Shown one piece after another: positions 1 to 64,000 of a stretch of 64,000 nt of DNA. A program made the translations under genes and the position numbers. The notes beneath the pieces were generated by a model. It was given only the letters and a program-made list of their open reading frames with translations. It had not been told where the DNA came from and searched no databases. Each line of letters begins with the position of its first letter. Positions within the stretch are counted from its first letter, which is position 1. This stretch comes from Chlorella sorokiniana (lineage: Eukaryota > Chlorophyta > Trebouxiophyceae > Chlorellales > Chlorellaceae): contig CP084608.1 in the NCBI GenBank assembly GCA_025917655.1, forward strand, positions 1,488,001 to 1,552,000, written 5' to 3'.

Positions 1-2738
1 CGGGTTGGTCACCCGGCTCAGCTTCAGGGGGTCAGCCACTGAGGTGGCGCCTGGAGGGTGCAGCGGGGATGTGCACGCGCCGTGGGTCAGGATTGCAGCA
101 GCCTTGATGGGGCCCCCTTGGCCAGCTGCCGTACGATACCGAACAAGGCAGCGCTGCAGGTACAGGTGATGAGGTTAACACGTTTCGCCGTCCCTGACTA
201 GCGGTCGGTGAGCCAGGGCCTCCACAACCCCCACCCCCGGCTCAACCGCACCTATGGGCAGCGCGGAGGAGGGGGCGCGGGGCCGGCCCCCACACGGTAC
301 ACCTGCAGCTCCTCCAACCGCGCTGTCTGGCTGGCGGGGCTCAGCTCCTGCAGGCCGGCGAGGGGCTCAGCTGGACAGCACAGTAGGCGGGCGGGCACCA
401 GCAAGCAGGCAGGTGTCCCCAACAGGGACGGCCTCAGGAACAACAGCGCAGTCCGTCTCTTGTCAAGTCCCAACGCCCCCATAAACCGCGTCCATCATAA
501 GCTACAATGCGCATCAACGCCGCCACCACCTCTCCCAAACCCCGCCCACCTTGCCGCCGCCGTAAAAGTACTCCTCCACCCGGACCTTGCGCGCCTGCGC
601 CCGCAGCTCACGCGGCCGCACCACCACGCCCCCGACCGCGGCAGCTTGAGCACCTGCGGCCACCCGCAGCAGCCATCCTTCAGTGCAGGCCTTCACAAGC
701 ATGCCAGCACTGCCTGCTGTTCGAGCACATTGCACGCTTGCGGAGCGCTCTCCCCATGCCGCATCCTTCTCCTCCCGCATGCGCCCTAGCAGCGCCGCCA
801 GCCCACAAGCTCAGCTTTCTGTCCCCCTCTCCCCCCCCTCCCTCGCCGCTCTACCTGCACCCCGGGTCGCTCTTGCGCAGCTCCCCCGACAGCTGGGAGT
901 AGAGCCGCTCGTCTCCCACCACCAGCACCACGCCGCACCTCAGCGCGCCCAGCGTGTGCCGCAGCAGCTCGTAGCCCAGCTCGCTGACCCACCCCATGCT
1001 GTTCACCACCAGGCCCGAGGCGCGCACCTGCACAGCGTGCCCAGCAGCAGGGTCAGACCGAGCGGGCAGACTGGCAGGCGCAGCCGCCGCACAAGCGCAG
1101 CGGGCGGGGCGGGGCCCTTGTCGCAAGAGGCAGGCTGCAGGGCAAGGGGCCTGCGGCGGCATGGCCAGGGGCCGGCAGGCTGCCCCGCCTGTGCGTCGCT
1201 CTGTGCCCGCAGGTCCAGCACGTGTGCCAGCCGCTCCACCAGGTGGCGGTACAGGGCGGGGTTGTCTGGGGGATGGGGGTGGGTGACCAGGTGTGGGGGC
1301 ATTCGGGTGGGTGAGGCAGTTGATGGGGTGGGCGAGGCGGGGGCAAAGGGGCTGAGCCAAGCAGGGGCCTGCTTGCCTCCAGCCTGAGCTGGCCCCTGCG
1401 GCTGCCCACCGCCACGCAGGTGGATGGGCAGTGGTCAACCTGGCCCACCTTGAACACACGAAAAACACACGCATGCACACACCCCACCCCCGACCCCCAC
1501 CCACCCGAGGGCGAGGGCGTGCCGGTGTAGTAGACCAGCGGCGCGTCGGTGGGCAGCCCGTCCTCAATGTCTATGGGCGCCTCCACTATGGGAAGGCAAG
1601 GGGGGGGCACTAGCGGTGAGTCTGGGGAGAAGGGGACTGAACCAACTGTCTTAACCAACTGTGAAACCGATGCGCATGGCAGGCATGCAAGCCAGCCTTC
1701 CTGCACCCGAAAAGACAAGGGCCGGTGTTCGCGATGCAGCAATGAGCAGCGCACAGCGTGGCGAGATGGCAACGCATGCCCCGATGCCGCGCACCGGGCG
1801 TGGCGGCGACGCAGCCGGGCACAGTGATGGAGCCCTGCCCGATGTCCATGTCAGCAAAGGTGGGTGCCCACCCCGCCCGCACCGCGTAGTTGAGCAGGAT
1901 GCGGCACAACGTGCTCTTGCCCACATCTGGAAGGAGTGGAGGGAGGGGGGCAGGCGGGGGGGGGGGGCATGCATCCCTCGGGCACAAACTCAGGCACAAA
2001 ATGAACCGCGCAGATGCAACTGGCCACCTTGAAGAGAAGCAAGAACGCTTCGGCGGCTACCATGTGCAGTGTCTCACAGCTACTCAATGCCATCCACGCG
2101 CATACCCGGCCTTGCCAGCCGCCAGCACCCCGCCTCACCGGTGGGTCCCACCACAAACACGCGCGGCCCGTCCCCCTTGGCTTTCAGTGCCTGCTGCCGC
2201 CGCGCATCCAGGACATCGTGCACGTTGAGGTACTGGTCCATGGGCGTTTCGTCAGACGTGTACCTGTGAGGGGCAGCTGCAGCGTTGAGGCGACCGCCAG
2301 AGTACGGCCAGAGTGGCCTGCGGCCACGCGGGCAGCAGCACCAATTTGAGTGCAGAGGAGGGAGGCAGGCCGTCCGCCTCACATGACGTCTGGCTGCCCC
2401 TCCAGCTGCAGCTTGCAGCCCTGCCAGGAGAACACCGCCAGCTTCTGCCCGCTGATGCCCACGCGCTCCCCCAGGTCCAGAGCGCTGCCAAACACCTCGG
2501 CCTGCCCCTCCAGCAGCTGCAAGTGCACCCGCTTCCCCACTCCACCTCCATGCGCAGCTCATGGTTCTGCGTGCGCAACAACATCGGGCGGGTCAAGCGT
2601 TGTGAGGGGCCAGCGCAGGCAGGAGCTTGAAAGTCCCATGCCAGGGCAAGGCGCCCTCCGGCCTTGCTCCCGCCCGCCGCCCGCCGCACGCACAGCTTCT
2701 AGTGTGATTTGCTGCGTTGCGGCGCCATCCTGCGCCAT
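1..2738 (-). CDS. CLP1: CLP1 polyribonucleotide kinase / pre-mRNA cleavage factor subunit (3' part beyond window)
   Basis: Clp1 is a P-loop RNA 5'-kinase family protein that acts in the nucleus in mRNA 3'-end formation and, in some lineages, tRNA splicing. Start ATG at 2736-2738 ([15 protein letters not shown]), first intron 2567-2693. Exon 2 carries the N-terminal beta domain ([14 protein letters not shown]). Exon 3 has [15 protein letters not shown] and ends in VVGPT, and the next exon completes the Walker A motif (GPTDVGKST). [36 protein letters not shown] and RVEEYFYG follow in family order. The last exon ([11 protein letters not shown]) reaches base 1, so the stop is outside. About ten exons. 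Two conserved stretches change frame by one base without an intron: near 2539-2548, and in the C run 287-291 before SSALPIG. Both are best read as assembly indels. Family assignment is very secure; whether it retains kinase activity cannot be told. Confidence 0.93.
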
Positions 2739-3156
2739 TTCAGTCGTCGCTGCGACAGCTGCAGCGCGATGGCGGGGGCAAGCAGGGCGATGGCTCGCAC
2801 TGCGGGACTGCGCGGAAAAGTGGCGCGGTTTCGATGCTGGAGTGCTGCGGCAGGGACAAAAGCAAGTAATTGTGTGCATGTAGAAGCTGACTTTCATCAG
2901 AAACGTCCAATAAGAGCGCGCATGTAGCATGCGTACTGCGCATGTATTTCAACCGCTGCTCTTGAAAAGTGCCACTTCATTTAGTAATGCGGTTCAATTG
3001 ATCTATCATTCAACCTGCAGCAGAATTTGACTGCCCCCTGTCCTCTCTGTGATCAAGCTTGGCGTAGGCAAGTTTCCTGTGCTTCAGAAGGGCATTGAGG
3101 CGGCATGGTATATACATCAGCTGACTGCTCATGCAATCAAGCCAGTTCGGCCATCA

Positions 3157-5197
3157 TCACTGTGACACAGATCCTAATGATGGCTCCACCACGTTGATGA
3201 CAGGCGCTGCAGAGGATGGGGCTTCATGGCCAGCGGCAGACACGTCTTCAGCTGCAACAACCAGCTCATCCGCCAGTGCTGCTGGGGATTCACCGTCGCC
3301 AGATTTCACAAGCTGTGGCTCAGAGGCGCTCCTGAAATCCTGTGCTTCCATTGCCACCCGATCCTCGGGCTCCTCCTCCCTGCGTACAGCCTGCTGAGGT
3401 TCTGCGCTGGCCTCAGCCGCGGCGGTGGCTGCCGCATCGACAGGATCTGTGGCCGCCGCATCGGCAGGCTCTGTGGCCGCCGCATCTGCGGGCTCGGTGG
3501 CTGGCAAATCGACAGGCTCTGTGGCTGCGGCAACGACAGGCTCTGTGGCCGCCGCATCAACAGGCTCTGTGGCCGCCGCATCTGCGGGCTCGGTGGCTGC
3601 CAGATTGGCGGGCTCTGTGGCTGCTGCATTGACAGGCTCTGTGGCCGCCGCATCTGCGGGCTCGGTGGCCGCCGCATCGACAGGCTCGGTGGCCGCCGCA
3701 TCAACAGGCTCTATGGCCGCCGCATCAACAGGCTCTATGGCCGCCGCATCAACAGGCTCTGTGGCAGCCGCATCTGTGGGCACTGTGGCCGCCGCATCTG
3801 TGGGCACTGTGGCCGCCGCATCTGCGGGCTCAGTGGCTGCCAGATTGGCGGGCTCTGTGGCTGCTGCATTGACAGGCTCTGTGGCCGCCGCATCTGCAAG
3901 CTCTGTGGCCGCCGCATCAACAGGTTCTGTGGCAACCGCATCAACAGGCTCGGTGGCCGCCGCATCTGCGGGCTCTGTTGCTGCTGCATCGATAGGCTCT
4001 GTGGCTGCCGCATCTGCAGGCTCTATGGCTGCCAGATCGACAGGCTCGGTGGCTGCCACATCGGCAGGCTCGGTGACTGCTGCAACTGTGTGCTCTGTCA
4101 CCTGCCTTGCCGCCTCCATGTTGGCAAGAAACTGTTCAGCCGTTGCGCCATCTGCATCTGCAACAGCCAGCTCTTGCGCAGGCTTGCAATCGCCAGTGTG
4201 CACGTCCACAGTGGCCGCTCCTGATGCCTCAACCTCTGGTGCGGCGAACTGTTCTGCAAGCGCCACCGCCTTATCGCGGTTTGGCTCCTCTGCAGAGGGC
4301 TCCTCCCCATGTGCCACCTCCTCATCGATTTGAGCCAAAGCTGCCGCTGTGGTTCCATCTGCTGGCCTCCCTAGCATGGGTGAACTGCCGACCTGTTCAC
4401 TTTCCCACGACTGCTCGCCTGCCTCTGCTTTGACGAGAGGTGGTGCCTCCGCTGGGGCCAGCTCTACCTCTGCGGTCTCTGGTACAGGTTTTTTCACCTG
4501 TGACGCATCACTGGCCCCGCCCGCTGGCAAAGGGGCCGCGGTGGCGTCCTGCTCGTCGGCTTCCTCTGCACCGACAGCTGCACCCAAAGCTGGCCGCTCA
4601 TCTGGCTCACGCAGCAGCACCGAAGCAGCAGTGACACCCTCAGATACCTCCATAATCAGATCATCAGGCAGCAGCCCACGCGGCTCAACATAAGTTGCAG
4701 GGCTGCTTCCATCAGAAGACATGCTGCTTGCAGATGCCTCGCCATTCAGCGCGTCATGAGGCGGGGCTGCCGTCTGCCGTAGATTAGCAGCGCATTCGGT
4801 GGTGCTTTCCGTTTCTCCTTCCACCATGATGGTGTCAGGGCTCTGATCTGTCACCTGCCCAAAAGGATGTTTGAGCAGAGCAATTCAAGCAAGTCCCACA
4901 CGGCTTGACTGCCGCCGTCTAGACTGCCGCCGCCGCCGCCCCTGATTTGCGTTTCGGCTCCCCTCCCCGCGGCGCAGGTTGCAGCCGCTTGCGACTAATT
5001 GTGTAATCATATGCCACGCTCACCGATGCCAGACGAGCCGCCAGGAATTTGAGCGCGTCCTCCCGACTTGGCTTCTTCCTCTGGAGCACCAGCTGGGTCA
5101 GCGCGGCTGCAATATCCTTGCCCACATCTTGCAGCAGTTCTTTCAGACATGCCAGGCGCTCCTGCACGTCAGCCTGAGTGAGCGTAGGCCCCGTCAT
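3157..5197 (-). CDS. Acidic Ala/Thr/Glu/Pro repeat protein with Dpy-30-like N-terminal helix
   Basis: Not a recognised family. Proposed model: exon 1 5024-5197 (58 residues), intron 4855-5023 (GTGAGC donor, CAG acceptor), exon 2 3157-4854, giving 623 residues; the splice is phase 0 and in frame. Exon 1 ends in two amphipathic helices (DIAAALTQLVLQRKKPS, then EDALKFLAARLAS) that resemble the Dpy-30/RIIa dimerisation motif; this is inference. Exon 2 is acidic and dominated by about 25 imperfect copies of an eight-residue unit, EPVDAAAT. Without the splice, exon 1 reads on to a TAG at 4919-4921 as a 92-residue protein ending KRKSGAAAAAV, and the long ORF could start at ATG 4825-4827. Two genes or retained-intron isoforms are therefore possible. 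No transmembrane segment is seen. The role is unknown; RIIa-type partners are often scaffolds. Confidence 0.55.
3413..4090. repeat. 24-bp coding minisatellite (EPxDAAAT unit on the minus strand)
   Basis: Imperfect tandem 24-mers, on the plus strand a variant of gccgccgcatcaacaggctc followed by tgtg. The unit is a multiple of three and nearly stop-free, so at least two plus-strand and two minus-strand frames stay open across most of the array. Variation is mostly at single codons (V/A/N/I before DAAAT), which suggests repeated slippage and homogenisation. The minus-strand frame was chosen as coding because it is the longest and joins cleanly to an upstream exon. Confidence 0.9.
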
Positions 5198-5534
5198 TCC
5201 TACCCTTTACCGCAGGAGAAGTTAAATTCGGAATGTGAGACACGAAAATAGCGTCTAAAGATTAGCAGACGATGTAGATCGGGTTGTTTCCCGAAGGGTC
5301 AACTCTCCAGTGGCAGCGCGCACAGCAGAGGCACAAGCACGTCAATCTGTCTTGCATGGCGCAGAAGGTCGGAACCATTCCTGGTGATCTGCCATCCCTT
5401 CAAGTTTCTCTGCCAGTAAGTCATGCTGTCGTTGCCAACCCAGCAGCACAAGCTGTCAATCTTCTCGCCGTAGACGGCAACTGCCAAGCCTTCCCGATGA
5501 TGGGAGCATCACTTGCCTTGGCAGCATATCAGCA

Positions 5535-5539
5535 TTACA
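5535..5539 (-). promoter_or_regulatory. Candidate TGTAA polyadenylation signal for the FPS gene
   Basis: TGTAA on the minus strand, about 135 bases beyond the farnesyl diphosphate synthase stop. Green algae commonly use UGUAA as the poly(A) signal. The assignment rests on position and motif only. Confidence 0.4.
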
Positions 5540-5673
5540 CTCTTAGATTCAGTTCAAGATGCAGTATGCAAGCAGGAGAAATCACAGCACAACGAGTAAA
5601 AATACCGGCTCTCGCAAAGTTGCAGCAGCAGCAGTGCCAAAGGGGTGGCAGCATCCAAGGGTGGGCGCTGGAG

Positions 5674-8487
5674 TCACTTCTGGCGCTTGTAGATCTTCTT
5701 GAGCAGCATCTTGAACACGCCCTGCAGGGATTGAAATGTAGATCGCGTGACGATGAGAGCTTGCAGGACATGGCGGGAATAGGCCCCCTGCCCTTTGGAC
5801 ACTTTGCACGCTCTTGCCAGCTCGCCGCCCAAGCTACCTGTGGCAGCAGGTCCTGGCCTTCGATCGTCTTGACCAGCTTGTCGTGGCTGTCCTGCTCGTA
5901 CTGCCTGCGATCCGAACCCCAACAAAAACAACAGCAGCAATTGGCATGAAGCAGTTGACCGCTGTGCCCTCCCCTCCAGCACAAACACGCCACAGCAACG
6001 GCACCGCCTGCGCCACGTTCCTTCCCCTCGCCCATTCTTCCCCTCGCCCAGCCACCCCTCCCCTGTCCCGCACACCTGAACAGCCCCTCGAGGTCGAGCT
6101 GGCGGTACACCTCCTTCACCGCCGCCACCGCCGCCTCGTCGTCCTTTCCGTAGTTCTGCTCGATGGCGGCGCGCTGCTCCGCGGAGGCCCTGCCCAGCGC
6201 CTGCACCACCAGCCAGGAGCACTTGTTGTCCTGGATGTCGGTGCCGATCTTGCCGATGACCTCGGGGTCGCCGAAGCAGTCGAGGAAGTCGTCCTGGATC
6301 TGCACGGCACGTGTGTTGATGCATGGGGTTGGTGCTTGCTGTCTGATGGGTGGTGCTTGATAAAATAGCTAGTGCATGTGCGTGCGCGTGAGCAGTGGTG
6401 GTGGTAGTGTGTTTGTGGTGATGGTGTGAGGGGAGCGGAGCGGGGATGGCGCAGCTGCGGCTGCAACAAAGCAGCTCAGCAAGCGTGAGCAGCTTGCAGC
6501 CTGGGGTAAACAGCAGGCATGGCAGGGCGGTGTTGCATTGCCCCCCACCTGGAAGTACTGGCCCATCTGACGCAGATGTCCTCAGCCAGCTTGTAGGCGG
6601 CGGGGTCGCTGCAGCAGGGCGGGGGTAGGATGGTCATGACCGGCTGGTGGCGATGGGCAGGGAGCAGGGTGGGGGCTAGTGCGTGAGAAGCGGCGGCCGC
6701 GCTGCGCAGGAGCCAGCGGGATGCACACAACGCCCCAACATTGCCCCTCCCACCCCCGCCCACAGCAACACAAAGCAACAACACCTGGCCCCGTCACCAC
6801 AGCCCCCGCTCACGTGACGCCCGCCAGGCGCAGGCCGCAGGCCACGGGCAGGAAGAAGGTGTAGTAGGCGGTCTTGAAGGTGACGATGCGAAGGTACGTG
6901 TCCAGCGTATAGCGCGACAGGTCCACCTGTGAGGGGGCAGCGCGCGTGTGAGGGGGGCGGTGAGCGGCGAACAGACAGGGGCGCACGAGATGGCAGGCTC
7001 GCCACCAGCGCACACAGGCAGACAGGCAGCCCCCCCCGCCCACCGTGCCGATGGGGGCGGTGGTGGTGTCCAGCAGCTGGCCGTGCGCCGTCTGGTACGT
7101 CACTTCGTGGAACAGGTCCATGAGGTGCACGTAGCAGGGCAGGGAGCTGCAGAAGGGAGAAGGGGTGGTTGGGGTCAGTGGGTGTGGGTGTGGGTGAAGG
7201 TGTGGGTGTGGGGGGCACGCGCCGTGAGTGCGGATGAGTGTGGAGGAAAAGGGCGCGTGGGGTAGGAGGGGCCGGCAGGAGCAACAGGAAGGGACAACAG
7301 TGTGCGGGTGCAAGGCTGGCTGTCACCACGGGGGGCTGCGTTGCGGGGCATCCCCTCGATCCACCCGCCCTGCCCCGCCCCACCCAAAGTGTTTGCGCAG
7401 GATGCGGTAGATGCAGGCCTCCAGGATGATGCCGTCGTTGATGGCCACCATGCCCACGTGGGGCTGGCGGTACCAGCAGGGCTGCCCGCGCCGCGTGATG
7501 CTGCCGTCCATGATGTCGTCAGCCACCAGGAAGTATGCCTGGCGGGTTGTTAATCATGCGGGGCAGAAGGAAGAAGGTTTGTGTGTGTGTGTGTGTGGTG
7601 CTTCATGAAGCATCACTTGCAGCGTCGTGTTGGAGAGAGTGCGGCAGCTGTTCAGCGGGCCCATCAACCCGCCGCAGCTGCCCGCCCCACCTGCAGGAAC
7701 TCGATGCACCAGCCCAGGGCGCTGGCGCGGAACACCTCCTCCTTGGACAGCGCCTGCCCTCGCGCCTCTGCCAGCGAGGCCACCACATCCAGCACCGCCA
7801 TGCCGCGGTTGAGCTTGCCCAGCGGCACATTGTAGTCCATCATCTGGCAGGCAGCCGGGCGGGGATTGGACGTGGGTGACACACATCATGCGGACTACAG
7901 GCTGCCAAGTCCACGGTTGCTGATTTCCGGGGCTGGCGGTTGGGGCGAGAGGCGGATGCAGCAGGCAGGGTGAGGCCGCCCGGCAGGGCTGCCGCCGATG
8001 CTGCCTCATCGCCGCTCGGGCCTCACCTCCTTGACCCATTTCTTAGATGACTCTGGCTGGCCAGCCAGCACCTCGTCGTTCACGATTTCATCGCGCAGCT
8101 GCTCAAAAACCTTGAGGAACTCCTGCAGATGCGTGGCCGTGCAGTTTTTGCGGCAGGGGTGGGTGGCAGTTGCGGCGGCTGGAAGGGCGCTCCCGCGGCG
8201 GCAGCTGATGCAGCGGCGCTTGAGGCCATGGCGCAATCCAGACATGACGCCTCTGCTTTGTGCAGTTGAGGACAAGCTTTGCACTGCCTGATTTCGCTGA
8301 ATTGGATTAGCGATCAAAGTGCAGTGCTGGTGGGATGCCCTACACCAGCTGTTGACGGTCCCAATTGACCCCCATGCGGCTCAAGGTGCCGATGCTAGCT
8401 GCTGCCACCAACCCAGCTGCCCACCTGCTTGGCCTGTTCCTTGTCCACCTTTGCCATTTTGGCCGGGGGCTCTGCTGGCGTCGCCAT
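5674..8487 (-). CDS. FPS: Farnesyl diphosphate synthase
   Basis: Condenses dimethylallyl/geranyl diphosphate with isopentenyl diphosphate to make farnesyl diphosphate, feeding sterol and prenyl synthesis. ATG at 8485-8487 ([18 protein letters not shown]); stop TGA 5674-5676 after KKIYKRQK, the usual end of eukaryotic FPS. The first Asp-rich motif is DDIMD in an exon near 7500; the residues five and four places before it are Tyr and Phe, the bulky pair expected of a C15-limited type I enzyme. The second motif (DDFLD, followed by [11 protein letters not shown]) lies near 6230-6300. Other family blocks: [46 protein letters not shown]. About ten exons. The exon ending EDICV...MGQYFQ loses one base near 6568 relative to the family. 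No transit peptide is evident, which fits a cytosolic enzyme. The gene is divergent from MSRB. Confidence 0.95.
7580..7597. repeat. GT microsatellite in an FPS intron
   Basis: Run of alternating G and T (about nine dinucleotides) inside an intron of the minus-strand farnesyl diphosphate synthase gene. No function is implied. Confidence 0.9.
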
Positions 8488-8632
8488 TGTTGTGTATTTG
8501 GCTGCTGATGTCAATCTCGCCTGACATTTGCACCCATCTCGCTGCCACCCATGTCCAGCTGGGCAACCACAAGCATGTGCACAGAACCTTTCAGAACCCT
8601 CGCCAGCGCCCATTCTGCAGTCTGTAAATCCC
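8488..8632. promoter_or_regulatory. Short divergent promoter between FPS and MSRB
   Basis: Only 145 bases separate the two start codons (FPS minus, MSRB plus), so both 5' UTRs and core promoters must sit here. No TATA box is visible. The exact start of MSRB is uncertain: an upstream in-frame ATG lies in this interval, but using it would shorten the spacer further. Confidence 0.6.
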
Positions 8633-10070
8633 ATGCATCTCTCCGCCGCCCGATCAGTGCAGCTGCCCGCTCCCACGGCGTTGCGGAAGGGTCTGGCTAC
8701 CCTTCGACGCGCTCCCAACAGACAGCCAGTGCGTCCCACCGCTCTGCTCTCTAAGCTTTTTGGCGGGGGCGATCAGGTGAAGTTTGGCTGCTAGGCGAGG
8801 CTGCAGGCAGGCTTGGGGTGGCAGCAGCAGCGCGGTATGGCGGGCGCGGCACGAAGCGGCACAGCAAAGCCGGCGGCGGAGCAGGCATCAACGCGGGCCT
8901 GCAGGGCCATGGCAGCTGCGGCATGCGTGCTGACAGTCCTAGCTCTGCTGGTGGGCAGTTGCTGCGGCCAGGGTGCCCAAGCCGCTGCGGTGTTGCGGGC
9001 GGTGCCGCCTTCCAGACGGCGTCAGCAGGGCGTGCACCCTTCTTGCCTCCTGCACAGCGCACAGCGCTCCTCTGCGCGCCGACAACCCATGGGGAGATTG
9101 TTCTGTTTTGCAGGCCGCCTCGATGGGCAGCTCCAGCAGCAAGTCGGAGGGCTGGCAGCCGGCCACCGCTGACACGCCGCGCCGCATCAGCAAGGCGGGC
9201 TACGACGTCACCCCCATGACCGCCGAGCAGCGTGCGGCAGCGGCAGCCAAGCTCACCGATTTCCAGCGCTACGTGACGCTGAAGGTGTGTGTGGGGTGGG
9301 TGGGGCGGGATGCGGGGCGACGCGGGTCGGATTTGCAATGCGCTGGCTGAAGGAGGGAGCACACGATCCCATATCTCGCATGTCTCCTGTTCGTTTTCGT
9401 CCCGCCTCGAACGCCCCCGCTGCTGCTCTGCCCGGTTGTCCCTGCCTTGCCACCTCCCGCCCACAACCTCAGAACAACTCTTGCCACGTGCCTGCCCCCT
9501 CCCGCCCTCAGGCGGGCACGGAGCGCGCCTTCACCGGGCAGACGGTGGACGGCTCGCCGCACGACAACAAGCGCAAGGGGGTGTACGTGTCGGCGGTGGG
9601 CGGCCTGCCCCTCTTCTCGTCTGACGCCAAGTACGACAGCGGCACCGGCTGGCCCTCCTTCTGGGCGCCCATCGACCCGGAGCACGTGGTGGAGGTGAAG
9701 GACGACTCCATCCCCTTCATGGTGAGGGGGGTAGGGGGTGCACAGGGGCGGGCGGGCTGTGGCAGCTGGCTCATGGCCCGCCGTATCCCCCCAGCGACGT
9801 GGGTCTACCCTGGAAGCTGTGCCCGATGTGGGGCGTTGTCCCGCCACCCTGCCTGCGCGCTGTGCCCACCCGGCATCCCCCTGCTTCGTGCCCGCTGCAG
9901 TCGCGCGTCGAGGTGCTGGATGCACGCAGCGGCGCCCACCTGGGCCACGTGTTCAGCGACGGGCCTCGCCCACGGGGCGCCGCTACTGCATGAATGCGGC
10001 CGCGCTGCGTTTCATCCCCGAGGGCGAGCCGCTGCCGCCGGAGTCGCGGCCTGCGGCGGAGGGGCAGTGA
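8633..10070 (+). CDS. MSRB: Peptide-methionine (R)-S-oxide reductase, plastid one-Cys type
   Basis: Reduces the R form of oxidised methionine in proteins. Four exons: 8633-8776, 9114-9284, 9512-9721, 9901-10070, all phase 0. The first 48 residues are basic and rich in Ala/Ser/Leu/Arg ([20 protein letters not shown]), as expected of a plastid transit peptide. The MsrB core has [36 protein letters not shown] and the active site [12 protein letters not shown]. The usual resolving Cys is Thr (SGTGWPS), as in plant plastid MSRB1, and both CxxC zinc pairs are absent. This predicts a zinc-free one-Cys enzyme regenerated by an unusual thioredoxin or glutaredoxin; that last step is inference from the plant paralogue. 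In exon 4 the frame slips by one base in the C run 9969-9971, just before the catalytic Cys; without that base the active site is lost, so an assembly error is likely. Confidence 0.92.
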
Positions 10071-10449
10071 CCTGCCGGCATGCCTGCCTCCCTTCCTTGC
10101 TCGTTCCTTCGATCAGCTCCTTCTCTGCCAGTTTCCATCTTCTGACCATCTGAACAGTGGTGGGGACAGCTGCACGCTGTCCCCCATTCCCCCTTGTTGA
10201 GCGCGGCTCTCGTCGTGTCCACAGCAGCGCTTGCATCCTGCCTACTTGAAAACATCAGTAGCTTGCCGGCCGGGTAGCCGGTAGCGTCAAGGGTGACATA
10301 GAGGAGAAAAAGTGTGAGTTGTTGATTGAGCACAGAGGAGACTCGTTAGCAAGTTCAATGGTGCAGCCGCGAGCATAACGATACAGCAAAACAGGTTGTA
10401 GAACAGTCGGCGTCGAGTCGCATGTTCGAGGCATGGGACAGGAGACCAA
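10071..10449. other. Convergent 3' intergenic spacer
   Basis: Lies between the stops of MSRB (plus) and the GT31 gene (minus), so it holds both 3' UTRs. It is visibly less GC-rich than the flanking exons. No gene, RNA or clear TGTAA signal was seen. Confidence 0.6.
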
Positions 10450-13400
10450 TCATCGGTCTGCTTTCTTGGCTGTGGCGCCTGCTCCAAGGTTGCCGGCAGC
10501 GGCAGCGCCGCCTGCACCAGCTGCTGCTTCGCCTGCCTGGCCCGCGCCTCCAACATCCTTGGATTCCGCCACAGCTCCATGCACACCCTGCGCCGCGCCG
10601 CCTGCTGCTTGCGCAGCAACCACGCCGCCACCTGCGGTGGTGGCTCCTGCCGCGCCTACTGCTTGTGCCGCGCCGCCCTGCGCGCCGCCTGCAGCCGCGG
10701 CGCTGCCGTCGCCGCCTCCGGCCGCCTTGTCGTCCTTGCCCTTGGCCTGGGCCTCCTCGCCGCCGCCTCCCTCCCTCTTCTCCTCGCCCTTGGCACCTGC
10801 CTCCTTGTCGCCGCCCTTGTCCTTGGCATTCCCCTGGGCGGAGCTGACGTGGCTGGCGGAGGACCATCCGCTCTGCCCCCACCACGGCAGCTTGCCCTTC
10901 TTGCCTGCACGCAGACGGGAGCGGCGTGTGGGAGACGCCTGGCTCCCCCAGGCGCGTGCGCCTGCCTCGCTGCCATCGCCTGCCATCGCCCCTGCGCGCC
11001 CCGCTTCCCTCCGATGACCACTGCAAGCACAAGGGGTCGGGGGCACCCACCGGCGTTGTAGGCATCCAGCACGCAGTCGCGGTAGATGCCCTCCAGCCGC
11101 TCCTCGCTGCGGCACAGCCCCGCGCACTGGTTCTCGCTGTACGCCAGGCACACATTGTCCTTGCCGGTCTGCGAGGCGGCAGGGTGCCCAGGGGGCGGCG
11201 AGGCGGGGAAGGAATCGAGGAGTCAGCACGCGCTGGCAGAAACGGCTGTGCTGCAGCCCGCAAGCGGCAGCCCTGGCCGCCCGCGGCAGCGGCAGGGGTG
11301 TGGCGTGCGGCTCCCCCCCCATACCCCCTCCCATCCCCCCCACACATCCCCACACATCCCCCATCCCCACCCCCCCCCCCCCGCCACCCACCTGCCCCGT
11401 GCACTTCCACTCGGTGTCGCAGCACAGGCGGCGCTGGTTGTCGTACACCACATCCAGCCCCACCAGCCACGCCCCCACCGACACATCCTCGTTGGCGTAG
11501 CGGTGCAGGATGGCCTCGTTCTGGGCCAGGTAGCGCGCCACCGGGCGCGACAAGCCGTATATCTGGCCTGCGGGGGGGCGGCGCACGCTGTTGGGCAGAC
11601 GCGCCGGGGGCCCGCTGAGCCACGTGCCCCAGCCACCGGCTGCCTGTGCAACGCAGGAGCTGCGTTGTGGCTGGCCCGCCGCCCGCATGGATCCAAGCGG
11701 CCTTCCTTTCCAGCAACCCCTCTGGTTGGTCCCAACCCCCAGCAGCAGGGCGCCGCATCAGCCCAGCGGCCTGCCCGCAGCCTGCGAGCCAGCCGCCCCT
11801 CTCACCGCTGGCGTGTCGCATGTAGTTGACCTTGGAGTCGCCGCCCGCGGGGTCCCCAAACCGCCAGTGCTCCGGCTCGTACCACTTCCAGCGCTTGTCG
11901 GTCAGCACCTCGCCGCTCTTCATGCAGCCCTGCCGCAGGACACGTGGCAAAGGAGGACACGTGTCTTTGCCCCAGCTCTCAGCCACGCTGGAGCGAGGGG
12001 CGAAGAAAACAATGCGCGGGCGGCTGATCTGCTCCCCATCACTCGTCCCTTCCCATCCCCGCTCTCCGCCCCCACCAGGTAAAGGTTGCCCTGCTGGCGC
12101 CGCTCTCGCAGGTACTCAGCCAGCGCCTCCACATTGACGGCTGTGTGTGCGGGATGGAGGCCGGAGGCAAACAGTGGGTGGGCGCATGGCGGGAGCACAG
12201 CCACAGCAGAGCGTAGGGAAGCACAGCGTGCAAGGGGCGGCGGTGCGCCAGTGTGCGAAGTGGTGGGCTGTGTTCAAGCCATGCGAGCGCGTGCAGACAC
12301 ACGAGCACCCTCACCCCCCGCGCCACTCACCCACGTCGTCGTCGATTTTGAAGTAGAAGTCGGCGCGTACAGCTGTGGACATCTGGGCGAAGAGGCGCGC
12401 CGTCTTGCGCGACAGCTCGCCGTACTCATCCACCACGTCCAGCCGCTCCATGTCGCCAAACTGGGTGTGGGAGGAGGGGGTTTGTGAAGGGGGTGGGGGG
12501 AGTGGGAGGTGGTAAGGGTGTGAGTGTGGTTTGGGGGGGGACCATGTGTCCCGCACATGCCGCGAAATGCATCCAGACGGCGCCGCCACCAAGGCAGGGC
12601 AACTGCCAGAGGCAAGCCGCCAGCAGCGGTTGCATGCACACCACCCGCACCCCCCGCCACCGCGCCAACACGCACTCACGGCCGCGGCTGCCCGCCTGCG
12701 ACCCACCTCCTTCATCTCCGCCTGCAGCTGCTTCTCGACGTCGTCGCCCCGCTGCTGCGACCGCCCCACGAAGAAGCGGATGCGCACCCCCAGCCGCCGC
12801 TCCAGCTCGTCCAGCTGGCCGCTGGGCACCCAGGTGCGGCGCAGGATGTCGCGCCGCCGCCTCGACGTCAGGCCCTGCACGGGCAACGACGCGCATTTTT
12901 GTGTGATGCAGTAGGGTTGCATTCTCATGCGGGGGGATGCCTGCCGCGCCGCTGGCCCAGGGGGTGCCAGTCCACAGCCTGGAACAGGCCTTCTGACAGG
13001 ACCCCAAGCCCCCAGCGGGCCCACCCACCGTGTTGACACCAATGAAGAGGACGAGGTCGGTTTCGTTGGCGGCGCGACGCCGGCGCCGCTCCTCCTCCTC
13101 CGCTGCGGGGAAGGGCTGGATGGGCTTGCCGCCGTCCACGGCGTTGCGCCACGGCAGCCGCGTGTGCAGCTCGTCCCACAGTGCCGCCACCTGAGGGCGT
13201 TTGGCACGAGCAGCAGGAGTGAGCAGGCAGGCCCACTTCCCCGCCGTATGCTGCTCCACTGGCAGCAAAGGGCGCCAGGAAGGGAGCCCAGGAAGCACCG
13301 GCAGCAGAGCGAGCAGCGGGGCACACCGACGCAGGCGAGCGGGCGGCAAGGTGCGCAGCAGGACGTGGGACGGGCGGCGGCGGCACCTGCGCGTTGCGCG

Positions 13401-14614
13401 TCTGAATGATGGCGTCCTTGCGCCGGATGCGCTCCTCCTGGTCGGGGGACACGGTGCTCTCGCGGAACAGCAGCGGCGACTGGTTGAGCTCTTGGCGGTA
13501 GGAGCCGTCGGGGAGGACACAAAGGCGCGCAGCTGCAAGGGGAAGTGGTTGGTGTGTGTGTTTGGGGGTGGGGGGGGACCAGGAATGGCACATGTTGAGG
13601 GAAGGCGGCCAGCAAGCGCAGGCGGGCGAGGAAGCAGCCGCGCGGCCCATAGCAACAGCGCTCGTGCAGCGCCGAGGTTGGCCCCCTGCAGCCCACTCGG
13701 GCGCTCACCACATGCAGGCCCTGAGCCAGCGGCGGCAGCGGCACGATGAAGGCGACGCCCGCGCCCTCCGCGCCGCCGCCGCCGTCCTCCAGGTCGTCCA
13801 GCGCGCAGAGCGAGCGCACGTGCTGCGAGTGGGTGGGCAGCGCCGCGGGGCGGCACCCACGCGCACGCCGTCCACGTACAGCGTGACGGCGAGGCGGGCG
13901 CCCGCCGAGCCCTTCAAGCACGCCCAGCCGTGCACCCGCCCCGCCTCCAAGAGGTCCACCTGCCCCAGCAGACGCTGCTCGGGGTCGGACGACAGCGGCA
14001 CCGCCTCTTCCTCCAGCAGCGGGCCGCGCAGGGGCGGCGGCTCCGCAGCCAGCGGGTCCCCGCGCGCACGCTGAAGTAGAGCAGCGGCTGCTGCGCCGCC
14101 AGCGCGGCCGCTCCGCCGCCGCCGCCGCCCCCGGGCTCCGCGCTGGAAGGCGACGACTGCGCCGCTGCCTGCTGGGCTGCCGCCTGCTGCGCTGCCGACC
14201 CTGCCAATGCCTGCAGCGCTGCCAGCTCCGCTCGCTGCAGGCAGGCAAATGCGTGGGTGAGAGTGGGAGAGTCGCGAGCCAAGAGCCAGCGTGCATCTAA
14301 CGCCTGGTTGGTGGGGCAGCCAGCCCACGGCACCCTGCCTCATGGGAGCTCACCAGGTGCACCACCTCTCTGCTGCCAACCCACAGCCTGCAGCATGGCA
14401 CGGGGAGGCAGCAGTGTTGCAGCAATTGGCGGCAGTGACACGGTGACGCTGACCGACGGCGGCGGCGGGCACCGTGGTGCTTTCGGGTGTCTGCGTGCGC
14501 CAAAGCGCTTCACCCGCACCTCGAGGCGATAAAGAGGGTGGCGGCACAGCCTATGAGCAGCGTGCCCAAGGAGCTGCGCCCGCCTCCTCCGCTGCCTCTG
14601 CTTGGGGACTTCAT
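10450..14614 (-). CDS. Family GT31 beta-1,3-galactosyltransferase (hydroxyproline O-galactosyltransferase-like), type II membrane protein
   Basis: Golgi-type glycosyltransferase resembling plant GT31 enzymes that add galactose to hydroxyproline or to beta-1,3-galactan. Start ATG 14612-14614; the first exon encodes a short Lys/Arg/Ser/Gly tail followed by a hydrophobic signal anchor ([16 protein letters not shown]). An Ala/Gln-rich stem and a beta-rich stretch ([26 protein letters not shown]) precede the catalytic part. GT31 blocks: [32 protein letters not shown] (the DxD metal site), [44 protein letters not shown], then a Cys-rich end ([15 protein letters not shown]). The last exon adds about 130 residues of charged then Ala/Gly-rich low complexity, an unusual tail. 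Frame slips of one base occur near 13848 and 14058, both in short runs. Acceptor substrate cannot be told. Confidence 0.88.
11313..11395. repeat. C-rich simple sequence in a GT31 intron
   Basis: Runs of C with short CCCATCC and CACACATCC repeats, ending in a run of more than ten C. On the transcribed strand this is a G-rich intron. No function is assigned. Confidence 0.8.
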
Positions 14615-14931
14615 GCTGCGGGGTTGGAGGCGTCAAGCTGCGCCATGCACTCCAGCAAACTACAGACTGCCAACAGGCCGGCTTGGGCGGCTGCTGCTTT
14701 GGACAATCTTAGTTTGATTGACAGGCACACACCAGGCAGCCCAGGGCGGCTTGGATGGGATGAACAAATGCGAAATTCGCTTACAATGATTGAGCGACCG
14801 AGCATCTGTAAGATCGGCGTTAACCGTGTGGCCAGGGTGGCGCTGCCAGCGAGGGACCGTCTCGGCAGCATCCAAGAGATGAAGGGCATCTGGCAAGCTC
14901 AGGAGTGGGGTTCAAACCTGAACACGCTCCA
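14615..14931. other. Tandem spacer: SEL1L 3' UTR and GT31 promoter
   Basis: Both flanking genes are on the minus strand, so this holds the 3' end of the SEL1L-like gene and the promoter of the GT31 gene. A minus-strand TGTAA at 14781-14785, about 150 bases past the SEL1L stop, is a plausible poly(A) signal. No TATA box was recognised upstream of the GT31 start. Confidence 0.5.
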
Positions 14932-17900
14932 TCATGCGTCTTCCTGACGTGCGCTTTCACGATGCTCCCCATTTGCTGTGGGCTGGCCGCTGCTGCTGCT
15001 GCCGCCGCCACTGTCGCTCGCCGCTCCTGGCTCGGGAGCACTGCTGCCGCCGTCTGATCCTGCCGCTGCCAAGCCGCTAGCTCCTGCCTGGGCAGCGGGG
15101 ACCGCAGGTGCGGTGGATGACTGCGAGGCAGGCTGCGGCGCCGGTGGCTCCCTCTGCTGCGGCTGCGCCCACTGCGGCACGGGCGGCGGCGGCGCGCCAG
15201 GCGGCGCTGCCGCCACAAACTGGCGCGCCAGTGCCTGGTTGCGCAGCGTGCGCCGCCGCCACAGCACCAGCGCCAGCATCAGCAGCAGGCCAGCAGCCAC
15301 CTGTGTTCAAGGCGCAGAGGTGGCGACAGGAGATGAGGTGACCACGCGCTCATCCCGCCCACCCCTTTGAAAGCCCGCGCGGCGCGCACAGCGCACATCC
15401 CAGGATTCTTGTCTCGGCCTTGCACCCGGCACCTTCCACCACGGCTTTTGACCCCTAAAATACGCCACACACAACATTGACTTCCCTAAACAACCCTTTC
15501 CTGCCCACCCACCCACCCACCTACCCACCACGGTCGGAGTTTTAGCCCCTCGACCCACCAAACACACACAACCCGCGCACTGAAACCGGAACATCACGCG
15601 CGCGCGCCCCCCCACCCCCACCCCCACCCCCACCCACCACCACTCCCCCTTACACACAAACACACACCACCAGCACCAGACGCACAAACGCAGGCGCGCC
15701 CCCCCCGCAGGCGCCCACCGTCAGGTCCACGTGGTCCCCCAGCTCCAGCGCGTCGTCCAGCGCGTCAAACAGGCGGTCGGGGGACAGCAGGCGCAGCGCG
15801 CGCGACCACGCCCGCCGTGGCGCACCGGGCTGGCGTGGTGCTGCTGCGGCTGGGCCGCGGAGGCCGCCCCCGTGGCGCGGCGCTCTGCGGGGGCGGCGGG
15901 CGGGGGCCGCACCGACGTGAGCCGGACCGCGAAGCAGCGGCGCATGGCAGGGACTCGCTGGCGCGGCAGCGCAGCCCGCAGGCCCCGCCCGCAGCCACCA
16001 CCCCCGTCGCTCACCGACAAACGCCAGCAGGGCGGTGCCGGCGGCGGCCCAGGAGGACGGCAGGCGCGGCTCCAGCCCCTCCCACCAGCCGTGCAGGCGA
16101 AGGAAGGCCAGCGCCACGTGCACCGCCAGCGCGGCGTCGGGCTGCGACACGAGAGCCCTGCATGCGAGGGTGTGTGTGTGTGTGTGGGGGGCAACAGCGC
16201 TCAGCTCGCGACCAGACACCCTGCGGGGCAGCAGCGGATTTCCAGCAAGCGGCTGCTGTGGTGCCTCCGACGCCCAGCCTCCTGCAAGCCTGCCCGCACG
16301 GCGGCCCGCGTGGGCCGCCGCGCGCCCCGTGCAGCGCGGCGCAGCCGGCTGCCGGCGGCCACCTGTCATAGAAGCGCTTGGCCAGGTGGGCATCCTTGGA
16401 CAGCCCCGCCCCAAAGTGGTGCATGAAGCCCAGGTTGAAGAGCGCCTGCGCGTTGTTGTGCTTCCCGGCCTCGTTGTACATCTGGGGGGGGGCAGGCTGT
16501 GTGTGTGGCGGCGGCGAGCGAGGCGGCAGCGCATGGGGCTGCAGCAGAGAGCCTCAGGGCCGCGAGCCAGCAGCAGCACAAGGCCTCTCTCAATGCCCGC
16601 AGCGCACACGCGTGCACAACCATGGCAGGCCCCCCCCCGCCCCCGGGCACCCACCTGCGCCGCCCGCTGCCAATCGCGCGGCACCCCTTTGCCGTACCAG
16701 TAGCCGTCGCCGATGCGCAGCAGCGCGTCGTGGTTGCCCTGCGCGGCGGCGCGCTTGTACAGCGCCAGCGCAGTGGAGCCCGCCTCGGGGCCTGCGGCGG
16801 GGTGGTACATGGGGGCTAAACGAACGGTACAAGGGGGCTGTGGTGGGGCCCGGCCACCCCGTGGCAAGCGCACGCCCTGAGCCGCACGCCCCCCCAAAGT
16901 AAAAACGATCCCCCTTCCCGCCCGCCCCCTCTGCCCCCTCCCTTGCCCACCCACCCACCCTCGTATCCATATCCCTCTGTGAGCATCCAGGCCGCGTTGG
17001 ACTGCCCCAGCTCCTGCCCCATCTCCGCCGCCTTGAGGTAGTTGAGCAGCGCCCACTCGTAGTCGCCCGAGCCAAAGTCCTCGTTGGCCTCCTGGGGGAG
17101 GAAGAGGGGGGAGGGGGGGGAAATGGTGTGCACGACAAAGGTTGGGGGGACGCGAGGGTTATACAAATGCTCAGTGCCCAGCCTGAGCCGCGAGGCGAGG
17201 CCTGCCCCTGCTGCTCTGAAGCTTGCAGCTTCCAGCGCATCGGCGCACAAGCACTCTGCGGGGCACCCACCTGCGGCGCGGGGAACCCCTTCTCCGCCAC
17301 ATTCTTCAGCAGGGCGGCTGCGGCCTGGCAGGGGGTGCTGGAGCGCGTGTGCCCCCTAGGTGCAGCTGCGCCAGGTTGTAGGAGGCCAGCAGGTGACCCA
17401 CACGCGCCGCCGTGTCCCACAGCTGCACCGCCTTGGCGGCGTTGGGCTTGGTGCCCCACCCGCGCAGGTGCATGAGGCCTGCGGCGGCGACGAGAGGGGC
17501 GAAGATGTAGGCCGCAGCTGGCAAGGCGCAGGTGCGAGGGAGGAGCAGCGGCTGGCCCCGTGCTCCTGCTCCCTGGCCCCGTGCCCCGCAGCTCCCACAT
17601 GCTGAGCTTCGACAACGCCAGCCTGGCTCACCGCAGGCCACTCTACCAACCCCAAACACTAACAGGTTTCGTCACACACACAACCCACATGACCCCCAAA
17701 AACTCACACACTCCCACAACGACCCCAAACACACACACACACGAGCAGGCGGCGCACCCAGGAAGAAATAGGCGTCGCCGCCGCCGGGCCAGGCGCCCAC
17801 CCCGCCGCCTGGCTGGCACCCTGGAAGTAGCGCAGCGCCTTGGCGTGGTCGCGCGGGGCGCCTGTGCCTGTGAGGGGTTGGGTGGGGGCGTGAGGAGAGG

Positions 17901-20316
17901 CGTGCTGAAGTGCGGATGATGAGGGGGCGAGAGCCCGGGCAGGGGGTCCTGGCCTGTTGCCGCCCTGTTTCGAGCAAAGTGCGAGGTGGCAATGGAGCTT
18001 TGCTACCTCCCCACCACCACCACCACACACATCCACCACCTACACACCCCACCACCACCACCACCGCACCGGCTGATACCCGCCCCACCCCCCCACCCAC
18101 CCACCCACACCAGCCACCTGTGAGGTGCATGTAGCCCAGCCCCAGGAAGCCCGAGGCGTGGCCGTGGTCGGCCGCCTTCAGGAACCAGGACAGGGCGGTG
18201 GCGTTGTCCTGGGGCACCCCCACCCCGCCCGCGTGCACGTGGCCCAGGTGCGCCATGGCGTCGGGGTCGCCCGCGGCGGCGGCGGCCTGCTGGCGGCGGG
18301 GGGGAGGGCAGCAGAATGCTGAGGGGTTGGGTGCAGAATTTGGCACCCGCCCTCATTCAACTGCTTGCTTCAGGAGGCTGGCCCAGCCTGGTGCAGACCG
18401 CCCGGCCAAGGCCAAAATGCACAGGCCTGCCCGCCTCCCACCTGGCGCAGGTAGCGCAGCGCCTGGTCGTGGTCGCGCTGCGCGCCGTGGCTCAGCATGT
18501 GGGCCACAGCGCGCGCAGCGTCCACGTTGCCAAAGTCGGCAAACCACTGGTAGTGCAGCACCTCCTGCTCGCTGGAGGGGCGCCAGCGGTGGGCGGTGCG
18601 GTGCGACAGCCGCAGCGACTGGATCTGTGGGGCGGGGTGCGGCGCGCGGGTGCTGGCCATGCTGAGGGCAGCGGCACAAACAGGAGGAGCGGTGTCCGTG
18701 GGCAGGGACGTGAGAAGGGACCGTGGGGGTTGAGGGCTGGTTGCTTGCGCCGCAAGGTGACAGACAGAGAGGCCTGGCCGATGCGGGCAATGGGACCCTG
18801 GCCGCCCCCTGCTTGCAAACCTGGGGCAGCCCCTCCGGCTGCTGCGCCATCTCCAGCACCTTCTCCGCAACGGGCTCGTAGTACATCACGGCTGCGGGGC
18901 GGTACAGGCAGCCAGCGGGGCAACAGCAAGCGCCGCCGTGGTGAGCGGGGTTGGGCCACAATCTGCGCAGGGGCAGCGCATGGCTGCCACACCCCGGGGC
19001 ATGCGTGCTGCCGCATCTTGTCCATGCAGCGCCCCTTAAAACAGGCATGGCTGCGGGCCGCCTGCCCATGTGCCCGGCAGGCGCCCACCCGTCTGGCAGC
19101 TGCGCGGCACGTCGATGCCTAGCAGGTGGCGGTAGCCCAGGGTCATCTGGGCCACAGGGTCCCCCGCCTGCGCCGCCAGCGTGTAGTGCGCCAGCGCAGC
19201 GGGCACGTCGGGGGCACCAGCCTGCGGCACGGCACGCGAGCAGGCAGGCAGCCGACCGACGTCAGGGGGCCTGCCAGTGCTTGTCGCGGAAGCTGGCTGC
19301 AACGCTTGGCCGCAGACTCACGCAGCCGCCGAGCCCTTCCACAATCGGCCCCCCACCCACGCAAGCCTGCACGATGCCCACACCAGCACAGGGCGGGGAC
19401 CTGCCTGAACAGCTGGTCGCGCGGGTTGGGCGCCACGGGTTCCACTCCCAGAGCGAGGTGGAACCCCACGTCGGCCTGCGCCTCGGGGCTGCCCAGCTCC
19501 GCCAGCAGCAGCAGCAGGCGGTGGGCGATGGCGGGGTTGACGGGCACGCCGTCGCCTGCGGCAGCGGCAGCGACGCTGAGCTTGGCGCGACCTGCAGGGA
19601 CCACCCGGCTCGGCAAGCCCGCCACGGGCTGGCCAGCCCGCGCATGGCAGCCCAAGCTGGCTCTCACCCTCTCGGTACACATAGATCAGCTCCTTCAGGG
19701 CTCCCTGGTGCGGCTGCGTGTCGTTGCGCAGCACCAGGCGCACCGAAGCGGCGGCCAGGTACTCGGGCTGGCCGCCGCCGCCGCCGCCGCCGACGCGGTC
19801 AATGCTGAGGTGCTGGATGCCCGCAGCGGCATACAGCAGCTTCACCGCCTGCTTCAGCTCCTTGTGCGATGCATCCTGCATGTCCCTGCAGCCCAGGGCC
19901 GGCGGAGGTGCCAGCCGCATTGAGCGTGCCGTGGCGGAATCCTGCTGCTTTGCAGTGGTGGCTGGAGAAGTTGCTGGAGCCTCACCTGATGGCCAGTGCC
20001 TGCTGATACTGCTCCTCAGCCAGGGATGCCTCTGTGACCTGCATGACTCCAGCGACTTCCCCTGCCTCAACACTTCCAGTTGTAGTCTGCTGCACTGACG
20101 GGGCACCAGTCGACTGTGGAGGCGGCAGCGCTGCCGCTGCTCCCACACAGCTGCCCGCCGTAGCCAGCGCGGCCAAGACCGCCACCACGACACGCTGCGG
20201 GTAATCAAGAAGACAGGCGGAGCGGTCGGGTCGGCAATGTGACAGGGCAGTCGGCCGGTTGCTAGACGCTCTTGTACAGCATGGAACCTAGCAGCGATCA
20301 CACTCACTAAATCCAT
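14932..20316 (-). CDS. SEL1L/HRD3-like ERAD adaptor with Sel1 repeats and C-terminal membrane anchor
   Basis: Partner of the HRD1 ubiquitin ligase in ER-associated degradation; the Sel1 repeats lie in the ER lumen and bind misfolded clients. The start is ATG 20314-20316; a nine-base coding exon (ATG GAT TTA) before GTGAGT splices in frame to an exon encoding RVVVAVLAALATAGSC, completing a signal peptide. More than ten Sel1-type helices follow, for example ALKELIYVYREG, AQMTLGYRHLLGIDVP, AMAHLGHVHAGGVGVPQ, GLMHLRGWGTKPNAAKAV, ALLRIGDGYWYGKGVP and ALFNLGFMHHFGAGL. A single transmembrane segment (AAGLLLMLALVLW) precedes a basic stop (RRRTLRNQ) and a Pro/Ser/Gly-rich cytosolic tail, ending at TGA 14932-14934. 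The order signal peptide, repeats, one membrane span is that of plant HRD3. There are many short introns with simple repeats. Family is secure; exact exon edges are not. Confidence 0.87.
15493..15660. repeat. CCCA/CCCCA simple repeats in a SEL1L intron
   Basis: Several stretches of tandem CCCA and CCCCCA plus a short CGCGCG run. On the transcribed minus strand this is a TGGG-rich intron, a composition that can form G-quadruplexes. No gene was seen. Confidence 0.75.
19771..19796. repeat. CCG triplet run encoding poly-Gly
   Basis: Tandem CCG triplets within an exon of the SEL1L-like gene, read on the minus strand as a run of eight glycines between Sel1-type segments. Confidence 0.8.
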
Positions 20317-21307
20317 CGCTTCAGATGCTGCCGATCATATGCCCTACTGGACGCCGGGAAAAAGCTGTGTCCCAAAGCCCCTGATCGCTGCTGAAGTACT
20401 TTGTTGCAACCTGCTTCAGGTTCAGGACACGAACACCCGGAAAGGCTGCTGGGAACCTGCTGTCTCGGCCTGGTGATGCATGCTGTGCTTGTACCGCACC
20501 GCGTGGCGCAGGCCGGACACCAGAGCGGAGCAGGCCAGTCTTTCAGAGATCATGCAACGCAACGGCTACACTTGAGACTGTGTGGCAGCAAAGAGCAAGC
20601 GACAAGCCCGAAAGTGAGGGAAGCACGCAGCTGCGTGGGTTGCGAGGAGCAAAATCTTGTGGCTTCCCGTGCTGCTGGAAGGACTCTCGTGCTGGCTAGA
20701 GCGAGGCAGGGACGATACGCAGCCTCAATCACGTATGTAAATTGGTTCACACACCCTGACAACGTGGTTACCCGCCACCAGCATGTCGCGGGCTAGAGTG
20801 CGGTTCACGACAGTCGGCTTGCGGCAGCGGGAGCAAAGGCCCGACTTGGGTAGCGTCAACCGCCCATCTTGCGACGATCTGATGGCAGTTGATGCGACAG
20901 AAAAGTGACATGCAAATGAACGGCTGCAGGCTTCTACACACTGCCGGTGGGTGGCCGGCACGGCCAAGCACTGAAGAGCCTTCAAAGCGTCGAAATGAGG
21001 TCCTTGAGAATATCCAGATGCTTCAGAAACAGCGATCGAGCGCAACTTGTGAATTTCAGGCATTTTTCAAGGTTTTCCCCGCTGGAAAGGCGAGAGAGCT
21101 GGCGCGCCCCGATGGCGCAGCCGATGGAAGCTGGTGTCTTTCCACTGCTTCCCCTATCGCTTAGAGTTAGTACTGGTCCCACCAAGTGTTCGGGTGCTGC
21201 GGGTGGACTAAGAGCGGGTCCTCGCCTGCTTGTACCCGCCTCCAGCTGGCATAGCCGCTCGCTGCCAGGAATCGCGGCAGCCTGTGGAGGCTAGATTGAC
21301 AGCCAGG
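20317..21307. other. Divergent spacer between SEL1L and ATP synthase delta genes
   Basis: About 990 bases of lower GC content than the neighbouring exons, between divergent start codons, so it should hold both promoters. Two ORFs were considered: 131 codons on plus (20401-20796) and 112 codons on minus (20725-21063, with a CSRC motif). Neither has a recognisable domain or fits the codon bias of nearby genes, so neither is called. No TATA box or tRNA was recognised. Confidence 0.5.
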
Positions 21308-22503
21308 ATGCTGAGGCAGGCGGCCCGCAGCCTGTGGCGCACCGGCGCCAGCCGCAGCATATGCAGCAGCAGTGCTGCCCTGCAGGAAGGAGTGCAGCAG
21401 AGCAAGGAGGTGAGGATGCCGCTGCAGCCCGGTGCAGCCTCGCGACGCCGCAGGATGACCCCCGCCGGCCAGGTTGGCCGCCTTGAGCGCGAAGGAAAGG
21501 CTCATTAAGTATGTCGCCCATTGGCCCTTGCAGGAGTTCCTCAACCGATTTGCGCCACATGCCGGCACCCTCAACCCTCCAGAGTTCCCCTCCAACTTCC
21601 TGCCTAAGGCCGCGGCCGCCACCGAGGGCGCCGCCATCCCGGACAAGCTGCAGTTCAACTTCTTCGTCCCCCACGAGACGCTGTGCCAGTCGGAGAAGGT
21701 GCGCTTGCAGGCTTCCAAGCGGAACTGAACGAGCCAATGGCTACAGTTGACAACCAAGCATCTTGGATTGATGTGCTGATCTGCCGGTCGATGCCTGTTC
21801 AGTTCTGCCCAGCTGTGCATGGCTGCAGGTTGATCTTGTGCTGATGCCTGCCACCACCGGCGACTTTGGTGTGATGCCCGGCCACGTGCCCACCGTGGCG
21901 CAGCTCAGGTGTGGCTGCAGCTGTTCAAGCGTCGCGCCAGCTTGACGTGCTGGCTCAAGCCCTCGGCACCTGCCCCAAAGCTTTATTCCTCTGCCTGTGC
22001 TCCTGCAAGCTCACCCGCGCCCTGCATGTGCAAACGCTCTGCAGGCCGGGGGTGGTGACGGTGCACAAGGAGCTGGACAAGTCGGTGGAGAAGTATTTTG
22101 TGAGCGGCGGCTTCGCCTTTGTGCACCCCCGACTCCACCGCCGACATCTGCGCCGTGGAGGCGGTCAAGGTGTCGGATCTGGACCCTGACGCAGTGCGGG
22201 CGGGGCTGCAGGTGCGGCCAGGGCGTCACAGAGGGTTTGGACAGCGGAGAGTCGAGCAGGGAGTGTGCTCACGGCCGCCAGATATCAAGAGTATCCACGC
22301 AGAGTATGGTTTGCGGGTTGAAAGCGCCGGGTACTGAAACTACGTCTGTTTTTGATCAGGTTGCCGTTGTGTGGGCCACCTCTTTGCAGGAGTACACGGC
22401 TCAGCTGGCGTCCCGTTCAAATGCTGGCAACGAGTATGAGGCCGCAGCTGCGCAAGTCGGTGTGGAGGTGTACTCGGCAATGCTGGCAGCAATCGGGGGC
22501 TGA
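21308..22503 (+). CDS. ATP16: Mitochondrial F1Fo ATP synthase subunit delta (bacterial epsilon homologue)
   Basis: Central-stalk subunit of mitochondrial ATP synthase. Exon 1 (21308-21409) encodes an Arg/Ser/Ala-rich mitochondrial presequence ([19 protein letters not shown]). Exon 2 starts at 21534 with [18 protein letters not shown] and [12 protein letters not shown]. Exon 3 (21829-21908) has [20 protein letters not shown], the beta-sandwich signature. Exon 4 from 22044 carries [20 protein letters not shown] and [15 protein letters not shown]. The last exon forms the C-terminal helices ([20 protein letters not shown]) and ends at TGA 22501-22503. Length of about 200 residues is normal. One extra C in the run 22126-22130 breaks the frame between FAFVHP and DSTADI, in a conserved block, so an assembly error is likely. 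Confidence 0.93.
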
Positions 22504-23098
22504 TGCCAGGTCGTCCGCCGGGTGGTCCGCTGCCATCTGTATCAGCGGACAGGTCGCGCCAGGAGCGCCCTGAGGGCTGCCGTTGCGACCACCCCTTCCC
22601 AGGATGCTGTGCACCGCCGATGCTCCCTTCAACCGATGCCTGGAACTGTGCTGTGAAACACTGTCTTGCCTTGTCTGCTCACTTTCTTTTAGTTCTAAAG
22701 CATTTAGCCACCTCATGTCAGATGCACACACTTTTCACAAATGGACAGGGCAGAATGGGCTGCTTGCCTGACACTGTGCTGCCGCTCCTGGTGAGCTTTG
22801 AGGGTGTGGCAGCATTCAGAGGGAGTTTCTGAGTTTATTCCATCGTCTAGCCCTTGGCTGTATGTTTCAGGGAAGAGGTTATCAATCAACCCCACCATGT
22901 TCACTACATCAGCAGTTGCGCTTGGCACACTCTTCCGCCGTGCGCTGCGTCCTAGGGGTCCTGCCGCAGCATGCTGCCAGTGCAAATCCATCAAGCCTGT
23001 TTGGACCAACCGCCTCCTGTCAACGATCAAGTTGTTATTCGTGTGTCCTCTGCTCGCTGTTATAATCCAGGGCTCAAGCGTGAAGGTGCATTGCAGGG
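22504..23098. other. Tandem spacer: ATP16 3' UTR and ARGLU1 promoter
   Basis: Holds the 3' end of the ATP synthase delta gene and the 5' region of the next gene. A 77-codon plus ORF (from about 22900) begins with a hydrophobic, basic stretch but has no homologue that I recognise and overlaps the next gene's 5' end. Nothing else was seen. Confidence 0.5.
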
Positions 23099-24328
23099 AT
23101 GGGACGCAGCAGAAGCAGGAGCCGCAGTAGAAGTCGCAGCCGCAAGAGAAGTCGCAGTAGAGGCCGGCATCGACATCGGTGAGCAGAAGAGGTGTCCAGG
23201 CCACCCAGGGCCAGCACGTCCGCCAAGCGCCGCCACCCGCTCAACCTCTGCTCGCCGGGCAGTTTGATGCCTGACCTTGGGGCCTTGTTCTCAAAGTTGA
23301 TCCTCGCTCGTATTCTATATGCAGTGATAGACGGCGTAGGTCATACAGCAGGTCGCGTTCGCGCTCCCGCAGCCGCTCCGCATCAAGGCGTCGTTCGCCA
23401 TCCCCGCAGCGCCAGCGCCAGCCCAGGCGGACGCGGCAGCGGTAGGTCGCTCGGCTGGGCCGGGTTGAAGGGCCTCGTGTTGTCAGCTTGCGGGTGGGGT
23501 TTCAAAACCACAAGCAAAACACCAAGTGCAAGGAAGTGCCTGCCGCTGCAGGCAGTACAGGAGGCACCGCCCGAGCTGGAGGAAGATACCCAGCAGAAGA
23601 GCAGGTGGGGCGTGGCCACGTGGCATTGGCAGACGCCTTGGGCCCTCTGCAGCCCCTCCGCCCTTGCTTTCATGCAGTTTCCCACATGTTTGTCCAGCTC
23701 CCTGCTTTGACAGCAGGCCCGGGAGCTGCAGCTTGAGCCAGCAGAGGAGGAGGCGCTGGCCCAGCGGGTGGAGGCCGCGGTGCAGGCGCGCGTCGCGGCT
23801 GCCATCGCCAGCGAGGAGGTGCTGGCGCGGGTGGCTGCCCGCCTGAAGGAGGAGCGTGCCAAGCTGGAGGAGCGCGTGACGCGGCAGCTGGACATGGAGC
23901 GCAAGCAGCTGCTGGAGCGCAAGCGGCGGGAGGATGCGGAGCGGCGGCAGGCGCAGGCCGAGATGGAGCGCATCATCCAGGAGAACAAGCGCAAGGTGCG
24001 CAGGTCGGGCAGCCTGCCTGGGGCAAGGGGCTGGGGAGGCGTGGGCGTTGACGGCACCCTGGCCGCATCAGCCAGGTGTGGAGCTTGACCCGTGCACAAC
24101 CCCGGTGCAGGTGGAGGAGGCGCAGCGCAAAGCCGCCGAGGCGGCGGGCGAGCAGCAGGGCCAGCCCAAGGCAGGCCCCGTGCCAGCGAAGCGAAGACAG
24201 GTGGGCCAGGTGACGTCTGTGTGCTGGCCGCCTCGCGGTCGGCACCTTTTGTTGGCCCATCCCGCCAGCATCAGCGCAACCCCCTCGCCTGCTGCCGGGC
24301 GCAGGGCCTCATCATCGTGGACGACTGA
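23099..24328 (+). CDS. ARGLU1-like RS-rich nuclear protein
   Basis: Resembles metazoan ARGLU1, a splicing and transcription co-factor with an Arg/Ser-rich N-terminus and a Glu/Arg-rich coiled coil. ATG at 23099; exon 1 is almost pure RS dipeptide (MGRSRSRSRSRSRSRKRS), and exon 2 continues it (RSYSRSRSRSRSRSASRRR). A small basic exon follows. The next exon begins after a CAG acceptor within 23748-23752 and gives EEEALAQRVEAAVQ, then a long helix with EEVLARVAARLKEERAKLEE and EMERIIQENKRKVEEAQRK, the ARGLU1 core. The last exon gives GLIIVDD and stop TGA 24326-24328. Phases agree through all these junctions. The protein is shorter than human ARGLU1 at the C-terminus. Family call by overall pattern; confident but not certain. 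Confidence 0.78.
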
Positions 24329-25041
24329 TGCAAGCAGGTCTGGCGAAGTGGAAGAATGGACTGTACAACCGACCTCTTTGCACTTGTTCACACGCGCCTA
24401 GCCGATGCATGCACGTAAATATGCCAGGGCAGTGAGCGCCGTTTTGGGGGGACCACACGACCAGGAGCGGCGGCACGCTGTGCTGTGGGCGGTAGCCCTC
24501 TCTAGCCTGTCTTGATTACGGCGGGCCTTGGCGGCTGGCTTTGCGCCTCGATCGTTATCTACTGCTTTCAAAGTCCTAGAGTCGCACGGGGGCGCCTGTG
24601 GGCGGCAGTGACAACCTCGAGAAAGCGGCGAGGTTGTTGTGGGCGCGGCGGAACTTCTGTCCCCGCGGGTTGTGCCCCGACCGCAGGTGAATGGGCGCAT
24701 AAAGTAATCCCGGAGCCTGTTTAAAGCCCTCAAAGGCCGCCATTCACGAGGGGCGGAAGTGTTGCTTAGCCGATAGGGTCCCGATGATCGAAAGGACTAG
24801 CATACATAATGATTTGGTGTAAATGGAGCCTTTGATGCAGCACTATCTCGCACATCGGCGGCCAGCCATCAGCCTCCAGCGTTGGCGGCCAGGACACGCT
24901 AATAAACGAATGCTCTCACGTCTCTTGGTGCTGTTTTCAGACAGAAGCACCCTTGCTGCTCCTTTGCAGGCACGTTGACCTTACTGATCATCAAAGTTTC
25001 GCAGTTCAGGAGGCTTGGGGCAGAGCACGCGGCTTACCGCC
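24329..25041. other. Tandem spacer upstream of the kinase gene
   Basis: Between ARGLU1-like stop and the kinase start. A plus TGTAA at 24818-24822 could end the upstream transcript, although it is about 490 bases past the stop. No TATA box or RNA gene was recognised. Confidence 0.45.
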
Positions 25042-28000
25042 ATGGCGGAGGCTGACCTGCCGGTGCTGCCCAGCAACTTCTTCAATGACCCAGCTCTCAC
25101 CGGCCATTGGGACTTTGAGAAGGACTTCAAACATGTCGTGGAAATCGGCAAAGGCAAGGCGAGTGCGAGGGCGAACTAGCGTGAAGGGGCAGATAGCGGC
25201 CGCCGCCTGTCCTGCTCGGGACACCACACGCTGGCACGCCGAGCATCAGGAGCTTCATGAGCCATGCATGTGCCGCTGACACAGACTGGTCAGAAGGGTG
25301 GCAAGGTGGTGTTACACCAGGCATGGCTGTGGCACCGCAGGACACGCTGATCTACAGCGCGCTGTGCCCCAAGCTGGGGGGCCGCCGCGTGGCGGTCAAG
25401 GTCTACGACAAGACCAAGGTGCAGGCCACAAAGTACCGTGCCATCAAGCGCGAGATCGCCATGATGATGTTCTTCATGAAGAAGGGGTGGGTGGGGGCGT
25501 GAGGAGTGAAGGAGCGGTGCGTGCCCGGCGCAGCGGGAGCCTGGGGGTGCGCTGGGCGGTCCCAGCCCGCTCGCGCCCCTCCGTCCTCGACCACCACCTG
25601 CACACCTCCCTGGTTTTGCAGCTTCACACCGCCACCAGCCCCTCACCTTCCTCCTGCCTCCTTCCTCACCTATTCTATGCTGTTGGCATCTGCCATGCCC
25701 AAAAGGGTGCACCACCCCCCGCCCCCCAGCCTGCCCTCCATCGTGGAGTTCTACGCCGCCTTCCACGACGACGCCCACCTGTACATCGTGATGGAGCACT
25801 GCAGCGGCGGGGACCTGCTTGAGAAGCTGCTGCGCGACAAGAAGGCGATGAGCGAGGCGCGCGTGGCCGCGGAGGTGGCGATGCCATGCCTGTCCATCCT
25901 GGCCACCCTGCATGAGATGGCCATCATTCACAGGCGAGGCTGGCATTGCGATTCGGAGTTAGAGCCGGGGAACGCATAACAGCATACATGCAGCAGCTTG
26001 GTTCCTGTGCACATCGGGGGAGGGCAGCAGCTGCCTGCAGAGGCGCCCGCCTCTCCCTGCAGCCAATGTTCTGGCGCAGCGTTTTGGGTCGCTGGCTGGC
26101 TTGCCAGACACTGTGCAGCGCCTGCCTGCAGGGACATCAAGCTGGAGAACATCTTCATCGACAGCAGCGGCAGAGTGAAGCTGGTGGGGGCTGCGCTGCC
26201 CAGCAGGCCGGCGCTGCGCCGCAGCCTGCTCTCTTCATGCCACACGCTGCTGCTCTTAACATGTGGGGGCCTGCCAATGCTGGCCTGCGTGCAGGGAGAC
26301 TTTGGCCTGACCATGAGCATGCGCCAGGAGTCGGCCATCTCGCCGGTGGGCACCGTGGAATACATGGCGCCCGAGGTGAGGTCCCTGCGGCTTGTGGGGA
26401 CGCCCTCCCTCAGCGGAGGCAGCAGCTGCTGGAAAGTGCCCAGTTGCTCACAGTATGGTCCCTCCCGCTTCGTTGGTGCGCAGGTGGTTGCGCTGCCTCC
26501 GGTGGACATGGTTGTGAGCGGGCAGGTGAGGGCCACCGAGATCCCGCCCACCAACGAGAAGGTGGACATCTGGGCGCTGGGCGTCACCATCTTTGAGCTG
26601 GTGACAGGTATGCAGGCATCCATGCACGGAAGCCGGCGGCAGGCAGGCACAAGGGAAATCCATTGTCACCTGCGCCTGGTTGATTTTTACTTTCAAGGTG
26701 CAAGCAGGCTGCAGTGCGCATGACTTCCCTTTCTCAGTGTCTTCCGTGCATCCACTCCCTCGCCCATGCGCAGGCCGACTGCCCTTTGAGGGCAAGGACA
26801 AGCCGGAGATCAAGCGCAACATCACCGCCAACAACCTCGCCGCGATGCCCTCCTTCCTCACCCCCAGTGCCAGTCCTTCATCCACTCCATGCTGACCTAC
26901 AGCGCCGACGAGCGCCCGTCTTGCACGCAGCTGCTGCAGCACCCCTACATCACCATGTACTGCGCGCAGCCACCCCCAAAACCTGTCGCGGCGCCTCCCA
27001 ACGCTATCAACTTGCATGCGTACAGCCTGGGAGCAGGTGGGTCGCTGGTTTAGGCTCTCTGCACTGTGCTGGTTGAGTAGCTCTCAATCCGGTTAGTCAC
27101 CAACCAAACCGCGTTTGCCTGTGTGGCTCGTGTTCGCAGCACATGCACTGGGGAGGGAGATGGCTTAGCTGCACCGTCGGATGTGGCGGTTGGACGAGCA
27201 AGCCCCCAAAGCCAGCTGGCGCCCGGGGTCAACAGCAGCAGCAGGCTTGCGCCTGGCAGCAGCAACCGACAGCAGAGCCCAGACCAGCCGAGCACCACTC
27301 AGCGCGGTGCCCACCCGGCAGCGTCGTACCGTGATGTGCTGACTTGCAGGGTCCACCACATGCCCTCGCCCCGCCCCCTGGAGGCTCGCATGTTCCTGCC
27401 ACAGGGTCGCGGAACGCGGCGGCCACCAGCGGGCAGAGCAGCCCCACCATCCCAGCTCAGGGTGGCTTCACAGCACGGCCAGACTCCTTCACCTCGCCAC
27501 TGCGCCGCCAGGGCCAGCATGGCGGTGGCACCCCATGCCAGGCAAGACCAGTGTGGACTTCTTTGCCGGCAGCAGCGGCAGGCAGGCGGCACCTGCAGAG
27601 CCTGCAGAGGTGAGCGGGTGATGCTGGTCTGACTGTGTGCGGCCACCAGCCACAGAAATGGCTGCTGCGGTCGGTTAACACATGGACTTGATGAAACACA
27701 GGGAGGCCTCGGAGCGTTAGGAGAGCCAAGCAGCAGCCGCCTGGCCGACCCTGGCTTTGATGCTAACGCTGGCTACTCCAGGCAGTCAGAAGGCAGCGCG
27801 AGCTGGCCTTCTGAGCGCAAGCGCAGCGCGGTTTCGGGACGGTGGGTTTGCACCATCACCGACAGCTCTCTTGAACATGGGTGCCCTTTGACTCGACACC
27901 AGGCAGGTGGGCTGAGCACCCACCACATGTCCCCCGCCTGCGCAGAGCATGAAGTCCGCACTGCGGAAGTTGTTCACGCGGCGTGGTCAGCATGTGCGCT

Positions 28001-28062
28001 TGGATTCGACCGACCCAGCCCGCCCCATGCAGTCCAGCTTTGCTGACGCGGCCAGGAGGTGA
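25042..28062 (+). CDS. Serine/threonine protein kinase (Aurora-like catalytic domain)
   Basis: ATG 25042 (MAEADLPVLPSNFF). A Gly-rich loop (EIGKGKA, then IYSA over an intron), the catalytic Lys in RRVAVKVYDKTKV, IVMEHCSGGDLLEKLL, HR-DIKLEN (split by an intron, acceptor before GACATC), GDFGLTMSMRQ, GTVEYMAPE, and VDIWALGVTIFELVTG give a complete active kinase. Between APE and the DxW motif lies an extra loop with VVALPPVDMVVSGQVRATEI. The domain ends DERPSCTQLLQHPYITMY. The C-terminal tail of roughly 300 residues is Ser/Pro/Gln-rich and poorly defined; supported pieces include GLGALGEPSSSRLADPG and the last exon SALRKLFTRRGQHVRLD, stop TGA 28060-28062. Substrate is unknown. It resembles an expanded algal kinase group loosely annotated as Aurora-like; assignment to true Aurora is not supported. 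Confidence 0.85.
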
Positions 28063-28492
28063 GGTGGCGGCAGCAGCGGGTGGCCACTGTTGACGCGCGC
28101 GTTGCGGCGCTCTTCCTTTTGTAGCTGAATTGCACAGTTTGAGAGTATCCATATCGTGTCACCTTTCCCCTACTCGTTCCTGCACTGCCCTTGCCTACAA
28201 CAAAAACCTTTAGTTTCCAGATCTCTATGTTGCAAGCTGGCCAAAGCGTATGATGAGGGCTGCAAATGAGGCCGGAATAGAAGCCAGACCTTGAAGGTGG
28301 GGTGCGCTGTGCTCCAGCCAGCTGAAGCTCAAGCTGCTCTCGACACACCTGCGCTTGTGCAGCCTCAGGCCGTACAGTCACAGGGGCGGGGGGTACAGAC
28401 AGCCAGAGGTTTGCTGTGAAATCACAGTAGAGAAAGCGATGCACAAAGTGCTGCACTGACTGGAGCAGTCATGGGAGGGCAAGCCAGGAACG
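28063..28492. other. Convergent 3' spacer
   Basis: Between the stops of the kinase (plus) and the ubiquitin-like gene (minus). It holds both 3' UTRs; composition is less GC-rich. No RNA gene or repeat was seen. Confidence 0.5.
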
Positions 28493-30300
28493 TCAGGCCC
28501 TGAGACGGCCGAGGGCCATCTGCGCCTCGCGTAGCAGGCGCTGCAGCACCACCACATCTTGGATGCTGTCCACATCAACCTCCGCCAGCTGGACAGCCTG
28601 CTGCTGCGACAGGCGTCTGCGCAGGCGCTCAAGCACCATGGCGTGGTCGTCTTCCCATCCGCAGTCCAGCAGCACTGCATAGGTGCTTGTTTGAGTAAAC
28701 CAACCAAGCTTATTTTGCTGTCAAGTTGCTGAAGCACGACACCGACACCAGCCCCACCTGCGGTTCCGTCTGGCAGCACCACTTCCACTGGGACCCGGCC
28801 CCCAGCGGTGATGCGCGCCAGCTCAGCCTGCTCGTCAGCGCCAGCAGGCAACGTCGCACCAAAGTCGCCCTGCCGCCCGCTGGTGTAGTGGAACATGCCG
28901 CCGCGCAGTCGCAGCACCAGATGAAGGGTGCTGCCATGGGTGATGCCGTAGCTGGACAGAGTGCGCCAGTCCTCCAGCTGCTTCCCCCAATCACCATGCG
29001 CTGCTGGTCGGGGGATGCCTGGAATAGGAGGAAACATGCAGGAGGGGCCTCAGGCCTCTCTTGTAGCAGAAATATGGCTGGACATGGCATGCTGCGCAGC
29101 TGACGTGCATGGGAACGTGAGCACTTGCCTTCTTGGTCAGCCACGCGCTGCTTCAGATCCTCCACGCTGTGCTCCGGTTCGCAGCGGATGGTCACTGTCT
29201 TCCCAGTGAGCATCTTCGCATATATCACCATGCTGCCTGCGGCGCAAACAGGGCAAGGACGCGGGAACTCAGAACAGGAAGCGTGCAACGTTGTGAGCCA
29301 GCCACGCCTGCCGGAACCGGTAGCACAAGGCAGCGCAGCAGGCCATGGCATCCGGCTCCTACCTGTGCCACAAATAGACATCCGCGCAGTCAGCTTGCTG
29401 CCCGGCAAGACGCCCTGCTCCTCCAGGTCGCCATCTGTAACGCTCCGATGAAACGCCAGCAGAACTCTGCCCGGCGGTTCATCCAGCACTGTCGCCACGT
29501 AGTTGCGCAAGTAGCGCCCGTAGTGCCCTCTTCAACCGGGACCTCAAGAAGCCCGCCACCCGGCAGGTCCACGATAACCTGCTGGAGGTGGGGAACGGCA
29601 TGTCAGTCACCTCCAACGGCCAGTGGAGGGAAAGCAGGACCTGCTGCTGCAGCAGGGCAGCAGACAGGCAGAGCATGTGCAGTACACCAAGCGTAACAGC
29701 AGAAAAATGGCTCACCTTGGGCCTCGTGAAGGCAGCGCACTTGCAGAAGCTGCTCAGAGCCAGCGAGGCGGGAAGCTCATCATCATCTGCCAGCGGGCGC
29801 TTGGTGTCGGGGCTGTGCAACAGCGCAAACAGGTGGGTCTGCGATGGCAGACCGCCACCCGGGCGCCAGCCGCGAGCGGACAGGAACAGACGGCGCTTGG
29901 AGCCTGCACCTGCTGGCGTTTGGGTGTCTGCGTGTAGGCCGGTGCAGGGGTTCCAACCCATTAATGGTGGGTTAATTGGGTGGGTGAGGCTGGAACAGAG
30001 GATCAACCAGCAAGGTGGCAGCCTCACCATCCAGGTGGTGCAAGCAGCTGGAAATGATGCCCCAAGCATCAAGTCTAACCGAGGACACGGCACAAACTCT
30101 TCTGGGCAGCACCCACCGGCGTCTCCAAATCTATCCAAGCAACCGTCGAGGAAGCGGGCTGGTGCTCGGTGCCACTCCATGATGCACAACGCAGCGCCTG
30201 TGCGACGTTTCACAAACTTCTTCACAGCTTTGATGGAACACACGCCCTCTGGTAGCTCAAGCGACCTCTGCTTGCCGTCCACAAAGATGGTCACATGCAT
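28493..30300 (-). CDS. Multidomain ubiquitin-like protein with internal LRLRGG
   Basis: ATG 30298-30300 ([19 protein letters not shown]), following a probable untranslated first exon. Three beta-grasp-like segments are visible: the N-terminal one; a middle one ([18 protein letters not shown] ... [15 protein letters not shown] ... [13 protein letters not shown]); and a clear ubiquitin-like one ([20 protein letters not shown], then [20 protein letters not shown] and [10 protein letters not shown]). After LRLRGG the chain continues with [16 protein letters not shown] and about 130 more residues ending ALGRLRA, TGA 28493-28495. It is therefore not a polyubiquitin. If cleaved after GG it would release a modifier; otherwise it is a ubiquitin-like adaptor. 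A one-base loss in the run 29526-29528 breaks the middle domain. The identity beyond the fold is unknown. Confidence 0.7.
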
Positions 30301-30807
30301 GGCTACTGGCTTGCCCTGCAAGCGCACGAAAGAAGGGCTGCGGGTCATTGCAGCCCTCCCCCAAACCCTGTGCTGGCCAGCGTCAAACTCGACCAGTTCA
30401 CGTTGTCCATCCTCTAGTTTAATTTGAGCCAGAGTGCTACCTGGGAGCCTGCAACGCACGGCAGGTGCAGCGATTCTGGAACTGGACGAGTGCTGGGTTC
30501 AGCCGATTTCTAAGCGAAGCATAAATTCGCAAAGAGCGACTTAACCTCCAGACTTCGCAAGGGGCACCTGAAGACCTGTGTTGAAGGTTCAAGGCGCTGT
30601 GATGACAAGGAAGAAGTCTCACATGCGCTATACAATCTTGTCACTCAAGGATAGGAAGCGACCTAGAGACCTAGAGACCTTTCAAGCCTCCACCCGCTGC
30701 AAATTCCACGTACTGCTGCGGGACGGGACTCGCCCACCCTGCTCTCAACCAATTCCGTGAGGCTCTACCGTGCTCTTGCAGTCGATTTGTAAGCTGTACC
30801 CGACATC
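30301..30807. other. Divergent spacer between UBL and deiodinase-like genes
   Basis: Between two divergent start codons and so carries both promoters; part (about 30320-30460) is probably the non-coding first exon and intron of the ubiquitin-like gene. A short tandem CTAGAGAC repeat occurs near 30662-30681. No TATA box was recognised. Confidence 0.45.
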
Positions 30808-32563
30808 ATGGACCTGCATGTTGCCCTGCAGCTGGACCCTAGCACCGCGGACGTCGAGAGCTTGAGGCTGGCCCTTAAAGCGGCCATGGCCGCCCTTACG
30901 CAACCAGGAAAGGCGACCGCCAGAGATTCGGTGCAGCCAGATGCCGGCAAGGCCACGGCTGCAGCCGCTGCCGCCGCTAGCGCAGGAGCGGGCGCACTGC
31001 TGTCTTTGGACCAGCTGCGTGCCATGCTGCGGCGCGAGGACGAGCTGCGAATGAGCCAGGAGGTGCAAGAGGCTTACAGAGGTGTGGGAAAGGCTTGCAT
31101 GCCCTGTCCTACTCATGGCATTGTCTGGTTATTGCTGGAAGCCGTGAATAAGGTTGCGAGTCCCGAGGGGGCGCTTTTTCTGCCCCATTTGCGGCCTCCT
31201 GCTGTGTCCTTACCTCCTCCCCCATGCGCCGCCGCCCGATCTCAGAGGCCGAGCTGCGGGACGACACAGACTGGATGGAGGTGACGGCGGAGGTGCAGCG
31301 CCGCGTGATGCGCGAGTTTGGCGTGCCGCTGCACCGGGTGCGCGCGCTGCCGCTGGCGCATGCTGTTCGGCTGGGCCCCTGCCCTGCAGTCAGGCCACGG
31401 TTTTGCAGTGCAACCACGCCCCCGCTTGCCTGCGTCCGACACGTCCGTATGCGGTCAACGTCGCGGTGCAGGAGGAGGCGGCTCTGCGCTGCTTCAGGGC
31501 AGCGCCGCACCGCCACCCCGAGCTGAAGCCCCTGGCTGTGTACCACCGAGCGCAGCGCTCGCGCCAGGGAGACCTGCGGGAGGGGGACCCCGTGCCGCCG
31601 CTGCGCCTGTCCGACACCTCCTGCCGCTCGCTGTGCCTGGGCGGGCTGTCGGCGGGGCCGCGCCCGCTGGTGCTGCTGGCGGGGAGCTGGAGCTGACCGC
31701 CGTACCGGTGGGTGTAGATCAGGAACAGGGGGAGAGGCGCGGCCAGGTCGGCTGATTTTGCCAGCTGGCGGTCGCCGTGCTGCTCCCTCGCATGCTGCTG
31801 TCAGGCGGAGCACGTTCCGCTGGGTGCCCCGCGCTGCATGCTGTCGAAGGGCGCCCCCGTGCGCAGGGGGCTCGTGGCGGCGTTCAACTCGCTGCACCGC
31901 GAGCTCCTGGGGAGGGCCGAGGTACGGGCGTGTACATCGCTGAGGCCCACGCCGCCGACGAGTGGCCCATCTGCAGCGCCCGCTTCACGCCCGACTGCCG
32001 CCCCGTGGCGCTGGTGCGGCAGCGCAGCACGGCGGAGCGCGCCGACGCCGCCCGTCGCTTCGTGGAGCAGTACGGCTTCCAGGTGGGGCCCTGGAGGCAC
32101 GCTGGGGGCACATGGTGTGGGGCACAGCTGCCCTGCCGGGGCTGCCGGCGAGTGGAGGCGCAGCCCTGGCATTGCCACCTCCTGCTGGCCACACGGCGCT
32201 TGCCCCCCCGGTCCCTGCAGCCGCCCATGCTGGTCGACCCTCTGGACCCCGGCAACAGCGATCCCTTTGAGGCGGCCTTCGCCCCCTGGCCCCTACGCTT
32301 CTACATCCTGCACCGCGGCCGCGTGGCCTACAAAGCGCAGGTGGGACGGCCATGGCAGCCATGGGTACACTCTGCAGGCAACCCACAACTTGTGTGCCAC
32401 CCGCTGCCTGCTGGACTGCCCGCCCACCACAGCAGGAACAACCCCTCCCCCATCCTCCACTGCCCTGCTGCAGCCCCGCGACTGCTCCTATGACATGGCG
32501 GAGCTGAGGGAGCGCGTGCTGCAGCTGCTGGAGCAGGAGGAAGCGGCACAGGCTGCAGCGTAG
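30808..32563 (+). CDS. Iodothyronine-deiodinase-like selenoprotein (thioredoxin fold, predicted Sec at TGA 31694)
   Basis: Six exons: 30808-31081, 31246-31337, 31409-31711, 31805-32082, 32221-32340, 32474-32563; about 385 residues. Deiodinase-family motifs: PRPLVLLAGSWS-[TGA]-PPYR aligns with the family active site GS.T-U-PPF; GVYIAEAHAADEWP matches the Glu/His loop (YIEEAHPSDGW); VALVRQRSTAERADAARRFVE, PMLVDPLDPGNSDPFEA and LRFYILHRGRVAYKAQ follow in family order. The TGA is the only stop in the chain before TAG 32561-32563 and would be Sec at about residue 218. The N-terminal 200 residues are an Ala-rich helical part not typical of vertebrate enzymes. All exon phases agree if one base is missing near 31922. 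Algae lack thyroid hormone, so a redox or dehalogenase role is inference. If TGA were a stop, the product would lose the whole catalytic fold. Confidence 0.85.
31694..31696 (+). other. In-frame TGA, predicted selenocysteine codon
   Basis: TGA flanked by AGC before and CCG CCG TAC after, reading S-U-P-P-Y. The position is the catalytic Sec of deiodinases. Strong family similarity continues downstream in the same frame, with no donor site just upstream that would skip it. Confidence 0.82.
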
Positions 32564-32653
32564 CCATCGAACAGGGCTGAGCACTGCCAGCGCGCCTTTT
32601 TGTCGATTGTTTGCAACTTGCGTGTTCAAGATGACTCGGTGGTGCAGCTAGAT

Positions 32654-32720
32654 GCAGCCCATGACGGCCTGCTGGCAGCTTGGCGCCAGCAGCGCCAAAC
32701 CAGCGGGCTCGACACGCTGC
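32654..32720 (+). promoter_or_regulatory. Candidate SECIS element, form 2-like, in the deiodinase-like 3' UTR
   Basis: Read by hand. Helix I GCAGC (32654-32658) with GCTGC (32716-32720); internal loop; a core of ATGAC (32661-32665) opposite CGAC (32710-32713), giving tandem G.A pairs; helix II of ten pairs between 32666-32675 and 32700-32709, two of them G.T; apical region with a mini-stem GGCGC/GCGCC (32682-32686, 32692-32696). It starts about 90 bases after the TAG stop. The apical AA normally found about 11 bases after ATGA is replaced by CA, which lowers confidence. A competing hairpin (GCTGGC with GCCAGC) is possible. Confidence 0.55.
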
Positions 32721-33494
32721 CCTGGCCAGCACCCACCTGTTCTTGAACGCTGCTGCTATGTCTGCTCCCCTCGCTGCTCGTTATTCCCGCCTGGTTTACA
32801 TTTTCCAATGCTTGCACGTCCTCCCCCTTTATAATTTGCTGGTTACCAGGTCATGCCCCTGCCTGTGACGCGCATTGCCACCTCAAATTTGGGAGCAGGG
32901 TGCCAATGTTTGGCTCCGCATGCGGCTCCCGCTTGCGCGTGGCCGCCGCCTCTTGGCGGCCAAGTATGGTGCTGATCGAGCGGTGGTGGCCTGTGGGCAG
33001 TGGATGAGGTGTTAGCTTCCGCATGCCTCCCTCTCTCTCTTTCATGGAACCCAGCAGCGTGTGGGGTGCATGAGACCAAGCAGCAGCCTTGGGTCCAGGT
33101 TATGAAGGGTCAGGGGTCCAAGGTTGGTCGGCCACAGCCACATCCTGCCCCGCTGCATCCCTCCCCCCCAGCGTTGCTGCCTGCCTGTCCGCTTAGCACG
33201 TCACTCACAGGGGGCCATGTTGATGATGCTGAGGTCAGCAAGAGCAGTGGTGTCGGTCAGGCCGCCGTCGCTGCCGGCCGGGTGCGCGGCGACCACAGCA
33301 GCCTGAGCAGGGGTAGGCATGATGCAGGCCGGGCTTGAGCAGCTGCTGGGGGCGAGAGGTCATGCCGAAGAGTATGCAAGGCGCACTTGGTACGAAAATG
33401 TGGAGTTGGCGTTAAGGCGGGAGAGCTGCACAGGAATCGCCACAGTAGCAGCATGTGGCTTGCACACCGTGGTCAATGGAGGATAGAAAGTAAG
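32721..33494. other. Convergent 3' spacer
   Basis: Between the candidate SECIS and the stop of the minus-strand hydrolase. A minus-strand TGTAA lies near 32793-32797, but far from the hydrolase stop. No convincing gene or structured RNA was seen. Confidence 0.45.
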
Positions 33495-34831
33495 TCAGTC
33501 TGCTGCTGGCAGTGCTGAGTGAGCTGCTTCTGGGAGAAGCGGAGGGGCGGCCTGGCGCAGCTGCCCGTGCGCTTCAGCCCATCCCGCCACATCCTGGAGG
33601 ATCTCGCCGCCGTGGCGCCCCACCAGGCTGATGTGCCCCTCGCCCTGCACCAGGTGGAGCTGGCAGCGCGGCAGCGCGCTCTGGTAGAACTGGGCGTGGG
33701 AGGGCGGCACCACGGCGTCCTCGCTGCCGTGCCACACCACCGCCCTGCGCACGGATGAGCGGCCCAGGACACTCGGGCTGGTGTTGACCGCCAGCGCAGC
33801 ACAGTCAAGCATCCCCACTACGCGGCCGAAACCCCCAATCCCGACCAGCAACCGCGGCGCATCCAGGGTTGTGCTAGCAGGCGGCAGAGCAGCAGCCGGG
33901 CGGCGGCTGCCCACCTGGCCTGCACCGTGGCCAGGTCCACCCCCAGGGCGCCGCCAGCACCCGGTAGTCCCGCAGCACGCCCTCACCCCTCCCTGGTACG
34001 CGCGCTGTGCTTAGAAGGAGGGGGGTTGCGGGGGGACAAGGGTTGGGGCCAGCCACGCACAGCACTGCAGCCCAGCACCGCTGCAGCCCCCCCGGGAAGC
34101 TCCGGCCCTGGCATGCAAGACAGCGGCAGCAGCAGCCGGCCGCCTCGCCTGCAAGAATCGCAGCAGCCAGTCCTTGTGCTGCTCGGCGTCGGGGCTGTCC
34201 CGCAGGAAGGCGGCGTCGGCGGGGCCCAGGCTGCCGCCGGCGCCGCGCTTGACCGCCCCCGGCGCCAGCGCCGCCGCCGCCCGCACGCAGCTGTTGATCA
34301 GCAGGCCCGCGCCCAGCCCCCGCGGCATCAGGCACCAGCGGTCCATGCCGGCCAGGCAGGCGCGCAGCGCGGCGTGCTCGCCGTGGATGGCCCCCAGCCC
34401 CGCCAGCGTCACCAGCTGCTGCGTGCGGCGCGGCTGCAGCGCGGCAAAGGCCGCCGCATAGGGGCCCCGCCGCTCTCGCCCACCTGCACCGCCGAGGGCA
34501 GGGCGAGGTGGTCCAGCAGGGCCGCCGCGTCGGCCGCCACGCTGGCCAGGCTCATGAGCGGGTCGCGGGTGGAGCCCCCATGCCGGGCCGGTCAAACGCC
34601 ACCACCGCCACGCCCAGCGCGGCGCCTGCCGCCGCCAGCGGCTCTGCCTCCACCAGGCTGGCGGGCACGCCGTGGTGGTAGAGGCACACCAGGCGCGCCC
34701 CGCCAGCGGCGCCCCATGCACGCGTATGCCAGCGTGCGCCCGCCGCCCAGCCGCAGCGCTTTGATGGCGTAGCCGCCAGGGCCCTGCCCCGATGCTGCCG
34801 GCTCAGCTGGGGGCGCTTCAGCGGATTCCAT
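33495..34831 (-). CDS. Alpha/beta-hydrolase fold protein
   Basis: ATG 34829-34831 (MESAEAPPAEPAASGQG), stop TGA 33495-33497. The order of motifs is that of an alpha/beta hydrolase: strand and oxyanion region LVCLYHHGVPASL, VVAFDRPGMG, nucleophile elbow VGESGGAP (Ser), then a cap region (LRACLAGMDRWCLMPRG), the acid in VVWHGSEDAVVPP (Asp) and the base in VQGEGHISLVG (His). Length about 330 residues is normal. The frame changes by one base at least three times inside conserved stretches, at C/G runs 34712-34715, 34575-34579 and 34461-34468. Either the assembly is wrong in several runs or this copy is decaying; because neighbouring essential genes show the same pattern, errors are preferred. Substrate unknown: esterase, epoxide hydrolase and lipase relatives share this layout. 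Confidence 0.8.
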
Positions 34832-35336
34832 GATGCCACCCTCTCAGCGCCTCTGTGCGATGCTTTTGATTAAACTGCAAGCGGGCGGGGGAAGGGCGCT
34901 CAGTGCGGAGGCTACGCCGCCAGCCCGCCAGCGGGCAACCACAGGGTGAGTTGGACGGCCCGCCTGTCACCTTAGATGAATTTCCTCAATGCTCTGACTG
35001 CGTTCATCAACAAAGGTACCTCCGAGCGAAGACGTGACGGTGCCAAGCCCCGCGTGCTGTTCAAGTGCGCGGCCAGAAGGGGTTTCTCTTGATACTTATG
35101 TTTCACTGGTATCCAACTCATCAGACCCTCAAAGCGGAAGCAGGAGCTACTCAAAGGCCTCTACGGTGCCTGGCTCAGGGCACCCCAACGTGTGGGCGCC
35201 TTGCGCGAAAGCACTGCGACGGTACTTTGCAACTTGGTCTATGAGTCGTTGTGAAAGTGACGCAGGTGCACTGTACAGCTAGAGGGTAGTGGCACGGGGA
35301 GCTGCTTCGGCGCCGGCGCCGGCGCGGGCCGCGGCG
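34832..35336. other. Tandem spacer: TFIIIC 3' UTR and hydrolase promoter
   Basis: Both neighbours are on the minus strand. It is AT-richer than the exons. A 60-codon minus ORF at 34972-35154 has no recognisable features. Nothing else was seen. Confidence 0.45.
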
Positions 35337-38300
35337 TCATATCGTCAGGTGCTGCCGCAGCAGCTGCTTGGCCAGGGCATCGGCGCCCGACTGGCGATAT
35401 ATGAGCGACAGGTTGAAGGCGGCCTCGCGCCGCAAGTCGCAGGTGGGGCCTGCATGACGTGGGGCACGGCCGCACCGCATCGCACGAGCACGTCGCAGCA
35501 CCCGCTCCCCCAGGCCCCGCCTCCCACCTGCTGTGGCTGCCCCGGGGCGGCGGCGTGTCCAGGGCGCGCTGGTAGTAGGGCACCGCGATGTGCAGCAGGC
35601 CCAGGTGGTGGGCGGCGCGGCCCACGTTATAGGCCGCCTCCTGAGGGTTGCACCTGCGGGCGGAGTAGTGGGGGGTCATCGCGCCAGGTGCTGCAGGGAG
35701 CCCCACACCCTCTAGAACACACCGCGCCCAGGCATGACTCCAAAGTGAAGCCCTGCTGAAGGGCAAGAGCCAGCCCGCAGAGGGCAGCCTTTTGCCCAAT
35801 GCACGGCAGGCCTTTCTGAGGCTTGGCCGCACGCCCACACCACAGCCGTGGCCCCCCCCCCCCCCCCAGCGCCCCGCGTGCCTGGCGTCCCCGTACTCCT
35901 GCAGGAAGGCAAAGGCCTGCAGCACGGCGCGGTGGCGGTCCGGCACGCGCTTGGTGGCGGCCTGGTTGGCCAGGGCCGCGCCGATGCACAGCAGCACCAG
36001 CGGCTCCCCTGGGGCCAGCCTGCAGCGGCAAAGAGGGGGCTTGGAGCAACGAAAACATCATATAATCAGCAACGCTGCGCGAGCTAGGACGGTACTCGTG
36101 CTGACGCGGCGCGGCTGTGTGGACCTCGCTGCCTTGTGCACGCACAGCCATGCACCGCCGCCGTCGCCGCCGCAGCCCGGGCAGCGCGCCTGTACGCGTG
36201 GAAGTACTCCCCCAGGGCCTCGCTGTACTGCGTGTTGAGCAGGTGGCAGTGGCCCAGCATGAGCATCAGCGGCAGGCTGGTGGGGTTGCGCCGCGCAGGG
36301 GCCCCAGGAACTTGAGCACCGCGCGCACGCCCCCGTCTCGGCAAAGTACCTGCGAGCGGCGAGCGGGTGTGCGCGTGGGTGTGGGTGTGAAATGGTCGGC
36401 TGGCAGGTCAGCAGGCGGGCAATGCATGGACAAGAGGCGCACTGCAGGGGCCAGGCCTCTGGCATCCAGCAAGCGGGCGGGGCCCCAGCAGCCAGCACAA
36501 AGGGGCGGGCAGCATGGGAGTGGCAGCGGCACGCAGCCCCTGCATGTCACGCGGCTGCCCAACCCGCCGCCGCCGGCCCCACCGGGTGAACCCGTTCCAC
36601 ACGAGCGCTGCGTGGGGCCAGCGCGCCGCCACGGGGCGCAGCGCGGCCATGGCTGCCGGGAAGTCGCGCAGGTTGAGGCAGGCCTCGAACAGCAGCAGGC
36701 GCAGCGCGTCCTTCTTCCACTTGTCGGCCCACCTGCGGGGCCGGGAGGAGGGGCGGCGAGGCTGCAGCGTGCGGGGGCATCGCGCGCCAGAAGGCCGCAG
36801 CGAGGCCGTGCCTGGCTGATCGGAGGCTGACCCAGTCAGCGCAGCGGCGGTGCGCAGGGGCAAGCTTGCCGGGCGGGGCTTGCGAGCTCGGCCCGCCGCT
36901 GCCCCCGCCCCCTTCCCCTCTTGTTCCCTGCCTCACCGCCGGCCGCAGACGTCCAGCGCCGCCTGCAGCACCTCGCGCGCCTGCTGGTGCTGGCGCTCGG
37001 CCAGCAGCACCTGCCCTGTCTGCAGCAGCAGCGTGAAGGGGCCCTCCTCGCGCAGCAGCTCACGCATGACGAACGCCGACGCGGCGGCCTCCTCCTCGCC
37101 TGCGAGCCAGGGGGGGCAGCAAGTGCGGCATTTGCGCATGGCGTCAGGCAGCTGGAGGGGAGGGGAGGCAGGTCAGCAGGCAGCAGGCCAGCAGGCAGCA
37201 GCACGTGCGCCCCTTGCCGGCGGGGCGGCCCACCCTCGCTCTCGGCGCCGCTCGTGGCGCCGCCGCCGCGGCCTGCGCCAGGATCTGCTCAGCGCGCTCG
37301 TCCAGCTCGCGCACGTGCTGCTTGCGGCGGTCGTGCCGCTTGTAACCCACAAACACGCCTGCGGAGGAGCAGCGGGGGAAGCTGGGAGTTGAGGCAAAGC
37401 AACCAGGAGCGCAGCAACAGGGGGTGGGGCAAGGCCCAGCGTTGGTGCCGCCTCTCCAGCCTTGCTCTTTAGGTACGTGAGGCTGCTTGCGCGCATCTAT
37501 CTGCTCCTGACTCACCCTCCGGCTCGTCGCCGCCCGCCCCCGACCGCCGCCTGCTCCCCAGGTACTTGAGGCGCTTGGCCAGCCGCGCGTCGCCCTCCCC
37601 TGCCGTCTGGCGGTGCTCCGCCTCCAGCGCGCGCAGCGTGGCACCCAGCACTGGCAGTGTGACGTCCAGGTATGCCTCCTGCCGTGCCCGGGATTGGGAG
37701 GGGGCAGGGCAGAGGTGAAGGGGTGTGGAGCAGTACAGCAACAGACAGCAACAGGGCACCGCAGGCCGCTGGTTATGAGCCAAGCAGGAAAGGGCATGGC
37801 CCCGAGCGCTGTGGCAGGCCCCCAGCTGCACGCACTTAAATCCGCTTTCTCCATGCTGCATGCCCCCCTCCCCCAGGACTCCCCCTCACATTCTTGCCGC
37901 AGGCATACAGGATGTTGGCACGGCGCAGCACAAACTCCAGGGCAGCGGCGTGGTCGGCGGGCATGTCCTGCGTGCGGATGACGTGCTCCAGCTCCCCAGC
38001 ACGCTGCGGAGGCAAGGGGGGGATGGAGACAGGTGGGGTGGGCCAAAGGGGCGAGCCGCGTCTGTCCAGGTTGCAGCAAGCGATGCACCGCTCCGGCGTC
38101 GCGCGTGGCCCAGCTGCCACGCCCTGGCCGCCCCCACCGCTCCGCCTCCGCCTGCTGGCCCAGCTCCCGGTGCAGGTCGGCCAGTGCCACCACCGCCTCG
38201 ATGTGGCCCGGGTGGTCGGGACCCAGCTGCGACACCACACCCTGGTACACCTGCGGCAGCGGGTGGGAGGGGCCAGGGGTGGGTGGGAGGGGGGTGTGGG

Positions 38301-41300
38301 GGGATGGACGGGGTAGTTGGTGGGCCAGCGGGCCGCTGCCCGTAACAGCTGTGGATGTGCGTGCGAAGAGGGGAGTGGGATGGGGCATTTATGGCTGCTG
38401 TACCAGCTGCGGCACGGGTGCGGCGCAGCGCAGAACAGCGCAGCCCAGCCCTGGCCCGCGGCAGAACCCCGTAAGCCATCACGCACATGGTTGCAGGCCG
38501 CCCTGGTGCGGCACTGCCAGCGGAGCGCAGCCCACCTTCAGCGCAGCTTCTGTGTCGCCCAGCGCGCGGTGGCACAGCGCCAGGCGTGCCCAAGCGTCCG
38601 GGCTGCCCGCCTCTGGGTGCTCAGCCAGGGCGCTGCAGGTACGGTCGCAAGAGGCGGCTGGCCGGGATGGCAGTCAGCGCAGCAGGCAGAGGCATGCTGC
38701 AGCGACACTGCAGCCTGCGGATGAGCGCAGGCGGCGCGAGAATAGCGGCCGACAGGCGCCTGCTGGGCCTGCTGAGCGAGACAGCCCACTGTGCCGCCCG
38801 CCCCTTGTTTGCGGCGGCACCTGAGGAAGGGCAGCGCCCTGTCGGGATGCCCCACCGCCATCAGCACGTGGCCGGCGTCAAGGTACAGGTCGGCGAACGA
38901 TTCCACGGGCTCCTGGGTTGTGGAGGGGAGGGGGCGAGGGAGTGGGAGGGGGCGGCATCGGGGGCATCTGGGGGAAGGGTGGAGCCAGAGCACGACAAAA
39001 CGTGCCGAGGGGCAGGGATGGCTCAGCCGACGGGCTGCACATTCTGCGCAGGCAGCATGGCTGTGGCACTGCCACAGCGGCTGGCCCGCCAGCAGGTTTG
39101 GCTTGCTTTGGCAGGCAGCGCTGCGGGGGCCCCACCTGCAGTATGGGCGCAAACTCGCCCGCCGCCGCCTCCACGTCTCCCAGGAACGCGTGAGCGCTGC
39201 CGGCCTTGACCTGCACCCAGGGCGTGGGACCGGGTGCAGGCATCCCGCCTGTTGCCACCAAGCGCCGGCGGGCAGGAGTTTGATGCAGCTCTCGAGGCGC
39301 AGGCAGGCCTGGCTGCCCTGCCTGCCGGCTGGTCTGGATGTCCATGCTCGCTCTCCACCTCACACACCAAGCCCCTCATACCAACACAAATGGCTCTCCC
39401 CACCCCACTCCTACACACCCTCAAGTCGATGGGCAGCTCCTCCCCGGGGCCAGCAGCTCGCGCTCCGCTCGCTGCACCACCGCCAGCGCCGCCGCCCACT
39501 GCCCCGCCTCGCAGTACAGCTCAGCCAAGATGTTGGCGTGGGTGAGGTCGGCCTGCAACCGGGTGGGTGGGTGGAGGGGTGGGTGGTTCGGTTGGGGGCG
39601 GTGTGGGCTGGGCCCGGAAGAGGGCTGAGGAGGAGAGGTTCGTGCGTGTGCGGCACGGGAGCCGGATGCGCCGAGAGCGGGCCTCTGGCCCCACGCCGTG
39701 CAGGCAGCCTACCCCCGCTCAGCGGGGGCCCCCCCCCACCTGCTGAGGGTGGGCGGCTATGTACTCCTGCAGCACCTGCACCGCGAGCTGCGGCTGCCCG
39801 GTGCGGTGGAGCAGGCGGGCCAGCGCCTTGGGCACCTCGGCGTGGTCGGGGCGCGCGGCGCGCACCTGCGGCGCAGCAGGCAGGGGAGAGACGGCGGCGG
39901 AAGGGGGAGGGGGAGAGGGGGAGCCCTTTGTGTCGGCCTGACCAGGCTACTGCATGGTGCTGCCAGAAAGCCGTCAAACTTGCCGTTCTGCAGGAGCAGC
40001 TCGGGGGAACCGCCACCAAGCTGCCAACTTGCGTACATGTGCGCGCGTTGGGCAGTGTGCGCCAAGCGGCCAGCCCACCTGCCGCAGCCCCTCGATCGCC
40101 TTGCGGTTGTCCTCCATCTCGGCATACAGCATGGCCCGATCGTACCGCGCATCCAGGTCCGCCCTGTCCCGCCGCAGCACCTGGGCAGGGCGGGGGTGGT
40201 AGGCGGCGGCGCCGCGGCGAGCCTTCACCACGAGCCTTTACCGCGAGGCACATGGGCGGGCACCGCTCGCAGGTGGTGAGCTGGCAGAGGAGGGCAGCGC
40301 TGCCCTCCAACCTCACCCACCCCCACCCTCACCCCGCATCGCCACCGCCCGCCGCGCCACCCCCACCGCGCCGCACCTGGGTGTAGCAGTAGATGGCCTG
40401 GGGGTGAGCCCCTGCTCCGAGGACAGCTGCGCCAGGCGGCGCCACAGCGCGATGTCCTTGGGCGTCAGGTGGGCGGCAATCATGTAGAAGTCGAGCGACT
40501 GCGCGGCGGGGCGGGGCCGGTGGGCTGGGCTTGCAAGCCTCGGCAGAGAGCCCCCTCCTGGGGCCCTTGCTGGGTCGCACGGGCTGCAGCAGCGTATCGC
40601 TGGGCTCCCTGATGTGGCCCCACTTCCTCCCCCGCTCCCCCGCCCCAAACACGCACACACCACCCACCTTCTTCACATCCCCCACCGCCTCATGCAGCAG
40701 GCCCAGCGTGTGGTACGGGTCGGGCAGGTTGGGAGCCAGCCGGATGACCTGCACGCAGCAGGTGGGGGCACCCCGCTGCTCGTCCAAGCGCGCTGAGGAG
40801 GGGGGCCTGGAGGCCGGAGCGCTGCAGGCCCTTCACCTGCAACAAACTCCATCCCGACAGCCTTGCGCCACCCAGGCCCCCCGCCTCCCCTCACCTCCAT
40901 GAGCAGCGTGATGGCCTCGTGGTGCCGCTGCGAGGCGTACAGCAGGTTGGCCTCGCCCAGCTTGGCGGCCACGGCTTCCGGCAGCTCCCGCCGCCGCGTC
41001 CCCTTCTTCTCCGCTTGCTTCCTGCGCCACGGGCGGGCCGCAGGCAGGCAAGCAGGAGGGGTGGGCCGCCGATGCCGCGCTTGCCTGCAGCGCCTGCTCG
41101 CCGGCGGGTGCCGCAACAAACACGAGCAGTCTGTTGGCGGGCGGAGCGTGCGGGAGGGACGGTGGGAGCTCAGACGCCCCACCCCTGCAGGGGCGGGTGG
41201 CTTGGAAGTGACACAGGCCACTGTCCGGTTTGGCCTGCGGGCCCCACTCGGCGCACCTCCACCGCTCCTTGGCCCGCTGCTTCTTGCGGCTCTTTGCGGG

Positions 41301-41991
41301 CACCAGGCCCATCTGCTGCGCCATGTCCTCGTTGAAGATGTCCTCCACCGCGGGCCCAAACACGTTGCCTCGTGCCCGCCGCCCGCCGGCCCGGGCTGCT
41401 CGCCGCCGGCCCCCATGCCAGGCGGGCCGGCACCGCCCTCCTCCTCGTCCTCCTCTGCCTGCAGGTGCCAGCACAGCAAGCGTGCCAATCGGATTCCTGA
41501 GCAGCCAGTGTGTGTGTGTCAACGCGTTGCGCGGCCCATCCGCCCTGCGTGCGCCCGCCTACCTCTTGCGCCGCTCGCCGCTCGCGCTGGTTGCGCCGCT
41601 GCTGCGATGCCAGCAGCTGGAAGGGCTGGCGCCCCAGCGCCTGCTGCTCCTGCATCCCCGCCAGCACGCGCACAGGGTCGGCCCCCTCCCCAAACAGCCC
41701 CCTGCTCGTCATCATCCTCGTCCTCGCCTGCAGCACCAGCCCGGGAGGGCAAATGGCGGCTCAGCGTGGAGACCTGGTGCAGTCATGCACGACGCTGCGG
41801 CGCGGGATGGTGCAACAGCGGGCATCAGGGGCGGCCGGTGCGGGAGCGAGGGTCCCTCCTGCTGCCAGCTGTGGCCCACCGGTGGTGGCACCCAGCAGGT
41901 AGGCCTCCTCGTCTGTACCGTAGGCCTGGTTCAGGAAGGCCTCCTCGTCCAGGTCAGACGGCAGGTATTCCTCGTCGTCGTCGGACGCCAT
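35337..41991 (-). CDS. GTF3C3: Transcription factor IIIC TPR subunit (TFC4 / GTF3C3 homologue)
   Basis: Subunit of TFIIIC, which binds the A and B boxes of tRNA genes and recruits TFIIIB for RNA polymerase III. ATG 41989-41991 opens an acidic N-terminus (MASDDDEEYLPSDLDEEAF). It is followed by VFGPAVEDIFNEDMAQQMG, then TPR units: KLGEANLLYASQRHHEAI, APNLPDPYHTLGLLHEAVG, DFYMIAAHLTPKDIALWRRL, ADLDARYDRAMLYAEMEDN, and YLDAGHVLMAVGHPDRALPF. The conserved C-terminal block has LLMLGHCHLLNTQYSEALG-like, VLLCIGAALANQAATKRVPD, EAAYNVGRAAHHLGLLHIA and AAFNLSLIYRQSGADALA, ending at TGA 35337-35339. About 20 exons with short C-rich introns, one with a run of 16 C. A one-base slip occurs near 36295. This is the longest gene in the window; the family call is secure from N-terminal acid, TPR order and C-terminus. 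Confidence 0.9.
35852..35867. repeat. Run of 16 C in a TFIIIC subunit intron
   Basis: Uninterrupted homopolymer inside an intron of the minus-strand gene. Its true length is likely to be uncertain in any assembly. Confidence 0.9.
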
Positions 41992-42875
41992 GGCGGCAGG
42001 CCGCACCGCCGCAGCGCCGGCGCTGAGGCGGCGGGCGTTCGACGGGCCCGGCGCTGACGCTTTGCCAACGAGGATACCCGCCTGCTGCTCCTACAGGTAG
42101 CCGCTACGCTGCGTGTATGCAATGAGATACAGACGTGGAAACCTCCTTCTTGTGCCTGCACAAGGGCTGGCGCAGGAGGCCTGTGAGCGGGTGGATGAAA
42201 ACCCTGCCGCTGCGGCCGGCAAGCCACCACGACTGTCGCCAGCTGCACGAAAGCGGCGCGTTGTGACACTCAGATTCACCTAACGTGCGCACTGTCAACT
42301 TGAATCAATGCAAGAAGGTGTCCCGAGTTGTGCTCACACCGCAGGATCGCCGGCAAGTTGAACAATCTGCGACGCTAGGGTCTCCGACAGCAGGTGTCGT
42401 GATAATGACGTTGAACAACGCCAGCAGCTTGCATAAAGCCTCCCCTCCCTGCCAAAGTCCTCCCAGCTAATGCCAGGTCAGATGGGTGCTGTCTCCCTGT
42501 GTGTTGGGCAGGGAATCGCGTGCCTCGCATGAATCCGCTGCTTCGTGAAGCTGCAGATCACTGCAAATGCCTGGATACGGCTTCAGCACCCTGCTAGCCT
42601 GAGCCCCCAAGTCCTTCCGCCTCCTGGGAAGCTTAACCGGGGCAGCTCTGTCGTTGGGTTGTATATAAAGTGCCCCAGAGTGGCCACTTCCATTCTTTAA
42701 AGCCAGTCAGGGTCGCAGAGGGTTTGGGCAGGGCGCTTGATCGAGCAGGAAGACCCTCTTTGCTTTCGTCGAGCCTCCCCACGCTCTTGCGAGACCCCGG
42801 GGAGCTCGCTTCAATTCAACACGCGCGGTGGATTGCTTGGCAGCCAGGCCCGCAGCCGACGCTGCGCCTGGCGCT
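41992..42875. promoter_or_regulatory. Divergent promoter region, TFIIIC subunit (-) / Ariadne ligase (+)
   Basis: About 880 bases, less GC-rich than flanking exons, between divergent start codons. It contains the one convincing TATA box of the window, on the plus side. No gene was seen; a 90-codon plus ORF at 42670-42942 overlaps the Ariadne start in another frame and is discounted. Confidence 0.6.
42662..42669 (+). promoter_or_regulatory. TATA box (TATATAAA) of the Ariadne gene
   Basis: Perfect TATATAAA about 207 bases before the start codon at 42876. With initiation about 30 bases downstream this implies a 5' UTR of roughly 175 bases. Confidence 0.6.
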
Positions 42876-45800
42876 ATGGCTCCTCCCGCCAGCGACGACG
42901 ACTGGTTTGAAGACTATGACTCTGGCGGCGACACTGAAATGAGTGATGCGTCCGCCCACTTCAGCAAGGAAAGCGACCCTTATGCCAGTGACAGCGATGG
43001 GTGCAGTGCACGCAGCGGCAGCGACGCTAGCGATGATGCTCGGGACGACGACTTCCTGGAGCAAACCGCGTCAGATGCCAGCCCCCACTCTGACCACCGC
43101 AAGCGGCTGTACACCGTGATTGACCGGGCCAGCCTGAAGCGCATGACGGTGAGGGGGTGCACGCAGAGAGCGGATGTGTGCGCCGCAGCGCTCTTAGGGT
43201 TTGGCCTGCGTGTTGGGTCAAGGCGACACTGCAGTGCTCGACTGCTGTGTCACCTCCAAGGCAAAGCGAGCGTTGGACTAGCAGCACATGTTCAATGCTG
43301 TTTCGTTGGGTTTAGTGCGTATTCCAGTGAAGGGCTTGTCTTTGCCTTCATTGTTGCGTTTCCGCCGTGGCCCCCTGCTGCGCTCGCACCGCAGGACGAG
43401 GCGTTGTCGCAGGTTCAGAGCATCCTGGGCTGCACCACCACCACCGCCCGAGCCCTGCTCATCTTCTTCAACTGGGACGCTGAGGCGGTGCTGGGTGGGT
43501 GCCGCCCCTGCCCCTGCCCAGCTGGCATGCCGCGCTGACCCCGGCAGAGCACCGTCTGTGTTCCGTGGGCCCGGCACCCCTGTCCATGCGCACCTTTCCG
43601 GGTTCCTTGCTTTGACTGCCACTTGCAGGCACGATAGCAGAGCGGGGGCAGGAGGAGGTGTATAGACGTGTGGGCTTGCCCTCCGGGGCAGAGGGCGTGG
43701 GCCAGGCGGGCGCGGCACCTGCTCTCGGCTCCCAGGTTGCGTGCGGGGTGTGCCTCTCTGATGTGCCTGCGGCAGAAACAACCACAATGGACTGCGGGCA
43801 CACGTTTTGCGACGCTTGCTGGCGGGAGCACCTGCGGTGAGCGGGACGGGCGCGTCAGGCTGGATGCACAGGGGTACAGCATGCAGCTGGCTGAAGAGCA
43901 AGGGCAGGTTTTGCAGGTGCTGCCTCAGGGGAAGGCCAGAGGATGTTTAGGCTCACGTTGACACGCTACTCTTCCTCTTGCTCGTTGGCCCCTCGTCGTG
44001 CAGCATCAACATCGCTGAGGGCATGAGCCGGCGGCTCAAGTGCATGGCGGCTGGATGCGGGGTGGTGTGCGATGAGGACAAGGTTGGCCTCCTCTGCCTT
44101 GCTGCGGGTAGCTTGCTGCCTTGGGTCCTAAATTCCGTCCACTGCACGTTGATGAAGCGCCCCAGTGCTGACTGCCCCTACCACGCCAGGTATGCATTCC
44201 TCACAAACCCTCCTTTCCGGCCCCGCCTTGCTTGCCCAGGTCAAGCAGCTGCTGAACGGCAATAGAACGCTGCTGGACAAATACGATCATAACCTGCTGG
44301 GTGGGCCCCGCGCTGCCAAACTCGCAGTCACATGCGTGCCGCGTTGCTTGATGTGCTCGGGGTTAAAGACCTTGTGGCCAGTCTGCTTTCTGCTGACCAG
44401 ACTGGTGCCGGCGCCGCCGTCCAGCTTGCCAGCCGTGCCTCCAGTCCCAGCGCCCGCCTGCTAACTGGCTCCAACTTTCTCGCCTGGCGTGCACGGCAGA
44501 GTCGTACGTTGACGACAACAAGCGGGTCAAGTGGTGCCCCAGCGTCCCACATTGCGGCAACGCCATCCGTTGCCGAGAAACACATTGGGAGGTGCGTGGC
44601 TGAACCGGCACTCCAGTCCCGCTGCGGGCAGGCGGGGCTTTGGAAACAAGGCTCGCATGCGTGGGCAGCGGCTTCAGCTCATCAATGAACCTTCCAGCTT
44701 CCCTGTGCTGCGCAGGTTGATTGCAAGTGCGGGCAAAAGTTCTGCTTTGCGTGCTGCGAGGTGCAGCACAGCCCGGCAACGTGCGAAATGCTGCGCGAAT
44801 GGGAGCAGCGCGTGCGGGACGGCACAGAGACGGCGTCCTGGCTGAACGCCAACACCAAGCCCTGCCCCAAGTGCGGCAAGCCGGTGGAGAAGAATGGCGG
44901 GTGAGTGGGTGGGCGAGCGGAGCGTTGCGCGCACCACAGACCACTCTGTGGTGGCCAGATGTCACTTGCTCTTATATGAGCGGTGTGCGTCTGGCTCTCC
45001 GGCACATCCTTGTTCGCCGCTGCTGCTGCGTTCCTGCTGATCCCGACATGTAACCTTGGCGGCTTGCTGCAGCTGCAACCTGGTTCTCTGTCGCTGCGGC
45101 AAGCCTTTTGCTGGCTGTGCGGGCAGGCCACGGGGCGCGCACACACGTGGACCAACATTGAGGGCCACTCGTGCGGCGCGTACAAGGAGGAAGCGGAGGC
45201 GCGGGCCAACGAGGCGGCGAGGTGAGCTTTGGGAGCACGCTGTCGCATCAGCCGCGGCCCTGCTGCTTTGCTGCCACTCCGTTGTCGGCGTGGGAGGGAA
45301 GCTCCACTTGCGGGGAGCCAGCTCCTGCTGGAGCTGTTTCCGCTTGACCTGCCCCTCTTGTCGATCATGTGCCTGCTGTGACACCCACCTTCGCTCCGTC
45401 TGTCACCTGCAGCAACCTGAAGCGCTACCTGCACTACCTCACCCGCTTCGAGGCCAACACCCAGGCCTGCAAGCTGGAGGAGCGCATCAGGAAGGTGTGG
45501 CCCGGCAGGGGGACACCTGCCAGTGACCCGCAGCAGGCTGGCGCCCGGGCAGCACCTGCGCGCCCGCGGCACGCAGACTGGCCCAGCAGACCACTGCTGC
45601 CCAGTGGGCTGGTCCCCCTTCCACCCCCCAACCCCCTCCCCCAGAGCTGCGAGGCCAAGGCGGACGCGCTGATGGAGGCCGACCCCTCCATGAGCAACTT
45701 CTCCTGGCTTAACGACGCCCTGCAGCAGCTCTTCCTGGCGCGCAAGTGCATGGCGTACAGGTGAGGCGCCCCCGCGCATCCTCCCCGCACCTGCGCGCTC

Positions 45801-46934
45801 CTTGCCCTGGGGCGTGGCAGCAGGCGGCAATGCCGCCCTTGGCACCTCTCCGTGCCTCTCGTGCTCGCGTCGCCGGCAACGCAAGCCCTTGGAACCGCTG
45901 CGTGGCCCTCATGCCCCACCCCGTGCCTGCCGTTGCAGCTACATCTTCGCCTACTTCATGTTTGGCCAGTCCATGTTCCGGGAGGACTTCACGCCGCAGG
46001 CCAACGCCATCAACCAGGCGCTGTTCGAGGACAAGCAGGGCCAGCTGGAGGCGGAGGTGGAGCGGCTGAGGTGGGGCGGGCGCGCGCTGTGTGCTGCGCA
46101 TGCCGCGTCCCTCGAACCGGGGCTGCCCGCCGCTGCGGAGCGCTGCCGCCACCCGCATTCCGGCTGCCCGCTGGTGCCCGGCCTCGCCTCAGCACGCTTG
46201 CCCTCGTTGCCCTGCTGGCGCAGCCAGCTGATCGAGGGCCCTTTTTCGGCCCGCCGTCTGAGCTGTCTGCTGTGCGCATGGCCATCGTCAACCTTGCGGC
46301 GAACATCGACACTCGCATCCAAAAGATGTACGAGGTGGGTACCTCACACGGCTGGGCTGCTGGGGATGGGCAGGGCCAGGGGGCAGCTGGATCTGCTGGG
46401 CTGGGCTGGAGGCGGCGGGGGTGGTGCGCATGAGCCTAAGCCACCCAAACGCTTTCATGCAAGGCTGGTGAGGGGCACCCTCACGACGCAGTTGGATTGC
46501 TGTTCTTGAACGAATCGCAGCTTCCATGTATATCTGGCCAGCCGGTGGGCCACGGCTGAGGCTGCTTGCGGCGCCCACCTCCCTCCGCAGGTGATTGAGT
46601 GCGACATTGCGCCTCAGGTGGCCTCGCGCGGCGTGGGCATCGCCCCCTACCGCGGCCGCCACGCCACCGCCACCGGCGGCGAGGCCACCGCCGAGATTTA
46701 CCGAAAGGCGGCAGAGGCGGGGCCCAGCACCAGCGGCCTGCCATCGTCAGGTCCGTCCCGCCTGCTGCGCTGCGTTCAGGTGTCCCCCTCAGGCTGCATG
46801 ATACCCGCTGCGCTCTTGTGCCGCGTGCAGATGTGGTTGATCTGACTGCGGCAGACAGCGATGACGGCAGGATGGGCAGGGCCAAGGGCAAGGCACCCGC
46901 TGCCAGCCGCAGCAAACGCAAGGCAGACACCTGA
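42876..46934 (+). CDS. Ariadne-type RBR E3 ubiquitin ligase
   Basis: RING-between-RING ligase that passes ubiquitin through a catalytic Cys in RING2. ATG 42876; an acidic N-terminus (MAPPASDDDWFEDYDSGGD) and a helical UBA-like segment (VQSILGCTTTTARALLIFFN). RING1: CGVCLSDVPAAETTTMDCGH, FCDACWREHL. The IBR follows with KWCPSVPHCGNAI and CGQKFCFACCEVQHSPATC. RING2: CPKCGKPVEKNGGCNLVLC; the Cys of GGCN is the expected catalytic one; then KPFCWLCGQATG. The Ariadne domain has ANEAASNLKRYLHYLTRFE, then SYIFAYFMFGQSMFREDF and LAANIDTRIQKMYEV. The C-terminus is acidic then basic (VVDLTAADSDDG, SRSKRKADT), stop TGA 46932-46934. The architecture matches plant ARI5/ARI8-like and animal ARIH1 proteins, which work with neddylated cullins. 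More than ten exons. Confident. Confidence 0.93.
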
Positions 46935-47266
46935 GAGCACGCCTGTACACCACCCCCAACCCCTCCGAGTGAATGGATCACCGGCCGTATTTTTATCAAT
47001 GCGCTTCGCGGCTTGTGCATCCACACCGGGCCGCTTTGCCGCCTCAGGCGCTGCCTTGCAAGCTCATATCATCTGCCGCCTGTTCACCGCAACCAACCTT
47101 TCATCAACGAATGTTTCCTGCGCCCCCGCCATTCTGGGTACCATGCAACTTGTCAGAGAAGCAGGCCACTCAGCCGATGAGGGCTGCGAAGGAGGCGCCG
47201 GGACTACGTTTGTTGCGGCAAAGCTGTTTGCAACGTGGCTCAATTGCGGAGCCCTCGCCAGGCTGT
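46935..47266. other. Convergent 3' spacer
   Basis: Between the stops of the Ariadne ligase (plus) and the aldo/keto reductase (minus). Both 3' UTRs must lie here. No clear poly(A) motif or RNA gene was recognised. Confidence 0.5.
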
Positions 47267-48238
47267 TCACACGATGCTGCTTGGGTCCCAGCAGTACTTG
47301 CAGCTTCCCAGCAGCTCTTCCAGCGCATCCAGCCGCTGCAAAGCCGCCTCGCTCAGCTGTCGGCTCAGCAGCGTCCCTGGAGCGGCCTCCGCCAGCCGCT
47401 GCTGCTGCACAGACTTTGGGATGACGGCCAGCCCTCGCTGCAGGCCCCACAGCAGCAGCGCCTGCGCAGGGGTGACGCCCGCCTCCGCTGCCGCCACCTC
47501 CACCGCGGGCTCCCGCAGCAGCTCGCCGCACCCCAGGCTGGCGTAGGCTTGTACCGCGATGCCCCCTGGCGGCAGAAGTCCCGCAGCTCGCGCTGCTGGT
47601 ACCGCGGGTGGCACTCGACCTGGTTGCAGGCCGGCGGTACCTCAGCGTACCGCAGCAGCTCCTCCAGGTGCGGCACGGTGTAGTTGCTCACGCCGATGGC
47701 GCGGAAGCTGCCCGCGCGTAGGTACCGCTCCAGCACCCGCCACGTCTGCCGCCGCAGCTCCGCGTTGGCGGGGGACGCCGCTTCCTGCTTGGAGGCCCCG
47801 GGCCAGTGCACCAGGACCAAGTCGATGGGGACCCCAGTAGCTGCAGGGAAGCCTCGCAGGCCGCCTCCGCCTTTGCGGTGCCTTGCTGCAGCAGAGACCA
47901 GGAGGCGGAGGCACGGCATGTGAGGAGGGGCGCTCGTCTCGGGCTGATGGCAACAGCTTCACCGCCCTTGCCCAAGCCGCTGCCTGCATCCCAACCTGGT
48001 ACGGCGAGATCTTGGTGGTCAGGAAAACTTCGGCGCGGGGGATGCCGCTGGCTGCCAGCGCAGCTGCCACCTCAGCTTCGTTTCGGTAGATGGATGCTGT
48101 GTCGATGAGGCGGTAGCCATTCTGAAGTGCCCAGCCAACTGCTCGGGTGGCATCCTCGCCACGGGCTCTGAAAGTGCCCAGCCCCACAGCAGGCATGCTC
48201 ATGCCGCCTGGCAGGGGGATGGTGGCGGGCAGGGGCAT
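47267..48238 (-). CDS. Aldo/keto reductase family oxidoreductase
   Basis: NADPH-dependent carbonyl reductase fold. ATG 48236-48238 (MPLPATIPLPGGMSMPAVG), stop TGA 47267-47269. Visible family blocks: GLGTFRARG; LIDTASIYRNE with the catalytic Asp and Tyr; FLTTKISP with the Lys; LVLVHWPG with the His; RAIGVSNYTVPHLEELL; NQVECHPRYQQRELRDFC; AQALLLWGLQRGLAVIPKSV for cofactor binding. Length about 300 residues is normal and only one or two introns are present (one near 47880-48000). Two single-base losses in G runs (47832-47835 and 47562-47566 on the plus strand) break the frame in conserved blocks. No targeting peptide is evident. Substrate cannot be told from sequence; the bacterial 2,5-diketogluconate reductase-like group is the closest by pattern. 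Confidence 0.9.
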
Positions 48239-48732
48239 CGCAACTGCTTGCGCGCGTGCAGCCTGCCCCGCCACGCCGCGCCCCAGGCGGCGGTCAGAGA
48301 CGAAGCGTCACCGGTGTGGCCAGGCGACCTCTTCAGTGGCGGTAATCAGTATGAAAGAATATTATAGAGAAGAGGCGAATGTAATCTAAGTCTCCTTAGC
48401 AGGTTACAAGCAGGCGAGGCACTAAAGAGAGCCGGGGAGGGTTGTCCACGGGACCAACTGATGCAGCTAGAACGTTTCTTGAGCCATCAGAATCAATTCG
48501 ATCATTTGATTGGGATAAAGAAGGTGTTCGTCTGCTCCAAGCTCCCAAGCACCCAGTGCTGAGGTGGAACTCAGTTAGAGACGAATGCTGGTGTGCATGG
48601 TTGGTGGGAAGTTCGCCTTACTTGGGCGCAATAGCACGTTTGCACACACCCCGAGCCTGCCAAGTGTCTTTGCCAGCAGTTGCGACCCGCGCAAAGCTGG
48701 AGCGCAGGCTTGTCCTGGCGTATGCGCAGTTG
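48239..48732. other. Divergent spacer, aldo/keto reductase (-) / TraB gene (+)
   Basis: Promoters of both genes should lie here. The downstream part (about 48480-48730) stays open in the TraB reading frame without an ATG, so an upstream exon encoding a targeting peptide may be hidden here. No TATA box was recognised. Confidence 0.4.
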
Positions 48733-50888
48733 ATGGCGACACCAGAGGCGCCGCAGGCGCTGGATACGCTGCCACAACCCTTGGCAGTGCTGAAGTGTCG
48801 CGCGGAGGGGGCCTACGGAGGACCTGAGACGACCTTTTACCTGCTGGGCACCGCTCACGTGAGCGTTGAGAGCTGTGAAGATGTGTCTCGCCTCATCAAG
48901 GCCGTCAAGCCCCAGGTGAACCCTGCCGCACACCTGCTGTGCTGCCGATGCGGCGGTGCCGCGCGTGTGCCGCCAGTCTCCTTGGCCTCCTTCCCTGCCT
49001 TGAGGCTCATGCGCCCATGCCCATTCACGTGCAAACAAAATGCACGAGGTTGGCCTCCCCCTGCTCCGCAATGCTTGCGCTACTCGCCAGGCCTCTTTCT
49101 GGCTGTGCCGACATCCCCAGCCAGCGTCCCTGCCTCTTTCCCCCACCACCGTTGCCCAGGTGGTGCTGATTGAGCTGTGCGCCGAGCGCAAGCCCATCCT
49201 CACCGCCGATAAGATTCGGCAACCCAGCCTACCCGAGGTGCTGGGCGAGATTCGCGCGGGGCGGGTGTCGCCCTTCCAAGGCGTCTACTCATGGTGAGCT
49301 TTGCAGGGAGGGTGGCGCATGCGCGGTGGCCTGGTCCAAACATGCGCTGCAGCCTGGTCCAAACATGGCAGCCACGCCACCGCTTTGGGAACTGTTGCAG
49401 CCATACTACAAACGTCACCCGTTGCACATCCGTCATGCTTGATTCATGCCCTCTCCCCCCTCCCCCCCCCGGCCACCTCCTCCCTTGGAAACAGGCTGCT
49501 GGCTAAGGTCGGCAAGCACTTGGATGTGATGCCGGTGAGCTGACAGCTGTTGCTGTTGCATGCTGGACCAAAGCTCACTTTGCAGCACATGTCATGCGCC
49601 GCCGCCACACACAAGAACTTTGTGCCTGCTGCCGCGCGCTGCATGACACCGCCCTCAGCCGCAGCTGCCGCTGCTGCTGGCCTGGCACCCACGCACCCCC
49701 CCCGCCCCAGGCTCTTTGTCGCCAGCAAGCGCTCCCCGGTGCTGGTGCCTGCAGGGCGAGGAGTTCCGGGTGGCGCTGCGGGAGGCTCACGCCATTGGGG
49801 CCCACGTGGTGCTGGGCGACCGCAGCCTGGCGGTCACGCTCGCCCGCGTGTGGCATGCGCTCAGCCTGTGGGAGAAGTTCAAGCTGACGGGCACCCTGCT
49901 CTGGACGGGGCTCAGGTGCGTGCCACGGGCAGCAGTTGTAATTTTTTGGGGGGGTGAGGGGGAGGTGGGGGCGCCCGAGTTTGGAGGGGGCGGCTGGTAC
50001 ACTTACCGGGACGGTGAGACAGTCAAGGGGGTGCCCCTGCAGCGCCATGTTGCATGCTGCGGCGTCCCCTACGAGGCAGGAGCGGCAATTGATTGTGCTT
50101 TCACGCTGGATGCTGCACGCCCACCTTCTCCCCCTCTCTCCCCTTGAGGGCGTGCCTTTTTCCCGCTGTTGAACTCACCGCACACACCGCCCACCCCCTC
50201 TGTTCAGCTTGCTAGACACGGAGGAGATGCGGCAAGAGATTGAGAAGATGAAGGAGACGGATGTGCTGACTGAGGCCATCAAGGAGTTTGGCAAGGTGGA
50301 GCCCCGCCTGCCTGAGCCCCGCCTGCCCCCTGTTTGCCTGGCCTTGCATTCTCCACCATGCCGCCGCTGCCGGGCTGGCCGGCCGCTTGTTGTCTCATGC
50401 TCCGCCTTGCCTGCGAGCAGCAGCAGGTAGCGCCCCTCCCTCCCCCCGTTCCCACCCGGCCCTGCCCGCCCGACTGCCGCAGGAGTTCCCCAGCCTGATC
50501 CGGCCGCTGCTGACGGAGCGCGACCAGTACATGACCTTCATGCTGCGCAAGCTGGCGGCGCGGGCGCAGACGGTGGTGGCGGTGGTGGGGCGGGGCACCT
50601 GCAGGGCATCAGGTGCGGGGGCGGGGGATGGAGTGGTGGGGAAGGGCCTGAACAGGCTGCTGTCTGCAATCAAGTGGGCAGGCGGCAGGGCTGGATCAGG
50701 CGTGCTGCCCTCTTGCCACGCTCCTCGCACTTCTCCTCCGCAGGGAGCATTGGGATCAGGAGATTGACATTGCGGAGATCACTAGCATGCCCGCAGAGCG
50801 GCAGACATTCTGGCGCTGGCGACGCATTGCGCTGCTTACTGCCGGCGGCGTGCTTGTCAGCACCGCGCTGCTGCGCATGCGGCGTTGA
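48733..50888 (+). CDS. TraB-domain membrane protein
   Basis: TraB/PrgY-type domain as in eukaryotic TRABD proteins, related to Tiki/EreA-like folds. Conserved pieces in order: FYLLGTAHVSVESCEDV (the GxxH motif), VVLIELCAERKP (E and R of the second motif), SFQGVY-like, LAKVGKHLDVMPGEEF, REAHAIGAHVVLGDRSLAVT (the D-R motif), LWEKFKLTGTLLW, ITEAIKEFG-like, FPSLIRPLLTERDQYMTFML (the E-R-D motif) and TVVAVVGRGHLQGI near the end. It closes with a hydrophobic segment (IALLTAGGVLVSTALLRMRR*), a single C-terminal membrane anchor. Stop TGA 50886-50888. ATG 48733 was chosen as the first in frame; upstream coding exons are possible. Plant relatives are reported on the outer mitochondrial membrane; location here is inference. 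Confidence 0.82.
49332..49368. repeat. Direct repeat of CCTGGTCCAAACATG in a TraB gene intron
   Basis: Two perfect copies of the 15-mer separated by a few bases. The context is intronic; no function is suggested. Confidence 0.7.
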
Positions 50889-51233
50889 CTGCTGATCAGT
50901 GATGGACCGCGCCACATGTCAAGGGGCTGCTGCATTGATTATGCCGAGCTAGTGGCAAATTTGGGCGATGTTTCATTGCCTGCCTGTTTTTCTTGTAGCA
51001 TTTGCCTCCCGCAGACTGTACAATTGCATGCGCTGTTTTGCTGCGGAGCCTTCTCACTGCCCTCTGCCCTCCTGAATTTGTTGTGAAACGAGCGTGGCAG
51101 CTGGTTTTGTGCGTGCCGACATGCCTAGTCAGCACAGCCGCGAGCATGGTCTTCCCCTGCATGGCCATTCAATGATTGTGCTGCATTTGCATTATAGAAT
51201 CGTCCCCCACACAAACATCTAAAGCACACAGCA
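50889..51233. other. Tandem spacer after the TraB gene
   Basis: 3' UTR of the TraB-domain gene and probable 5' region of the next plus-strand gene. AT-richer than exons. No gene was seen. Confidence 0.4.
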
Positions 51234-53027
51234 ATGGCTGCCATAACATGCAAGCGGGTTCCTACCCTGCAGCCGTCTTTGCAGATAGAGCGGGACCCTT
51301 GCAGAGGGCAATGGCGAACGGGTAAGGGCCCCTTTCCGATCGTCATGTTCCGTCTTGCACAGCCCAAGACTCTGCTGCACTGGGACTGTCCGTCTTGCCC
51401 CCTTGATGTTCACACGCTGCTGCCGTCCTTGTGCAGCCCAGAGGCCGGCCAAGCGTCGGAGATTGACTGTTGGGCGCCCGAGGCAGATAATGGTGCAGGC
51501 GGCCCAGCAGGTGGCTCCCCCGCTAGGGTTGCTAGCGCCTGGCCGTCGCCGCCCTGCTCGGTGAATGTGCAGCCCGACACGCGCGCTCTGCTGCCTGACG
51601 ACCTCTGCAGGCTGAGAACAGCTGGGCACCCTCAGTGTTCCAAGCTGCTGAGCGCCTGCAGACCGCGGCGTGTGCTTCAGCCGTTTTTCGCGCCACGCAT
51701 CAGCTGGGCACCAGCTTCGAGCACGGCCTGCAGCACGGGTGAGCAGCTGCACATGATGCAGAAACACAGGCGCATCAACACTTGGATTGTCAAAGCGCGA
51801 GAATGAATACAGGGCTGCGCATTGACAGTGCTGCGTTCCCGTGCCCTATGCCCCCTCCACACAGCAATGCTCTGCTCTTGCGCCGGGCTCGAGAGCTGCT
51901 GCGCCCGTGGTTGGAGGGCGGCCAGCAGCAGCAGCCGGCTCTGGGCCGGACCGCTGCGGCAATGGCGGCAGCCACGGGTGCGCAGGTGCATGCAGGGTGC
52001 GACGGCGCCCTTCTCTTTTGCTTCAGCGGTGCCAGAACGCAGAGCGGCGGCGTGGGCCTCGCTGCTGCGCTGGAGCCCACCCCTACGGCCTCCCAGCTGG
52101 CACAGCAGCAGCTGCTGGGCAGGCTGCCAGCGGAGGCGGCGGCAAGCCTGCTGCGCACCGTGGGCCCGCCAGCAGGGGCCGGCGCCCTCCCTGCCGCTGC
52201 TCCTGCTCCTGCCAAGGTTGCCCCCACCGCGGTGGCTCCTGCGGCTGCCATGGCGCCTGTGGAGGCCAAGCACAGGCTGCCAGTGCAGCAGGAGGTTGTG
52301 ATGGTGGTGCGGGAGGCGAGCCAGCTGGCGCAGCGAACCGCGGGGCTGGCCTCCGGGTTCGAGCGGCTGCTGACACTGGCTGAGGAGGGCAGCGCACGGC
52401 GCGCGCCCAGCAGGGTGCGGCGGCTCCAGAAGTGACAGCGGCAGTGCGGGAGGCGAGCCAGCTGGCGCGCCGCGTGGTGCAGCACTCTGCCCAGCTGGAG
52501 CTCCTGCTGCAGCCCGCACTCCCCCGCCGCGTGCTGCGCCCGGCGGCCACTTGCCAGCAGTGCCAGCCCGCCCCGCCAACGCGCGGCCGTCGCGGCGCGA
52601 GCCAGCCGCAGCCGCAGCGGGGCAGGACAAGTCAGCCACGCATTCACGAGGTGCTATGCTGCCGGCCGCCCAGAGCGCTGCAGTCCAGCCGAGCGTGCCA
52701 GCCGGCGCGAGCGCTGCACCAGATGTGACCTGCGCCACCCTCCGCCCCTCCCTGCCAGGTGTGCCTCTGCTGCATGCAGTTGGTTGCAGTGTGATCAACG
52801 GGGCAGCCCTGTGGACCTTTCTTTCGCATGCGGCTGGAGGTGTCGAGAGCCTTTTTTGCTCCCCTGCCTGCCCACCTGCAGCTGCAGCCGCGTGGCTGAT
52901 TGGAGAGAGGGTGTACGCCGCAGCATGCAGCCTGGGCGCCGCCTTCCTGCCCCCGGCCTTGCAAGCCCCGGCTGCGCTGGCGGTGAGCCTCGCCATGCTG
53001 GCAGCTGCCACTCTGCCGCTCTGGTGA
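51234..53027 (+). CDS. Unrecognised Ala-rich protein with duplicated REASQLA helix and C-terminal hydrophobic segment
   Basis: No family recognised. ATG 51234 opens a weak 5' part whose frame is uncertain. Better-supported pieces are NALLLRRARELLRPWLEGGQ (about 51873-51970), the Ala/Gln-rich LAAALEPTPTASQLAQQQLL, VVMVVREASQLAQRTAGLAS, a second copy AAVREASQLARRVVQHSAQL, and a C-terminal stretch AALAVSLAMLAAATLPLW that ends at TGA 53025-53027. The two REASQLA copies lie about 45 codons apart and in frames that differ by one base; a missing G near 52386-52389 would join them. The end could be a tail anchor. Exon structure is a rough guess, and the 5' 600 bases could belong to a UTR or another gene. 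Confidence 0.4.
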
Positions 53028-54135
53028 GAGGCGCCTCAGCCACTCTCTGAGGCAGCCTCATACTCCTGTTTCCGCCTGTTGTCTGACATACACCACGGCA
53101 GCGCAATGCACTCGTGTCTGCCATGTTACGGTGCCCAGTGGCGACCATCCAAGCCAACATTGAGCAAAATCTTGATATGCATGCCTGCTGCTCTTCCAGC
53201 CACTTCAAAAACCTCCTTCCCTCTGTTCTGCTGTTTATTTAAGACGACTGTCTGCTGGTGCCATTGCATCGGTGTTGTACAGTAGCATTCTGCACATGCT
53301 TTATTCATGAATAACTAGCCCTGTGGTGTGCGGTTGATGAGCACATCTTCTGCGTGCAACTTGTTCAGCCCATTATTTTGCGAACGATGTCCTGCTTTCA
53401 CTTGCACAAGTGCTGCTGCTGCAAGAGCCATGCTGCACCCAAGCACTCTCTCCGTTTTGTTAGTTGACATTGCGTAATAGCTTGCCATGGAGGACTTTTT
53501 GAGCGCTTGGGATGCTACGCCCCTGTGAACCGCCCCAACAACACAGCAGCGGCGCTTGCCCTTGCCGCCATTCTGGCAACTTACCTTTTGCAGAATTACG
53601 CAATGTGTCAGCATTCATGAAGTGGTTGATGCCTTTGTTCCCTCGCAACCAAAGCTGAAAGCGGCTGGCGTGTTCATGGACAGGGGCACTCTGGAGGGGT
53701 CGCACATGATTGAGCAAGGACCCTTATTTGCTAGTATACAGGGCAGTATGCGCAGTTCCTTTTGCAGAGCAGTACGCGAGGAAGCGATGCAAGCACGAGT
53801 TTCGCTTTGATTTGCTTTTGAATCAGCAGACCTATTTCGAGAACCTGCATACAAAACATCCTTGAACCCCTCCGTGCTGTCCGCTTCCCCCAGATCACCA
53901 AGTCCTGAGAGTCTAGCAAGCAACAGCCAAGCTTTGGTTAAACAGGGGTCACGTCATAGTAAACTGGTGGGTGCCCGCCAGCCGGCTTCCCTGGTTTGGC
54001 AACCCGCTGCCACCGCCTCTCTGCCACTTCCTGGGCCCGCAGCCCGCTTCACTACTTTGCCTGCCCCCTTGCAGAACCACATCGAGCTCCGTGTGCTTGA
54101 GCAAATATTTTAGGCACAGCTTTGAAGCAGCGGCC
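53028..54135. other. Intergenic region of about 1.1 kb
   Basis: Clearly AT-richer than the surrounding genes and without an ORF over about 100 codons on either strand. It should hold the 3' UTR of the upstream gene and the VPS29 promoter. No repeat, tRNA, TATA box or structured element was recognised. Confidence 0.5.
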
Positions 54136-55311
54136 ATGGTGCTTGTGCTGTGCATAGGCGACCTGCATCTGCCGCACCGGTCCGCCGACCTGCCGCCCAA
54201 GTTCAAGTCGCTGCTGGTGCCCGGCAAAATCTCGCACGTCCTGTGCCCCGGAAACCTGTGCACAGATGTGAGATGCTGCAGTGGTGTTGAGAGAATCGCC
54301 AGCGTTGTCTTTCAGTGCCTTGTGATGCAAGGAGGTGCGCGTTGGCGTGTACCGTGCGCCCACCTTGCCGTACCGCACTCCCTGTCTCCTTGCAGGCTGC
54401 CTACGACTACCTGCGGTCAGTATGCTCAGACGTGACGGTGACGCAAGGGGACTTCGACGAGAGCACAAAGTGGCCCGACACGCAGGTGGGGCAGAGGCTG
54501 CCCCAAGCGGGCCAGGGGCTGAGCACGGCTGGCCCAAGCGGTGCCGGCCCTCGTGGCCTGTCTGCACCCTCCCCCCGCTGCCGACAGCACCCCCTGAGCC
54601 GCACCGCGCCGCAGGTTGTGTCCATCGGCGACTTCCGCGTGGGCCTCTGCCACGGCCACCAGGTTGTGCCCTGGGGCGACCGCGAGGCGCTGGCGGTGCT
54701 GCAGCGCAAGCTGGACTGCGACATCCTGGTCACGGGGCACACGCACGTGAGGCGCCGCACAGGGATGGGCGTGCGGGCCTGCGCAGGCGGGGCGGGCGGC
54801 GGGGGCGGGCCGTGTCGGGAGGCAGCAGGGGCAGCAAGGGAGCGTCTCCCTGCCCGCAGCTGTTCTGAGCTATGTTGGGTTGATCGTGGGCCACGCGCCC
54901 CGCCTCCCCCTTCCTGCGGCAGCGGTTTGAGGCCTATCGGCACGAGGACCGACTGGTCATCAGCACGGGGTCTGCTACGGGGCCTACAGCCCGGTGACCC
55001 CGGACCCCACCCCCTCCTTCGCCCTCATGGACGTGGATGGCGGCAAGGTGGGCAGCAAGAGCGGCGGGGGCGCTGGAAGATGGATGGGCATCTCTCTGCG
55101 CGCTGCCTCGTGGCTTCCCTGCTTGCGGCTTGCCCGCCCACGCCACCACCTCCTCAGCACCACCACACACCCTCATGCACATCCAACGCTTCCCTCCCTG
55201 CAGGCCACCGTGTATGTGTATGAGCTGGTGGAGGGGCAGGTGAAGGTGGACAAGCTGGAGTTTTTGAAGCCGCAGCGGGCAGGCGGCGGCGGTGGTGCAC
55301 GCACACTGTGA
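54136..55311 (+). CDS. VPS29: Retromer subunit VPS29
   Basis: Metallophosphoesterase-fold subunit of retromer, which recycles cargo from endosomes to the Golgi. ATG 54136: [20 protein letters not shown], then [20 protein letters not shown]; next exons give [87 protein letters not shown] and [19 protein letters not shown]. Stop TGA 55309-55311. All blocks of the family are present, and length of about 190 residues is normal. A missing G in the run 54979-54982 breaks TGAYSP; the same conserved block is intact in all known VPS29 proteins, so an assembly error is likely. Five or six exons. Confidence 0.95.
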
Positions 55312-55506
55312 TCCCTACCTTGTTTGTTGACCTTGCTCAACTATTCGGAACTTGTGTGCTGCTATCCACAACAATTGTGAGCTCTTCCAAGCCGTGGCAT
55401 GCCGTACTGCTCTCTGGGCTGATTCAACACAGGCACCACAGGTAACACGGCCACCTGAACTTTGGGCCTGCAGTGCTTGACCCTTGGAACTTTGCTTGCT
55501 GGGCTG

Positions 55507-58372
55507 ATGGTCGACTTACCAGATGACGTGCTGGCTGTGCAAGAAGCTCTGGCCGAGGCTCACGCCTCACTGCAGGACCTAGAGCTCGCTTTTGAGCTGC
55601 AGAAGCACGAATTCTTCGGCGACAACGCCGAAGATTCCCCTGTTGGGTCATCAGACGGAGATGAGTCGCTGGAGGCGCTGAAAGTAGCGATGGAGGCTGA
55701 GGTGAGACCGCTCACCCACCCTTCGAGGCTTGCAGTCCCTCTCGCACACAGCCAATGTCAATTCACTTTTTGTAAAAGCGCTGCCGAGAATACCGGATCA
55801 CCAACAAGGTCGCGAGCAGTAGAAACCCTATCGACCCGCCGCCGCGTCACGACACCCACCGCTTGCCGAAGGTCACCCATCTCACTGCGCGCCTTGAGCA
55901 GCTTAAGGACGCTGAGCTGGCCAAAGAACTGCAGGAGCAGCTTTTCACAGATGCCTATCAACAGATATGCGACCACAGGCTGGCGGCTAGAATTGGCGAC
56001 TGCGACGACGAGGGCCCCAGCTGCACCGCTGTTGAACGCCTGGGCCAGGTGTTGGCTGCCAGCGGCGACCAGCAGAACATCCAGTGCTTCCTGAGTTTTG
56101 ACGCGGTCATGCAAGCAGGGGAGCCAGGGCAGGCAGGGTGCGGAGCTGTCATCACATCTGCCGCAGGCAAGACAGGCTGGCTCATCTGTCCAGGCTCTGC
56201 CTGTCAGGCTGCGCCGGCGCAACCGCAAGTTGCCTGCTGCGCTGGAGTCGTGATGGGTGTTACAGACCAAGGAAAGCAAAGTTAGCTGTGCAGGGGATGT
56301 TGTGTGGCAGGGCAGCAGCCTGTTGGACTCTGCCACCCAGGAGCGCGCCCAGCTGACCGCCTGTGTGCTGGGCCTTCGGGCAGCAGCAGGCCTGGGCCTT
56401 GCGAGCACCACTCAGCTGCAGCTGCAATGCACCGATGCAGCGCCGTTGCGCAAGGTGAGCGTGTAGCTGCTGCACTGTTACGGGCATCCAGTGCTCTGAC
56501 ACACACGGTTTTGCATGCTCGTGCCTTCACCTGTCTTGCAGCTCCAAAACGAGGGTGCCGCTGCTGCCCAGAGCAGCAGCACGGGACCCTGCTTGAAGCT
56601 GCGCATGAACTGCTGCGCGGCTTCACCAACTGGAGCGCTCGCCGCACGGGTGGGGCCACCGCCGCCGCGGCTCGCCAGCTGGCACGTGGCGCCCTCTGGC
56701 CCACCATTGGCGCGAGTGGCAAGGATGCCGGCAAGGCTGGAGCCACCTCTGGCAAGGCTGAGCCAACCAGCAGCAGCCATCCTCAGGTGGGGTGAGCTCG
56801 GGAGCTCACACTTGGGAATCTTGCGCAGACAGGCAGGAAGTCACTGTGATGACCTCTGTCGAGCTGTAGCTGCTCATGTGTCTGATTGAGGTGAATGCAG
56901 GGCAGCGAGACCGCAGAATGCCACAACCTTGACACCTGCGCCATCTGCCTGCAAGACGTGCCCGCCCCGCACTTCTTCGTCATCGGTAGGCAGCGACCCC
57001 TGGAGCCCTTTCCCTGCTCTCTCGTTGCAAACGCGCGCCTGGCATGTGACATACACTGGCTGGCCTCATCCTGCCGCAGGGCACTGCCTGCACCGCTTCT
57101 GTCGCGAGTGCCTGCGCAGCCACGTGTGCACGATCATCAGGGGCAGGGCGCACCCGGTGCTGTGCCCCCAGCCGGGCTGCACCGCCGCCATCTCCTCCCC
57201 CGAGTGCGAGCTCCTGCTGGCGGCGTCGCCCACCGATGTGGCCATGTACAAGCAGGTGCCTGCAGTGCCTGCTGCTGCTGCGACCGACCACTGGTGTCCG
57301 CTCGTGTCCCCCATGCAGCTGAGGGGTCCAACCTCTGCTGCACCGAGACAAGGATTACATGCTGTGCCGCAGGTTGAGGCTGAGGCTTCCATTCCCGACA
57401 ACCGGCGGTTCTACTGCCCCAGCCCTCGCTGCTCTGCCGCCATCCAGCTGGAGGGGGAGCCCGCCCCGACAGCCCCACCTTCTGCCCCCGCTGCTCCACC
57501 AAGCTCTGCACCTGGTGCCGCACCATCTGGCACAACGGCCTGGGATGCCAGGAGTTCCAGGTGGGTTGTGGCTGGATGGTCAACAAGACTGACTGCACCA
57601 CGTCGAGTGATTGGTTGCGATCAGTTCCCTGAAAAGGTGCCATGGGGGTTCTCACGTTGCCCGCTTGGTCATGTTGAGTCCACTGTCCCGCCCCTCCACC
57701 TCCGTGCTCCGCTGCAGGAGCTGCCGCCCCACATGCGCCAGCCAGAGGACGTGGCGCTGCTGCAGCTGGCGCAGTGCCGCCGCTGGCGCCAGTGCGCTTC
57801 GTGCAAGCACATGATAGAGCTGAAGGAGGGCTGCCACCACATCACCTGCGATTGCGGCCACGAGTTCTGCTACGTGTGCGGCAAGGCCTGGGAGAAGGTG
57901 CCGGGCCAGCGCAGCCGCCAGATGTGTGAGTTGCCGGCTGATGTGGTGCGACTGCTGGTGCCCCCACATCGCCAGAAGTGTTCCCTGCACAGGACACGCC
58001 AGCTCCCTGCACAGGAGAGCTCCTTACGGACCTGCAGCATCATGTGCTGCCGCCGCCGCGGTCCTCAGCCTGCTGCCACTCCATGCTGCAGGCACCTGTG
58101 ACCTGTTTGACACAGCCCCTGCGCGGGAGGAAGATGCTGCTCCTGCGGCACCCGCAGCAGCAGCCGGCCCAGGCGATCTGCCAGTTTGGGTGCCTCCCCA
58201 CGTGCGCCCCGTCTACAAGACAGAGCTGTGCATGTACTTCTCGGGGCGGCTGCGAGCGCGGGCGAGGTGCTGGTTTGCCCACGGCCGGGCCGAGCTGCGG
58301 GAGCCGCACAGAGGCGGCTCGCTTCCGCGCACCCAGGCTGATGACAGCGGCCAGGACAGCGACAGCGACTAG
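55507..58372 (+). CDS. RBR E3 ligase with RNase H-like domain and C-terminal CCCH finger
   Basis: ATG 55507 (MVDLPDDVLAVQEALAEAHA). A coiled N-terminus (QDLELAFELQKHEFFG; LKDAELAKELQEQLFTDAYQ) leads to an RNase H-like part (FLSFDAVMQAGEPGQAGCGA; ERAQLTACVLGLRAAAGLG), as in a plant-specific RBR group. RING1: CAICLQDVPAPHFFVIGH, HRFCRECLRSHVCTI. IBR: FYCPSPRCSAAIQLEGEP, then CPRCSTKLCTWCRTIWH in another frame. RING2: RQCASCKHMIELKEGCHHIT with the catalytic Cys in EGCHH, then GHEFCYVCGKAWEK. The C-terminus adds YKTELCMYFSG and CWFAHGRAELREPH, the two ends of a tristetraprolin-type CCCH finger; the middle Cys reappears only if two opposite one-base shifts between 58242 and 58262 are assumed. An RNA-binding finger on such a ligase is unusual. 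Stop TAG 58370-58372. Confidence 0.85.
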
Positions 58373-58704
58373 TGGAAGGCGGCGCAGAATGAAGATCGAT
58401 TACATACTCGTCCCCAGTGAACATGAGGGTTGCATTGCAAGCAGAAACACAGGTGCTTGTTGGCTGGTGCTTTATGCAGCTGCATGTTTGCTAGTAGAAC
58501 GCACTCGCCTGCTCATTGTGAAATACAAAATGTTGTGCTTGCTTGGGAAAGGGTGTGGCCTGGTAGAAGCTCCTCAATCAAAAAGAAAAGCCTGTGCCCG
58601 TGTTGAAGTTTAGATGCAAAGGAGCTGTGTATTAGTCGGAGTTGCGCTTGCTTGGGGGAAGGCTTCTGTCGGAGAAACTTGAATGCAAAGGTGGATGAAA
58701 GGAC
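58373..58704. other. Convergent 3' spacer
   Basis: Holds the 3' UTRs of the RBR ligase (plus) and the repeat protein (minus). AT-richer than exons. No RNA gene was recognised. Confidence 0.5.
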
Positions 58705-61700
58705 TCACACATACCGGTGCAGCGAGCTGGGCACGCCGCCCGCCGCCCTTGCACACTTGGAGCAGGGGCCCTCAAAACCGCCCGCTGCCAATTCCTGCGG
58801 GGTCAGCGTGCGCAGGGTGCCGCTTCGGTTCCCGGCCTTCACAAACTGGCAGTCCCAGCTCCAGTGGATCTTCTTGCCGCTGCCGCACTGGAGCAGCTGC
58901 ACCTCAGGCTGCCAACCGCCATGGGCAGCGGCAGCCGGCTTGGACGCCGGCGCCACCCGCACGGGCTCTGGCTCAGGCTCTGGCTCCCGGTACCGCCCCG
59001 CCGGTTCCGAGCGCCCAGGTGCAGCGTGGCCGGCGATGGGGTCGCTGCCAGGGCAGTGGGAGCAGGCCTTCAGGCCGCCCTCAACCGCCTCCCGCCAGGT
59101 CAGCCGGGTCTTCTGGCCGTCCTTGCGCATGTGGCGGCACTCGTTGCTCCAGTGGTAGCACTTGCCGCTGCCAATCTGCCACAGCGGCACCTGGCTGCCG
59201 CCATGGGCAGCGGCTGCCGGCCTGGCCGCGGGCGCCACCCGCACAGGCTCAGGCTCGGGCTCCCAATACCGCCCCGCCGGTTCCGGGCGCGCAGGTGCAG
59301 CGTGGCCGGCGATGGGGTCGCTGCCAGGGCAGTGGGAGCAGGCCTTCAGGCCGCCCTCAACCGCCTCCCGCCAGGTCAGCCGGGTCTTCTGGCCGTCCTT
59401 GCGCATGTGGCGGCACTCGTTGCTCCAGTGGTAGCACTTGCCGCTGCCAATCTGCCACAGCGGCACCTGGCTGCCGCCATGGGCAGCGGCTGCCGGCCTG
59501 GCCGCGGGCGCCACCCGCACAGGCTCAGGCTCGGGCTCCCAATACCGCCCCGCCGGTTCCGGGCGCGCAGGTGCAGCGTGGCCGGCGATGGGGTCGCTGC
59601 CAGGGCAGTGGGAGCAGGCCTTCAGGCCGCCCTCAACCGCCTCCCGCCAGGTCAGCCGGGTCTTCTGGCCGTCCTTGCGCATGTGGCGGCACTCGTTGCT
59701 CCAGTGGTAGCACTTGCCGCTGCCAATCTGCCACAGCGGCACCTGGCTGCCGCCATGGGCAGCGGCTGCCGGCCTGGCCGCGGGCGCCACCCGCACAGGC
59801 TCAGGCTCGGGCTCCCAATACCGCCCCGCCGGTTCCGGGCGCGCAGGTGCAGCGTGGCCGGCGATGGGGTCGCTGCCAGGGCAGTGGGAGCAGGCCTTCA
59901 GGCCGCCCTCAACCGCCTCCCGCCAGGTCAGCCGGGTCTTCTGGCCGTCCTTGCGCATGTGGCGGCACTCGTTGCTCCAGTGGTAGCACTTGCCGCTGCC
60001 AATCTGCCACAGCGGCACCTGGCTGCCGCCATGGGCAGCGGCAGCCGGCCTGGCCGCGGGCGCCACCCGCACAGGCTCAGGCTCGGGCTCCCAATACCGC
60101 CCCGCCGGTTCCGGGCGCGCAGGTGCAGCGTGGCCGGCGATGGGGTCGCTGCCAGGGCAGTGGGAGCAGGCCTTCAGGCCGCCCTCAGCCGCCTCCCGCC
60201 AGGTCAGCCGGGTCTTCTGGCCGTCCTTGCGCATGTGGCGGCACTCGTTGCTCCAGTGGTAGCACTTGCCGCCGCCAATCTGCCACAGCGGCACCTGGCT
60301 GCCGCCAGAGGGGAACAGCGACCGGGCGGTCTGGTAGGTGCTGCTGGCGGTGTCGGCGGTGCGGTCGCTGCGCTGCCGAGAGTCCCAGTTGTTGGGGGTG
60401 GGGACCGGCTGGGGCTGCCGCTGCGTCTCGTCTGGAGAGGCGCTCTGGGCAGCGGGGCCAGGGTGGTCCCTGCCGGTGAGCATGCGGTACAGCGAGCGCC
60501 CGTGGGTGGCCTCCTTGAGGCACTTTCTGCACTCCTCGGTGCCCGCCACCTGGCTGCGGCGCAGCAGCCCCGCGCGCCGCTGCAGCCGGGCGCAGGTGCA
60601 GGCTGAGCGCGGAGTTGGTGTGCTTCACCCAGCACTGGCGGCTGCCCGGGGCCAGCATCAGGTCGTCGCCCGAAGCAGCTCCTGGACGGCGGCGGCGGCG
60701 GCCGGGCGGGGCGAGCGCGGCGGGCGTGCCGACGGGCGCCTCCGTCACGCGCATGATGCAGGCGTGGGGGCCCACCATGCCGCCCGGCCTCCTCGTCTAT
60801 CTCCACCTCGTAGCCGTGCTTCTCGGCGGCGGCCTCCAGCACCTCCAGCATCTCCTGAACAGCCTCCCTCACCGCCCTCTTGCCGCCAACGCGGCGCAGC
60901 TCGCTGACAGAGGGGATGCACACCAGCACGGCCTCCTCACACAGGGAGCACGACTCCAGCGCCGCAGCGCCCAGGGCCGCCGTTTCGGCGGGGCCCAGGC
61001 CGGCATGCACCACCACAGCCGCCACGGCGGCGCCCGACTCCAGCAGGTCCTCGCAAGCCTGCACACAAAAGGCCGGGAAAGGGAGGGGTCCAGTGCATTG
61101 CAGCAGGCGTCCAACACAGGGACCCTTGCAGGCCGTTTTCGTCGAAGCCCTGCCGCCGTCAACCACCCTTGCACCCAGGCGCCCCGCCAGGAAGCACTGG
61201 CACGTCCGCCAGCTGGCACGCCTGCCCTGCGCACCGCTCCCAGGCGGCAGGGGTGGCCTCGCACGCGCGACAGATACTTGTGGAGGTCCTCAGACCTGTA
61301 GAGGGTAGCCAGGGTTCAGGCGTTCCAGTCAAAGCATGTGCCCCTTGCAGGATGCGCCCAGCTCTACTGCAGCAGAAGCCAGCACAGCGGTGCCGCCGTC
61401 CCCGCCTCACCGGTCGGCGGCGGTGCGAATGCCGCACACAAAGTCCGCGAGGTTTTCGTTGACCAGTACGATGTCAGAAGGGGACATGCCCAGCATCAGA
61501 CATGCCTGCAGTAGCAGGCAGGCATGCCGGAAGATCGGTGAGCATAACCAGGCGAGCGGCGGATGGCGGCAGCGGGGCGGTAAGGATTTGTGAGAGATGC
61601 GTGGGAGGTGGTACGCTGCTGGCGAAAGGCTCCCTGCAGCCCGACATAGATGATTCACCTTCACAGTGGGCAAGCCGCGCCCTTCCCAAACAACCACGGC

Positions 61701-61880
61701 GCCCTCCGGGATGTCGAGGGCGACCAAAATTTGCTTTGTCCACGCCACCACCTCATCGTCTGCCGCCACAGGCACCCTCATGGTGATCGACTGGTCCACC
61801 ACGCCGTTGTTCACCAGCCGGTCCTCAGCCTCAAGGGCTTGGCAGAGGGCATCGTTCCAGGCGCTCAGTTTCAGCGCCAT
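58705..61880 (-). CDS. Protein with five near-identical 92-residue putative zinc-site repeats
   Basis: ATG 61878-61880 (MALKLSAWNDALCQALEAED), stop after SSLHRYV at 58705-58707. N-terminal 250 residues are of unknown family: DQSITMRVPVAADDEVV, LGMSPSDIVLVNENLADFV, then a long exon with AAVAAVVVHAGLGPAETAAL and EAVQEMLEVLEAAAEKHGYE. Then five tandem units, each containing GKCYHWSNECRHMRKDGQ, TRLTWREAVEGGLKACSHC and an acidic linker (EPEPEPVRVAPAARPAAAA). A sixth diverged copy (GKKIHWSWDCQFVKAG ... CSKC) closes the protein. The pattern HxxxxC ... LT..EA..GG...CxxC recalls small Ada-like zinc domains; zinc binding is inference. Frame slips near 60588 and 60782 join the N-terminal exon to the array. 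Cell role is unknown. Alternatively the repeats and the N-terminal exons could be separate genes, but phases favour one. Confidence 0.7.
58921..60306. repeat. Coding tandem array: four 276-bp units and one 282-bp unit
   Basis: Unit borders (plus strand) at 60306/60031, 60030/59755, 59754/59479, 59478/59203 and 59202/58921. The three central units look identical base for base; the 5'-most unit on the minus strand has a few substitutions, and the last is 6 bp longer through an extra Glu-Pro. Near identity at synonymous sites indicates very recent duplication or homogenisation. Confidence 0.95.
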
Positions 61881-62436
61881 CGAGGTGCAGAAGTGCAAGA
61901 TTACAACAATTTATGATAATTGTAGTTGCTTGGATCGGGGCCTGGCTTTGCAAGGGTTACTCTGAGGACGGGCTGTACAGTGGACGCGGGATGCACCGCA
62001 AGGAAGTTGCAGGTTGGGTGGCTTTTATATGTGCAAAGGGCCCAGAACAGGCTTCAGTGAATAACCCGGAGCCGAGCGGCCGAAAGTGAAGCGTCAGATT
62101 TCCTGGCAGAGCTGCCGCTCCTGCGGCGCTGTGCCCGATGCCGATGCTCCCTCCCTCTCAGCCTGGCCTTGTTGATGCCTGTATGGTGTGGCAACTGGCC
62201 GCACATGATGAGTGCATACCTTTCAATGCATCTCAGGAGCACAACAAGGCCGCCGCCAGCAGTGAGGGCAAAGCAGGGTGGGAGTACAGGGTGGCGCACG
62301 CAAGCGCGCCCAGGAGGGCGGGTCATGCTGATCAGGGACCAGCGGGGTTCACAGGCAGGTGTCGTTTGGGCCCAAATCAAAGCCAGGAGGTGAGGACACG
62401 AGGGGGCTGCAGGTGGAAAATGAGCCCCCGGCAGCA
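61881..62436. other. Spacer: ATG1 3' UTR and repeat-protein promoter
   Basis: Both flanking genes are on the minus strand. No clear TATA box; the ATG1 stop is itself uncertain, so its real 3' UTR may begin further right. Nothing else was seen. Confidence 0.4.
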
Positions 62437-64000
62437 TCAACAGGTGATGCGGAACGGCGCTTGTAGCCGTGCAGAGGGCGAGAAAAGCTGAAGGCAACAA
62501 ATGAAATGCGCAGCAGACAAGGTTCCCCTCGTAATGGGGAGGGGGAGGGCATAACATGGGCGGCACCCACATGGTGGGGGTTGCCATACGCGGAGCGGGC
62601 CTAGGCCGCGTGTGCCGCCTGCGGCGCCGCCGTCACCGACCGCCGCGGCGCAGGCCGCCCAGCGCGCCGCGGTGGCGGCCGCATACTTGTGCAGGCGCAG
62701 GCGGTCGGCGGGGGCCAGCTCCAGGGGCGGCTCCAGCCCCAGCCCCGCCCCCCTCGGCGCAGAGGAAGGAGAGGGCGGTGCCGGCGCGCGCGTACAGGCG
62801 GCAGCTGCGCGGCGCGCTGCCCAGCAGCTCGTCCACCGCCGCCTCACGCCCCCACCCCAGCGCCGCCGCGTACAGCAGCTCCCAGGGGTCTGGCAGCGCC
62901 GCATCCGCCTCCTCCAGCGCCGCCGCCGCGGAGTGACGGCGGTGGGGGACGGCTGGCGCCCGCCTTGTCCAGCGCCGCTGCCGCCGCGTCCGCAGCCGCC
63001 ATGCTGGCAGCGGCATCCTGCTGCAGCGCCAGGCTCGCTGCCGCGACCTCCCTGGCGTCGCATGCGGCGGCCTGTGGCGGCGCGGCGGGCAGGCCGTCGC
63101 CGCCCTTGACCTCTGCGGCTGGGCCCTCGCCCAGCTCGCCCGCCGCCGGCTGGGCTGCGTCGGCGGCGGCCAGCGCCGCCGCGTGCGCCTCCATGCTGCG
63201 CTCCAGCAGCTGCAGCGCCGCCAGGTGCAGCGAGAGGCACTCGCGCAGCGCAGCGTGCGCCGCCGCCGACAGCGGGTGCGCCTCAACGGCTGCGGCGCCC
63301 TGCCGCGCCGCCGCCGCCGCTGCCTGCAGGATGCGGGCCACGCGGTGCAGGAAGCGCCAGCGGGGGTGCCCAGCCAGGAGGGCGCAGCCGCGGGCCCGCT
63401 GCCGCCCCCGCCGTCCCCCCGCCGCGCCGTCGCCCGCCGCCACCGCAAACACGCCTTCGTCGGCGCTGCCGCTCGTGTGCCGGCTGCCAGCCAGGCTGCC
63501 CTCCGCCGAGGCGCAGCGGGAGACGTTGCGCGGCGGCGAGCCCTGCCGGCTGCTGCGCCCGGCGGCTGCAGGCAGGAGGGAGCGGCGGCGGCGGAGCCAC
63601 GGTGGGGCAGCCACGGCGGCCAGGGCCGGGCCAGCACAAAATGCAACTGCTGCAGGCAAGCGCCGCCATAGGCAACAGACCACCGCCTGTGTGGCGCTCG
63701 GCTTTGCAGCAACAGCAGCAAACACAGCCCCGCACCCACCCGTGTGTGCCGACAGCATGGCGTCCACCAGCACGTAATCCTCGTCCTCGCTGGCAACGGA
63801 GGCGGGGGCTGTGGGCCCCACCCTGCGCGCCGCTGCTGCCACCCAGCCGCCCGCCGGCGGCCGGCACGCCGCCTGGCGGCCCCGTTGCAGCAGCCGCCTG
63901 CGGTTGCGGCACCGCCGCCAGCGCTGCCGCCGCGGTGGGGCTGCCGTGGGTGGGCAGCTGGCCTGGCGGCGGCGCGGGCTGGAAGCCCTGGACCCTCTGG
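62437..64000 (-). CDS. ATG1: Autophagy kinase ATG1/ULK, C-terminal part (N-terminal kinase domain outside window)
   Basis: Plant-type ATG1 C-terminal region; ATG1 starts autophagosome formation and binds ATG13 through its C-terminal MIT-like pair. Visible in order on the minus strand: a Pro/Gln/Ala-rich linker, ASEDEDYVLVDAML (aligned with the conserved DYV.V motif of plant ATG1), RHTSGSADEGVFAV, RWRFLHRVARILQAA and ALRECLSLHLAALQLLERSM (first MIT-like helices), DPWELLYAAALGWGREAAVD, SCRLYARAGTALSFLCAE and LEPPLELAPADRLRLHKYAA (second MIT-like domain). The last two blocks are in frames one base apart (missing G near 62743-62750). No kinase motif is within the window; the gene runs past 64000. 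The end at TGA 62437-62439 is only the in-frame stop; the true C-terminus probably lies nearer 62600. Confidence 0.72.

Follow-up and report, generated by a model that had tools for sequence, protein, structure and literature searches.

Does a green alga with an in-frame TGA in a deiodinase-like active site encode a selenoprotein there, and if so, is the gene intact and what might its product do? We addressed this question in the window, i.e., the whole 64-kb stretch of DNA that was analysed, which very probably carries a deiodinase-like selenoprotein gene of an already known kind and would thereby give the deiodinase family one more probable Sec-type member that is not from an animal.

Gene model and family assignment

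We predict a six-exon gene on the plus strand, with borders taken from sequence alone, introns of 164, 134, 159, 138 and 133 nt that are all GT-AG, and a product of 342 residues in which the TGA is residue 197. Its features are:

30808-31081, plus strand: exon 1; ATG start, open frame and GT donor; Ala-rich N-terminus; upstream in-frame stop at 30790
31246-31337, plus strand: exon 2; GT-AG borders, reading frame preserved
31472-31707, plus strand: exon 3; encodes RPLVLLAGSWS-U-PPYR; placed on intron sizes, exact DIO2/DIO3 spacing and a Pfam score of 66 bits
31694-31696, plus strand: TGA, predicted selenocysteine (Sec) codon; aligned column holds TGA or Cys in relatives
31867-32082, plus strand: exon 4; encodes VYIAEAHAADEW (relay Tyr, Glu and His plus Trp)
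31921-31929, plus strand: frame change at a GGG run with no intron; the spacing falls one base below that of the family
32221-32340, plus strand: exon 5; GT-AG borders, within the Pfam match
32474-32563, plus strand: exon 6; stop codon TAG at 32561-32563

The sequence-only reading had placed the active-site exon at 31409-31711. Those borders were rejected on three grounds: the introns come out at 71 and 93 nt, 22 extra residues stand beside the active site relative to DIO2 and DIO3, and the Pfam score is lower. With the exon redrawn to 31472-31707, the flanking introns (31338-31471, 134 nt, and 31708-31866, 159 nt) come near the other three in size, the insertion is gone, the spacing to mouse DIO2 and DIO3 is exact, and the score for the Pfam family T4_deiodinase (PF00837) rises from 50.5 to 66.0 bits. 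An intron excising the TGA was dismissed on inspection alone, since the active-site motif would go with it. GC3 is lower in exon 1 (0.71) than in exons 2-6 (0.83-0.96, partly computed with the earlier borders), and we count the low value of exon 1 against the selenoprotein-gene explanation.

The corrected model matches PF00837 with an E-value of 4.2e-18 over residues 155-327, spanning Sec 197 (curated cut-off 27 bits), whereas the best stretch obtained with the earlier borders (E 2.2e-13), residues 248-370, lay entirely 3' of the TGA. The Pfam search proposed as a check therefore returned a family match above cut-off, but one that crosses the TGA only after the borders are redrawn. The TGA noticed within S-W-S-TGA-P-P-Y is indeed in frame, in the context G-S-W-S-U-P-P-Y, and family similarity continues in frame on either side of it, the stronger part lying downstream; the 97-residue segment that runs from exon 3 up to the frame change, Sec site included, scores by itself 17.4 bits (E 0.003), below the Pfam cut-off of 27. 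The N-terminal 200 residues had been described as unlike animal enzymes, which holds for residues 1-154 of the model and no longer from residue 155, where the Pfam match starts. Besides a score over the cut-off, the features that mark PF00837 members are present, namely Sec/Cys in GSxxU/C together with Y224, E227, H229 and W234. Among PDB sequences, the matches at E up to 1, obtained with the earlier gene model, are to DIO3 and DIO2 only. In the alignment made with the corrected borders, the pieces of these two enzymes are 29-30% identical to the algal protein.

In the genome searched (38.8 Mb, 15 contigs) no second copy of the gene was found; all five matches fall within the window gene, one stretch being matched in two frames. 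A six-frame PF00837 search gave no match in the genome and likewise none in 14 controls, and the algal gene was presumably missed through its fragmentation into exons.

To find relatives, bacterial and archaeal genomes were scanned with a query alignment that combined the algal protein with the mouse DIO2 and DIO3 pieces. The scan yielded 119, and the best 80 of the 119 were analysed; by title these are mostly Planctomycetota and Verrucomicrobia, and one is an archaeon (L077). Of these 80, 48 have TGA and 32 have Cys at the column of the catalytic codon, a ratio that gives no estimate of frequency, as one of the two search patterns required a Cys codon. Y224, E227, H229 and W234 are matched in 78, 79, 79 and 72 of the best 80, respectively, and in both mouse enzymes. 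The residue preceding Sec/Cys is Thr in all of the best 80 and both mouse enzymes and Ser196 in the alga, and at the further relay His position the alga has Gln253 where 74 of the best 80 have Pro. In the tree the algal branch has a length of 2.42 against a median of 0.26, and the algal row is unplaced (support 35/80, long branches meeting); we therefore make no claim on the gene's origin. Viral contigs, phages and plasmids yielded no relative. The motif of bacterial deiodinase-like proteins is given as UxxC in a passage of a review (PMC13188914); Cys at that position occurs in 0 of the 48 TGA loci among the best 80 of 119 and is missing in the window gene too.

The SECIS-like hairpin and the Sec machinery

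Downstream of the stop codon lies a hairpin resembling a eukaryotic SECIS element:

32641-32733, plus strand: SECIS-like hairpin with a long lower stem (32641-32735 folded)
32661-32713, plus strand: SECIS-like core; ATGA ... CGAC with the quartet ATGA/CGA, 10-bp helix II, 7-bp apical mini-stem

The ATGA is 97 nt 3' of the stop codon, and the folded segment has an MFE of -54.4 kcal/mol (z -4.42), with none of 200 shuffles equally stable. The apical loop reads CAGC and lacks the usual apical AA; the genome's other three elements have AAAC, AAGC and AAAC. Long mini-stems have been reported in SECIS elements of Ostreococcus and Chlamydomonas, according to the text of PMC2375036.

A covariance model, R1, was built from the elements of a glutathione peroxidase (GPX) gene on contig C7 and of a SelT-like gene on C3 only. 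Across both strands of the window, R1 put 32659-32715 first of five listed matches, with 20.7 bits and an E-value of 0.0023 against 10.6 bits and 1.5 for the next, E-values that are rough owing to a short calibration. Over the window plus 17 loci (115,839 bases), R1 recovered the element of a second GPX gene, outside the training set, at 27.9 bits. An unexplained weak R1 match (15.2 bits, E 0.14) lies at L108:1986-2026.

The Rfam model SECIS_1 gave no match at 30500-34000 even at E up to 10; four other Rfam matches there, with E-values of 0.84 to 6.6, were taken as chance. SECIS_1 scores the GPX and SelT-like elements at 24.6 and 29.4 bits, both under its gathering score of 35. Genome-wide it returned one weak match, the 24.6-bit one on C7 (E 0.318), and 4 of 14 prokaryotic controls matched at the same loose limit. 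The 29.4-bit element behind the SelT-like Rdx gene on C3, missed genome-wide, appeared when L020, L021 and L023 were scanned locally; the element of the second GPX gene (C5) was not listed in L023 by that scan. A scan for SECIS shape, devised after the candidate had been seen, listed 14 sites on both window strands at 8 pairs and a lower helix of 3, and two at 10 pairs and 4, these being the candidate and a site at 25464.

Turning to the decoding machinery, we found a tRNA-Sec on contig C8 (67.6 bits, above the gathering score) and three weaker matches below that score; all 14 controls match at E 0.001, and only 5 of them exceed the gathering score. The SepSecS family (PF05889) gives five exon matches on C3, the best exon reaching 164.9 bits and one match spanning a TGA. 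As PF05889 also matches 3 of the 14 controls, Bacillus subtilis included, it is by itself no proof of SepSecS.

Other genes of the genome have TGA at a Sec site. The GPX gene on C7 (L020:1860) has an in-frame TGA in NVASE-TGA-PLQNVNY and a SECIS-like element at 2947-3008 downstream, and the second GPX gene on C5 (L017, about 1374) has one in NVASK-TGA-GLTSVNY with a SECIS-like element at 2974-3028. We take NVAS-x-U to be a mark of Sec-type glutathione peroxidases. A further SECIS-like element, at L021:1606-1670 (C3), lies behind the SelT-like gene, whose name we presume from its sequence, the Pfam assignment being Rdx; its Sec codon was not found within the stretches read, and the gene therefore served as a SECIS source only.

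That the gene encodes a deiodinase-like selenoprotein with a predicted Sec at UGA, the central proposal of the sequence-only reading, is thus supported by the family, by TGA or Cys in 80 of the best 80 of 119 relatives, by the hairpin and by the Sec machinery. The family, the TGA position, the hairpin, the tRNA-Sec and SepSecS-family genes and the other genes with TGA at the Sec site are computed rather than inferred, and we regard a deiodinase-family selenoprotein gene as well supported. Counted against it are the frame change, the CAGC apical loop, Ser in place of Thr beside Sec, the long branch and the lack of a SECIS_1 match in the surrounding 30500-34000.

The frame change and the state of the gene

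Even with TGA read as Sec, the assembled gene is a broken reading frame, a point on which the earlier account was silent. Between GRAEVR and VYIAEAH the frame shifts by one base with no space for an intron, and the family spacing fits exactly given one residue at this site. The frame change is followed by 120 codons without a stop, and GC3 is 0.93 directly before and 0.96 directly after it. Genome-wide exon matches to HSP70 and TCP1 (57 and 55, 112 together; 19,404 bp) contain one comparable frame change. It is an apparent one-base change at a G run in an HSP70-family gene (L107, contig C3 near 1270969), and its position suggests G-run errors in the assembly. From 1 per 19,404 bp, the chance of an assembly error in a gene of roughly 1 kb is about 5% by simple arithmetic.

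We consider an assembly error likelier than decay as the source of the one-base change, though only moderately so, and we keep the pseudogene reading under consideration because comparable frame changes occur in this assembly but uncommonly. Recent decay of a deiodinase-like selenoprotein gene, with a real frame change, a drifting SECIS and no full-length protein, appears to us unlikely, but it carries appreciable weight. The frame change, the non-AA apical loop, the Thr-to-Ser replacement beside Sec and the long branch all agree with it, as do the single comparable case in 112 exon matches and the low chance of an error in this gene, whereas the long open frame past the change, the high GC3 of exons 2-6 (with the reservation on borders given above), the still strong folding of the hairpin and the G run at which the lone HSP70-family change likewise sits speak against it. 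We judge the gene's intactness in the sequenced strain to be only likely.

On balance we think it probable that this is a six-exon nuclear gene for a PF00837 selenoenzyme of presumed thioredoxin fold, with UGA decoded via a 3' UTR SECIS and the frame change somewhat more likely an assembly error. In such a gene the 3' UTR hairpin (core 32661-32713) would act as a eukaryotic-type SECIS that recruits the cell's Sec machinery, and the UGA would be translated as selenocysteine. The selenolate of GSWS-U-PP might then transfer two electrons in a redox reaction with a small substrate, either oxidised or halogenated, with the conserved Tyr-Glu-His relay assisting its chemistry and cellular thiols possibly resetting it.

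Known relatives and possible function

The implied surprise that an alga should have a protein of an animal family finds no support in earlier work, as the texts of these papers already report deiodinase-like selenoproteins in bacteria (PMC1088965), Dictyostelium (PMC2375036) and algae (PMC7539508). The algal study resembles our case in describing a Sec-containing DIO family in algae and puts the share of Sec-bearing proteins in DIO and three further families at 80%; its text leaves the DIO-bearing species unnamed. The Dictyostelium discoideum protein, likewise a deiodinase homologue beyond animals, was termed unexpected in 2007, and the passages concerned describe a SECIS of type II whose mini-stem is very long; the apical bulge of Dictyostelium SECIS elements reads AAA, whereas the window hairpin has CAGC (PMC2375036). 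Prokaryotic deiodinase-like proteins (text of PMC1088965 and the best 80 of our 119 loci) share Sec/Cys at the same column and the same Tyr, Glu and His. Their loci are single uninterrupted reading frames, with Thr before Sec/Cys throughout the best 80 of 119, in contrast to the spliced window gene with its Ser. For the Sargasso Sea bacteria, the text of PMC1088965 considers the Sec and Cys proteins likely to differ in function from animal deiodinases and to be possibly redox-related. In main texts, 0-5 selenoproteins are reported for Trebouxiophyceae, Sphaeropleales and Streptophyta, and the papers matching both Trebouxiophyceae and deiodinase name no such gene there.

The animal enzymes DIO1-3 (PF00837; structures 4TR3 and 9H48), in which Sec is specified by UGA plus a 3' UTR SECIS according to the literature, share with the window protein the GSxxU-PP active site and the YI.EAH..D.W stretch. 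They differ from it in their N-terminal anchor, in residues 1-154 being outside the Pfam match, and in two relay positions: as described in the text of PMC11592359, the active-site relay includes DIO2 Thr129 and His182, in place of which the alga has Ser196 and Gln253. By hydropathy, the only measure applied, no N-terminal transmembrane anchor is seen, the best 19-residue value being 1.48 in an Ala-rich stretch.

We favour a role as a soluble, thiol-dependent redox protein, a view suggested by the fold known for the family, by the relay residues and by published work; thyroid hormone is an unlikely substrate. A true deiodinase, acting on iodine or some other halogen in aromatic compounds, would be compatible with the Sec reading and would fit the retained animal active-site Sec, Tyr, Glu, His and Trp, but Gln in place of the further relay His, at a position that is Pro in most of the best 80 of 119 relatives, and the lack of a membrane anchor by hydropathy make it doubtful. 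More speculative still is a soluble algal deiodinase-fold selenoenzyme that dehalogenates aromatics and is decoded via a SECIS without the usual apical AA, which we consider improbable. As no other copy turned up in the genome, the gene would permit a direct test of whether such proteins outside animals have another function, possibly redox, provided that the organism can be cultured.

It is very improbable that the TGA simply ends translation or is a miscalled Cys codon, yielding a truncated or Cys-type deiodinase-like protein, since Cys at this column in 32 of the best 80 of 119 relatives (from a search that favoured Cys) and the possibility of a substitution error in a single assembly are set against a rightly placed SECIS-like hairpin that tops the window in the independent model R1 and a family match that extends 130 residues past the TGA.

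Elsewhere in the window, four 91-codon open stretches on the plus strand at 59159-60259, with starts every 276 bases, suggest a tandem repeat. On the minus strand, a frame at 28378-29049 has a ubiquitin-family match of 31.2 bits, and another at 33495-34010 has a weak alpha/beta hydrolase match under the cut-off.
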